Assembly (NCBI GenBank): GCA_007693585.1
Contig: REDH01000136.1
Span: 1 to 44,397 of the forward strand
Source: Deltaproteobacteria bacterium
GTDB taxonomy: Bacteria; Myxococcota_A; Bradymonadia; REDH01
Length of the DNA: 44,397 bases
Direction: 5' to 3'
A program made the translations under genes and the position numbers. Below the pieces are notes generated by a model. It did not search any database. It was not told where the DNA came from and saw only the letters and a list, made by a program, of their open reading frames with translations. Shown in pieces: positions 1 to 44,397 of this stretch (its first letter is position 1; each line of letters starts with the position of its first letter).

Positions 1-312
1 GATTTGGGGCGAGCGCCGGATCCCGGTCGGCTGCGTGGGCCGCACCGGGGGAGCGGCTGAGTAGCCGGGGAGGCAGCGGCCCATCGAGGGTGGCCGGGGT
101 CACGCCACACGCGTGGCGAGGTTGGCGAGCCCACCTGCTGTTGCGTCCTCGACCCTTTCCTGGCGACGGGGACGTTGGTCATGTCAACAGGGTGTTCGCG
201 GTGGTGGACCGCGGGGTGTCGGCGTCCGGGTTGCTGGAGGTGCCGGCGCGCGGGACGGTCGACCGCGGGAGGCGTGGGTGATCGGACGCGGTGATCGCCG
301 GGGTGATCGTGG
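1..312. other. Left-edge stretch without a supported gene
   Basis: No convincing coding region is visible. Short plus-strand frames in the first 320 bases are arginine/glycine-rich and resemble no family. The first bases in frame 1 read open to a stop near base 58, so the tail of a gene lying mostly outside the window cannot be excluded. Confidence 0.4.
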
Positions 313-807
313 TCAGTGATCGGCGGCATCACGGTTCTTGCGGCGGACGTAGAGCAGCTTCTCGATCTCGGCGACCACGGCGTCCTGCTCGTCCCGGATG
401 TGGAGGGTGAACGTGGGTTCGACGGAGGGGAGGGTGTCGGCGTCGCGGCGGATGCGGTCGATGGTGTCGTCGTCGATGGTGATGCGGCAGGTGACGGTGC
501 CGGTGCCCGGTCGGCGGAACCGGATGGAGGCGGCCTTGTCCCAGACGATGTAGTCGCGGCCGAGAGCCTGGAGGAGGATGAGCATGAGGAAGGGGTCGCA
601 CATGCTGTAGAGCGAGCCGCCGAAGTGGGTGCCGACGATGTTCCGGTTGAGCGGGGTGAGGGGCATCGAGACGAGGAAGCCCCGGGGCTGTTCGAGCTGT
701 TCCACGCGCACGCCCGCGCCGAGATAGGGGGGATAGAGGCGCATCAGTCGGGCGAGGTGCCGGTCGAGCTGGCGGGAGAGGGCGGTTCGGGCGAAGCGGC
801 GCAGCAC
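313..807 (-). CDS. DUF4442 hotdog-fold thioesterase-like protein
   Basis: A 164-residue protein matching the DUF4442/YiiD-C hotdog family, small acyl-thioesterase-like proteins of unproven substrate. Family-like features are the segment around YPPYLGAGVRVE, the block NIVGTHFGGSLYSMCDPF (the hotdog helix region), and a C-terminal beta-rich half ending in KLLYVRRKNRD. The frame stays open to base 1167, but the upstream part is Pro/Ala/Arg-rich shadow of the neighbouring lipoprotein gene. I chose the GTG at 807, which has an AGAGGA-type ribosome site about ten bases upstream and gives normal family length. The acyl-CoA thioesterase role is inferred from the fold; no substrate can be read from the sequence. 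Confidence 0.8.
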   Translation of the reverse strand: MLRRFARTALSRQLDRHLARLMRLYPPYLGAGVRVEQLEQPRGFLVSMPLTPLNRNIVGTHFGGSLYSMCDPFLMLILLQALGRDYIVWDKAASIRFRRPGTGTVTCRITIDDDTIDRIRRDADTLPSVEPTFTLHIRDEQDAVVAEIEKLLYVRRKNRDAADH

Positions 808-924
808 GGTGGGGGGATCCTCTGGAGGGGGACGGGGCAGGGGGCGCAGCGGGCGGCTCGTCCGCCTCGGGTTCCGGGGGCGCGATGCGGTTCCGTTCTC
901 GGCCGCGGGTCGGGCTTCGGTGTG

Positions 925-944
925 CGGGAGCGTCGAGGCTCCCG
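925..944 (-). terminator. Candidate hairpin terminator after the Kazal lipoprotein gene
   Basis: Perfect 7-bp stem CGGGAGC/GCTCCCG with a 6-base loop, 27 bases beyond the stop of the lipoprotein gene on the minus strand. There is no U-tract, which is common in very GC-rich genomes, so termination is inferred from position and stem only. Confidence 0.4.
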
Positions 945-970
945 GGCTGCGCGGGCGCTGTGCGGCCGGT

Positions 971-3187
971 TCAGAAGGCCGGGTCGGTGTCGGGGATGCA
1001 GGTGCCACCGCCTCCGCAGTCGCGGGTGCAGGCCCAGAGTCCGCGGTCCTCGTCGCAGGAGCAGTGGGTGGGGGCACACCTGTCGTCGACCTGGCAGGTC
1101 TCGCCATCGTCGCATCCGTCCTGGGTGCATCCGGCGGGATTGGGGTCATCGCATCGGGCCTGATCAAGGCCGCACTCGCCGGCGTGGGCGACGTCGACGT
1201 GCATGAGGCGTGCCTCGCAGGCGTTGCCGTAGGTACGTCCGTCGACGCCGCAGACGGGGTCGTAGAGGGTGGGGCAGCTCAGGCCGACGCACTCGCCGCC
1301 GAGGCAGAGGGTGCCGGTGTCGCAGTCGGTGTCGATGCGGCAGGCGGCCTGCTCGGCGGGGATGCAGGTGCCGCCGCCGCCGCAGTCGCGGGTGCAGGCC
1401 CAGGCGCCGAGGTCGGGGTCACAGAAGCATGCGGAGGGAGCGCAGTCGACGCCGGAGCGGTCGCAGATCTCGTCGTCGTCGCATCCGTCCTGGGTGCATC
1501 CGGCGGGGTTGGGGGTCTCGCAGGTACCGGGTCGGGTTTCGCATTCGCCGGGGTGGGCGACCTCGACGTGCATGACGCGGGCTTCGCAGTCGTTTCCGTA
1601 GGTGCGCCCGTCGACGCCGCAGACGGGGTCGTAGAGGGTGATGCAGGCGACGGCCTCGCAGGTTCCGCGCAGGCAGAGCTGTCCGACGCTGCAGTCGGTG
1701 TCGAGGCGGCAGGTCGAGTCGTCGGGCACGCAGACGCCTCCACCGCCGCAGTCCCGGGTGCAGGTCCAGACACCGCGATCGGGGTCGCAGAAGCAGGCGG
1801 AGGGAGCGCAGTCGACGTCGGAGCGGTCGCAGACCTCTCCGTCGTCGCATCCGTCCTGGGTGCATCCGGCGGGGTTCGGGCCGCACTCGGGGTCGGGCAG
1901 GGGCTGGCAGACACCGCCGCCGCCGCAGTCGCGGGTGCAGATCCAGACGTTGTTTTCCTCGTCGCAGCCGCAGAGCGAGGGTGCGCAGTCGACGTCGGAG
2001 CGGTCACAGAACTCGCCGTCGTCGCAGCCCTCCTGGGTGCATCCGGCCGGGTTGGGGGCGTCGCAGCTCCACTCGGGGACGCAGACGCCGCCGCCGCAGT
2101 CGTCGGTGCAGGCCCAGCCGTCCTCGTCGCAGAAGCACTGGCTGGGGGTGCAGATGTCGAGGAGCAGGGTGCAGACCTCCCCGTCGTCGCAGCCGGTCTC
2201 GATGCATCCGGCCGGGTTGGGGCCGTCGCAGGTCGGCGGTTCGGTGGAGCCGGGGCCGGAGGTGCCCGGATCGTCCGGTGCGCAGAACCAGCCGCCGCAG
2301 TCCTCGGTGCAGATCCAGCCCTCGTCTTCGCAGTCGCAGCGGCTGGGCACGCAGACGGTGCCGTCGCCAGGGGGCTCGGTGCAGGTCTCGTCGTCGTTGC
2401 AGCCGGTCACGCGGCAGTCCCATGTGGGTTCCGGGTCGTCGCAGACCGGCTCGGTGGAGCCCGGGTCGTCGGGGACGCAGGTTCCGCCGCCGCAGTCGGT
2501 GGTGCAGGTCCAGCCGTGCTCGTCGCAGGTGCATTCGCTGGGCACGCAGATCCCGGTCTCCTCGTATCCCGCGCAGCGTTCGCCGCTGGGGCAGCCGTTG
2601 CTGAAGCATCCCGCGGGGCTCGGGCCGTCGCACGGGTCGGTGACGGGCGGGTCGGTGACGGGCGGATCGGTGGGGCGGCCGCTGATCGGCACGCACGAGC
2701 CGCCGTTGCAGTCGTCGGTGCAGACCCAGATGCCGTCCTCGCAGAGACAGCTCGACGGGACGCACAGCCCGGTCTCCTCGTATCCGGCGCAGCGTTCGCC
2801 GACGGCGCAGGTTCCGGCGAAGCACCCCTGCGGGTTGGGGCCGTCGCAGGTGACTGCGGACGGATCGGTGGAGCTGCCGTCGCACTCTCCTTCGTGGAGC
2901 ACGGTGGCCCGATTGAGGCGGGCCTCGCACTCGTTGGGCCAGGTGGTGCCGTCGACGCCGCACACGGGGGCCCAGATGTCCGGGCACGCGGCGCTCTCGC
3001 AGGTGCCGTCCTCGCAGAGCTGTCCGCTCGGGCACTCCCGGTCGGTGTCGCAGGCGAGCGGCCGCTGGCCGGTGTCCGTGTCGTCACTGGAGCCGCAGGC
3101 GGGCAGCAGGGCGAGCATCAGCGCGGCCATCCAGGGCAGCAGCGCGCTGATGCGGATGGGATGGGCTGTGTTCGTGCGTTCGTTCAT
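971..3187 (-). CDS. Lipoprotein with three Kazal domains and eight cysteine-rich repeats
   Basis: A 738-residue secreted lipoprotein. The ATG at 3187 follows a GGGGGAG ribosome site and begins a signal peptide with lipobox LPAC (Cys31). Next come a CxxDxxCxxGxxC-type segment and a Kazal domain at about 69-102 (PVCGVDG motif). Six repeated modules of about 55 residues follow; each contains P-x-GC, GxxC, CxCD, WxCTxDC and GGGxC motifs. A second Kazal domain lies near 500-535, then a seventh module, a third Kazal near 632-665 and an eighth module. Kazal domains usually inhibit serine proteases, so a surface protease-inhibitor or adhesion role is inferred. The later modules are near copies, indicating recent duplication. 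TDP/TEP-rich linkers separate the early modules. Such proteins are frequent in Myxococcota. Confidence 0.85.
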   Translation of the reverse strand: MNERTNTAHPIRISALLPWMAALMLALLPACGSSDDTDTGQRPLACDTDRECPSGQLCEDGTCESAACPDIWAPVCGVDGTTWPNECEARLNRATVLHEGECDGSSTDPSAVTCDGPNPQGCFAGTCAVGERCAGYEETGLCVPSSCLCEDGIWVCTDDCNGGSCVPISGRPTDPPVTDPPVTDPCDGPSPAGCFSNGCPSGERCAGYEETGICVPSECTCDEHGWTCTTDCGGGTCVPDDPGSTEPVCDDPEPTWDCRVTGCNDDETCTEPPGDGTVCVPSRCDCEDEGWICTEDCGGWFCAPDDPGTSGPGSTEPPTCDGPNPAGCIETGCDDGEVCTLLLDICTPSQCFCDEDGWACTDDCGGGVCVPEWSCDAPNPAGCTQEGCDDGEFCDRSDVDCAPSLCGCDEENNVWICTRDCGGGGVCQPLPDPECGPNPAGCTQDGCDDGEVCDRSDVDCAPSACFCDPDRGVWTCTRDCGGGGVCVPDDSTCRLDTDCSVGQLCLRGTCEAVACITLYDPVCGVDGRTYGNDCEARVMHVEVAHPGECETRPGTCETPNPAGCTQDGCDDDEICDRSGVDCAPSACFCDPDLGAWACTRDCGGGGTCIPAEQAACRIDTDCDTGTLCLGGECVGLSCPTLYDPVCGVDGRTYGNACEARLMHVDVAHAGECGLDQARCDDPNPAGCTQDGCDDGETCQVDDRCAPTHCSCDEDRGLWACTRDCGGGGTCIPDTDPAF

Positions 3188-3446
3188 GGTGTCTCCCCCG
3201 TCTGTTCCCGGGCAGCGCGGTCGAACGGGCTGGACCGCGCTGCGAGTCGTCATGCCCCCACGGTAGCCGCTTTCCGCAACGGGCGCCATGACAAGCGGTG
3301 CGGCGCCGCACTGCGTCGCGGTTCCGGTGGCGGGATGGCCGGTCATGGACTACACTCGTGCGCCGAGCCTGTTGCAGGACGGTGACGCACGGTCGGTGCG
3401 CCCGCGCCTGAGCCAATTCAACACCATCTGAAATCGGAGTCTGACC

Positions 3447-4361
3447 ATGTGGAGAACTGTCGTCCTGCTCGTCGCCATCCTCGCGCTCTCGGCCTGCAAT
3501 CGCGGGGCGGGGGACGAGACCACCGCCATGGCGGCCGGCCCTGCCGATCCCGAGGGAGCCAGTGAGGAGCGCGCCGCGGAGCCGGTGGACGAGGACGCCG
3601 AGACGGTGGACGCCGTGGGGCTCGAGGCGCCTGCGGATGTGGGCGCGCCGCCGGACAACGCGGAGGTGACCGAGAGCGGCCTGGCGTCGCGGGTGCTGCG
3701 GCCCGGGACCGGCGAGCAGGGCCCTGCCGCCGCGGACACGGTGACGGTGCACTACACGGGGTGGACGACGGACGGTGAGCGGTTCGACAGCTCCGTGGAG
3801 CGCCAGCAGCCCGCCTCCTTTCCCCTCAACCGCGTGATCGCGGGGTGGACCGAAGGGCTGCAGCTCATGGTGGAGGGCGAGATTCGCCGGTTCTGGATTC
3901 CCGAGAGCCTCGCCTACCAGGGACGGCCCGGTGCGCCGGCCGGCATGCTCGTCTTCGATGTCGAGCTCCTGAGCATCGAGCGCGCGCCCGAGCCGCCGGA
4001 GGTTCCCGAGGACGTCGCCGGACCGCCGGAGGACGCCGAGGTGACGGAGTCGGGCCTCGCCTCGAAGGTGCTGGAAGCAGGCTCCGGTGAGGCCAACCCC
4101 ACCGCGGAGAGCACCGTTCGCGTGCACTACTCGGGCTGGACGACCGACGGCGAGATGTTCGACAGCTCCGTGACCCGCGGCCAGCCGGCCACCTTCCCGC
4201 TCAACGGCGTGATCGCCGGCTGGACCGAGGGCGTGCAGCTCATGGTCGTGGGCGAGCGTCGCCGGTTCTGGATCCCCGAGGACCTCGCCTACCAGGGGCG
4301 GCCCGGCGCACCCGCCGGCATGCTCGTCTTCGACGTGGAGCTGCTCGAGATCGTGCAGTGA
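3447..4361 (+). CDS. Tandem FKBP-type peptidyl-prolyl isomerase lipoprotein
   Basis: A 304-residue lipoprotein with two FKBP domains. The ATG follows a GGAG ribosome site and starts a signal peptide with lipobox LSAC (Cys17). An acidic Ala/Glu linker leads to FKBP domain 1 (about 70-178) and domain 2 (about 195-304). Both carry the usual catalytic and binding pocket elements: VHYxGW, FDSS, VIAGWxEG, a Tyr in AYQGRPGAP, and LVFDVELL. Domain 1 residues include Tyr103, Phe113, Asp114, Val130, Ile131, Trp134 and Tyr157. Family knowledge says these catalyse cis-trans proline isomerisation, here on exported proteins at the outer membrane or periplasm. The two halves are so similar that an internal gene duplication is evident. 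It is divergent from the Kazal lipoprotein gene and lies 52 bases before the metallophosphoesterase gene. Confidence 0.93.
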   Translation: MWRTVVLLVAILALSACNRGAGDETTAMAAGPADPEGASEERAAEPVDEDAETVDAVGLEAPADVGAPPDNAEVTESGLASRVLRPGTGEQGPAAADTVTVHYTGWTTDGERFDSSVERQQPASFPLNRVIAGWTEGLQLMVEGEIRRFWIPESLAYQGRPGAPAGMLVFDVELLSIERAPEPPEVPEDVAGPPEDAEVTESGLASKVLEAGSGEANPTAESTVRVHYSGWTTDGEMFDSSVTRGQPATFPLNGVIAGWTEGVQLMVVGERRRFWIPEDLAYQGRPGAPAGMLVFDVELLEIVQ

Positions 4362-4413
4362 CGAACTGGGGTCGGGGGCCTCGCGCCCACGCCGCCTGCC
4401 GGAGGATGGAACG

Positions 4414-5952
4414 ATGAAGCGACGAGACTTCCTGAGGAGAGCGGGCCAGGCCGGGCTGTCGGGCAGCGTGCTCGCCGCGTGCGCTGGAGACGACGACGCC
4501 CCCGCAGACACCTCCCTGCGCTCCGGCGTCCCCACGGAGGAGTCGTCGCCATCGGCCTCCGGGGCCTCCACGACCGCGGAGGTCCATTCCACCGGGGACG
4601 TGGACTCCACCGGCAAGGCCGCCGAACCCATCGAGGTGACGAAGAGCCCCTGGGTTCACCTGCACGGCCCGAACACCGCGCTGATCCGCTTCGAGAGCCT
4701 GGATGCGGACCCGGCGCAGGTGTCTGTCGCCGTGGCCGGAACGATGGCCGCCCGCGACGAGCTGCGGGAGCTGGAGACCACGGTGAGCGAGGAGTACGTC
4801 GACTTCGAGTGGCCGCCCAACAATGCGCTGCGCCTCGATCTCCCCGACGTGCCCGACGACTACGCCGTGCACGAGGTGCTGCTCGAGAACCTGCCGGCCG
4901 GCGAACGGGTGGACTACGAGATCCGGTCGCATGGCGAGGTGATCCACGAAGGGCACTTCCGCACCGCGCCCGCCACGGGCACGTCATCCCGGGTCGTGTG
5001 GATCTCCGACACGATGTTCCCCAAGAGCGGCGATGTGCTGCCCCGCGCGCTCGAGGCCGGCCCAGACCTCGTCCTCCACGGCGGGGACATCCAGTACCAG
5101 ACGAACCCCTTCGACACCTGGGCCGGGTTCTTCGACACCTTCGGGCCCCTGTTCGGAACGGCGGCGGTGCACCTGTGCATCGGCAACCACGAGTACGAGG
5201 ACCAGGACGAGTTCGACCTCTTCTACCGACGGCTCTTCGAAGGGCAGGGCGATTCGGGCGGAACCCTCGACTACCACGCCTTCACGTGGTCCGGGGTCCG
5301 GTTCCTCATGCTCAACTCCGAGGTCGACTTCGACGAGCCGGGCGAACAGTACGCCTGGGCGCAGGCCGAACTGGAAGCCGCCGACGCCGACCCGGACATC
5401 CTCTACAGCGTCGCGGCCTTCCACCGGCCGTTCTTCACGTTCAGCCGCTCCGGGCCCCGCCTGGGTACCCGCGAGATCTGGCATGGCCTCTTCCTCTCGC
5501 ACGACGTCCGGCTCGTGCTCACCGGACACAACCACTGCTACGAGCGGTTCGTCGTGAACGGCCTGACCTATATCATGGACGGCGGCGCCGGCGCCCTGAC
5601 CTATGCGATCGATCAGCGTATCGACGAGTTCACCGAGGCGGAGATCGCCACGCGCAAGAGCGCCCAGCGAAGCCACGGATGCACCGTCATGGACATCGAC
5701 GAGACCGGGCGAATCACAGGGTACAGGGTCAACGAGCACGGGGATGTGCACGACAACTGGATCGTCGATGGCCCACGGCAGGACGACCCGCCCGGCACGG
5801 AACCGGGCGGCACGGAGCCGGGCGGCACGGAGCCGGGTGGTACGGAGCCGGGTGGTACGGAGCCGGGTGGCACGGAGCCGGGTGGCACGGAGCCGGGTGG
5901 CACGGAGCCTGGCGGCACGGAGCCGGGTGGTACGGCGTCGGGCGCCGCCTGA
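4414..5952 (+). CDS. Tat-exported metallophosphoesterase lipoprotein with GGTEP repeat tail
   Basis: A 512-residue calcineurin/purple-acid-phosphatase-like metallophosphoesterase. The ATG has a GGAGG site eight bases upstream. The N-terminus has a twin-arginine motif (RRDFLRR) followed by a lipobox LAAC (Cys23), so it is probably a Tat-exported lipoprotein. Metal-site motifs are present: Asp199 in WISDTM, Asp225 in GGDIQ, Asn258-His259 in GNHEY, His337 in FHRPF, and His372/His374 in GHNHCYER. The first motif is D-x-M rather than D-x-H, as in purple-acid-type enzymes that use a different ligand set. An N-terminal beta-rich region (about 65-190) resembles the Fn3-like domain of such phosphatases. 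Residues from about 461 onward are tandem GGTEP repeats, probably a flexible surface spacer. The substrate is unknown. Confidence 0.88.
   Translation: MKRRDFLRRAGQAGLSGSVLAACAGDDDAPADTSLRSGVPTEESSPSASGASTTAEVHSTGDVDSTGKAAEPIEVTKSPWVHLHGPNTALIRFESLDADPAQVSVAVAGTMAARDELRELETTVSEEYVDFEWPPNNALRLDLPDVPDDYAVHEVLLENLPAGERVDYEIRSHGEVIHEGHFRTAPATGTSSRVVWISDTMFPKSGDVLPRALEAGPDLVLHGGDIQYQTNPFDTWAGFFDTFGPLFGTAAVHLCIGNHEYEDQDEFDLFYRRLFEGQGDSGGTLDYHAFTWSGVRFLMLNSEVDFDEPGEQYAWAQAELEAADADPDILYSVAAFHRPFFTFSRSGPRLGTREIWHGLFLSHDVRLVLTGHNHCYERFVVNGLTYIMDGGAGALTYAIDQRIDEFTEAEIATRKSAQRSHGCTVMDIDETGRITGYRVNEHGDVHDNWIVDGPRQDDPPGTEPGGTEPGGTEPGGTEPGGTEPGGTEPGGTEPGGTEPGGTEPGGTASGAA
5794..5943 (+). repeat. Ten-unit 15-bp tandem repeat encoding GGTEP
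   Basis: Ten in-phase units of the form GGYACGGAGCCGGGY run to the end of the metallophosphoesterase gene. The first unit (GGAACC) and the last (GCGTCG) are diverged, while central units are near-identical. This is a coding minisatellite whose unit number could vary between strains without frameshift. Confidence 0.95.
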
Positions 5953-5973
5953 GCATTCGCGGGCGTTCAGGCG
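5946..5973. terminator. Bidirectional hairpin between convergent genes
   Basis: Inverted repeat CGCCTGA/TCAGGCG lies between the metallophosphoesterase and EgtD genes. The stop codons of both genes (TGA at 5950-5952 and its complement at 5967-5969) form part of the stem. Position and symmetry fit a shared terminator, but no T-tract is present. Confidence 0.5.
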
Positions 5974-6929
5974 TTGGTGGTGAGGTACTGCACGCTGAAC
6001 CAGCCGGATGCGTCGGTGAAGACGTCCTGGACGTGGAAACCGGCCTGCAGGGCCAGCTTCTGGAAACGCTCGAGGGTGTACTTGTAGGAGCACTCGGTCC
6101 GGATGGTCTCGCCGGCGCGGAAGTCGAAGGCGTGTTGCCCGAGGGAGACCCGCTGGTCGATCAGGCTCTCCAGGTGCATCTCGATGCGCTGGTGTTCGTC
6201 GTCGAAGAAGGCGAGGTGCCGCCACTGATCGAGGTCGAAGTCGGTGGCGAACTCGCGGTTGAGCCTGTGCAGCATGTTGAGGTTGAAGGCGGCGGTGGTG
6301 CCATCGGGGTCGTTGTACGCGTGCTCGATGACGTCGGTGTCCTTGTGGAGGTCGACGCCGATGAGGAGCGCGCCGTCCGGCCCGACCAGGGACCGGATTC
6401 GCGCGAGGAAATCGGCGGCTTCCGGGGGGTGGAAGTTGCCGATGGTCGAGCCCGGGTAGTAGGCGACGGTGCGTCTCGGGGGACGGGGTGGCTCCGGGAG
6501 GTGCAGCGGCTGGGTGTAGTCCGCGGCGAGGGGGAGGACCGGCACGTCGGGATGGAGCCTGCGGAGGGCCTCGGCGCTGCGCTCGAGATGTTCCGCGGAG
6601 ATGTCGACGGGGACGTAGGCGCACGGCGTGTGGTCAATGGCGCGGAGGCTGTCGAGGAGGTATCGGGTCTTGAGGCTGCTTCCGCTGCCGAACTCGACGA
6701 GGAGCGCGTCGGGCCCGACGAGGCGTGCGACGGCCTCCCCGTGCTGTTCCATGATCCGGATTTCGCAGCGGGTGGGGTAGTACGCGTCGAGCCGGGTGAT
6801 CGCATCGAAGAGTGCGGATCCGTCCTCGTCGTAGAACAGCTTGGCCGGGAGGATGCGCGGGGACTGGCCGAGACCGCGCAGGATCTCCTGGAGCGTGTTG
6901 TCTGCGGTGCTCCGTTCGGTCGCGGTCAT
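5967..6929 (-). CDS. egtD: EgtD-like L-histidine N-alpha-methyltransferase
   Basis: A 320-residue protein of EgtD length and architecture. EgtD trimethylates histidine to hercynine with S-adenosylmethionine, the first step of ergothioneine synthesis. Recognisable segments are the N-terminal PRILPAKLFYDEDGSALF, the region AYYPTRCEIRIM, the SAM-binding segment LVEFGSGSSLKTRYLL, and the family motif YYPGSTIGNF. ATG at 6929 has an AGGAA ribosome site. It lies downstream of the rhodanese gene on the same strand with an 83-base gap and could be co-transcribed. No EgtB sulfoxide synthase, EgtC or EgtE is in the window, so the rest of the pathway must lie elsewhere or the product is hercynine or a related betaine. 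Confidence 0.92.
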   Translation of the reverse strand: MTATERSTADNTLQEILRGLGQSPRILPAKLFYDEDGSALFDAITRLDAYYPTRCEIRIMEQHGEAVARLVGPDALLVEFGSGSSLKTRYLLDSLRAIDHTPCAYVPVDISAEHLERSAEALRRLHPDVPVLPLAADYTQPLHLPEPPRPPRRTVAYYPGSTIGNFHPPEAADFLARIRSLVGPDGALLIGVDLHKDTDVIEHAYNDPDGTTAAFNLNMLHRLNREFATDFDLDQWRHLAFFDDEHQRIEMHLESLIDQRVSLGQHAFDFRAGETIRTECSYKYTLERFQKLALQAGFHVQDVFTDASGWFSVQYLTTNA

Positions 6930-7012
6930 GGCTTCATTCCTGGTGGGGGTTCATGGAAATCACCCACAGGGGTAGTCGCTGTGTCCGGCGCTGACCAGTG
7001 TCGTGTCCGGAG

Positions 7013-7375
7013 TCAGTCGGCGGGTTCGCGCGAGGTGGGGAGGCCGGCTTCGTTCCAGGCGATCATGCCACCGGTGAGGTTGTAGTAGTCTCCGCCGCGT
7101 TGCCGCGCGAGGAACTCGCAGGCGCGTGCGCTGCGTGCGCCGCTCCTGCAGATCATGAGCACGGGTCGGTCGTCGGGGAACTCGTCGGCTCGTGCGGGGA
7201 CGGTGCCGACGGGGATCAGGGCAGCGCCTTCGATGTGTCCGAGCTCGCCGACGAACTCGTCGTGTTCCCGGACGTCGACGAGGTGAAACGACTCCAGCGT
7301 TCGTTCTGCACTATGGACATCGATTTCGGCGAAACCGTAGGGTGTGGGGGTTCCGATGGGGGTGTGGTCGCTCAT
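7013..7375 (-). CDS. Single-domain rhodanese-like sulfurtransferase
   Basis: A 120-residue rhodanese-homology protein. The catalytic loop is CRSGARS with Cys76 as the predicted persulfide-bearing residue. Upstream landmarks VDVREHDEF and GHIEGAALIP and the C-terminal NLTGGMIAWNEAGLP are typical of GlpE/PspE-type proteins. ATG at 7375 follows AGGAGAACTCC. Such enzymes move sulfane sulfur between thiosulfate, persulfides and acceptor thiols in the cytoplasm. No signal peptide is visible. It lies between a small outer-membrane-like gene and egtD and near two YeeE/YedE transporters, which supports a role in handling imported sulfur; that link is inferred from context. Confidence 0.9.
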   Translation of the reverse strand: MSDHTPIGTPTPYGFAEIDVHSAERTLESFHLVDVREHDEFVGELGHIEGAALIPVGTVPARADEFPDDRPVLMICRSGARSARACEFLARQRGGDYYNLTGGMIAWNEAGLPTSREPAD

Positions 7376-7496
7376 GGAGTTCTCCTGTTTGGCGGGGGAT
7401 TGGGCTTGGGTTCGGGCTCGGGATCTGTGTTGCGCTCCGTTGCGAGCAGGGGCTTTCCGTGGCTTCCGGCTGTTGCTTTGGGACGGAGCGTCGCGT

Positions 7497-7991
7497 TCAG
7501 AAGCGGATGACGAATCGGGCTTCGGGATACCAGTCGGAGCATCCGAGTCGGCATCCGCCGAGGAAGCTTTCGTGGACGATGCCGAGGGCGATGAGGATGG
7601 GACCGTTGGCTCCGAGGTAGGCGCCCCCGCGGAGTCCGACGCTGCTGAGGTTGTCCTGGTCGGTGATGAACCATCGTCGGTAGAAGGTGCCGATGTAGGG
7701 GTGGATGACGGGGACGAACCAGAGGACGTACTCGGCGCCTGGGGTGAGGCGCGTGATGCGGTAGGGTCCTCCGAACCATGCGTCGACGTCGAGTCCGAGT
7801 TCGAGGCCGTCGACGACGTTGTATCCTCCGCCGAGTCCGACGATGGTGGTGCGTTCGCCGTCGATGACTCCGAAGCCGAGTCCTGCGGAGACCCTGACGC
7901 TGCCCTGTTGCCAGGGGTGGGCGTGTGCGCGGGTCGAGCCGAGGGGGAGGAGCAGGAGGAGGGCGAGTGCCGTGGGGAGGAGGAGCCGCAT
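7497..7991 (-). CDS. Small outer-membrane beta-barrel-like exported protein
   Basis: A 164-residue protein with no clear family assignment. I chose the ATG at 7991, which opens a classical signal peptide (hydrophobic Leu/Ala run followed by AHAHPW) removable near residue 25. The mature part alternates polar and hydrophobic or aromatic residues, has many Gly and Tyr/Trp, and ends in Phe (ARFVIRF). These are features of an outer-membrane beta-barrel with a C-terminal insertion signal. It contains two Cys close together near GGCRLGCSDW, which could form a disulfide or bind metal. It sits between the sigma-54 activator and the rhodanese gene on the same strand. A barrel or porin role is inferred only from composition. 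Confidence 0.65.
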   Translation of the reverse strand: MRLLLPTALALLLLLPLGSTRAHAHPWQQGSVRVSAGLGFGVIDGERTTIVGLGGGYNVVDGLELGLDVDAWFGGPYRITRLTPGAEYVLWFVPVIHPYIGTFYRRWFITDQDNLSSVGLRGGAYLGANGPILIALGIVHESFLGGCRLGCSDWYPEARFVIRF

Positions 7992-8066
7992 GGAGTGCAC
8001 CGTGGGTGGGTCGCGCGGTCGGGGCGCGGTCATGTGGAGGGGAAGCAGGAATCGTGCCTTTTGTGG

Positions 8067-9029
8067 TCAGGGCTGTTCGTTGAGCCGTCTCCAGAGGGTG
8101 GTTCTGCTGATGCCGAGGAGCTTTGCGGCTTCGCTTCGGTTGCCGCCGGCCTCGAGGAGTGCCTGGAGGATCCGCTTGCGTTCGGAGTCGCCGCGGTGGT
8201 CATCGTGGTGTCCGGGCGGGGGTTCACCGCGGAGTTCGGGGGTGAGGTCGGCGAGCTGGAGGATGTCTCCTTCGCCGACGACGGTGGCGTATTCGATGAC
8301 GTTTCGGAGTTCGCGGATGTTTCCGGGCCAGGCATAGCTCAGGAGGGCATCCATGGCAGCGCGTTCGATGCCGCGGATGGGCCGGGGCCCCTTTCGGGAG
8401 AGCTGTTCGATGAAGTGCCAGGCGAGGAGTGCGACGTCGTCGCGTCGTTCGGAGAGCCTGGGGAGGTAGAGGGGCACGACGCGGATTCGGTACATGAGGT
8501 CCTCGCGGAAACGTCCTCGTTCGACCTCGTCGCGGAGGCTGCGGTGGGTTGCGGAGAGGAGACGGACATCGACCTTGACGCTGTCGGTGCCTCCGACGGG
8601 GACGAAGGTCTGTTCCTGGAGGACGCGGAGGAGGCGGGCCTGCAGGTCGAGGGGGAGCTCGGCGACTTCGTCGAGGAAGATGGTGCCCTGGTCGGCGAGT
8701 GCGAAGAGCCCCTTTCGGTCGCGGACGGCGCCGGTGAAGGCGCCGCGGACGTGTCCGAAGAGTTCGGAGGCGAGGAGTTCCGGGGTGAGGGTGGCGCAGT
8801 TGATGGCGCGGAAGGGGCCGCTGGCGCGGTTGCTCAGGTCGTGGAGGGCACGCGCGACGAGCTCCTTGCCGGTTCCGGTCTCTCCGCGGATGAGGACGGA
8901 GGCGTTGGAGCGTGCGACGCGTTCCATGAGCCGGAAGAGTTCGTGCATGCAGGGTGCGCCGGTGAGGATGCCGTGGAAGTCGTCCGGGCGCCGTGCGGGT
9001 CGTTCGAGGATGTCGCGGGTTCTGGGCAT
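8067..9029 (-). CDS. Sigma-54-dependent transcriptional activator without sensor domain
   Basis: A 320-residue bacterial enhancer-binding protein. It has a central AAA+ domain from about residue 20, with Walker A GETGTGKE (49-56), the sigma-54-contacting GAFTGA loop (96-101), Walker B GTIFLDE (to 121) and an arginine-rich RFREDL segment. A short linker leads to a Fis-type helix-turn-helix (about 278-320, GNRSEAAKLLGISRTTLWRRL). There is no N-terminal receiver, GAF or PAS domain, so activity must be controlled in another way, as in PspF. ATG at 9029 has GGAA upstream; the open frame further upstream overlaps the intergenic regulatory DNA and is unlikely to be translated. It is divergent from a gene with a strong -24/-12 promoter, which it probably activates. 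Confidence 0.93.
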   Translation of the reverse strand: MPRTRDILERPARRPDDFHGILTGAPCMHELFRLMERVARSNASVLIRGETGTGKELVARALHDLSNRASGPFRAINCATLTPELLASELFGHVRGAFTGAVRDRKGLFALADQGTIFLDEVAELPLDLQARLLRVLQEQTFVPVGGTDSVKVDVRLLSATHRSLRDEVERGRFREDLMYRIRVVPLYLPRLSERRDDVALLAWHFIEQLSRKGPRPIRGIERAAMDALLSYAWPGNIRELRNVIEYATVVGEGDILQLADLTPELRGEPPPGHHDDHRGDSERKRILQALLEAGGNRSEAAKLLGISRTTLWRRLNEQP

Positions 9030-9070
9030 GGTGGATTCCGTTGCAGGTGTTTCCGTGCCGGGTTGAAAAT

Positions 9071-9087
9071 GTTTCATCATGTGAAAC
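9071..9087. promoter_or_regulatory. Palindromic upstream activator site candidate
   Basis: GTTTCATCATGTGAAAC is a perfect 6-bp inverted repeat with a 5-base spacer. A further TGAAAA half-site lies just to the left (9064-9069). Its centre is about 118 bases upstream of the start predicted from the -24/-12 promoter, a usual distance for an enhancer bound by the Fis-type HTH of a sigma-54 activator. Its 42-base distance from the activator gene start also allows autoregulation. Confidence 0.65.
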
Positions 9088-9170
9088 GAAAGTGCAAGGG
9101 GCGCTCTTCCGGGTGCGCCCATGCAACGAGAAGGGGGTGCGGATGGTGGATGGACGGGGCGCTTCGGTGC

Positions 9171-9186
9171 TGGCATGAACCGTGCT
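9171..9186 (+). promoter_or_regulatory. Sigma-54 (-24/-12) promoter
   Basis: TGGCATGAACCGTGCT matches the TGGCACG-N4-TTGCW consensus, with the invariant GG and GC correctly spaced. The predicted start is near 9197, about 62 bases before the ATG of the first YeeE/YedE gene. This also rules out the upstream in-frame ATG at 9121 as the translation start. Confidence 0.8.
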
Positions 9187-9210
9187 TGTGAGTTCCGGGC
9201 GAGACAGCAG

Positions 9211-9226
9211 GCCCCATGTGCGGGGC
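9211..9226 (+). promoter_or_regulatory. Small hairpin in the 5' leader of the sulfur transporter operon
   Basis: GCCCC/GGGGC stem of five base pairs with a 6-base loop, inside the predicted leader between the sigma-54 start and the ribosome site. It could stabilise the message or be incidental in GC-rich DNA. Confidence 0.3.
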
Positions 9227-9258
9227 TCCACTTCCCTTCCCGGTTCGCGAGGAATCCC

Positions 9259-9696
9259 ATGGAAAACTTCACGCCGTTCGCCTCCACCATCGGAGGCCTT
9301 CTCATCGGGCTCGCCGTGGCGGCGATGCTTCTGTTCAGCGGTCGGATCACCGGCATCAGCGGGATCTACCGTGGTGCGCTCACGGGTGACGGTGGCGAGG
9401 GCGGCTGGCGCTTCGCCTTCGTCGGAGGTCTGGTTGTGGGGGGCCTGCTTCTGGCGCTGCTGTACCCGGGGGCGTTCGCGCTGCCGGAGGGTGCGCCGTT
9501 CGACACCGGTCGCTCCGTGGCGGCGGTGGGTGTGGCCGGTCTGCTGGTCGGGTTCGGCACCCGGCTCGGCAGTGGCTGCACCAGTGGTCACGGCATCTGC
9601 GGGATCAGCCGGTTCTCGCAGCGCTCGATCATTGCGACGGTGACCTTCATGGCGACCGGTGCGGTGACCGTCTTCCTGTTCAACCACGTGCTCTGA
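9259..9696 (+). CDS. YeeE/YedE-family sulfur transporter, first half (PmpA-like)
   Basis: A 145-residue membrane protein with about four transmembrane segments. It carries the conserved cysteine motif [17 protein letters not shown] of the YeeE/YedE (sulf_transp) family. Members import thiosulfate (YeeE/TsuA) or are linked to selenium and sulfane sulfur metabolism; in many proteobacteria the protein is split into two half-size genes, as here. ATG at 9259 follows GAGGAAT. It is the first gene after the sigma-54 promoter and ends 10 bases before its partner. The cysteines are expected to relay the sulfur species through the membrane; the exact substrate is not readable from sequence. Confidence 0.9.
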
Positions 9697-9706
9697 GGAG
9701 GTCCCC

Positions 9707-10156
9707 ATGCGTCACACCATCGTTGCCTTCCTGTCGGGTCTGCTGTTCGCCATCGGTCTCGGCATTTCCGGGATGACGAATCCCTCCAAGGTCATCGGCT
9801 TCCTGGACTTCGCCGGAAGCTGGGATCCGAGTCTCGCGTTCGTGATGGGCGGAGCCCTTCTGGTCAATGTCATCGCGTTCCGTCTCATCATGCGTCGGCG
9901 GTCCCCGCTGTTCGCACCGTCGTTCTCGCTGCCGACCCGGAACGACATCGATGCCCCGCTCGTGGGTGGGGCTGCCCTGTTCGGCATCGGGTGGGGTCTG
10001 GGCGGTTTCTGTCCCGGTCCGGGACTTGCGTCGGCGGCGACGCTGCACGTGATGCCGCTGGTCTTCGTTGGTGCCATGACGGTGGGAATGCTGGTCTACG
10101 GGCTGGTGATGGATCGAAGGGCTGCGGCCTCGTCACCTCCGGGAGCGGTGTCCTGA
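9707..10156 (+). CDS. YeeE/YedE-family sulfur transporter, second half (PmpB-like)
   Basis: A 149-residue membrane protein with four predicted helices, homologous to the other half of YeeE/YedE transporters. Key segments are GISGMTNPSKVIGFLD near the N-terminus and the cysteine motif GWGLGGFCPGPGLAS. ATG at 9707 is preceded by GAGGAGG. It is closely spaced with the preceding half and probably forms a heteromeric pore with it. The combination of one [10 protein letters not shown] half and one GGFCPGPG half is the standard pairing. Transport of thiosulfate or another reduced sulfur compound is the likely role by family. Confidence 0.9.
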   Translation: MRHTIVAFLSGLLFAIGLGISGMTNPSKVIGFLDFAGSWDPSLAFVMGGALLVNVIAFRLIMRRRSPLFAPSFSLPTRNDIDAPLVGGAALFGIGWGLGGFCPGPGLASAATLHVMPLVFVGAMTVGMLVYGLVMDRRAAASSPPGAVS

Positions 10157-10289
10157 GGCTGGCGCCGGCGCGGTCCGGCGGGCCACGGGGTGATCGGGTC
10201 TTCGGGCGCGGTCCATGGCTTGCGTTGGCACCGCGCCCGGATCGCACATCGGGTTCCGGTTCGTCGGAGCCACGCGGAGAAGGAGCGGG

Positions 10290-11969
10290 ATGGAGGGTCT
10301 TCTGACAGCCGAGCGGAGAGAGCGCATCAGCCGGAACCTGTTGGCGGGCACGACCACGGCAGTGGTTCTGGTGCCGCAGGCGATGGCGTATGCGCTCGTG
10401 GCCGGTCTGCCGCCGATCCACGGCCTCTACGCGTCGTTGCTTCCGCTGATCGTGTATGCGGTGCTGGGCCGGTCTCGGCAGCTCGCCGTCGGCCCCGGGG
10501 CCATCGACACACTCCTCGTCGGTGCGGCGCTGGGCGCCATGCACGTCGTCAACGAGCAGACCTATGCGGCGTGGGCCGCCCTGCTCGCGTTGATGGTGGC
10601 TGTGATCCAGGGTCTGCTGGGCCTGCTGCGGGCGGGGTTCCTCGTGAACTTCCTTTCGCGGCCGGTGATCAGCGGCTTCACCACCGCGGCGGCATTGACG
10701 ATCGCGCTGAGCCAGGTGCGTCACCTTCTCGGATTCGAGGCGCCGGGGGGAAGCGGATTCCTGGAGATCGCCGGGAACGTCGTCCGTCACATCGCGGACT
10801 TCCATCCGGCGACGGCGCTGGTGGGGCTGACGGTGGCGGGGGCGCTGGTGTGGCTGAAGCGATGGCGCAAGGGTTTTCCGCGGGCGCTCTTCGTGGTGGC
10901 GGTCTCCACGGTGGTGGCTGCGCTGCTGGACCTCGAGGCGCGAGGGGTCCGGGTGGTGGGCGACATTCCGGCCGGGCTTCCGTCCTTCGCGCTCCCCCCG
11001 CTGGAGCTCGAGACGGTGCTGGCGCTCCTGCCGACGGCGGTGACGCTGGCGCTGATCGGCTATCTGACCATCATCTCCATCGGGCAGACGTTCGCGAACC
11101 GGAACGGGTACGAGATTCGGCCCAACCGCGAGCTGGTCGCGATCGGGGGGGCGAACCTCGCCGCCGGCCTGACACAGGGGTTTCCGGTGTCCGCGAGTTT
11201 TTCGCGGTCCGCGGTGCACGCGGGCGGGGGCGCGAGCAGTCCGTATGCCCTGATCGTGGTCGCGGCGTGGGTGGGGCTGACCCTGCTGCTGCTCACCGGT
11301 CTGCTGCAGCAGCTCCCCACGGCGACGCTTGCGGCGATCATCATCACGGCGGTGCTCGGGCTGACGGACTTTGCCGAGGTTCGGCGACTGGCGCGGGTGA
11401 AGAGGGCCGACATGTGGCTGCTGCTGATCACGTTCGCGGCCACGCTGGGGATCGGCATCGAGCAGGGGATTCTGGTGGGTGTGGCGGCCTCGCTCATGCT
11501 CTTTCTCTACCGGACGACGCGTCCGCACGCTGCGGTGCTGGGTCGGCTCGGGGACAGCACGGACTACCGCAACGTGCGCAACCACCCTGGGGCGGTCACC
11601 ATCCCGGGGGTGTTGATCGTGCGCATCGACGCGCAGTTCTACTTTGGCAACGTCACGTTCCTGCGGGACTTCCTGCGTGGGCAGGAGCGGGCGGTGGAGG
11701 GGACCCTGCGGGCTGTGGTGCTGGAGGCGTGCAGCCTCAACCAGCTCGACAGCAGCGCGGATGCGGCGTTGCGAGAGCTGGCGGCCGAGTACGCGTCGCG
11801 AGGGGTGGTCCTGAAGCTCGCCAGCGTGAAGCGCCCGGTGGAGCGGGTGATGCGGGCCTCGGGGCTGTGGCATCTCGTCGGCGACGCGAACGTTCACATG
11901 AACGTGCACGACGCGGTTCGGTCGCTGGCCCTGGACCCCGGGGCCGTCGAGGCGTCGGGGCGGGGCTGA
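10290..11969 (+). CDS. SulP-family anion transporter with STAS domain
   Basis: A 559-residue SulP (SLC26) transporter. ATG at 10290 is preceded by AAGGAGCGGG; the open frame extends 25 codons further but lacks a better start. The membrane part begins at LLAGTTTAVVLVPQAMAYALVAGLPPI, the signature of SulP helix 1, and runs to about residue 425. A cytoplasmic STAS domain follows from about 437 to the end (VLIVRIDAQFYFGN, LEACSLNQLDSS). Family substrates include sulfate and bicarbonate. It lies 133 bases after the YeeE/YedE pair in the same direction. Co-transcription from the sigma-54 promoter would make this a sulfur-oxyanion import set, but bicarbonate cannot be excluded. Confidence 0.93.
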   Translation: MEGLLTAERRERISRNLLAGTTTAVVLVPQAMAYALVAGLPPIHGLYASLLPLIVYAVLGRSRQLAVGPGAIDTLLVGAALGAMHVVNEQTYAAWAALLALMVAVIQGLLGLLRAGFLVNFLSRPVISGFTTAAALTIALSQVRHLLGFEAPGGSGFLEIAGNVVRHIADFHPATALVGLTVAGALVWLKRWRKGFPRALFVVAVSTVVAALLDLEARGVRVVGDIPAGLPSFALPPLELETVLALLPTAVTLALIGYLTIISIGQTFANRNGYEIRPNRELVAIGGANLAAGLTQGFPVSASFSRSAVHAGGGASSPYALIVVAAWVGLTLLLLTGLLQQLPTATLAAIIITAVLGLTDFAEVRRLARVKRADMWLLLITFAATLGIGIEQGILVGVAASLMLFLYRTTRPHAAVLGRLGDSTDYRNVRNHPGAVTIPGVLIVRIDAQFYFGNVTFLRDFLRGQERAVEGTLRAVVLEACSLNQLDSSADAALRELAAEYASRGVVLKLASVKRPVERVMRASGLWHLVGDANVHMNVHDAVRSLALDPGAVEASGRG

Positions 11970-11970
11970 G

Positions 11971-12108
11971 GTACCGCTGCACCGACCGGGTGTGGTCAAC
12001 CGGACATGCGGCGCTGTCGAGGGTACGGGGCCCGGTGAGGAAGTGCCGCTTCACCGACCGGGTGCGGTCAACGGGACATGCCGCGCTGTCGAGGGTGCTG
12101 GGCCCGGC
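11971..12108. repeat. Two-copy 72-bp-period direct repeat
   Basis: Copies at 11971-12036 and 12043-12108 share about 66 bases with roughly eight mismatches, including the blocks CACCGACCGGGTG, GGTCAAC, GGACATG and GCGCTGTCGAGGGT. They lie in the spacer between the convergent SulP and mrpG genes. The function is unknown. Confidence 0.85.
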
Positions 12109-12187
12109 TGAAGGCGAGGTCGTGCCTCGGGCGGAGCTGCATCGTTGGGCGTGCGGCGAGCGCCGGATGGGTGGGAACCGGGACCGG

Positions 12188-12208
12188 AGGACCTTCAGGA
12201 GGGGTCCT
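12188..12208. terminator. Candidate hairpin at the end of the mrp operon
   Basis: AGGACC/GGTCCT stem of six base pairs with a 9-base loop that contains the mrpG stop codon. It could terminate the mrp operon or the facing sulfur operon. No T-tract is seen. Confidence 0.35.
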
Positions 12209-12596
12209 GACGGACCTCGCTGCCGGGGACGAGGGTCGGGCTGTGGGTGCTGTAGTACTCGGCGAGCTCGTCGCGGCGGGTCTCCTTCCACAGCTTGACG
12301 CCGGAGGCGTAGCTTGCGCGGCCGATGACGTGGGCGGCGACGGGCGCGGTGAGGATGAGGAAGGCGACGCCGGCGAGGGCGCGGGTGGTCATGCCGACTT
12401 CGCCGAAGTAGACGGCGACGGCGACGAGCACGAGCCCGGTGCCGAGGGCGCCGGCCTTGGTGGCCGCGTGCATGCGGAGCAGGAGGTCGGGCAGTCGCAG
12501 GACGCCCACGGATGCGACGATCATGAAGAAGGCGCCGGTGAGGGCGAGCGCGACGACGATGATGTCGAGGATGGGGTGGCCGGTGGAGGTGGTCAT
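12195..12596 (-). CDS. mrpG: Mrp antiporter subunit G
   Basis: A 133-residue MrpG/MnhG/PhaG-family membrane subunit with three helices. The typical block is FMIVASVGVLRLPDLLLRMHAATKAGALGTGLVLVAVAVYF. ATG at 12596 overlaps the mrpF stop (ATGA) and has a GGGAG site. The hydrophilic C-terminal tail (WKETRRDELAEYYSTHSPTL) is a little longer than in minimal homologues. It is the last gene of the mrp operon. MrpG is required for assembly and activity of the multi-subunit Na+/H+ antiporter. Confidence 0.93.
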   Translation of the reverse strand: MTTSTGHPILDIIVVALALTGAFFMIVASVGVLRLPDLLLRMHAATKAGALGTGLVLVAVAVYFGEVGMTTRALAGVAFLILTAPVAAHVIGRASYASGVKLWKETRRDELAEYYSTHSPTLVPGSEVRQDPS

Positions 12597-12916
12597 GGCG
12601 AAGCTCCCGGGCCGGGGTTTCGGGCCTTTCGTCGGCGGTTGTCGATCTCGTAGTACCGCGCGAAGGCGACGGTGCCGAGGAAGGCGATGAGGGCGAGGGC
12701 GATGGCGGCGTCGAGGTAGACGCTTTCGCCGGTGACGAGGGAGTAGAGGGCCATGAAGCCGACGGCGAGTACGCCGAGCAGGTCGACGGCGACGACGCGG
12801 TCGCCGAGGGTGGGGCCCTTGAAGACCCGGTAGAGGGCGGTGAGGATGGCCAGGCTGACGAGCGCGAACACGACGAGCATGGCGATGTCGAGGTTGCTGT
12901 TGATCTCGCCGATCAT
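12593..12916 (-). CDS. mrpF: Mrp antiporter subunit F
   Basis: A 107-residue MrpF/MnhF protein with three predicted helices and the family segment YRVFKGPTLGDRVVAVDLLGVLAVG, which carries a conserved membrane Asp. ATG at 12916 overlaps the mrpE stop by four bases and follows GGAGG. The tail after the last helix is basic and Pro/Gly-rich. Its place between mrpE and mrpG matches the canonical operon order. It forms part of the MrpEFG section of the antiporter complex in the cytoplasmic membrane. Confidence 0.93.
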   Translation of the reverse strand: MIGEINSNLDIAMLVVFALVSLAILTALYRVFKGPTLGDRVVAVDLLGVLAVGFMALYSLVTGESVYLDAAIALALIAFLGTVAFARYYEIDNRRRKARNPGPGASP

Positions 12917-13392
12917 TGGAAGACCTCCATGATGCGCCGCTCGAAGCCCTCCTTGATTTCGCGCCGTGCGGCCTCGACATCGTCGACGTACATGCCGTGG
13001 ATGAAGAGGGTGGAGCGGTCCTCGGAGACGTCGAGGCTGAGGGTGCCCGGGGTGAGGCTGATCAGGTTGGCGAGCAGGCTGATCCCGAGGTCGCTCTTCA
13101 CGTCGAGCGGGACGGAGAAGACGGCGGCCTCCATCCGTCGCTCGACGTCGGGGTGCAGGACATCGATGGCGACGCGCACGCTGGACTTGAGCAGCTCGAC
13201 GACGAAGAAGACAGCGAGTGCGACAGCGCGAAACAGCTTCGAGAAGTATCTGGTTTCGGGGAACAGCGGCCGCGAGAAGAGCAGGACGAGGTACCCGATC
13301 ACGAAGCCGACGGCCAGGCCGCGCGCGGTGACGTCGCTCATGATGAACGCCCAGATCAGGGCGAGGAGCACGTTCCAGAGCAGGAGGTTCAT
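12913..13392 (-). CDS. mrpE: Mrp antiporter subunit E
   Basis: A 159-residue MrpE/MnhE protein. Two or three N-terminal helices (NLLLWNVLLALIWAF, GLAVGFVIGYLVLLF) precede the conserved cytoplasmic part with SLTPGTLSLDVSEDRSTLFIH and a helical C-terminus. ATG at 13392 overlaps the mrpD stop (ATGA) and has GGAGG upstream. The longer open frame upstream is antisense-like and was not used. The subunit is needed for stable assembly of the antiporter and lies in canonical order between D and F. Confidence 0.93.
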   Translation of the reverse strand: MNLLLWNVLLALIWAFIMSDVTARGLAVGFVIGYLVLLFSRPLFPETRYFSKLFRAVALAVFFVVELLKSSVRVAIDVLHPDVERRMEAAVFSVPLDVKSDLGISLLANLISLTPGTLSLDVSEDRSTLFIHGMYVDDVEAARREIKEGFERRIMEVFQ

Positions 13393-14897
13393 GGTGCTGC
13401 CTCCAGGACGGCGTGGATGTATCGTTCGGGTTCGAGGAGCTCCTCGGCGGCGGTCATGGCGATCTCGATGACGGGCTCGGCGAAGAGTCCGATGGCGATG
13501 GTCATGAGGGTGAGGGCCGCGACGGGGATCATCATGGTCAGGGGAACCTTCTTCTTCTGGATGTGTTCGGGGACATCGCCCTCGGGATGCTTCTTCCAGA
13601 AGGCGTACATCCAGATCTTCATCATGGAGTAGAGGGTGAGGAGCCCGACGAAGATGGCGAACGCCGCGGGGATCCAGCGTTCGGCCTGGAAGGCGGAGAA
13701 GATGACGGTGAACTTGGCCCAGAATCCCCATAGGGGGGGCACTCCGGCGAGGGAGAAGGCGGAGAGCAGGTTGAAGGCGGCGAAGATGGGGAAGTACTTG
13801 TAGAGTCCGCCGAGCTTCTTGAGCTCATAGGACCCCATGAGGTGGTGTCCGATTCCTGCGGCGAGGAAGAGGTTGGCCTTGATGATGATGTTGTGGGCGA
13901 CGTAGAGGACGGCGCCGGCGAGGGCCATGGGGGTGTAGAGGGCGAGTCCGAGGGTCATGTAGCCGATCTGGCTGATGATGTGGATGGAGAGGATCTTTCT
14001 CCACTCGAACTGGCTGACGGCGCCGAGGACGCCGATGAACATGGTGAGGACGGAGAGCCAGAGGATGATCTCGTGGGTCCAGGCGATGTCCTCGGTGAAG
14101 ATGAGGGTGAAGACGCGGATCATCACGTAGGCGCCGACCTTGGTGAGCAGTCCGGCGAAGATCGCCGAGACGGCGATGTTGGGCACGTGATAGGAGGCGG
14201 GGAGCCAGAAGAAGAGGGGGAAGAGGGCAGCCTTCATGCCGAAGGCGATGATGAAGAGGATGGCGATGACGGTGACGAGTCCGGGTTCACCGATGTCGTG
14301 GATGCGGTGGGCGATGTCCGCCATGTTGAGGCTGCCGGTGATGCCGTAGAGGATGGACACACCGGCGAGCAGGATCGTGGAGGCGACCACGTTCATGAGG
14401 ACGTACTTGAAGGCGCCGTCGAGCTGGATCTTTCGGCCGCCGAGGACGAGGAGGACGAAGGATGCGATCAGCATCACCTCGAACCAGACGAAGAGGTTGA
14501 AGAGGTCTCCGGTGAGGAATGATCCGCAGACGCCCATGACCATGACGTGGGTCAGGGGGTAGTATCCGAAGTGTTCCTCGCGTTCGCCGACGGCGCCGAG
14601 GGAGTAGACGGCCACGGCGAGGGTGAGGATGCCCGTGAGGACGAGCATGGTGGCGGCGAGGTGGTCGGCGACGAGGGTGATGCCGAAGGGTGCGGGCCAG
14701 TTGCCGAGATAGGTGACGAGGATGCCGCTCTCGCGCACTTCCATGAAGAGGAGGATGCCGGCGATGCAGAGTGCGATGGCGCCGACGACGCCGGTCCAGC
14801 GCTGTGCGACGTTGCTCTTGTAGAAGAGCACGGCGATCGAGGCGCTGAAGACCGGGATCAGCAGGGGCAGGACGAGGAGGATATCGGCGGAGAGCAT
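13389..14897 (-). CDS. mrpD: Mrp antiporter subunit D
   Basis: A 502-residue NuoM/NuoN-like proton-conducting subunit with about 14 transmembrane helices. Family segments include GDLFNLFVWFEVMLIASFVLL, with its key membrane Glu, and FPLFFWLPASYHVPNIAVSAIFAGLLTKVGAY, with a conserved Lys. A GTG directly precedes the ATG; I chose the ATG because the GAGGAGG site is seven bases from it, against four from the GTG. The ATG shares one base with the mrpC stop, suggesting translational coupling. Together with MrpA it is thought to carry out cation/proton exchange across the cytoplasmic membrane. Confidence 0.93.
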   Translation of the reverse strand: MLSADILLVLPLLIPVFSASIAVLFYKSNVAQRWTGVVGAIALCIAGILLFMEVRESGILVTYLGNWPAPFGITLVADHLAATMLVLTGILTLAVAVYSLGAVGEREEHFGYYPLTHVMVMGVCGSFLTGDLFNLFVWFEVMLIASFVLLVLGGRKIQLDGAFKYVLMNVVASTILLAGVSILYGITGSLNMADIAHRIHDIGEPGLVTVIAILFIIAFGMKAALFPLFFWLPASYHVPNIAVSAIFAGLLTKVGAYVMIRVFTLIFTEDIAWTHEIILWLSVLTMFIGVLGAVSQFEWRKILSIHIISQIGYMTLGLALYTPMALAGAVLYVAHNIIIKANLFLAAGIGHHLMGSYELKKLGGLYKYFPIFAAFNLLSAFSLAGVPPLWGFWAKFTVIFSAFQAERWIPAAFAIFVGLLTLYSMMKIWMYAFWKKHPEGDVPEHIQKKKVPLTMMIPVAALTLMTIAIGLFAEPVIEIAMTAAEELLEPERYIHAVLEAAP

Positions 14898-15265
14898 CAC
14901 TTGTCCTCCTCGGTCGCGATGGGCTCGGCGACGCGCATGCCGTCCGGGTCGAGGGTGTCGAGCTCCTGCCAGGAGCGGTAGGCGAGGACCAGGGCGAAGG
15001 CCAGCATGCCGAATCCGATGACGATGGCGGTGAGCACGAGGGCCTGGGGCAGCGGGTTGGCGTAGTCCCCCACCGGTGCGGTCTCCGGGTAGGGGATGAT
15101 GGCGGAGGCCCCCCGGGTGAGCCCACCCATGGTGAAGAGCGTGAGGTTCGCGGCGTTTCCGAGGACCACGAGGCCGATGACCATCTTCACGATGGAGCGG
15201 CGGGTCAGGAGGTATGCGGCGATGGCGAACAGGATGCCCGCGACGACGGCGAGGAGTGGTTCCAT
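14897..15265 (-). CDS. mrpC: Mrp antiporter subunit C
   Basis: A 122-residue NuoK-like subunit with three helices. Typical segments are GLVVLGNAANLTLFTMGGL and NPLPQALVLTAIVIGFGMLAFALVLAYRS, which hold the conserved polar residues of MnhC/NuoK. ATG at 15265 is one base after the mrpB stop, with AGGAGG upstream. The C-terminal tail is acidic. It is a core membrane subunit of the Mrp complex. Confidence 0.94.
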   Translation of the reverse strand: MEPLLAVVAGILFAIAAYLLTRRSIVKMVIGLVVLGNAANLTLFTMGGLTRGASAIIPYPETAPVGDYANPLPQALVLTAIVIGFGMLAFALVLAYRSWQELDTLDPDGMRVAEPIATEEDK

Positions 15266-15266
15266 G

Positions 15267-15686
15267 TCAGAATTCCTCCTCTTCCAGGGAGAAGATGACG
15301 GCCACGACCATTCCGATGACGGTCAGGAACACGCCGATGTCGAAGATCAGGGGCGTTCCGAGCTTCAGGAGGCTCTCGCCGATGTGGATCTCGAGCCAGA
15401 GCCCGGTCATGTAGGGTTTTCCTGCGGCGAGGCCGAAGAGGCCGGCGGCGCCGGCGAAGATCATGCCCCAGGCCATGAGCGTGCGCGGGTCGTAGCGGAG
15501 GATGCTCCTCGCGCTGGCCACGCCGAAGGCGATGGCGTGCAGGGCGAACGCTGCCGAGGCGACGAGGGCGCCGATGAAGCCCCCGCCGGGCAGGTTGTGC
15601 CCGCGCCAGAGGAGGAACAGCGAGAAGAGCAGCATGAGGGTGACGAGCAGACGGGTGAAGGTCTGCAGGATGAGGGAGCGCATCAT
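15267..15686 (-). CDS. mrpB: Mrp antiporter subunit B
   Basis: A 139-residue MnhB-domain protein with four helices. The hallmark is [33 protein letters not shown]. The start region is ATGATGA, overlapping the mrpA stop, with GAGGAG upstream; either ATG (15686 or 15683) could be used. The C-terminus ends in EEEEF. It is a separate gene, so this is a group 1 (seven-gene) Mrp system rather than an mrpAB fusion. Confidence 0.94.
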
Positions 15687-18451
15687 GACGGCTTCTCCTC
15701 CTCGCCGGTCGCGTCATCGGTCGCGGGGGCTTCCTCGGCCTTGGCGGTCGCCTTCGGCTCGTCCTGGGGAGCGTTGTCCGCGGTGCCGCCGGTCGGGTCT
15801 TCCGCGTCGGCTGTCATCTCCGCGTCGGTGTTCTCGGCCGTGGCACCGTCCTCCGCTTCGTCCTGCTCGTCGGGGGACTCGGCCACGGCATCCTCGCCCT
15901 TCGCGTCGGCGACCCTGGCCGTGGCATCGTCGCCCTCGCCGGTCGGTGCGTCCGAGGGGTCCGCCTGGTCCTCCTCGCCGCGTGCCGCGTCGGTTGCGGG
16001 GTCGCGCGGATCTTCGGGGTGGGTGGTTTCTGCGGCAGCAGAGCCTTCCGGCGGGTCGGCGTCGGCGTCCGGTGGGGGTGTTGCGGGTTCGCCGTCGGGC
16101 GGTGGAGCGGGGGTGCCGTCGTCGTCCTCGTCGCGTCGCGCGCGGTACTTGAGCATGGCGATGACGCCGATGCCGGCGATGGCGAGGACGATGATCTCGC
16201 CGAAGGTGTCGACGCTTCGGAAATCGACGAGGATGACGTTGACGATGTTGGTGCCGTAGGCCTTCGGGACGCTGTTGGCAGCGTAGTACTCGGAGATGAA
16301 GAGGTCCTGATCGACGCGGAGTGCGGCGAGCATGACGAGGGTCATCATGGCCCCGAAGAGGCCGCTGAGGACGAGGTCACGGGCCCTGCTGATGCCTCTC
16401 GGGCTGAACACCCGCTGGGGGAGGTGGATCAGCACGAGGGCGACGAGGATGACGGTGAGGGTCTCGACCAGGAACTGGGTCATGGCGAGGTCGGGCGCAC
16501 CGAAGGCGACGAAGAGCAGGGCGATGCTGTAGCCCATGATGCCGAGTGTGATGATCGCCGTGAGGTGGTTTCGGGCCTGGGCAGCGCCGAGCGCACCGAC
16601 GACGATGAGGATGCAGAGCATCCATTCGTAGAAGCGTGCGTCGGGCATGTCGAAGGCGAAGTCGGCGGGGGTCATCCGGACGCCGATGGTGGCTGCCAGT
16701 CCGAGCATGGTCGCGCCGAAGATGGCCATGAAGTAGAAGCGCAGGTTTCCGCTCTGGATGTTTCGGAAGAGCCAGTCGGCGAAGGCGAAGAGTCCGGCGA
16801 GGGGCTTTTCGTAGAACCACTTCTGGCAGCCGGCGAAGATGAACGGGTCGAGGGCCTGCCAGAATGCGCGGGTGCGATCCCAGGTCCGGTAGGTGAGGAC
16901 GCCGAGGGCGATGGTGACGCCGGTGAGCGCGAGGGGGAGGTTGAAGCCGTGCCAGAGGTGGAGGTTGGTCTCCATGGGCTGGCCGGCGATGGCGGTGGCG
17001 AGGGGGGTGAGCAGGTAGATGTCGACGAGGTTGGCGCCGTCCGGGCTGGCGAGCAGTCCGAAGACGAGGCTGAGCGCGGCGAGGAGGACGGGGCCGACGA
17101 GCATGAGCAGTGGGGCCTCGTGCGCGTGCTTCGGCGTGTCGGGGTGCTCGGGGCCGAAGAAGGGCCGGACGGCGACGATGCCGCCGACGGCGAAGATCAT
17201 GACCGAGGACGCGACGGCGAGCACGACCAGGAGCGCGGCGAGCCACTCGGCGCCGAGGACGGCCTCGTAGATGAGTTCCTTGCCGATGAACCCGAAGAAC
17301 GGCGGGAGCCCGGCCATGGAGAGGCAGGCGATGGCGGCGGCGGCGAAGGTGATGGGCATCAGCTTCCGGAGTCCGCCGAGGATGGGGACCTCGCGGGTTC
17401 CGGCTTCGTGGTCGACGCTTCCGGCGACCATGAAGAGTGCACCCTTGTAGAGGGAGTGGGCGACGAGGAAGGTGCCCATGGCGATCAGCGCGTAGTCGGT
17501 GCCGATGCCGATCAGCATGACGAGTGCGCCGAGGGCCATGATGGTGGAGCCGGCGAGGACGAGCTTCATGTCGGTCTTCATGAGGGACACGATGCTTCCG
17601 ACGAGCATCGTGATTCCGCCGAAGATGGACAGGGTCATCATCCAGAGGTCGGTGCCTCCGAGGGCGGGGTTGAGGCGGGCGAGCAGGTAGACGCCGGCCT
17701 TCACCATGGTGGCGGAGTGGAGGTAGGCGGACACGGGCGTGGGGGCCTGCATCGCGCCGGGGAGCCAGAAGTGGAAGGGGAACTGTGCGCTCTTGGTGAA
17801 GGCGCCGCAGAGGACGAGGATGAAGATGGGGAGGTAGAGCTCGTGGTCGCGGAGGATGTCCCCTGCGGCGAGGATCTCGCTGATGCTCCACGTCCCGGTG
17901 GCGCGCCCCATGAGGATGAGTCCGCCGAGCATGGCGAGTCCGCCGAGTCCGGTGATCACGAGGGCCTGGATGGCGGCGTCGCGGGACTTCTGGCTCTCGT
18001 GGTTGAAGCCGATGAGCAGGAAGGAGCTGAAGCTGGTCAGCTCCCAGAAGATGAAGAGGGTGATGAGGTTGTCCGCGAGCACCACGCCGAGCATGGCGCC
18101 CATGAACAGGAGCAGGGAGAGGAAGAAGCGTCCGATGGCGGGGTGCCCGTGGAGGTATCCGCCGGCGTAGAGGACGACGCAGGCGCCTATCCCGAGGATC
18201 AGAAGGGCGAAGGTGACGGACAGGCCGTCGACCATGAAGGCCAGGTCGACCCCGAGGCTCGGTACCCACGAGACCGTGGCGAACATGATCTCGCCCTCGG
18301 CGATCGGCCCGATCATCATCGCGAAGAACACGAAGAGCAGGGCGGGCAGGGAGGCGAGTACCCATGGGGTGAGGTCGCCCAGGACCCGATTCAGCGCAGG
18401 GGCCAGGAAGGCCAGCACGAACGGAGAGAGCACGGCGAGCAGCATCGTCAT
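15683..18451 (-). CDS. mrpA: Mrp antiporter subunit A with acidic C-terminal extension
   Basis: A 922-residue NuoL-like subunit. The first ~500 residues form the antiporter core (segments [21 protein letters not shown] and [33 protein letters not shown]). The following part holds the MbhD/DUF4040 and MbhE-like helices ([42 protein letters not shown]) usual for full-length MrpA. From about residue 770 to the end comes a ~150-residue Ala/Asp/Glu/Pro-rich tail absent from most family members. I chose the ATG at 18451, with GAGG upstream, over the GTG at 18484. It is first in the operon. The antiporter exchanges Na+ or similar cations for protons and supports pH and salt tolerance. Confidence 0.92.
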
Positions 18452-18510
18452 TCGCAACCTCGGCCGGAGAGCGGTCGAACCCACCGTTCACGGCTGCCCC
18501 GGGGGGAGCC

Positions 18511-18537
18511 GCGAGAAGGGACCCCGGGTCGTCTCGC
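18511..18537. promoter_or_regulatory. Nested inverted repeat upstream of mrpA
   Basis: Outer arms GCGAGA/TCTCGC enclose inner arms GACCC/GGGTC around a single C. It is centred about 73 bases upstream of the mrpA ATG. It could be an operator or a leader hairpin of the mrp transcript. Confidence 0.45.
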
Positions 18538-18549
18538 TCCGGCAGTCTC

Positions 18550-18574
18550 CGAGGTCGAGTTCTGCTCGACCTCG
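18550..18574. promoter_or_regulatory. Perfect 10-bp dyad between mrpA and response regulator genes
   Basis: Arms CGAGGTCGAG and CTCGACCTCG are separated by TTCTG. It is 12 bases from the neighbouring nested dyad. A protein-binding site is plausible because it lies in a divergent promoter region and not after a gene. Confidence 0.5.
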
Positions 18575-18922
18575 TGCCGGGGCGTCGGAGGAGCCGAGCC
18601 GCCGGCGGGGGGAACCTGTCGCGGAGCGGGTGCAGGGAGGGAAGCCGAACGGGCCATGCCATCGCGGCGCTCCTCCCCGGGGCGCGCGGACTGTATGTCC
18701 GTACCCCGCAGCGCGTCAACTGTCGTCGAACCCGGTTTCGTCGCCGCACGCGCCGCGAGGGGCGCCCGGTTGCCGCGCGCTTGTGTGGACGAGCACTTTG
18801 GCGCATGCTGGTGGAGCGGGCGGGGGCGCCGCGTGGGCGGCTTCCGGGCCCGGACGTGCGCCGGTCTCCCGGGCACCGACGACACGGGCCCGTTTCCACC
18901 CCTTGCCCAGCTGAGCCGAATC

Positions 18923-19537
18923 GTGAGCCCCGACGAGACCCCGACCGAGCCTCCCGCCGCCACGATCCTGCTGATCGATGACGATCGGATGCTCTGCGCA
19001 CTGCTGAAGCACTGGCTCGCTTCGGAGGGGTATCGCGTGCTCCTCAGCCATCGAGGGGATGACGCCGAAGCCCTCTTCGACCGCGAGCGCCCGTCGCTCG
19101 TCTACCTCGATGTCCATCTGCCCGGGCGCACCGGTCTGGAGACGCTCCATGCACTGAACGAGATCGCCCCGACCACACCGATCATCATGCTCTCGGCGGA
19201 CGATGCCGTTCCGTCGGTGGTCGAGGCCATGCGCAGCGGGGCGCTCGACTATCTCGCCAAGCCGCTGACGCGGGACGCGCTGATCGAGCGCACCCGCGAA
19301 GTGCTCCGCAGGTGCAGTACGATCGCCCCCTCCGATCCGCGGCCGGGAACGGCTGCGGCGGTCGCGTCAGCCCCCGCACCGCGCGGCGCCGAGCCTCTCG
19401 CCGAGCTCGAGCGACAGGCCATCCTCGCCGCCATGGAGCGATTCGACGGAAACCTCTCCGCGGTCAGCAGAGCCCTCGGGATCGGACGGACCACCCTGTA
19501 CCGCAAGCTCGAGAAATTCGGGCTCCGGGACCGCTGA
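18923..19537 (+). CDS. Response regulator with receiver and Fis-type HTH (RegA/PrrA-like)
   Basis: A 204-residue response regulator. The receiver domain (about 13-125) has the acidic pair in LIDDD, phospho-acceptor Asp63 (VYLDVHLPG), the Ser of MLSADD and Lys113 (LAKPL). A Pro/Ala linker leads to a Fis-family helix-turn-helix (about 160-204, GNLSAVSRALGIGRTTLYRKL). There is no AAA+ domain, so it resembles the RegA/ActR/PrrA class that binds DNA directly. The GTG at 18923 gives a short leader before the receiver; the ribosome site is weak, so the start is uncertain. The hybrid kinase gene starts nine bases after its stop and is the likely partner. Targets are unknown; the adjacent mrp operon is a candidate. 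Confidence 0.88.
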   Translation: MSPDETPTEPPAATILLIDDDRMLCALLKHWLASEGYRVLLSHRGDDAEALFDRERPSLVYLDVHLPGRTGLETLHALNEIAPTTPIIMLSADDAVPSVVEAMRSGALDYLAKPLTRDALIERTREVLRRCSTIAPSDPRPGTAAAVASAPAPRGAEPLAELERQAILAAMERFDGNLSAVSRALGIGRTTLYRKLEKFGLRDR

Positions 19538-19546
19538 CGCGCGCCT

Positions 19547-21838
19547 GTGGACGCCCCTCGTGCCGAGCGCCTGTGCGCCGCCATCCACCAACCGGCCGCC
19601 GTGATCGACGGGACGGGTCGGGTCATCGCCGCCAACGGCGCCTTCCGGCGATGGAACGAAGGCACGGCCATCGAGCTGGCTGACCAGATCGCCGAGGCAC
19701 TGACGTGCTTCCGGGACGCGCCGTCGATCACCCTGCGGCGCTCGACGGACACCGGCAGTGAGCCGATGACCTTCACGCGTCATCCGGTCGACGGCGCCTG
19801 TGCGCTCATCGTGTCCGCCGAGCACGACATGCCTCAGGACATCCTCGCCAACGTGAGCCACGAGCTGCGGACGCCGCTCGGGGCCATCCTCGGGCTGACG
19901 GACCTGGCCCTCGAGGGCGCAGAACAGCCCCGCCAGCGCAGACTGCTGCGTGTCGTCCGCGACAACGCCGAGCTTCTGCTCTCGCTCATCTCCGATACCC
20001 TCGACATGGCACAGCTCGAGGCGCAGCAGCTCTCGATCGAGCAGCTTCCGCACGACCCGGTCGGCGTCGTGGAGGACGTCGCCGAGCTCCTCGCGCTCCG
20101 TGCGCAGGGAGCGGGCCTGTCGCTCGACGTCATCGTGCACAACCCGGTCCCCCGGCTCATCGGCGATCCCGGACGTCTCCGGCAGATCCTGATCAATCTG
20201 CTCGGGAACGCCATCAAGTTCACGGAACAGGGGGGCATCCGCATCGACGTGTCCTCGCACTCCGCCGATGGAAACCGGGAACGTCTCGACATCGTCGTGT
20301 CCGACACCGGCATCGGAATCCGGCCCGAACAGGCGGAGTCCGTGTTCGCCCCTTTCGCCCAGGCCGACTCGTCCCTGCGTCGGCGGCGGATGGGTGTCGG
20401 CCTCGGGTTGCCCATCTCGCGTGCGCTGGCGCGCGCCATGGGCGGCGATCTCGCCCTCGACTGGGCACCCTCGCGCGAGGGCTCGACCTTCGTCCTCTCG
20501 CTCGCCATGGAACGCATCGAGCGTCCGCCCGCGGAGGCCGCGCCCTCCGGCCGCGGAGCAAGGGCTGCCCTGTGTCTCGAGAGCGAGGCGTCCATCGGAG
20601 CATTGACCAGCCTGCTTGTGCACCAGGGATGGTCCGTGACCTCCTTCGAAAGCGTGGAGGCCGCCGAGCACACGATCCTGCAACAATCCCCGCCCGATCT
20701 GGTCGTCGTGGACGATGGCACCTGGGCGAGCGCGCCCGTCGACCTGCGCGGCAGCCTCCTCGCCGCATCGGAGGACAGGCGCCTGATCCTGGCACGTCAG
20801 CAGCCGCTCCAGCGGATGCTCGACGCAGCCGGAACCAGCGACCCGAGAGTCGTGTTCCTGCCCCGCCCGCTGCGCCGCTTCGACGTGGAGGCCCTCGGCG
20901 AACGGCGCGCGCAACTGCACGCGAGAGGAATCCCCGATCCGGACCCGGTTCAGCGGACCGTCCCGAGGCGGGCGTCGACCGGTCCCATCCGCGCCCTTCG
21001 CGCGCGGTTCGCTCGTGCATCCGGGGAGCGTGTGCCGTTGCTGCTGGTGGACGACAACGTCGACATCCACCTCTTCGTCCGCGCTGCCCTCGAGGTGCTC
21101 CCCGTCGAGCTGATGCCGTGCCGCGAACCCCTGGAAGCACTCCGGCTCGCCGACACCATGGACCGCGGTATCGTCCTCCTCGACGTCCAGATGCCGGGGA
21201 TCGACGGGTTCGAGGTCTGCCGTCAGCTCCGATCGGAGGAAGATCGCGTCGGGCGTTCCCTCGTCGTGATCGGGTTCACCGCACAGCGGCGCCCGGGCCT
21301 GCTCGAACGGTGTCGCGAGGCCGGCATGGACGCCCTCCTGCAGAAACCGATCTCCCTCACCGAACTCCGGTCGACCCTCTCTCCCGTCGTGGACCGCTTT
21401 CTCGTCAACAGCCCCGGGACCACCGGGTCACAGGAGGGCGTCGCCGCCTGGGACTTCGACGGCCTCTCGCTGACAGGCGCATTCAAGACCACCCGGTGGA
21501 ACCGGCAGGAGACTCCGGGCAACCGGCCCATCGTCGAGGTGCCCGAGGACCTGCGCGAGCTCACCGAGACCTACCGCCTGGATCGCCTCGCGGAGTGCGA
21601 CCGCCTCGACCGCCTGCTTCGTGAACGGGATCTGCCCGCCGTCGCCGAGATCGCCCATCAGGTGAAGGGCGCGGCGGCCTCCTTCGGGTTCGAGCGGCTC
21701 TCCCACATGGCCGACTCCCTCGAGCGGGCCTGCCAGAGCGCCGACCTCGACCTCGACGCCGAAGAGATCGTCGAACACATGCGAAGCTATCTGGAGACCG
21801 TACAACTCCGAAGCCTCCCCGAACGTTCCACCCCCTGA
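19547..21838 (+). CDS. Hybrid sensor histidine kinase with two receiver regions and HPt
   Basis: A 763-residue cytoplasmic hybrid kinase with no transmembrane segment. In order: a short PAS-like N-terminal region (about 8-90); HisKA with His105 in NVSHELRTPLG; an HATPase domain with the N-box NLLGNAIKF, G1 DTGIGI and G2 GVGLGLPIS (about 200-330); a degenerate receiver-like domain (about 345-465); a true receiver with Asp546 (LLDVQMPG) and QKP lysine (about 500-620); and a C-terminal HPt with His704 (AHQVKGAAASFGF). This fits an internal His-Asp-His relay passing phosphate to a separate regulator, most likely the neighbouring Fis-type one. It starts with GTG. The input signal is not evident. 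Confidence 0.92.
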   Translation: MDAPRAERLCAAIHQPAAVIDGTGRVIAANGAFRRWNEGTAIELADQIAEALTCFRDAPSITLRRSTDTGSEPMTFTRHPVDGACALIVSAEHDMPQDILANVSHELRTPLGAILGLTDLALEGAEQPRQRRLLRVVRDNAELLLSLISDTLDMAQLEAQQLSIEQLPHDPVGVVEDVAELLALRAQGAGLSLDVIVHNPVPRLIGDPGRLRQILINLLGNAIKFTEQGGIRIDVSSHSADGNRERLDIVVSDTGIGIRPEQAESVFAPFAQADSSLRRRRMGVGLGLPISRALARAMGGDLALDWAPSREGSTFVLSLAMERIERPPAEAAPSGRGARAALCLESEASIGALTSLLVHQGWSVTSFESVEAAEHTILQQSPPDLVVVDDGTWASAPVDLRGSLLAASEDRRLILARQQPLQRMLDAAGTSDPRVVFLPRPLRRFDVEALGERRAQLHARGIPDPDPVQRTVPRRASTGPIRALRARFARASGERVPLLLVDDNVDIHLFVRAALEVLPVELMPCREPLEALRLADTMDRGIVLLDVQMPGIDGFEVCRQLRSEEDRVGRSLVVIGFTAQRRPGLLERCREAGMDALLQKPISLTELRSTLSPVVDRFLVNSPGTTGSQEGVAAWDFDGLSLTGAFKTTRWNRQETPGNRPIVEVPEDLRELTETYRLDRLAECDRLDRLLRERDLPAVAEIAHQVKGAAASFGFERLSHMADSLERACQSADLDLDAEEIVEHMRSYLETVQLRSLPERSTP

Positions 21839-21860
21839 GACCCCCGACCGGACCACCGCC

Positions 21861-23390
21861 ATGATCTTCCAATCCGCCGAACTGGGTCAGTCGCTCTCCC
21901 GAGATGCGTTCGACGCTCTCGAACCCGCCCTGCGCGAGGAGCTGCTCGACCTGCAGTTCGCTCTCCAGGAGGCCCGCGTCCCCCTCGTGCTGCTCATCGC
22001 CGGTGTCCCCGGATCGGGCCGGGGGACCACGGTCGAGAAGCTCCTGCACTGGATCGATGCCCGCGGCGCCGCTGTCCATGCCGCACGGACGCCCGTCGAG
22101 GTGGAACGCGAACGCCCCCTGTTCTATCGCTACTGGCAGCGGGTTCCCGGCCGGGGCCGCATGGCGATCGTCCTCGGCGGCTGGGTCCGCGATGCGCTCG
22201 ACGCCCGCGCCACTGGCCGGCTGACCGACGCGGACTGGGAGCGGCGGCTCCGTCGGGTCTGCGAGTTCGAACAGCTCCTGCACCACGATGGCGTGCGCTT
22301 CGTGAAGACCTGGCTTCATCTGTCGGAGACGGCTCAGCGCGCCGAGCTCCTGCGTCGAGTCGAGGATCCGGCCGAGCGCTGGCGCGTGTCCCTCGAGGAC
22401 TGGGCAGGCGCGGGACGGTACGGTCTCCTGCGCGACACCGCCGCCGAGTTCATCCAGCGAACGAGCACTCCCGGGGCGTCCTGGCGGATCGTGGAGGCAG
22501 CCGATCCACGCCACCGTGTGGTCGCCGTGGCCACGCACCTGCGGGACACCATGCGGGAGGCGCTCGGCGAGCCGCCCCGGCCCCGAGGCGAACCCGACAC
22601 ACCCGCACCCTCCGCGACCAACGTGCTCTCCCGGCTCGACCTCACCTCCCGTCTCAAGCGAAAGGCCTACCGAAGCGCCCTCGACTACTGGCGAGGGCGA
22701 CTCCGCCTCCTCATCCACCTCATGGAGCAGGAGAGACACTCCCTCGTCCTGACCTTCGAGGGCAGCGACGCCGCAGGAAAGGGCGGGGCAATCCGCAGGC
22801 TCACCGATGCCATCGACCCACGGGCATACGACATCCACGCGATCGCCGCTCCCACTCCGGAAGAAGCCGACCACCCCTGGCTGTGGCGCTTCTGGCGCCG
22901 ACTGCCGCGACGAGGCCGCGTCGTCATCTTCGACCGATCCTGGTACGGACGGGTCCTGGTCGAGCGCGTCGAGGGCTTCGCCCATCGGGACGAATGGCAG
23001 CGGGCCTGGGCCGAGATCCGCAGCTTCGAGGAGCAACTCGACGAGGCCGGCGCCATCGTCCTCAAGTTCTGGCTCCAGATCGATCCGGACGAGCAGCTCG
23101 CGCGCTTCGAGGCGCGCGAGAAGACCGGATACAAGCGATACAAGCTCACCGACGAGGACTGGCGCAACCGGGAGAAGTGGGACGCCTATGTCGCGGCATC
23201 CTGCGACATGATCGAGCGCACATCCTGGCCCCACGCGCCGTGGGTTCTCGTCGAGTCCAATGACAAGCTGTGGGCGCGGGTGAAGGTCGTGCGCTCCACC
23301 TGCGCGCACCTGGCCGACCGGCTCGGCATCGATCCGAGCTGCCTGCCGGGATACGACGAGGAGCAGGAGAATACCCCTCCGCTGTCATAG
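21861..23390 (+). CDS. pap: Polyphosphate:AMP phosphotransferase (two-domain PPK2 class II)
   Basis: A 509-residue protein with two PPK2 domains, the usual layout of polyphosphate:AMP phosphotransferase, which makes ADP from AMP and polyphosphate. The C-terminal domain (about 265-500) is intact: Walker A GSDAAGKGGAI with Lys307, lid-region arginines, and FDRSWYGRVLVERVEGF. The N-terminal domain (about 15-245) has a degenerate Walker A, GVPGSGRGTT, with Arg54 in place of Lys. It begins 22 bases after the hybrid kinase gene in the same direction and may be co-transcribed with the signalling genes. This is a cytosolic enzyme of energy and stress metabolism. Confidence 0.93.
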   Translation: MIFQSAELGQSLSRDAFDALEPALREELLDLQFALQEARVPLVLLIAGVPGSGRGTTVEKLLHWIDARGAAVHAARTPVEVERERPLFYRYWQRVPGRGRMAIVLGGWVRDALDARATGRLTDADWERRLRRVCEFEQLLHHDGVRFVKTWLHLSETAQRAELLRRVEDPAERWRVSLEDWAGAGRYGLLRDTAAEFIQRTSTPGASWRIVEAADPRHRVVAVATHLRDTMREALGEPPRPRGEPDTPAPSATNVLSRLDLTSRLKRKAYRSALDYWRGRLRLLIHLMEQERHSLVLTFEGSDAAGKGGAIRRLTDAIDPRAYDIHAIAAPTPEEADHPWLWRFWRRLPRRGRVVIFDRSWYGRVLVERVEGFAHRDEWQRAWAEIRSFEEQLDEAGAIVLKFWLQIDPDEQLARFEAREKTGYKRYKLTDEDWRNREKWDAYVAASCDMIERTSWPHAPWVLVESNDKLWARVKVVRSTCAHLADRLGIDPSCLPGYDEEQENTPPLS

Positions 23391-23457
23391 GCCGTCTGCG
23401 GCCGCGCGGGCCGTGGCGTGTCGCCGGAGCGCACGCAGGCGACGCATGTGTCCTTTC

Positions 23458-23473
23458 CGCCTGCGGTCAGGCG
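23458..23473. terminator. Hairpin between convergent pap and host-attachment genes
   Basis: CGCCTGCGGTCAGGCG is a 6-bp stem with a 4-base loop. On the minus strand it includes the stop codon of the host-attachment gene and is followed by GAAAGG. It probably acts on one or both convergent transcripts, though without a T-tract. Confidence 0.45.
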
Positions 23474-23901
23474 TTGAGGCGTGTGAGGTTTCCGCGGATG
23501 GTGGCCTCGTCGGCGCCGTCGAGGTCCTTGGCGACCTCCTCGATGATGCACTTGCCGGTCGCGGTGCTCCAGCACTTGCGGAGCATGCCGAGGAACTCCG
23601 GGTTCGCGACCACCGAGAGCTGCTCGAAGTCGCCCCGGATGCGGGCCTTGTCGATGCGGTCGGCGATCTCGCGGGCGAAGTCCATGGTCGAGCGCTTCAC
23701 GGCGGTGTCGCGCACCCCGTAGCCATGTGCTCCGGGTCCGTCGTCCCGGTTCTTTCCGGCGCGGTCGGTGGTCATGTCCTGTTCCTGTAGTCGGGCCTCG
23801 GCGTTGAAGAATTCCTCTTCCTCCTGGAGTGGCTTCTGCAGACCCGGCGCGCTGAACACGCGGACCCGTTCACGGGTGGCGACAAGAACCCAGTGCTTCA
23901 T
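23467..23901 (-). CDS. Host attachment protein family (baeRF-like) protein
   Basis: A 144-residue protein matching the bacterial host-attachment family (PF10116), a small archaeo-eukaryotic release-factor-like fold. Recognisable parts are the N-terminal WVLVATRERVRVF, the central TTDRAGKNRD, FAREIADRID, the segment QLSVVANPEFLGMLRK, and the C-terminal EEVAKDLDGADE. ATG at 23901 follows AGGAGGAATTTGC. The name comes from an Agrobacterium attachment phenotype; in most bacteria the function is unknown and may relate to ribosomes or stress. It is a likely monocistronic gene with a 265-base upstream spacer. Confidence 0.85.
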   Translation of the reverse strand: MKHWVLVATRERVRVFSAPGLQKPLQEEEEFFNAEARLQEQDMTTDRAGKNRDDGPGAHGYGVRDTAVKRSTMDFAREIADRIDKARIRGDFEQLSVVANPEFLGMLRKCWSTATGKCIIEEVAKDLDGADEATIRGNLTRLNA

Positions 23902-23986
23902 GCAAATTCCTCCTGCTGGACAGTTCCGGCGGAACCACGACAAAGCCCTGGCCCCGGATCACGTTCGGGCGTGGCGCACGCTGTAG

Positions 23987-24003
23987 CTCGTTCCCTGAAC
24001 GAG
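23987..24003. promoter_or_regulatory. Perfect inverted repeat upstream of the host-attachment gene
   Basis: CTCGTTCCCTGAACGAG is a 7-bp dyad with a 3-base centre, about 86-102 bases upstream of the ATG at 23901 and beyond the stop of the DUF4920 gene. It could be an operator for the host-attachment gene or a terminator hairpin for the DUF4920 transcript. Confidence 0.45.
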
Positions 24004-24166
24004 GCCTCCCGTGCATCTTCGCCTCCTTCAGGGCGGTAAGCAGGGTGAGCGTGTGCGCAACCGCGCGTGACCGAAGTCGTGGGCGGAGGGTCGGGAGGGC
24101 GGGCGCGTGGGCGGAGGTTCTCCGGCGATTCCGGAGCAGGCCCGAGGCGAGGTGGCGTTCCGGCGG

Positions 24167-24796
24167 TCAGCGGGTGATGCGAACGGCGGTCGCCATGAAC
24201 TCCCAGGTGTACTCGGGCTCCGTGATCTCGGGGATCTCGGCGTCCTCGCCGGCGGCGCGCGCCTCGTCCTCGGCGTAGTGCTGGACCTCGTCCACCGGGA
24301 CCAGGCGGCGCTCGAGTCGCCCCTCCAGCTCCACGTCCGCGCCGCCGGTGTTCATGGGCACGAAGAAGCCATAGTCGTGCATGCGCACGCGGATCGTGTC
24401 CTCGGTCGCGTCCGACTCGATGGTGAACCAGCAGCCCCGGTTCTGGCAGACCGATGCGATCCGGGCCTCGACGCGGCAGAGCTCGCCGGTTCCGGTGCAC
24501 GACTCGAGGGCCGCGGAGATGTCGACGCGGTCGGCGTCATCGAGGGCGAAGTCCGCTCCGTAGTGGCCAGTCTCGCCGTCCTCGAGATCGGGTGGCACTT
24601 CGGGGCGCTCCTGGGGCGCGGCGGCTTCCTCGCCGGATGCGGAGGGCTGGGTCTCGGAGGGCTGGGTCTCGGAGGGCTGGGTCTCGGAGGGCTGGGTCTC
24701 GGAGGGGCCATCCTGCGGTGCAGAGGCGGGTGCGGGGCAGCCCTGGGCGAGGACGAGGAGGAGGCCGGGGAGCAGGATGAGGTTGGGGAAGCGCAT
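24167..24796 (-). CDS. DUF4920 lipoprotein with SETQP repeats
   Basis: A 209-residue putative lipoprotein. The signal peptide ends at AQGC (Cys20), an acceptable but non-ideal lipobox. Four exact SETQP repeats and an acidic/proline spacer precede a DUF4920 domain (about 75-205) with CQNRGCWFTIES, which contains the Cys pair typical of this family, and the region YGFFVPMN. DUF4920 proteins are of unknown function; a periplasmic ligand- or metal-binding role is sometimes suggested. The ATG at 24796 has only a weak ribosome site. It lies 86 bases after the amine oxidase gene on the same strand. Confidence 0.83.
   Translation of the reverse strand: MRFPNLILLPGLLLVLAQGCPAPASAPQDGPSETQPSETQPSETQPSETQPSASGEEAAAPQERPEVPPDLEDGETGHYGADFALDDADRVDISAALESCTGTGELCRVEARIASVCQNRGCWFTIESDATEDTIRVRMHDYGFFVPMNTGGADVELEGRLERRLVPVDEVQHYAEDEARAAGEDAEIPEITEPEYTWEFMATAVRITR
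24641..24700 (-). repeat. Four perfect 15-bp tandem repeats
   Basis: Four identical 15-bp units (plus-strand GGAGGGCTGGGTCTC) encode SETQP in the DUF4920 lipoprotein. Absence of any mismatch implies recent expansion. Confidence 0.97.
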
Positions 24797-24882
24797 GATG
24801 ACCGGTCGAAGAGGGGGCTGTGGGCACGCGGGTTGTTGAACAGGAACGGGCGTGGCGGGCAAGCGAAAATCGGGAGCGGGCG

Positions 24883-26247
24883 TCACGCGCAGGCGCCGAG
24901 GACCTCGTGGGTGGCGCGCTCGGCCGCCTCGAGGGCGCCTTCGATGTAGCCGGGGAAGACGGTCGCGGTCTCGGTGCCCGCCCAGTGGATGCGTCCGCAC
25001 GGTTGCCGAAGCGCGTCGCCGCAGGCGAGCCACCCGCCGGGTCCGAACTGGGCGACGTAGCACCCGCGGCTGAAGGGCTCTGCGGGCCAGTTGCGCTCGA
25101 CGAAGGCGATGGGGTGGCCGGCCCGCTCGCCGAACCAGCGGGCGAGGGAGCGGAGCACGGCGTCGCGGCGATCGGGCGCCGGAGCGCGGGTCCAGCGGCG
25201 GGCGGCGTCGCCGTTGACGAAGGCGACGAGGGCGCCATGATCGCTGCCGGGGACGGTTTCGTCGAAGGCGAGCTGCACGGTGCAGTCGTCGCTGACGACC
25301 TCGCCGGAGAGGCCGTCGTCGCGCCAGAAGGGGCGGTCGTACAGGGCGATGCACTTGATCACGCTGCCCATGGTCATGCGCTGGTGGACGGCGATGCGCC
25401 GGGAGGGCAGCGCCGGCGCGAAGGCGATGTCGGCGGCCTGGGGGGGGGCGAGGGAGCAGATGAGCCGTCGCGCAGAGAAGGAGCGGCCGTCGGCGAGACG
25501 TGCCGCAACGCCTTCGGCGTCCTGGTCGATGGCGACGACGGCGGCGTCGGTGACGACGGCGTCGTGGAGGCTGTCGGCGAGGGGCTGGAGGAGGGAGATG
25601 GCGCCGCGGGTCATGCGGATGTCCTGCGCGCCGTCGCGGATGGTGGCGAGCTTCATGAACGAGACGTTGCCATGGGCGTACCAGAGGAGCTGGAGCATGG
25701 AGATGTCGCGAGGCTCGCATGCGTGGATCGCCCGGACGGCCGCGCGCAGGCACTCCCGGGCGTCGTCGGTGAGCGTGGCGTTCCGGATCCAGTCCTCGGC
25801 GGAGCGGGTGTCGAGGGCGTGGGCGTCGTGGGCCAGCCAGGGGGAGTCGACGGGGATGCGTCGGGCGAGGCGTTCGAGTCGGGAGATGGCCTGCTGGAGG
25901 TCGAGCAGGCTCCAGATCGGGAGCTGCGGGATGTCCCCCTGGTGTCGGGAGATGCGCCCGCCGATCTCGAGGAGCTTCGTCCCGTCGCAGGGCTGGGGAA
26001 AGGTGGGGATGCGGAATCTGCGGACGAGCCCGATGGCGCGCACGTGGTCTCGGGACAGCCACTGTCCGCCGACGTCGAGGGCGGTGCCGTCGTCGGCCGA
26101 CACGGTCTCGATGCGTCCGCCGATTCGGCTTCGGGCTTCGAGGACGCGCACGGTGCGTCCTGCGCGTCGGAGGATGTCGGCGGCGTGGAGTCCGGAGGCG
26201 CCGGCGCCCAGGATCAGGACGTCGGTGGTCTGGGGGGTGGAGGACAT
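24883..26247 (-). CDS. Monoamine-oxidase-like flavin amine oxidase
   Basis: A 454-residue FAD amine oxidase. The N-terminus has the dinucleotide-binding motif LGAGASGLHAADIL followed by LEARSRIGGRI. The C-terminal half closely follows animal monoamine oxidases as I recall them: GSVIKC with the catalytic-site Lys, PFWR, RGCY with Cys396 at the site of the covalent 8-alpha-cysteinyl FAD link, ALRQP, HWAGTETAT, and GYIEGA with Tyr434. Tyr397 and Tyr434 correspond to the aromatic cage. No C-terminal membrane anchor and no signal peptide are present, so it is probably a soluble cytoplasmic enzyme oxidising primary or secondary amines to aldehydes with H2O2. It starts 16 bases after the SLC13 gene's stop, so it is probably co-transcribed. 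Confidence 0.9.
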   Translation of the reverse strand: MSSTPQTTDVLILGAGASGLHAADILRRAGRTVRVLEARSRIGGRIETVSADDGTALDVGGQWLSRDHVRAIGLVRRFRIPTFPQPCDGTKLLEIGGRISRHQGDIPQLPIWSLLDLQQAISRLERLARRIPVDSPWLAHDAHALDTRSAEDWIRNATLTDDARECLRAAVRAIHACEPRDISMLQLLWYAHGNVSFMKLATIRDGAQDIRMTRGAISLLQPLADSLHDAVVTDAAVVAIDQDAEGVAARLADGRSFSARRLICSLAPPQAADIAFAPALPSRRIAVHQRMTMGSVIKCIALYDRPFWRDDGLSGEVVSDDCTVQLAFDETVPGSDHGALVAFVNGDAARRWTRAPAPDRRDAVLRSLARWFGERAGHPIAFVERNWPAEPFSRGCYVAQFGPGGWLACGDALRQPCGRIHWAGTETATVFPGYIEGALEAAERATHEVLGACA

Positions 26248-26263
26248 GGCCTGTGGTCCGCGA

Positions 26264-28111
26264 TCAGAAGGGGAGTAGGAGGGGCACGGTGAGGATGGTG
26301 GCGATGAGAAGCAGCCCCTGCAGCGGCAGGCCGATGCGGAGGAAGTCGTTGAACCGGTAGGCGCCGGGCCCGAGCACGAGGGTGTTGACGGGGGAGGCGA
26401 TGGGGGTGGCGAAGGCGGTGGAGGCGGCGATCGCGACGGTCATCAGGAGGGGATAGGGGGAGATGCCGATGCTCTCGGCCATGCCGATGGCGATGGGGGC
26501 GACGAGGACCGCGGTGGCGGTGTTGCTGATCACCTGGCTGAAGATGGAGGTGAGGAGGAAGAGGCCGATGAGGACGGCCAGGGGCCCGAGCGTGCCGATG
26601 GTGTCGGTGAAGCCGTCGATGATCAGCGCCATGCCGCCGGACTTGTCGAGGGCGGTGGCCATGGGGAGGATGGCGGCGATGAGGACGATGCTGATCCAGT
26701 TGACGGAGCGGTAGATCTGGCCGACCTGCACGCAGCCGCTGAGGACCATGAGGAGCGCGGCGAGCAGGATGGTGGTGACGGCGGGGAGCCAGCCTGCGGT
26801 GAGCACGACGAGCATGGCGCAGAGCAGCGCGATGGCGAGGGGTGCGCGTGCGGTGGGGCGCAGGGCCTGTTCGAGTTCGCGGGGGGCTGCGGCGACGACG
26901 AGGTCGTTTCGTTCCTCGCGCAGGGCCTCGATCGCTTTCCAGGGGCCTTCGACGAGCAGGGTATCGCCAAAGCGCAGCCGGACGTCGGGGAGGGGGCCTT
27001 CGATGGGGGAGCCGAGCCGTCGGACGGCGGCGACGTTGACGCGGAAGCGGTCCCGGAAGCGGGCGGAGCGGAGGGTTCGGCCGAGGAGGTTGGAGCGCGG
27101 GGGCAGGATGACCTCGACGAGTCCGACGTTCCGGGGGAGGCGGTCGCGCTCGGTGTCCTCCTCGAGGAGCGTGAGTCCGTGGGTGTCGACGAGCTGCTCG
27201 ATGGCTCGATCGTCTCCGTCCAGCCAGAGGGTATCCCCCGAGGCGAAGACGCTGTCGGGGCGTGTGGAGTCGGGTCGGTCACCGCTGGAGCGGGTGGGGC
27301 GGCGAGGGGTGTCGGTTTCCGCGCGCTGGATGTCGAGCACGGAGACATCGAAGCGGGTGCGGAGGTCGGCGTGGTCGAGGCGCCTGCCGACGAGGTCGCT
27401 GGTTTCGGGGACACGCGCTCGTCGCACTCGGTCTTGCAGTTGCCAGGCGTCCTCGATCTCCCGGACGCTCATGGCATCGTCTTCGGGGGCGACTGGTGCG
27501 TGGGACGGGAGGAGTCGCATGCCCACGGTCAGCATGAAGATCATGCCGACGACGAGCATGACGAGTCCGAACGGTGTGAAGGCGAAGAAGCTGAAGGGGG
27601 TTTCGCCGTGCGCCTCGAGCGCGTTGGCGACGATCAGGTTGGGCGGGGTTCCGATCAGGGTGAGCATGCCCCCGAGGAGCGAGGCGATGGAGAGCGGGAG
27701 AAGCAGCTTGGAGGGGGAGATGCGCAGGCGTGCGGCGATGCCGACCACGACGGGGAGCATGACGGCGACGGTGCCGGTGGAGCTCATGAAGGCGGAGAGC
27801 ACGGCGACGAGCAGCATGATGACGGCGAGAATGACCCGCGGGTTGTCGCCGCCGAGGCGCAGCGGGAGCTGGCCGATGGAGGAGGCGACACCGGTACGGA
27901 AGAGTCCTTCGCCGACGACGAAGAGCGCGGCGATCATGAGGACGACGGGGTCGCTGAAGCCGGCGAGGGCCTCCGGCACGGTGAGGACGCCGGTGACCAT
28001 GAGGGTGAGGAGGGCCATCAGGGCCACGAGGTCCATCCGGATGCGATCGATCACGAAGAGCGCGATCGCGCCGCCGAGGACGCCGAAGACGAGAATCTGG
28101 TCGCCGCTCAC
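26264..28111 (-). CDS. SLC13-family permease with two RCK_C (TrkA-C) domains
   Basis: A 615-residue SLC13/DASS-type transporter. The first membrane half (about 1-190) contains the re-entrant signature MSSTGTVAVMLPVV and SLLGGMLTLIGTPPNLIVANAL. A cytoplasmic middle (about 200-410) carries two TrkA-C/RCK_C domains. The second half (about 420-615) has SQVISNTATAVLVAPIAIGMA and ATPIASPVNTLVLGPGAY. This layout is shared with algal and bacterial sodium/sulfate transporters of the SAC1/SLT type as well as carboxylate transporters, so sulfate or a dicarboxylate is likely. The GTG start at 28111 has a GGGAGGA site. It is flanked by methionine aminopeptidase and amine oxidase genes. Confidence 0.9.
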   Translation of the reverse strand: MSGDQILVFGVLGGAIALFVIDRIRMDLVALMALLTLMVTGVLTVPEALAGFSDPVVLMIAALFVVGEGLFRTGVASSIGQLPLRLGGDNPRVILAVIMLLVAVLSAFMSSTGTVAVMLPVVVGIAARLRISPSKLLLPLSIASLLGGMLTLIGTPPNLIVANALEAHGETPFSFFAFTPFGLVMLVVGMIFMLTVGMRLLPSHAPVAPEDDAMSVREIEDAWQLQDRVRRARVPETSDLVGRRLDHADLRTRFDVSVLDIQRAETDTPRRPTRSSGDRPDSTRPDSVFASGDTLWLDGDDRAIEQLVDTHGLTLLEEDTERDRLPRNVGLVEVILPPRSNLLGRTLRSARFRDRFRVNVAAVRRLGSPIEGPLPDVRLRFGDTLLVEGPWKAIEALREERNDLVVAAAPRELEQALRPTARAPLAIALLCAMLVVLTAGWLPAVTTILLAALLMVLSGCVQVGQIYRSVNWISIVLIAAILPMATALDKSGGMALIIDGFTDTIGTLGPLAVLIGLFLLTSIFSQVISNTATAVLVAPIAIGMAESIGISPYPLLMTVAIAASTAFATPIASPVNTLVLGPGAYRFNDFLRIGLPLQGLLLIATILTVPLLLPF

Positions 28112-28143
28112 GCGGTCTTCCTCCCGGGTGTGGTGAAGCGCTT

Positions 28144-28158
28144 CGGAGGGGTTCTCCG
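28144..28158. terminator. Hairpin between map and the SLC13 gene
   Basis: CGGAG/CTCCG stem with a 5-base loop, lying between the map stop and the ribosome site of the SLC13 gene. Outer CGCT/AGCG bases can extend it with a bulge. It may reduce read-through between the two genes. Confidence 0.3.
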
Positions 28159-28165
28159 CGAGCGT

Positions 28166-29002
28166 TCAGCAGAGGGGTGGGGAACAGGGCAGGGCGTAGC
28201 GACCGGGCACTTCCCACGTTCCGCTGTCGTTCTGGACGGTCAGCAGCTCGACACCGTCGCGGGTGACGGCGATGGTGTGTTCGAACTGGGCCGAGAGCTG
28301 GCCGTCGGCGGTGACGGCGGTCCAGCCGTCGTCGAGGACGTGGCACTCCCAGGTGCCGGCGTTGATCATGGGTTCGATGGTGAAGGTCATTCCGGGCAGG
28401 AGGCGCGGACCGCGTCCGGCTCGGCCGACGTGGGACACCTGGGGTTCCTCGTGGAACTTTCGGCCGATGCCGTGTCCGACGAAGTCGCGGACGACGGCGT
28501 ATCCCAGGGGTTCGGCGTGGGCCTGGATGGCGGCGCCGATGTCTCCGAGGTGTCCCCCGGGCCGCACGGCCTCGATGGCCTTGCGCAGCGACTCGACGGT
28601 GGCGCGGAGCAGCCGGGCGGCGGATTCGTCGACCTCGCCGACGGCGACTGTGGCGGCGTTGTCGCCGTGGAAGCCGTCGACGATCAGGGTGACGTCGACC
28701 CCGATGATGTCACCTTCGGCGAGGCGGTGGTCTCGCGAGGGGATGCCATGGCAGATGACCTCGTTGACGGAGGTGCAGATGCTCTTCGGGAACCCGCGGT
28801 ATCCGAGGGGCGCGGCCTTGACGCCGTGGTCGCGGCAGAACTGGACCTGGAGGTCGTCGAGGTCCTGGGTGGTGACTCCGGGTCGTACCTCGCGGAGAAT
28901 CTCTTCGAGGCAGCGGGAGGCGAGGCGGCCTGCGCGGCGCATGCCGTCGAGTTCGCGGGCGCTCTTGATCTGGATGGCGTTGGAACGCTTGGCGAAGATC
29001 AT
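28166..29002 (-). CDS. map: Type I methionine aminopeptidase
   Basis: A 278-residue type I methionyl aminopeptidase, which removes N-terminal methionine from nascent proteins. All active-site residues are present and offset by exactly six from the Escherichia coli enzyme: His85, Asp103, Asp114, His177, Glu210 and Glu241. I chose the ATG at 29002, since the open frame beyond is Arg/Pro-rich and overlaps the ligase gene region. The ribosome site is weak. It stands between an ATP-grasp ligase and a permease in a same-strand run. It may be a second, non-housekeeping copy, because housekeeping map usually lies near secY or rpsB. Confidence 0.95.
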   Translation of the reverse strand: MIFAKRSNAIQIKSARELDGMRRAGRLASRCLEEILREVRPGVTTQDLDDLQVQFCRDHGVKAAPLGYRGFPKSICTSVNEVICHGIPSRDHRLAEGDIIGVDVTLIVDGFHGDNAATVAVGEVDESAARLLRATVESLRKAIEAVRPGGHLGDIGAAIQAHAEPLGYAVVRDFVGHGIGRKFHEEPQVSHVGRAGRGPRLLPGMTFTIEPMINAGTWECHVLDDGWTAVTADGQLSAQFEHTIAVTRDGVELLTVQNDSGTWEVPGRYALPCSPPLC

Positions 29003-29130
29003 GTCACGGTGGGGAAGCGGAGAGGGGAGTGCGCGAGACCCGTCGTCCCGCGGCGTGGGTATAGCGGTCGGGCGCCGCGGTGTCACGGGGCAGTCCGGGG
29101 GAATGGGGGAGCGGCGGTGTGCCGGCCCCG

Positions 29131-30576
29131 TCAGCGCAGGTGGCGCTCGATCAGTGCGGGCAGGAGGGACTCGATGGCGTCGTCGGCGTCGTCTCCGACG
29201 GCGATGACGTCGAGCTTGCCCTTTGGGCGCAGGGGGCCGGTGTTGTAGAAGATGAACCGGCCGGTGCCGCGGGTGGGGTCGAGCACTTCGTCTCCGACGG
29301 CGTCGAGGACCTCGGCGAAGGATCGTCCGTGGAGGGCGGGGTGGGAGAAGCCCTGGGAGCGGTAGTTCGGGCGGGGACCCGGTACCAGGCGGTCCACGAG
29401 CCGCATGGGGGTACTGGTTCCGCCCCAGCGGCCGTTGCATTCGGTGAAGTGGGCGCGCCAGTCGCCGTCCGGGTCGCCGACGACGATGAAGTCGAAGGAG
29501 CAGCGGCCCACGTAGCCGAGCTCCTGGAAGACGGCGGCGACGGCGAGCGAGGTTTCGGCGAGGGCGTCCTGAACGGGCGCGGGCAATCGGCTCGGTCTGC
29601 TGCCGACGAAGACCCGCTCCTCGCCGGTGAGGATCTGGTCATAGACGCCGTCGAGTCGGGGGGGCAGTCCGGACTCGGCCGGCGGGATCCAGAGCTGGGT
29701 GCTGGGGGAGAGGTCGGTGTCCTCCCACACGACGACGAGGACTTCCTCGGAGCCGCACCACTCGGTGCGTTCGAGGAAGCGTTCCACCATGGTCCGCCGC
29801 TCCGACGGGGAGAGGGTCGTCAGGTGGCTGGAGGTGTGGACCTCGTTGCCCATGGCGGAGGCGCAGCGCGTCCTCTTGAGCCCGACGCGCGGGGCCTGTC
29901 CGGCGAGCTGTCCGAGGAGGTCGGCGAGGTCGGATGCGGTGCGTGCGCGTTCGGTGCGCACGTTCCAGTGTTCGCCTGCGGCGGCTTCGACGGCGCGGAC
30001 GAGGAGGTCCTTGTCGTTGGCCAGCCAGGTGATGGGGGGTGGGGGGGCGAGAACGCGGACCTCGGCGCCGTCGCTGGCGTCGGAGATGGTCTTCGCCAGG
30101 TGCCAGACGTCCTCGATGCCCATGTAGGGGTGGATGGTGAGGCGTCCGTGTTCGCGGGCGGCGGTGGCGAGCTGGTCGAGCGCGTCGCCGGTGGCGCAGG
30201 CGCGCGCCACGGCCATGGGGTCATCGGGGTTTCGGACGGGGATGAGGGTGGGTGCGCCGAGTCCGATGCGGCGGCAGTACGCTTCGTAGCCGGGGGTGGC
30301 GGGGGTGCCTGCGGCGAAGAAGTCGCCGTCCCCGGCGCGGACGCGGGCCCGGTGCTGGTATTCCTCGACGGCCGGGATGCCGCTGAGGAAGGGGATCCCG
30401 GTGACGTCCTCGAGGTGGAGTTGCGGTCCGTCGGTCTCGGCGTCGAGGCGATGGCGTGCGAATGGGGCGGCGCGGTCGCGGAAGCCGTGGTCACTATCGA
30501 GCAGGTCTGCGACGCGTCGGGCGCGGTCGCGTGCGGAAGGAGAGAGGGTGTGTCTGGGGGCGTGCTGGGGTGCCAT
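29131..30576 (-). CDS. ATP-grasp carboxylate-amine ligase
   Basis: A 481-residue protein. The C-terminal two-thirds has ATP-grasp features: GLKRTRCASAMGNEV (nucleotide-binding Lys region), EEVLVVVWED, CSFDFIVVG, and HFTECNGRWGG, where Glu/Asn would bind Mg. The N-terminal portion contains a PreATP-grasp-like section (IHPYMGIEDVWHLAK, VRVLAPPPPITWLANDKDLL). Enzymes of this kind join a carboxylate to an amine with ATP, often in peptide-like metabolites. ATG at 30576 is 29 bases after the GCS2-type ligase gene, so the two are very likely one operon and one pathway. The substrate cannot be read; homology to peptide ligases such as PGM1 is suspected but not shown. Confidence 0.75.
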   Translation of the reverse strand: MAPQHAPRHTLSPSARDRARRVADLLDSDHGFRDRAAPFARHRLDAETDGPQLHLEDVTGIPFLSGIPAVEEYQHRARVRAGDGDFFAAGTPATPGYEAYCRRIGLGAPTLIPVRNPDDPMAVARACATGDALDQLATAAREHGRLTIHPYMGIEDVWHLAKTISDASDGAEVRVLAPPPPITWLANDKDLLVRAVEAAAGEHWNVRTERARTASDLADLLGQLAGQAPRVGLKRTRCASAMGNEVHTSSHLTTLSPSERRTMVERFLERTEWCGSEEVLVVVWEDTDLSPSTQLWIPPAESGLPPRLDGVYDQILTGEERVFVGSRPSRLPAPVQDALAETSLAVAAVFQELGYVGRCSFDFIVVGDPDGDWRAHFTECNGRWGGTSTPMRLVDRLVPGPRPNYRSQGFSHPALHGRSFAEVLDAVGDEVLDPTRGTGRFIFYNTGPLRPKGKLDVIAVGDDADDAIESLLPALIERHLR

Positions 30577-30605
30577 GGGCTCGGGGGGGACGGAGCGTGG
30601 TGGGG

Positions 30606-31775
30606 TCAGGACGAGGCTTCGGTGCCGGGGGCAGCGTCCGGGTGTCGTCCACCGTTGAGTGCCTCGAGGCGGGGTACGCCGACCATGGTCTCCTCGATGA
30701 GCCAGTCGACGACGGCCTCGAGGTTGCCGCCGGATTCCTCGAAGATGCGGAGCTGGTGATCGGCGGAGGTTCCTTCGGCGACGATCCGGCGGATGTGGTC
30801 CATCTCGGCCCGGGTGCCGAGCTCGTCGACCACGTCGTCGACGAGCTCGAGGAGCTCCTCGACGAGATCGGCGAAGGGGACCTCGCTCTGTCGGCCGAAG
30901 TCGATGAGGTGGCCTTCGAGCCCGTATCGGAGGGCGCGCCACTTGTTCTCCCGGAGCAGCGCGGACCGGTGGTCGTTCCAGGCCATGTTTCCGCGATGAA
31001 CCCGGGCGAGCCGGGCGACGAGGGCCTGCAGGAGCGCGGCGATGGCGATGACGTCATCGGCGCGGGTGGGGAGGTCGCACACACGGAACTCGAGGGTGGA
31101 GAAGCTCGGGTGTGGGCGCAGGTCCCACCAGATTCGCTTGCCGCTGTCGATGCAGCCGGTCTTCACCAGGAGGGCCACGAAGGTCTCGAACTCGCGGTAG
31201 CTGGAGAATCGTTCGGGGATGCCGGTGCGGGGGAGGCGCTCGAAGATCAGGGAGCGCATGGATTTCAGGCCGCTGCGTCGGCCTTCGAAGAAGGGGGACG
31301 AGGTGGAGAGCGCCAGCACATGGGGGAGGAAGTACCGGGCGCTGTTGAAGATGGCGATGGCCTCGTCGCGGTCCGGGATGCCGACGTGCACGTGGAGGCC
31401 GAAGATCAGGTTGGCGCGGGCGACATCCTGAAGGTCATTGACGAGCCGGTCGTAGGTGGGACCGATCGAGAGGTCCTGGTCCTGCCAGCGGGCGATGGGG
31501 TGTGTGGCCGCGGCGGCGATGCGCAGTCCGACGCGCTCGGCGATGCGTGCGGCTCGGCGCCGATTGGCGAGAACCTCCTGGCGCGCCTGCTGGATGTCGG
31601 CGCAGATGCCGGTGGCCACCTCGACCACCGACTTGTGGAGCTCCACCTGAAGCGTCACCTCGTCATCGTCGTTCCGCTCGCCCATCAGGTCGTCGATGCC
31701 GCTCCGCAGCTCACGCGTGACGGGGTCGATGATCTGGTACTCTTCCTCGATCCCGAGCGTGAACTCCGTGGCCAT
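30606..31775 (-). CDS. YbdK-type carboxylate-amine ligase (GCS2 family)
   Basis: A 389-residue member of glutamate-cysteine ligase family 2. Characteristic parts are GIEEEYQIID at the N-terminus, ELHKSVVEVATGICADI, LIFGLHVHVGI, WWDLRPHPSFSTLEFRVCDLPT, and the C-terminal NKWRALRYGLEGHLIDF. The ATG at 31775 with AGGAGCG upstream is preferred over starts further upstream. The family includes YbdK, which has weak glutamate-cysteine ligase activity, and EgtA; this sequence looks YbdK-like. It probably forms a gamma-glutamyl or similar amide with an amine or thiol substrate. It is followed directly by an ATP-grasp ligase. Confidence 0.9.
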   Translation of the reverse strand: MATEFTLGIEEEYQIIDPVTRELRSGIDDLMGERNDDDEVTLQVELHKSVVEVATGICADIQQARQEVLANRRRAARIAERVGLRIAAAATHPIARWQDQDLSIGPTYDRLVNDLQDVARANLIFGLHVHVGIPDRDEAIAIFNSARYFLPHVLALSTSSPFFEGRRSGLKSMRSLIFERLPRTGIPERFSSYREFETFVALLVKTGCIDSGKRIWWDLRPHPSFSTLEFRVCDLPTRADDVIAIAALLQALVARLARVHRGNMAWNDHRSALLRENKWRALRYGLEGHLIDFGRQSEVPFADLVEELLELVDDVVDELGTRAEMDHIRRIVAEGTSADHQLRIFEESGGNLEAVVDWLIEETMVGVPRLEALNGGRHPDAAPGTEASS

Positions 31776-31935
31776 GGGGCGCTCCTGGCTGGGGGGGGCC
31801 TCGGCGGTGCAGGCGTCCGATGGGTCGGCCGGTTGCCTGCTGTTGACGCCCATCTTATCCGCGACAGGGCGTTTCGGCCAGCACGCAGTGGCCGGCCCTC
31901 CCCCTTTGGCCTCCCGGCCACCGGAGCTTCACCCC

Positions 31936-32583
31936 ATGGCCTCATCCTGCCCGTTCGATCCTGTGGGCCGGTGGACCTGTGTGCAGGTCACGGTGGCGAT
32001 CTCCCACGTGCCGGTGCTCGGGACGCTGGAGACGGTCACCCGGGCCGTGTCTGACCTGGCCATTTCCGTTGACGGCGCGGAGGGATACGCGGTCGAATGG
32101 CGGGTGCGGTCGCTGGATGTGAACAGCGGAACGCGGCTGGCGCGCACCGAGATCCCGGACGCTCTCGTGCGCCACATGAACGTGGTCCGGCGAAGGCTGA
32201 TTTGGCCGGTGGAGGGCGACGCGTCGCGGGTGCTGCTCCCGCGTGCGACCGACGTGACCGGTGCTCGTCTCGCGAATCCGCTGACGGATCGTCTGCCGAG
32301 CGATCCGGATGATCCTCGGGTGTTCGACCAGGATCGGGACGGCAAGCCCGGGGTCACGGTCCGGGTCCGGGGGCTTGCGCGGGGAGAGATCCACGTGGTC
32401 CAGCGCGCGTGGTCGGTCCTGACCGGTACGGTGGACGGCCGGGATCGGGTCGTGGGGACGGTGGCGTGGGACGTGGAGCAGTCGGTGCTCTCCGCCACGA
32501 ATCCCGTGCTGCGCAATCCGCCTGAGAACCGGCCGCACCCCGACCCGGCCCGCAGCATGTTCACCATGGAGCGGGTGGGGTAG
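31936..32583 (+). CDS. Unrecognised protein of a probable myxobacterial family
   Basis: A 215-residue protein that I cannot place in a named family. It starts at an ATG with GGAG upstream. The first half is beta-rich (RWTCVQVTVAISHVPVLG). The middle has PDDPRVFDQDRDGKPGVTV, an Asp-rich Ca-binding-like loop. The end contains NPVLRNPPENRPHPDPARSMF. No signal peptide is seen, although similar architecture is usually exported, so the true start may be wrong or the gene N-terminally truncated. It is the only plus-strand gene in a minus-strand block and lies divergent from the GCS2 ligase gene. Confidence 0.7.
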   Translation: MASSCPFDPVGRWTCVQVTVAISHVPVLGTLETVTRAVSDLAISVDGAEGYAVEWRVRSLDVNSGTRLARTEIPDALVRHMNVVRRRLIWPVEGDASRVLLPRATDVTGARLANPLTDRLPSDPDDPRVFDQDRDGKPGVTVRVRGLARGEIHVVQRAWSVLTGTVDGRDRVVGTVAWDVEQSVLSATNPVLRNPPENRPHPDPARSMFTMERVG

Positions 32584-32620
32584 GGGGGGCGACGATGTCC
32601 GAGCGGTGGGGCGGGCCGTA

Positions 32621-33391
32621 TCAGATCGCGGCAGGCAACGAATCGCCGCGGTGGCGGATGCTGCGCAGGGATGGAACACGGCTGACGGGGCGTCGGGCGA
32701 GGCGTCGCGTGGGCCAGTCGATGACCGCAGCGAACCCGAGGGTCTCCGGGTCGTCGTCGAAGTCCCGGATCACGCCGCGCACGCCGAAACCCTGCCGAAG
32801 CTGGAAGCTGAGGGTAGGGTCGCCCAGGTTGCCCTGCACGACGGCGCGCGCGTAGGCATCGGGATCGAGTCCCGGAGCGACGCGGTGGTAGCCGCGGAGT
32901 CGGGCCGTGGCGCGGATTCCGTTGACCCCGAGCCGTCGCGCGAGCGCCCTGCGGGCGGCGTACAGTGCCTTGCCCACGCCGCGGCCTCGACAGAAGGGGT
33001 CGACCATGACCTCGGCGGCGTAGAGCATGTCGCCGTCCGGGTCGTGGTTTCGGAAGAAGCCGCGGCCGGTGAGGTCCATCCACGATGTGTCGAGGGGATA
33101 GTCACGGTCCCGCAGTCGCAGGGACGCGGCCATTCCGATCACGCGGTCGTCGCCGTCCACGGCCACGAGCTGGCCCTCGGGGAAAACCTCGAGGTGCGAG
33201 CGAAGCTCCTGTTCGCGCCACGGGACGTCGTGCGGGTAGGTCTTTCGGGTCAGGTGGAAGATGTCCGCGAAGTCGCCGGGGCGGGTTTCGCGGACGGTGG
33301 CTAGGCTCGGGCTGCCGTCCCCGCTGGGTGATCCGGTCTCGCCGGAGGAGGGGGAAGCAGCCGGGCTGGTACTGGAGGGGTCCGATTTCAC
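32621..33391 (-). CDS. GNAT N-acetyltransferase partner of the nitrilase-type amidase
   Basis: A 256-residue GNAT acetyltransferase. After a Ser/Pro-rich N-terminal ~30 residues, the domain starts at VRETRPGDFADIFHL. The acetyl-CoA-binding motif is EVMVDPFCRGRGVGKALYAARR. The GTG start overlaps the TGA of the carbon-nitrogen hydrolase (GTGA), implying translational coupling. In many bacteria these two activities are fused in one polypeptide (for example YhcX-type proteins); here they are separate genes, hydrolase first. The acetylated substrate is unknown; cooperation with the amidase in modifying one metabolite is likely. Confidence 0.88.
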   Translation of the reverse strand: MKSDPSSTSPAASPSSGETGSPSGDGSPSLATVRETRPGDFADIFHLTRKTYPHDVPWREQELRSHLEVFPEGQLVAVDGDDRVIGMAASLRLRDRDYPLDTSWMDLTGRGFFRNHDPDGDMLYAAEVMVDPFCRGRGVGKALYAARRALARRLGVNGIRATARLRGYHRVAPGLDPDAYARAVVQGNLGDPTLSFQLRQGFGVRGVIRDFDDDPETLGFAAVIDWPTRRLARRPVSRVPSLRSIRHRGDSLPAAI

Positions 33392-34275
33392 AGGGTTCTC
33401 ACGATGGGGTCTGCCACGACGTCCTTGGTCCGTGCACTGTCGAGCAACGGGAGGACTGTCCCGAATGTACGCGCTCTGCCGATGGTTTCAAGATCCAGTT
33501 CGCCGATGACCATGCTTTCCTGGTTGGCGAGCCCCTCGGCCAGGATACCATCCCGGGCGAACGAGAAATCGCTCGGCGTGAGGATGGAGGCCTGTCCGTA
33601 GTTGAGGGAGACGGCCGGGACCATCGGGAGGGAGCCGACGGTTCCGGAGTGGATGACGTACATCTGGTTCTCGATGGCGCGGGCCTGCGCGCAGTACCGC
33701 ACGCGCAGGAAGCCCTGGCGGTCGTCCGTGCAGCTCGGCACGCAGAGGATCTTGGCATCGTGCAGCGCCGCCTGCCGGGCGATCTCGGGGAACTCGACGT
33801 CGTAGCAGATGGCCACCGCCATGCGGCCGAAGTCGCATTCGAAGATCTTCAGCTTCGAGCGTGCGCGCACGTCCCAGTCCTCGGCTTCGAAGCGGGTCAT
33901 GTGGAGCTTGCCCTGGTGATCCCACTCTCCGGAGGGCGAGAACACAAAGCTGTCGTTGTAGACGGGTCCCCCGTCGTCGTCGATGTTGGGGATCGTTCCC
34001 GCGACGATATAGAGGCCGTGTCGCGTGGCGAGGCTGCTCATCAGGTCGATGAAGCGGGGCACGTGGCGCGCGAGATGACGGATCTGTTCGTGGATCGGGC
34101 GCCGCACGTTCGACAGCGTGAGGAGCTGCGAGGTGAAGTACTCCGGAAAGATCAGCAGCCGGCAGGCGTAGTCCTCGGCGGTCTCCACGAGCCCCTCGAC
34201 CTGCTCGCGAAACTGGTCGAACGACTCCACCGGTCGGATGTAGTACTGGAGCGAGGCGACGCGGATTCGGTCCAT
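33388..34275 (-). CDS. Carbon-nitrogen hydrolase (nitrilase superfamily amidase)
   Basis: A 295-residue nitrilase-superfamily enzyme with the full catalytic set: Glu45 (FPEYF), Lys123 (GKLHMTRFE) and Cys157 (AICYDVEFPE). The length and the segments AGTIPN and GTVGSLPMVPAV fit the amidase branch usually joined to a GNAT domain. ATG at 34275. Its stop overlaps the GNAT start. It should hydrolyse a C-N bond of an amide in the cytoplasm; the substrate is unknown. The nearby ligases make amide bonds and the next upstream gene is a gamma-glutamylcyclotransferase, suggesting related metabolites. Confidence 0.93.
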   Translation of the reverse strand: MDRIRVASLQYYIRPVESFDQFREQVEGLVETAEDYACRLLIFPEYFTSQLLTLSNVRRPIHEQIRHLARHVPRFIDLMSSLATRHGLYIVAGTIPNIDDDGGPVYNDSFVFSPSGEWDHQGKLHMTRFEAEDWDVRARSKLKIFECDFGRMAVAICYDVEFPEIARQAALHDAKILCVPSCTDDRQGFLRVRYCAQARAIENQMYVIHSGTVGSLPMVPAVSLNYGQASILTPSDFSFARDGILAEGLANQESMVIGELDLETIGRARTFGTVLPLLDSARTKDVVADPIVRTL

Positions 34276-34347
34276 GCTCGGGCCTGGGGGGGGAGAGGGA
34301 GACGGTACGGTTGGTGCGGGACCGGTTCGAGGTGTCGGAGAGGCGGG

Positions 34348-34842
34348 TCAGGGCGCGAAGCCCGGATATCCGGAGTGGGCGAGGGCGCGCCGAAGACCGT
34401 CCTCGTCGAACGCCCACTCGCGATACGCCGTGCGGATGATGCCGGCGTACACGTCGCTCGGGGCACGGATGGGGCGCGGGAGCGCGAACCAGTACGTCCA
34501 TGCGGTGGCCGGGTCGGCTCGATGCTCGTCGGTCACGCCCGGCTTCCGGAGGTCGGGGAGGGGTTCGACGTTCACCTCTCCACGGGTGTAGACGTAGGGG
34601 TAGCTCTCGAAGCCGTCCAGTCTCGCGAGGTCATCGTCTGTCAGCCGGTACACCAGCCCCGGGACGCAGGCGTCCGGGGCGGCGTGCACCGTGGCGACGG
34701 CACCGTTCCAGCGGTTCGCGTGGCCCCCGAATCCGAGCCGATGCCCACGCAGCAGGGCTGGCCCCACCAGCGACGAGCCGGGACAGCGACGCCGCATCTG
34801 CTCGCGGGACAGGTTCGAACCGTAGGCGAAGTACAGAAGCAC
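34348..34842 (-). CDS. Gamma-glutamylcyclotransferase-like (AIG2/GGCT fold) protein
   Basis: A 164-residue GGCT-fold protein with the N-terminal signature YFAYGSNL and predicted catalytic Glu79 in DGFESYPYVYTR. Members release 5-oxoproline from gamma-glutamyl amino acids or amines. I chose the GTG at 34842, immediately before the signature, although the ribosome site is poor; the longer frame is a shadow of the ABC gene. It lies between the Atm1-type exporter and the amidase on the same strand. A role in cleaving a gamma-glutamyl amine or dipeptide fits the context and is inferred. Confidence 0.88.
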   Translation of the reverse strand: MLLYFAYGSNLSREQMRRRCPGSSLVGPALLRGHRLGFGGHANRWNGAVATVHAAPDACVPGLVYRLTDDDLARLDGFESYPYVYTRGEVNVEPLPDLRKPGVTDEHRADPATAWTYWFALPRPIRAPSDVYAGIIRTAYREWAFDEDGLRRALAHSGYPGFAP

Positions 34843-34909
34843 CGGGGGACCACCACGTGACTCGGCAAGCGCACAGCGGCCGACGCCGCTCGTCGGAGGG
34901 CATAGGACA

Positions 34910-36721
34910 TCATGCCGGTCCGTGCCAAGGGGGCGGCTCCTCCGGCCCGTCCTCTTCCTGTCGCCGCCAGAGCTCCGCATAGCGCCCGCCGAGGGCGAGG
35001 AGCTGGGCGTGGGTGCCCCGCTCCACCACCGCGCCGTCCTCCAGCACGACGATCTCGTCGGCATCGACGACCGTGGAGAGGCGGTGGGCGATCACCAGGC
35101 TCGTGACGCCGCGGGTCACCTCGGCCAGGGCGCGGGTGACCGCCTGCTCCGTCTTCGTGTCGAGCGAGCTGGTGGCCTCGTCGAGGAGGAGGATTCGGGG
35201 TCGCTTCAGCAGGGCTCTCGCGATGGCGACTCTCTGCTTCTCGCCCCCGGAGAGCTTGAGCCCGCGTTCGCCCACCACCGTGTCCCACCCCTTCGGAAGA
35301 CGCGCGATGAAGTCGAGGAGGTCGGCGCGTCCGGCCGCCTCCTCGACTTCGGCCGCGTCGGCATCCAGGCGGCCGTAGCGGATGTTCTCCCGGATCGATG
35401 CGTTGAACAGCACCGTGTCCTGCGGGACGACGCCGATGGCCTCCCGCAGGGACGCGAGCGTCACCGTGCGAATGTCCTGTCCGTCGATGCGGACCGCGCC
35501 GTCGGTCACGTCGTAGAACCGGAAGAGCAGCCGAGCGAGGGTGCTCTTGCCCGCTCCGCTCGCGCCGACGATGGCCACGCGGCGCCCGGCCGGGACCACG
35601 AGGTCCAGCCCGCAGAGGATGGGTCGCTCCGCATCGTAGCCGAAGTGCACGCCCTCGAACCGGATCTCTCCATCCCCCGGACGGAGGGACACCGCGTCGG
35701 CGGAGTCCGACACCTCCGGCTCCTCCTCGAGCAGCCGGAACATGCGCTCCATGTCCGCGAGGGCGTGCTTGAGCATGCTGTAGACGGTGCCGAGGAAGCC
35801 GAGCGGCAGGAAGAGCTGGAGGAGAAAGGCATTGACCGCTACCAGATCGCCCACGGTCATGGCGCCATCGGCGACCTCGCCGGCGGCGAGCAGCAGCACC
35901 AGGGTCACCCCGATGGCGACGAGGGAGCCCTGCAGGACATTGAGCATCGAAAGCGAGTGCTGGCTGCGCACGGCGGCGTCTTCCCAGGACTGCAGCGCGT
36001 CCGCGTACCGCTCCACCTCGTGCTCCGAATTTCCGAAGTACTGCACCGTCTCGTAGTTGAGCAGTCCGTCGATCGCCAGCGCCGAGGCTTCGGAGTCGCT
36101 TCGGTTCATCGCCGTCCGGTACTTCATCCGCCACTCGGTCATGAGGAATGTCGCCCCGATGTAGAGCAGCATCGTGGTGGCGGTGATCAGCGCGAACGCA
36201 GGCCGGTACTGCAGCAGGAGGATGGTCACCACCAGCCCCAGCTCCACGAAGGTCGGCAGGATGTTGAAGAGCAGGTAGTTGATCAGGGTCGCCATCGAGG
36301 AGGTGCCGCGGCCGATGTCCCGCGAGATCTCCCCCGTCCGGCGCTCCAGGTGATACCGAAGGCTCAGGCGGTGCAGATGCTCCACCACCTGCATCGACAC
36401 GCGGCGGATGATGCCGTAGCGCACCCGCGCGAAGAGCACGTCACGCAGCTCGCCGAAGAGGGAGCTCGCCAGCCGCATTCCCCCGTAGGCCAGCACCAGC
36501 CCCACCGGAAGCGCCACGACCACGCCAGCGGCGGTGTCGAAGTGGTCCACCAGCGCCCGGAGCACCAGCGGAACCCCGACGGTCGCCCCCTTCGCCACGA
36601 GCAGCATCGTGAGGGCCACAAGCGCCCGACCGCGCCACGCCCGGATGAATGGCCACAGACGACGCAGCATGCGCCCATCCAGCCGTCCTTCTCGCGGCAG
36701 CTCGGTCGGTCCTCGTCGCAT
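34910..36721 (-). CDS. Atm1/HMT1-type ABC exporter (fused permease-ATPase)
   Basis: A 603-residue half-transporter. About six transmembrane helices occupy residues 20-320 and include LLNYETVQYFGNSEHE, the signature of Atm1/ABCB7-type proteins. The nucleotide-binding domain has Walker A GASGAGKST (Lys392), Q-loop VPQDTVLF, signature LSGGEKQR, Walker B ILLLDEATSSLD and switch AHRLS. Family members export glutathione-linked, heavy-metal or persulfide compounds as homodimers. ATG at 36721 has ACCGAGG nearby. Its neighbours, a gamma-glutamylcyclotransferase and further on a GCS2-type ligase, agree with a gamma-glutamyl-thiol substrate, but this is inferred. Confidence 0.93.
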   Translation of the reverse strand: MRRGPTELPREGRLDGRMLRRLWPFIRAWRGRALVALTMLLVAKGATVGVPLVLRALVDHFDTAAGVVVALPVGLVLAYGGMRLASSLFGELRDVLFARVRYGIIRRVSMQVVEHLHRLSLRYHLERRTGEISRDIGRGTSSMATLINYLLFNILPTFVELGLVVTILLLQYRPAFALITATTMLLYIGATFLMTEWRMKYRTAMNRSDSEASALAIDGLLNYETVQYFGNSEHEVERYADALQSWEDAAVRSQHSLSMLNVLQGSLVAIGVTLVLLLAAGEVADGAMTVGDLVAVNAFLLQLFLPLGFLGTVYSMLKHALADMERMFRLLEEEPEVSDSADAVSLRPGDGEIRFEGVHFGYDAERPILCGLDLVVPAGRRVAIVGASGAGKSTLARLLFRFYDVTDGAVRIDGQDIRTVTLASLREAIGVVPQDTVLFNASIRENIRYGRLDADAAEVEEAAGRADLLDFIARLPKGWDTVVGERGLKLSGGEKQRVAIARALLKRPRILLLDEATSSLDTKTEQAVTRALAEVTRGVTSLVIAHRLSTVVDADEIVVLEDGAVVERGTHAQLLALGGRYAELWRRQEEDGPEEPPPWHGPA

Positions 36722-36953
36722 CGGCCTCGGTTATGAACGACCGGAGGGAAGCCGCGGAACATCCGCGCCCGGAGGCCTGTTCCTGAGTCGCCCGGTGCGT
36801 CGGCGCAACCCGACCGAACAACCGGGCGCCAGGGGGGCGCCACATGGTTGCGCGGCGCCTGCCCGCTTGTTATCTCGCCCACCCCGCCGCGGGCAGGACC
36901 GCCTCCCCAACGCGACGCCCCGCTCGCAGGCCGCCCCCCATGTCCCCCATGCC

Positions 36954-37118
36954 ATGAACCTGCTGCGCATCCTGCTGGCCATCTTCCTGCCCCCCCTCGG
37001 CGTGTTCCTCACCGTGGGCATCCGGGGCGCATTCTGGCTCAATATCCTCCTCACGCTGCTCGGGTACATCCCCGGTCTGGTCCATGCCGTCTGGGTCGTT
37101 GCGCGGAGAACGGCATGA
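36954..37118 (+). CDS. Pmp3/YqaE-family small membrane peptide
   Basis: A 54-residue proteolipid of the UPF0057 (Pmp3/YqaE) family with two helices: LLRILLAIFLPPLGVFLTVG and FWLNILLTLLGYIPGLVHAVWVV. It ends in ARRTA. These peptides affect membrane potential under salt or cold stress in yeast and plants; bacterial function is unclear. ATG at 36954 lacks a good ribosome site. Its stop overlaps the start of the following GNAT gene (ATGA), so the two are translationally coupled. Confidence 0.9.
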   Translation: MNLLRILLAIFLPPLGVFLTVGIRGAFWLNILLTLLGYIPGLVHAVWVVARRTA

Positions 37119-37732
37119 CACGCGCCCTGTCCGAATACGAACTCGTCACCGCAGAAGGGGAGGCGCTGCTCCGGTGGATCGACGTGATCGCCAGCCTGCG
37201 CGTCCACGTCTTTCGCGAGTACCCCTATCTCTACGACGGAGACATGGAGTACGAGAAGCGATACCTCCGGACCTATGCCGAGGCGAAACACGCCCTGTTC
37301 GTCCTCGCCCGGGTCGACGGCCGGGTCGTCGGCGCCAGCTCGGCGATCGCGATGGAGGAAGAGACGCCCGAGGTGAGGGAACCGTTTCTCGACGCCGGTC
37401 TCGATCCGCAGAGCATCGTGTACTTCGGCGAGTCGCTGCTCATGAAGGACTTTCGCGGCCACGGCATCGGCGTCCGCTTCTTCGAGGAACGCGAGAAGTG
37501 GGCACGAACCCTCGGTGGACGAACCCTCACGGCCTTCTGCGTTGTGGAACGTCCGGATGACCACCCCCTGCGGCCACCGAGCCACCAGCCGCTCAACGGC
37601 TTCTGGCGCCGGCGTGGCTACGAGGAGCGGCCGGACATCCAGACCACCTTCCGGTGGAAGGATGTCGACCAGACCTCCGAAACCGCCAAGACCATGCGGT
37701 TCTGGACGCGGGTCCTCGACGACGACACCTGA
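37115..37732 (+). CDS. GNAT-family N-acetyltransferase
   Basis: A 205-residue protein with a GNAT-type acetyl-CoA site: FGESLLMKDFRGHGIGVRFFEEREKWAR. The N-terminal segment (RVHVFREYPYLYDGDMEYEKRYL) and C-terminal FWRRRGYEERPDIQTTFRWKD are typical of a conserved but uncharacterised subgroup. ATG at 37115 overlaps the Pmp3 stop and has GGAG. The substrate is unknown. It precedes the large kinase gene by 24 bases and may be in the same transcript. Confidence 0.85.
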   Translation: MTRALSEYELVTAEGEALLRWIDVIASLRVHVFREYPYLYDGDMEYEKRYLRTYAEAKHALFVLARVDGRVVGASSAIAMEEETPEVREPFLDAGLDPQSIVYFGESLLMKDFRGHGIGVRFFEEREKWARTLGGRTLTAFCVVERPDDHPLRPPSHQPLNGFWRRRGYEERPDIQTTFRWKDVDQTSETAKTMRFWTRVLDDDT

Positions 37733-37756
37733 GCGCGACCGGTTCGCAAGGTCCCC

Positions 37757-40700
37757 ATGATACCCAGCCCCGAACGCCTCCCCATCTCCGCCCCCCCGGG
37801 GTTCCGCATCGAGGGGCTGCTCTCGCGCGGCGGCATGGGCTCCGTCTACCGGGCCAGCCGCGAGAACGACGCCACGCCCATCGCCCTCAAGGCGCTGCGC
37901 CATCTGCGGCCCGAGCACGTGGACGCCCTCCTGCGCGAAGTGCGGTTCCTCTCGCGGATCGAACACCCGGGCGTCGTACGCATCCTCGACCACGGAGATG
38001 GCCCGGACGGCCCATGGTACGCCATGGAGCGCATCGATGGGCCCACGCTCCGCCACTGGATCGACGACACCCACCGACGATCCGCGCCCGGGGGGCGCCC
38101 GGTCGCCGACGACGCGAGGGACACGGCCCTCCGCCATCTCCGCCGCAACCTCCGCTCGCTCACCGGCGGCGACCGGAGCCGGACGGCCCGTCTCGACGAC
38201 CACCCGGGTCCACCGGCGCCCAGGGACCACACGCCCCTGACCCCGACCAGCGCGATCCCCACCGAGCGCATTCGGAGCCTCGCCGAGATCGCCTCCCGGA
38301 TCGGCCTCGCCCTGACCGCCATCCACGCCGCCGGCGTCGTCCACCGTGACCTCAAGCCCGACAACATCCTGCTGCGCGATGGCCGTACCCCCGTGATCGT
38401 GGACTTCGGCATCGGGGTGCAGGTGCTCGCCGGCGACCGCGCCGACGCAGCGACCGCTACCCGACTCCGGGGAACCCTCCACTACATCGCCCCAGAGGCC
38501 CTGCGCGGGCTCCCCATCGACGGACGGGCCGACCTCTACGCGCTCGGCTGCATCCTCTTCGAGGCCCTGACCGGACGCACCCCCTTCGACGGCGAGGACA
38601 GCCGCACCCTCATGCGGCAGCACATCGACGAGATCCCCGTCCCCGTCCGAAGCCTCAGCCCGGCCCTGCCTCCGGCCTTCGCCTCGCTCGTCGACGACCT
38701 CCTGCACAAGGATCCCGCCCGCAGGCCCGCCTACGCCGTCGACGTCGTGCACCGCCTCGTCTCCGCCCGCCTCGTCGGACCCTGCCCGCTTCCCCCCACG
38801 ACCTACCTCAACCGAAACCGCCTGTACGGCCGCGCCGAACACACCCGCACACTCCAGCGCCTGTGCAAGCGGATCGACGAGGGCCGCGTCGGCGGCATCA
38901 TCGTCCGCGGCGACAGCGGCAGCGGAAAGACCCGTCTCGTCGCCGACACCCTCCAGCGGGCCGGACGACGAGGGTTCCTCGTCGCCGTCGCCGTCGCCGG
39001 CGAACGCGGCGTCCACAGCGGACACCGGTTCCCCGATGCGCCCTTCCGGGTCCTGCGCACCCTGCTCCGACAGCTCGTCGGGCCCACACTCGACCGCGAT
39101 CCCGCACTTCGCCAGACGCTTCTCGGCGAAGGAGGCCGAGCACTGGCCGCCCTCGACCCGGACCTCGCCGAACTCCTGGAAGGCGTGCCGCCATGGCCCG
39201 CCGAACGCCCCGAAGGCTTCCGCGCAGCACTCCTCCTCGACGTCGCCGCGCTCCTCATCAACCTCTCCCGAACCACCCCCACCATTCTCGTCATCGATGA
39301 CGTCCAGTGGGCCGACGAACCCTCCATCGAACTGCTCCACGACCTCCTGCAACAGGCCGGCGACGCCCGGTTCGGAATCGTCGCCACCGCCCGGCCCGAC
39401 GGCAGCAACCACGCCCTCGAAGGGCTCACCGGCCACCACGCCGTCCAGGTCCTCCAGCTCCCCCTCCTCGAGGACCGCGACGTTGTCGACCTCGCCTCCT
39501 CCATGCTCGACGGTGCACCGATCCCCGACACCCTCGCCTCCCTGCTCCAGCGCAGAGCCGCCGGCTCGCCCCTCCTCGTCGTCGAGACCGTCCGAGCGCT
39601 GATCGCCGACGGAACCCTCGTCCGCTCCGGCCCCGGCCGCTGGGGCGTTTCCGCCTCGCGCCAGGGCAGCCTCGACGGCGCCATCCCGCGGGGCATGACC
39701 CAGCTCACCCTCGAGCGCCTTGCAAGCCTGCGCCCGAACCAGCGCGAGCTGCTCGAGCTCGCCGCCGCCATCGGGATGCGGATCGACACCACCCTTCTCG
39801 CTGGCGCCGCGCAGCTCCCCCGAACACGCGTCGAGGAACTCCTCGACGACCTGCGGGTCACCGGCTGGCTCGAACCCTCCAGCATGCGGGACACCCTCGC
39901 CTTCCAGCACGCCCGCCGACGCGATGCCGTCTACGAAAACATCGCCCCCGAGACCCGACGCCGACTCCACGGCGCCGTCGCCGCCGCCCTCACCTCGACC
40001 ATCGGAGAAGAACCGGCACCCGCCCACGCCACCCTCGCCCAGCACCTCGAGCTCGCCGGCGTCGCCGAGTCCGCCGCAGACGCCTGGAGCCAGGCCGCCG
40101 AGTACGCCATCGCCCGCGCCGCCTGGGGGGACGCCCGAACCGCCCTCGAACGCGCCTCGCGACTCACCACGGACCCCGAACGACGCGTCGGGTGGCAGCT
40201 CCTCCAGGTCCGCGCAATCGATATCCCCACCCGACTCTACGACGCGGCACTCGAGCGCCTCGATGACTGCGAGCGCATCCTCGACAGCCACCCCAACGAA
40301 CCCCTCGCCATCGACGCCGGACTCCTCCGGCTCGAGGTGCTCGGCGCCACCATGCGCAACCGCGAGGGGCTCGCCCTCGGCCTCGAACTCATCGAACGCG
40401 CCCGCGCCATCGATGACCAGCCACGCCTCGTTCTCGCGCAGGCCCTCGCCACCCGGCACGCCGCGTCGAGCACCCGCACCGAGCTCGCCCAGGACCTCAT
40501 CCGGGAGGCGATGGAGGGCGCCGAGCAGGTCGATGACCTCACCGTACGCGCCGAGGTCCTTCGCACCCACGCGTCGCAGGTGCGGTTCTTCGACCGCGTG
40601 CGCCAGGAACCCGAAGTCTTTGCCCAGGCCGCCGAAGCCCTCCTCGAGGACGAGCGCCCCGTCGCCGCAGCCTGGCTCCTCCTCAACAATGTCGCCGCCA

Positions 40701-41515
40701 TGATCGCCGCCGGCGATCTCGACCGAGCCCGCTGGATGTTCGAAGAGGGCCGCGCCATCCACAACCGCGCACATCCTGACCACACCGCCTCCGCCAGCGC
40801 CTACGCCGATGCCGTCATCGCCCACGCCGAAGGCCGCTTCACCCTCGCGCGACAGCGGCTCGACCGAATCATCCACGGCGCCGCCCAGCGCGGCATCCGC
40901 ATGGCCGGCGCCTTCGCCCAGGGCGCGCGCGCCATGGTCCACCGCAGCGCCGGACACCACGCCGCCGCCGCGCGCGACGCCTCCGTCGTCCTCGACATCA
41001 TGCGAGAGGCCCAGGTCCGCGAGGGCGACATCTTCATGGGCAACGTCCTCGCAGGTGCCCGCATCATGACCGGCCGCTTCGACGGTGTGGGCGACGTGCT
41101 CCGGAACGCCATCGAGGCCGGCCTCCAGACCTGCAGTCACTACCCCACTGGCGAAGCCATCCTCCAGCGCGCTCGGCTCGCCCGCCTCACCGGACAACTC
41201 GACGTCGCCGCCATGCACCTGAACGACTTCCCCGACAGCGCCCGAATCCCCGAAATCCTCGCCTTCCTCCACGCCGAGGAGCTCCACCTCGCCCTCGCAC
41301 GCGGAGAAGACCCCGAACCGGCCGCACACGCCATGAACATCGCAGTCCGCGAGGCCTCCACACTCCCCTACTATGAGGGCTGGCAGGCGGTCCGCCGCGC
41401 CAGCGCTGCCCTCGACGCCGCCCGCGCCGGCCACGCCCGGTCCCTCGTCGCTGGCGAGGTCCCCGGCACCTGGCCTGCCCCGCTGCGACGACGCATGGCC
41501 ACCGGACCCGGGTGA
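37757..41515 (+). CDS. Large Ser/Thr protein kinase fused to AAA ATPase and repeat region (PknK-like)
   Basis: A 1252-residue signalling protein. The kinase domain (about 15-335) has the glycine loop LSRGGMGSVYRA, ATP Lys45 (ALK), catalytic Asp198 (HRDLKPDN), Asp216 of DFG and APEALRG. A Pro/Arg/Thr-rich insertion of roughly 65 residues sits after the hinge (about 100-170). An AAA/STAND-type ATPase follows from about 360, with Walker A GDSGSGKT (Lys391) and Walker B ILVIDDVQWADEP near 512. The C-terminal 500 residues are helical, Ala/Arg-rich TPR-like repeats. Myxobacteria have many such kinases; PknK regulates transcription in mycobacteria. No transmembrane helix is seen. The facing ABC gene is only 28 bases away. 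Confidence 0.92.
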   Translation: MIPSPERLPISAPPGFRIEGLLSRGGMGSVYRASRENDATPIALKALRHLRPEHVDALLREVRFLSRIEHPGVVRILDHGDGPDGPWYAMERIDGPTLRHWIDDTHRRSAPGGRPVADDARDTALRHLRRNLRSLTGGDRSRTARLDDHPGPPAPRDHTPLTPTSAIPTERIRSLAEIASRIGLALTAIHAAGVVHRDLKPDNILLRDGRTPVIVDFGIGVQVLAGDRADAATATRLRGTLHYIAPEALRGLPIDGRADLYALGCILFEALTGRTPFDGEDSRTLMRQHIDEIPVPVRSLSPALPPAFASLVDDLLHKDPARRPAYAVDVVHRLVSARLVGPCPLPPTTYLNRNRLYGRAEHTRTLQRLCKRIDEGRVGGIIVRGDSGSGKTRLVADTLQRAGRRGFLVAVAVAGERGVHSGHRFPDAPFRVLRTLLRQLVGPTLDRDPALRQTLLGEGGRALAALDPDLAELLEGVPPWPAERPEGFRAALLLDVAALLINLSRTTPTILVIDDVQWADEPSIELLHDLLQQAGDARFGIVATARPDGSNHALEGLTGHHAVQVLQLPLLEDRDVVDLASSMLDGAPIPDTLASLLQRRAAGSPLLVVETVRALIADGTLVRSGPGRWGVSASRQGSLDGAIPRGMTQLTLERLASLRPNQRELLELAAAIGMRIDTTLLAGAAQLPRTRVEELLDDLRVTGWLEPSSMRDTLAFQHARRRDAVYENIAPETRRRLHGAVAAALTSTIGEEPAPAHATLAQHLELAGVAESAADAWSQAAEYAIARAAWGDARTALERASRLTTDPERRVGWQLLQVRAIDIPTRLYDAALERLDDCERILDSHPNEPLAIDAGLLRLEVLGATMRNREGLALGLELIERARAIDDQPRLVLAQALATRHAASSTRTELAQDLIREAMEGAEQVDDLTVRAEVLRTHASQVRFFDRVRQEPEVFAQAAEALLEDERPVAAAWLLLNNVAAMIAAGDLDRARWMFEEGRAIHNRAHPDHTASASAYADAVIAHAEGRFTLARQRLDRIIHGAAQRGIRMAGAFAQGARAMVHRSAGHHAAAARDASVVLDIMREAQVREGDIFMGNVLAGARIMTGRFDGVGDVLRNAIEAGLQTCSHYPTGEAILQRARLARLTGQLDVAAMHLNDFPDSARIPEILAFLHAEELHLALARGEDPEPAAHAMNIAVREASTLPYYEGWQAVRRASAALDAARAGHARSLVAGEVPGTWPAPLRRRMATGPG

Positions 41516-41543
41516 CGCCGCCCGCGCTGGTGACGCCGCAGGA

Positions 41544-42482
41544 TCAGACGCCCGCGCCCGAACCCCCGGTGCTCTCCAGGAACGACGCCTCCAGCGACCC
41601 GCCAGGCCGCACCTCCACGAAGCCCACACCAGCCTCCAGCAGCGCACGCGTCACGCACCCCACCGCGTCGTGCACCGCCATCCCCCCCCCGTGCCCGCAC
41701 ACCAGCCACTCCCCCGCCAGCCGCGCCGTACCCCCCGCGCCGAGGGCCCCGGCCACCGCCTCCATCGCCCCCGGATCCGGCGGCGCCACCAGCCGCACGT
41801 GCACCTCCGCATTGCGCGCCGTCAGCACATCCAGCGCCTCCGCACGCAGCAGCCGCCCCCCATGGATGTACGCCGCGTGGGTGCACAGCTCCTGCAGATC
41901 CTGAAGCTGATGGCTGCTGATGAGCACCGTCGCCGCCGGCGCGAGCCCCGCGATCAGGTCCTTCACCAGCCGAGCATGACGCGGATCCAGACCGTTCGTC
42001 GGCTCGTCCAGCAGCACCACCCGCGGCGATCCCAGCGTCGCCTGCGCAAACGCCACCCGCTTGCGCATCCCGTGCGACAACTCCGACCCCCGACGCCCCT
42101 TCGCGTCCGCCAGACCCACGCGATCCAGCGCCTCCTCCGCCATGCGACGCGCCTCCCGCGCCCCCGCACCCTGCAGCCGCGCGTAGTGCGACAGCTCCGC
42201 CACGATCGGCATCGCCGCCGGAAAGTCCGCATCCTGCGGCATGATCCCCACCGCGCCGCGCAGCCGGTGCAACCGCAACGGCGACTGCCCCAGGACCTCC
42301 GCATGCCCGGTGCCCGGCCTCAACCACCCGGCCAGGATGCCGAACGTCGTGCTCTTGCCCGCGCCGTTCTCCCCGATCAACCCGCAGATCGCCCCCCCGG
42401 GCACCGACAGGCTCAGCCCGTCCAGCGCCCGGTGCCGACCATACCGGAACGACACGTCCACCACGCGGATCGGATCCGTCAC
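41544..42482 (-). CDS. ABC transporter ATP-binding protein
   Basis: A 312-residue ABC ATPase of the ABC-2 (drug or export) type. It has Walker A GENGAGKST with Lys43, a Q-loop in GIMPQDADF, a signature LSHGMRKR, Walker B VVLLDEPTNGLD and switch His in ISSHQLQDL. About 90 residues after the NBD form a regulatory tail. The GTG start overlaps the stop of the permease gene (GTGA), so the two are coupled. Similar pairs export small hydrophobic molecules, copper-related factors or lipids; the substrate is not clear. Confidence 0.93.
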   Translation of the reverse strand: MTDPIRVVDVSFRYGRHRALDGLSLSVPGGAICGLIGENGAGKSTTFGILAGWLRPGTGHAEVLGQSPLRLHRLRGAVGIMPQDADFPAAMPIVAELSHYARLQGAGAREARRMAEEALDRVGLADAKGRRGSELSHGMRKRVAFAQATLGSPRVVLLDEPTNGLDPRHARLVKDLIAGLAPAATVLISSHQLQDLQELCTHAAYIHGGRLLRAEALDVLTARNAEVHVRLVAPPDPGAMEAVAGALGAGGTARLAGEWLVCGHGGGMAVHDAVGCVTRALLEAGVGFVEVRPGGSLEASFLESTGGSGAGV

Positions 42483-43363
42483 AGCCGCCTCCTCCCCAGC
42501 ACCAGCGCCGGCACCCCCAGCCAGAACACGCTCAGCGCCGCCAGCGCCCCGGCGCTGCCGAGCCACGCCCCCCAGCCCATCGCGTGCATCCCGCCCACCC
42601 AGCGGTAGGGACTCAGGAACGACAGGTGCCCCAGCGCCGCGAGAACACCCCCCTCCACCGCCGCAAACACCGGCAGCAGACTCACCAGAAGCACCAGAAA
42701 TCCACTCAGCGCCAGCGCCGCAAACGGGTGCCGCACCACGCTGCTCGCCGTCAGCACCACCCCCGTGAACGCCGTGATGAACAACGCCAGCAACGGCACG
42801 CTGCGCAGCAGCGCCACCACCCCCGCACCCACCTCCGGCACCGGCAGCAGCATCGTCCCCACCCCGAACAACAGCGCGCCGCACACCAGCGTCACCGCCG
42901 TCAGCCCCGCCGCCAGCGCCAGACCCCGCGCCACCGCCATCGACGCCGGCGAGATCCGAGCCGTCAGGTAGCACAGACTCCGCCGCTCCACCGGCGTGCT
43001 CAGCCCGTCGAACGCCGTCAGCACCCCCAGCCACGGCACGAAAGCCAGCGTGCCGATCACCAGCATCGCCATCGGAAGACTCGCCGCCAGCGCCGGATCC
43101 ACCTGGTCCACCGTCGAACCGAAGAGCGCCGCCACGATCTCCGGCGTCGCCATCGCCAGCGCCTCGTCCAGCGATGCCCCCACCTCCTCCGGATCCGCCT
43201 CCAGCACATCCGCCACGAACTCGTGCGCCCGGCGCAGCAGGAGGAACGCCGCGAACGCCGTCACCAGCGCCGCGCTCACGTAGAGCACCGCCAGCACAAC
43301 CAGCCGCCGCGTGCGCAGCGCCGTCTCCAGATCGTGCCGGAACCGCTCCAGCAGACTCCCCAT
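42479..43363 (-). CDS. ABC-2-type permease
   Basis: A 294-residue integral membrane protein with about six helices: one near the N-terminus (LVVLAVLYVSAALVTAFAAF), then a soluble loop, then five more. It has the layout of ABC-2 permeases working with an NBD encoded next to it. ATG at 43363 follows GGAGGGG; the open frame upstream has no hydrophobic or conserved features. A PhoU-like interpretation was not supported. It shares the overlapping GTGA with the ATPase gene. Confidence 0.85.
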   Translation of the reverse strand: MGSLLERFRHDLETALRTRRLVVLAVLYVSAALVTAFAAFLLLRRAHEFVADVLEADPEEVGASLDEALAMATPEIVAALFGSTVDQVDPALAASLPMAMLVIGTLAFVPWLGVLTAFDGLSTPVERRSLCYLTARISPASMAVARGLALAAGLTAVTLVCGALLFGVGTMLLPVPEVGAGVVALLRSVPLLALFITAFTGVVLTASSVVRHPFAALALSGFLVLLVSLLPVFAAVEGGVLAALGHLSFLSPYRWVGGMHAMGWGAWLGSAGALAALSVFWLGVPALVLGRRRL

Positions 43364-43480
43364 CTCCCCTCCGGACACGTGCGGACGAACCCCCTGCAGG
43401 GCCACGCCGTCCACCACGGACGGCCCCCCCCCGAAAGCACGCGCCGCCCCGCGACGCAACCCGCCAGTGCACCCCACCCC

Positions 43481-43945
43481 TCAGATCGGGTACGCGAACC
43501 CCCGGATCGACGCGATCAGGATGCCGAACACCCCCACCGCAAGCGCCAGAAGCCCGCTCAGCGCGTACAGCCACCGGATCGGCTGGCGCAACCCTTCCGC
43601 CTGCGCGCGATCCCGCGCCAACCACATCAGCACCCCCGCCGCCACCGCGAGCACAAGGCTGTACCACCCCCAGTGCTCCTTCACCTCGAAGAGATCCCCC
43701 CAGAACGGGTTCGCCAGATACAGCTCCGCCTTGATCTCCTCCCGGTACGGCGGATAGATCCACCACCCCAGCAGACTCGTCAGGACGATCCCCCCCGTGG
43801 CCAGATAGCCCGACAGCCGCACCGCCGGCGACGGCCGCCGCGCGCGCCGCAGCGCGAACCACGGATGGAAGCACAGCGCGATGGCCAGCAGCGCGATGTG
43901 CCCATGCACCTTCTGCAGAACGAGCAACTCACTGACGAGACTCAT
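43481..43945 (-). CDS. Four-helix membrane protein with conserved-looking histidines
   Basis: A 154-residue membrane protein of unrecognised family. There are four predicted helices with His in QKVHGHIALLAIALCFHPW and VKEHWGWYSLV, positions that could bind heme, but that is conjecture. A soluble loop with YPPYREEIKAELYLANPFWGDLF lies between helices two and three. Its ATG overlaps the next upstream gene's stop (ATGA), and it lies 117 bases before the ABC permease gene in the same direction. Confidence 0.75.
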   Translation of the reverse strand: MSLVSELLVLQKVHGHIALLAIALCFHPWFALRRARRPSPAVRLSGYLATGGIVLTSLLGWWIYPPYREEIKAELYLANPFWGDLFEVKEHWGWYSLVLAVAAGVLMWLARDRAQAEGLRQPIRWLYALSGLLALAVGVFGILIASIRGFAYPI

Positions 43946-44397
43946 GGAAACACCGCGCTGAGGAACGTGGACAGGGCCAGCGCCACCAGCGCCACCCGAT
44001 ACGCCTGACCAAGCCGCTCCGGCTCGGCCGCCCCCCTCCACTGAAGCAGCGCCAGAAACACCGTCACCGCCAGAAAGCCCGAGATCCCGATGCGCCAGAA
44101 GTAATCGATCCGCGCGCTCTCCAGGATCAGCAGCGGGTCGTACGGATCCTCCGTCAGCGCCGCCCGCGTGCGGTCCACCCCGTAGAACAGGCAGCCCACC
44201 GTCGCCGCACCCAGCACGGCCACGGCGATCCGCGCGCGAGCGCCCGCTGTATGCGGGTCGGCCCCCGTCCCTGCTGCGACCGGTGCTTGCGCCGCCGGCT
44301 CCGGCTCCGCCGCCGCCCCTGCCGCGCGCCGCGCTTGCGCCGCCGCGTCCACCGCGGTCGCTGCGGTATCCGGTGCCTTCGTCGCCAACGTCGCCCC
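43942..44397 (-). CDS. Membrane protein, partial at the window edge
   Basis: At least 148 residues, open to the right edge of the window, so the true start is probably outside. The N-terminal ~50 residues are Ala/Pro-rich and low complexity. Then follow three probable helices (IAVAVLGAATVGCLFYGV, WRIGISGFLAVTVFLALL, ALVALALSTFLSAVF) with a loop LTEDPYDPLLILESARIDYF. Family unknown. It overlaps the start of the four-helix gene by four bases, suggesting that the two form a small membrane complex served by the same transcript as the ABC pair. Confidence 0.65.
   Translation of the reverse strand, partial: GATLATKAPDTAATAVDAAAQARRAAGAAAEPEPAAQAPVAAGTGADPHTAGARARIAVAVLGAATVGCLFYGVDRTRAALTEDPYDPLLILESARIDYFWRIGISGFLAVTVFLALLQWRGAAEPERLGQAYRVALVALALSTFLSAVFP

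Follow-up and report, generated by a model that had tools for sequence, protein, structure and literature searches.

FisR of Cupriavidus pinatubonensis and Acinetobacter baumannii is a known case in which the oxidation of sulfide and persulfide is under sigma-54 control (PMC7315123, PMC9774590, PMC12170894). The yedE1E2 genes are not among the published FisR targets; in A. baumannii they are controlled by BigR (PMC7315123, PMC9774590). BigR/SqrR-type ArsR repressors control the yeeE-yedE-pdo genes (PMC7315123, PMC12170894), and YedE1E2 itself is an importer of zero-valent sulfur, which needs one cysteine in each of its halves (PMC10812762). A further case of sigma-54 control is that of sox by TspS/TspR in Acidithiobacillus caldus (PMC6335251). 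The first-pass annotation of the DNA analyzed here had considered the control of sulfane or thiosulfate import by a dedicated sigma-54 activator as not well described. This holds for YedE1E2 itself, for which the only regulators found are ArsR-type repressors. It does not hold for sigma-54 control of sulfide oxidation by FisR (PMC7315123, PMC9774590) or of sox by TspR (PMC6335251); both are already known, as is the control of YedE1E2 and the dioxygenase by ArsR repressors. A search of the open-access literature, with subscription journals outside its scope, found neither a sigma-54 activator of YedE1E2 nor a paper on the activator clade described below.

The locus lies in a window of 44,397 nucleotides, which is the whole stretch of DNA that was analyzed. 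Its intergenic region 9030-9258 separates a minus-strand gene for a sigma-54 activator from a plus-strand run of genes for YedE1, YedE2 and a SulP permease. On the basis of sequence comparisons we consider it likely that this region controls a small sigma-54 regulon that serves to take up and detoxify zero-valent (sulfane) sulfur, and that the divergent, sensorless activator exerts this control.

The gene set in question (YedE1, YedE2, persulfide dioxygenase) is functionally the same as that under the ArsR repressors BigR and SqrR. However, these repressors act as a thiol switch on an ordinary promoter, whereas the window has a putative activation of a sigma-54 promoter. An ArsR arrangement is found at the locus of C. 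oxalaticus (L183). Like the characterized YedE1E2, the pair in the window consists of two short YedE proteins side by side with invariant cysteines (Cys104/Cys101 there, Cys107/Cys102 here); the regulation differs, and the window adds a SulP permease gene after the pair. TspS/TspR also provides sigma-54 control in sulfur metabolism (sulfur oxidation in that case) and uses a palindromic UAS, but it is a two-component system with sox targets and the UAS TGTCCCAAATGGGACA. The PspF/pspABCDE system is similar in that a sensorless sigma-54 activator is divergent from its target operon and binds upstream sites near the gene that encodes it; its target genes are different, and PspF is only a distant AAA+ match to the window activator.

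The intergenic region

Table 1. Position of the features of the sulfur locus in the window
Feature	Position	Strand	Basis
Sensorless sigma-54 activator, 320 aa, AAA+ with GAFTGA and Fis-type HTH	8067-9029	-	Pfam PF00158 (1.7e-66), HTH_8
Putative UAS palindrome GTTTCA-TCATG-TGAAAC	9071-9087	none	motif search, register shared with L160
Predicted -24/-12 sigma-54 promoter TGGCATGAACCGTGCT	9171-9186	+	weight matrix and consensus match
YedE1 (YeeE/YedE half, Sulf_transp), Cys107	9259-9696	+	Pfam
YedE2 (DUF6691), partner half, Cys102 in GGFCPGPG	9707-10156	+	Pfam
SulP-family anion permease with STAS domain	10290-11969	+	Pfam, NCBIfam

The annotation had proposed a near-consensus -24/-12 promoter in front of the YeeE/YedE pair, a perfect GTTTCA/TGAAAC palindrome about 118 bases upstream of the predicted start and an activator encoded by the divergent gene. 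All three elements were recovered (Table 1). The promoter TGGCATGAACCGTGCT scores 15.6 bits, which makes it the top sigma-54 match on both strands of the 44-kb window (runner-up 12.4 bits); the scan covered the window and used a weight matrix written from the sigma-54 consensus. The match to the consensus is without a mismatch, and its GG and GC are spaced by 10 bp. The end of the element is 72 bp away from the YedE1 (YeeE) ATG, and the distance between the predicted start at about 9197 and this ATG is 62 bp. Since 2.4 matches to a -24/-12 string with at most one mismatch are expected by chance per window, the promoter element alone is only suggestive. The genome contains one match to an rpoN-type sigma-54 factor (PF04552, 7.1e-60). 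A search of the region for a sigma-70 promoter of the activator gene and for an RNA family found neither.

The palindrome has the form GTTTCA-N5-TGAAAC, and its centre, at 9079, precedes the predicted start by 118 bp. It is unique in its exact form among the 4,971,832 bases of the genome that were searched; three matches with at most one mismatch occur genome-wide, and 0.27 matches with at most two mismatches are expected per window. Together with an extra GTTTC half-site at 9049-9053 it forms an array of three half-sites, whose positions counted from the -24/-12 site are -122, -100 and -88. The combination of promoter and palindrome is confirmed at the level of sequence as lying far above chance, because it is backed by comparative evidence and by a second copy in the same genome.

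A sigma-54-like site of 12.4 bits (AGGCACGATTCCTGCT) is located at 8044-8059 on the minus strand, just past the stop of the activator gene. It precedes by about 50 bp the start of a gene for a small protein with a signal peptide (7497-7991), which heads the rhodanese-EgtD run. The site may be a chance match, since upstream half-sites are absent.

A second promoter and the loci of relatives

The same pair of sites was found in front of an unlinked operon of this genome (contig C60, locus L160). A one-mismatch palindrome at 44182-44198 is followed by a consensus sigma-54 site, TGGCACGAGCGTTGCT, at 44283-44298; the distance between the two is 101 bp compared with 100 bp in the window. The half-sites at -123, -101 and -89, which are accompanied by two more, are in the same register as those of the window. 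The chance of such a pairing of palindrome and sigma-54 site is about 5e-4, with the identity of the gene not counted in. The gene behind this second promoter encodes a 288-aa MBL-fold protein, which matches the dioxygenase part of Blh with 342 bits as well as solved structures of the persulfide dioxygenase type (Blh/ETHE1-type fold). It remains under the NCBIfam full-length cut-off because positions 1-142 of the Blh model, at its N-terminus, have no counterpart in the protein. A SulP gene comes next, and among relatives a homologous dioxygenase gene is often located directly between the activator gene and yedE1. The switch had been assigned to one transporter operon; apparently yedE1-yedE2-sulP and the unlinked persulfide dioxygenase-sulP operon form a small regulon.

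We define a composite promoter as a sigma-54 site with at least two half-sites. A scan of the GC-rich genome with this composite pattern gave 3 matches at 2 promoters versus 2 matches in the reversed control, counts which by themselves are near background; as a genome-wide regulon finder the pattern is clean in this genome only and close to background in the relatives.

The relatives compared are probably Myxococcota, and judged by them the genome itself would belong to the same phylum; neighborhoods of up to 12 kb each were examined. Of the 77 relatives, 55 have yedE1 and 37 encode an activator of the clade (E<=1e-95). The genes for the activator, dioxygenase, YedE1, YedE2, SulP and rhodanese recur together in variable order. 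The same-family relatives G001-G005 have neither the activator nor the sites. The annotation had pointed to the orthologous intergenic regions as the place to find the same palindrome. Promoter and half-sites are indeed conserved there, but the exact 17-bp palindrome is absent from most of the loci. Unbiased k-mer counting showed that what is conserved is the GTTTC/GAAAC half-site, at spacings that vary but keep the phase.

In this motif-free count, made between activator and promoter, TGAAACA was the most enriched 7-mer (10 occurrences vs 0.35 expected from dinucleotide shuffles). Within the 450 bp ahead of 39 activator genes GTTTCA/TGAAAC reaches a density of 2.41/kb, which is 8.5 times that in the rest of these loci (0.285/kb). 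The distances between half-site pairs upstream of sigma-54 sites peak at 10-12 and 21-24 bp, which corresponds to one and two helical turns. The vector length of this phasing is 0.57 compared with a maximum of 0.31 in 2000 random sets, with three near-identical loci left out; since the loci are related, the counts for enrichment and phasing are not fully independent. The phasing agrees with binding on a single helical face.

Composite promoters are located upstream of yedE1 at 19 of 37 loci in activator-positive genomes (window included), whereas none was found at 11 loci in activator-negative genomes (Fisher p=0.0017) or at 27 loci of a named, mostly proteobacterial set. About half of the activator-positive loci are without a composite site at this threshold; in some of these a sigma-54 site is present, but half-sites are fewer or missing. 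The pattern had 8 independent matches at a distance of up to 5 kb from yedE1 vs 0.22 expected. L060 (G047) and L072/L074 are cases in which phased half-sites accompany several sigma-54 sites of one sulfur locus, on both strands, so that the activator may drive whole clusters.

An alternative explanation is that the sigma-54 promoter is real but driven by another activator, and that the palindrome is the site of a different regulator, for example an operator for the divergent gene. The genome encodes 12 other sigma-54 activators, which is why the pairing of activator and promoter is judged here by linkage and co-occurrence; furthermore, the palindrome is nearer to the start codon of the activator (42 bp) than to the transporter. 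However, from genome to genome the half-sites go together with the activator clade, and they are missing at the YedE1E2 loci of activator-negative genomes. They also recur at the same distance upstream of an unlinked promoter, and the recognition helix of the activator (SR.TLWR) is conserved within the clade. We consider this explanation unlikely and favor control of the promoter by the divergent activator.

The activator clade

The start of the activator was set at MPRTRDILERP according to an alignment of 39 clade members. A less likely in-frame start further upstream (MMKHF, at about 9082) would overlap with the palindrome. AAA+ and Fis-type HTH are the only Pfam domains in the protein, with none ahead of AAA+. 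The maximum-likelihood tree supports the 39-member clade with 100/99. The first split in this clade separates five members with a PAS-like N-terminus from 34 members in which the sensory domain is absent and only a short N-terminal tail precedes AAA+. The simplest reading would be a single loss of the sensory domain in the sensorless lineage, although this depends on the rooting. A possible intermediate between the sensor-bearing and the sensorless form is L178 (activator ORF around 5028); its PAS-like N-terminus contains the Cys cluster CLKSNRCERCMVGC, which resembles that of FisR. The L178 activator adjoins genes for a rhodanese, a dioxygenase-like protein and YedE1.

A lineage-specific conserved cysteine was not found in the 39-member alignment, the only conserved Cys being the generic NCA site; nor did the neighborhoods of the relatives contain a conserved sensor or inhibitor gene beside the activator. 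The description of the locus as a complete switch was overstated, because the activator has no sensory domain; it consists of AAA+ and Fis-type HTH, and the sequence shows no signal input.

The window activator could also be a plain orthologue of FisR, the persulfide-sensing sigma-54 activator of sulfide oxidation genes. The logic is alike, in that FisR is divergent from its own targets (sqr, pdo, tauE) and lies beside genes for persulfide dioxygenase and transporter (PMC7315123), and the Cys cluster in L178 adds to the similarity. FisR, however, has an N-terminal regulatory domain, with the sensing Cys in Cupriavidus; the FisR-type protein of C. metallidurans (L184) carries such a domain with three Cys, and the window activator has none. 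The L184 protein is 39% identical to the window activator, which is below AtoC (48%) and ZraR (46%), and its upstream repeats are of the TGCCAA type instead of GTTTC half-sites. In the tree, which holds one FisR-type sequence, it falls outside the 39-member clade; this placement is only moderately firm because of the long branch. Orthology with FisR was rejected on the combined grounds of tree, identity, domain content and upstream repeats, and we regard it as quite improbable. The FisR of A. baumannii is a comparable case, as it lacks the sensing Cys (PMC7315123).

The possibility that GC-rich DNA resembles sigma-54 elements by chance, which would agree with the 2.4 near-consensus matches expected per window and with composite counts near the reversed control, is contradicted by the comparative data and very improbable in view of the top score, the right place and orientation, the unique palindrome, the second regulon copy, the conservation and the helical phasing.

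Proposed regulation and sulfur neighborhood

The annotation had left the imported substrate as either sulfane sulfur or thiosulfate. Zero-valent (sulfane) sulfur seems likelier and thiosulfate less so, because the transporter belongs to the split YedE1+YedE2 type, in which each half has one key Cys (PMC10812762). Cys107 of YedE1 is a C in 80/80 aligned homologues, and Cys102 of YedE2 in 80/80 residues present; the two correspond to the essential Cys residues of the characterized importer. A phmmer search with the YedE1 sequence against the PDB gave no match. The SulP permease, which recurs near YedE1E2 in relatives, is probably encoded in the same operon as yedE1-yedE2 (134-bp gap).

In the model that we favor, the sensorless enhancer-binding protein would bind the phased GTTTC/GAAAC half-sites, which precede the -24/-12 promoter by about 85-125 bp. 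It would then form an AAA+ ring, loop to the sigma-54 RNA polymerase and open the yedE1-yedE2-sulP promoter. The same activator would switch on the unlinked persulfide dioxygenase-sulP operon via the identically laid-out site. YedE1E2 would import zero-valent sulfur, and the dioxygenase would oxidize the resulting persulfide to sulfite. What was observed is the sites, how they are conserved and phased, the second target, the domain composition of the activator and its clade; binding, activation and substrate are inferred.

PspF is known to repress its own gene. By analogy, binding of the window activator may hold down its own gene, because the palindrome lies 42-58 bp from its start codon and in several relatives half-sites occur within the first bases. 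Since the protein has no sensory domain, its control would come from a partner, which the regulon itself may encode, or from its own level. The Psp system suggests an inhibitor that acts on the activator; an inhibitor of the PspA type was not found in the neighborhood of the activator gene.

A broader reading is plausible but tentative. A sigma-54 clade distinct from FisR could govern sulfane-sulfur import and oxidation across the phylum. Because most of its members have lost the sensory domain, the sulfur signal would have to enter by an undescribed route, for example by way of a product of the regulon that would hold the activator back for as long as this product is not occupied by sulfane sulfur. 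The known reactive-sulfur sensors SqrR, BigR and Cupriavidus FisR act through cysteines in the regulator itself. A whole lineage apparently runs the same physiology via an activator without a sensory domain or a lineage-specific conserved cysteine. With half-sites, promoters and target genes mapped, the system is directly testable in culturable relatives, and it provides a ready definition of a sigma-54 regulon for the annotation of their genomes.

Further genes in the window surround this locus. A single-domain rhodanese (7013-7375) and the ergothioneine histidine methyltransferase EgtD (5967-6929; NCBIfam 388.6 bits vs a cut-off of 290.9) are encoded downstream of the activator on the same minus strand and constitute a further link to sulfur. 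At 5800-5950 on the plus strand, a series of GTEPG repeats (Gly-Thr-Glu-Pro-Gly) makes up the end of a metallophosphoesterase gene. On the other side, several overlapping genes for small membrane proteins at 12195-15265 on the minus strand are located beside the sulfur cluster; according to their ORF translations alone, they probably form an Mrp-type Na+/H+ antiporter operon.
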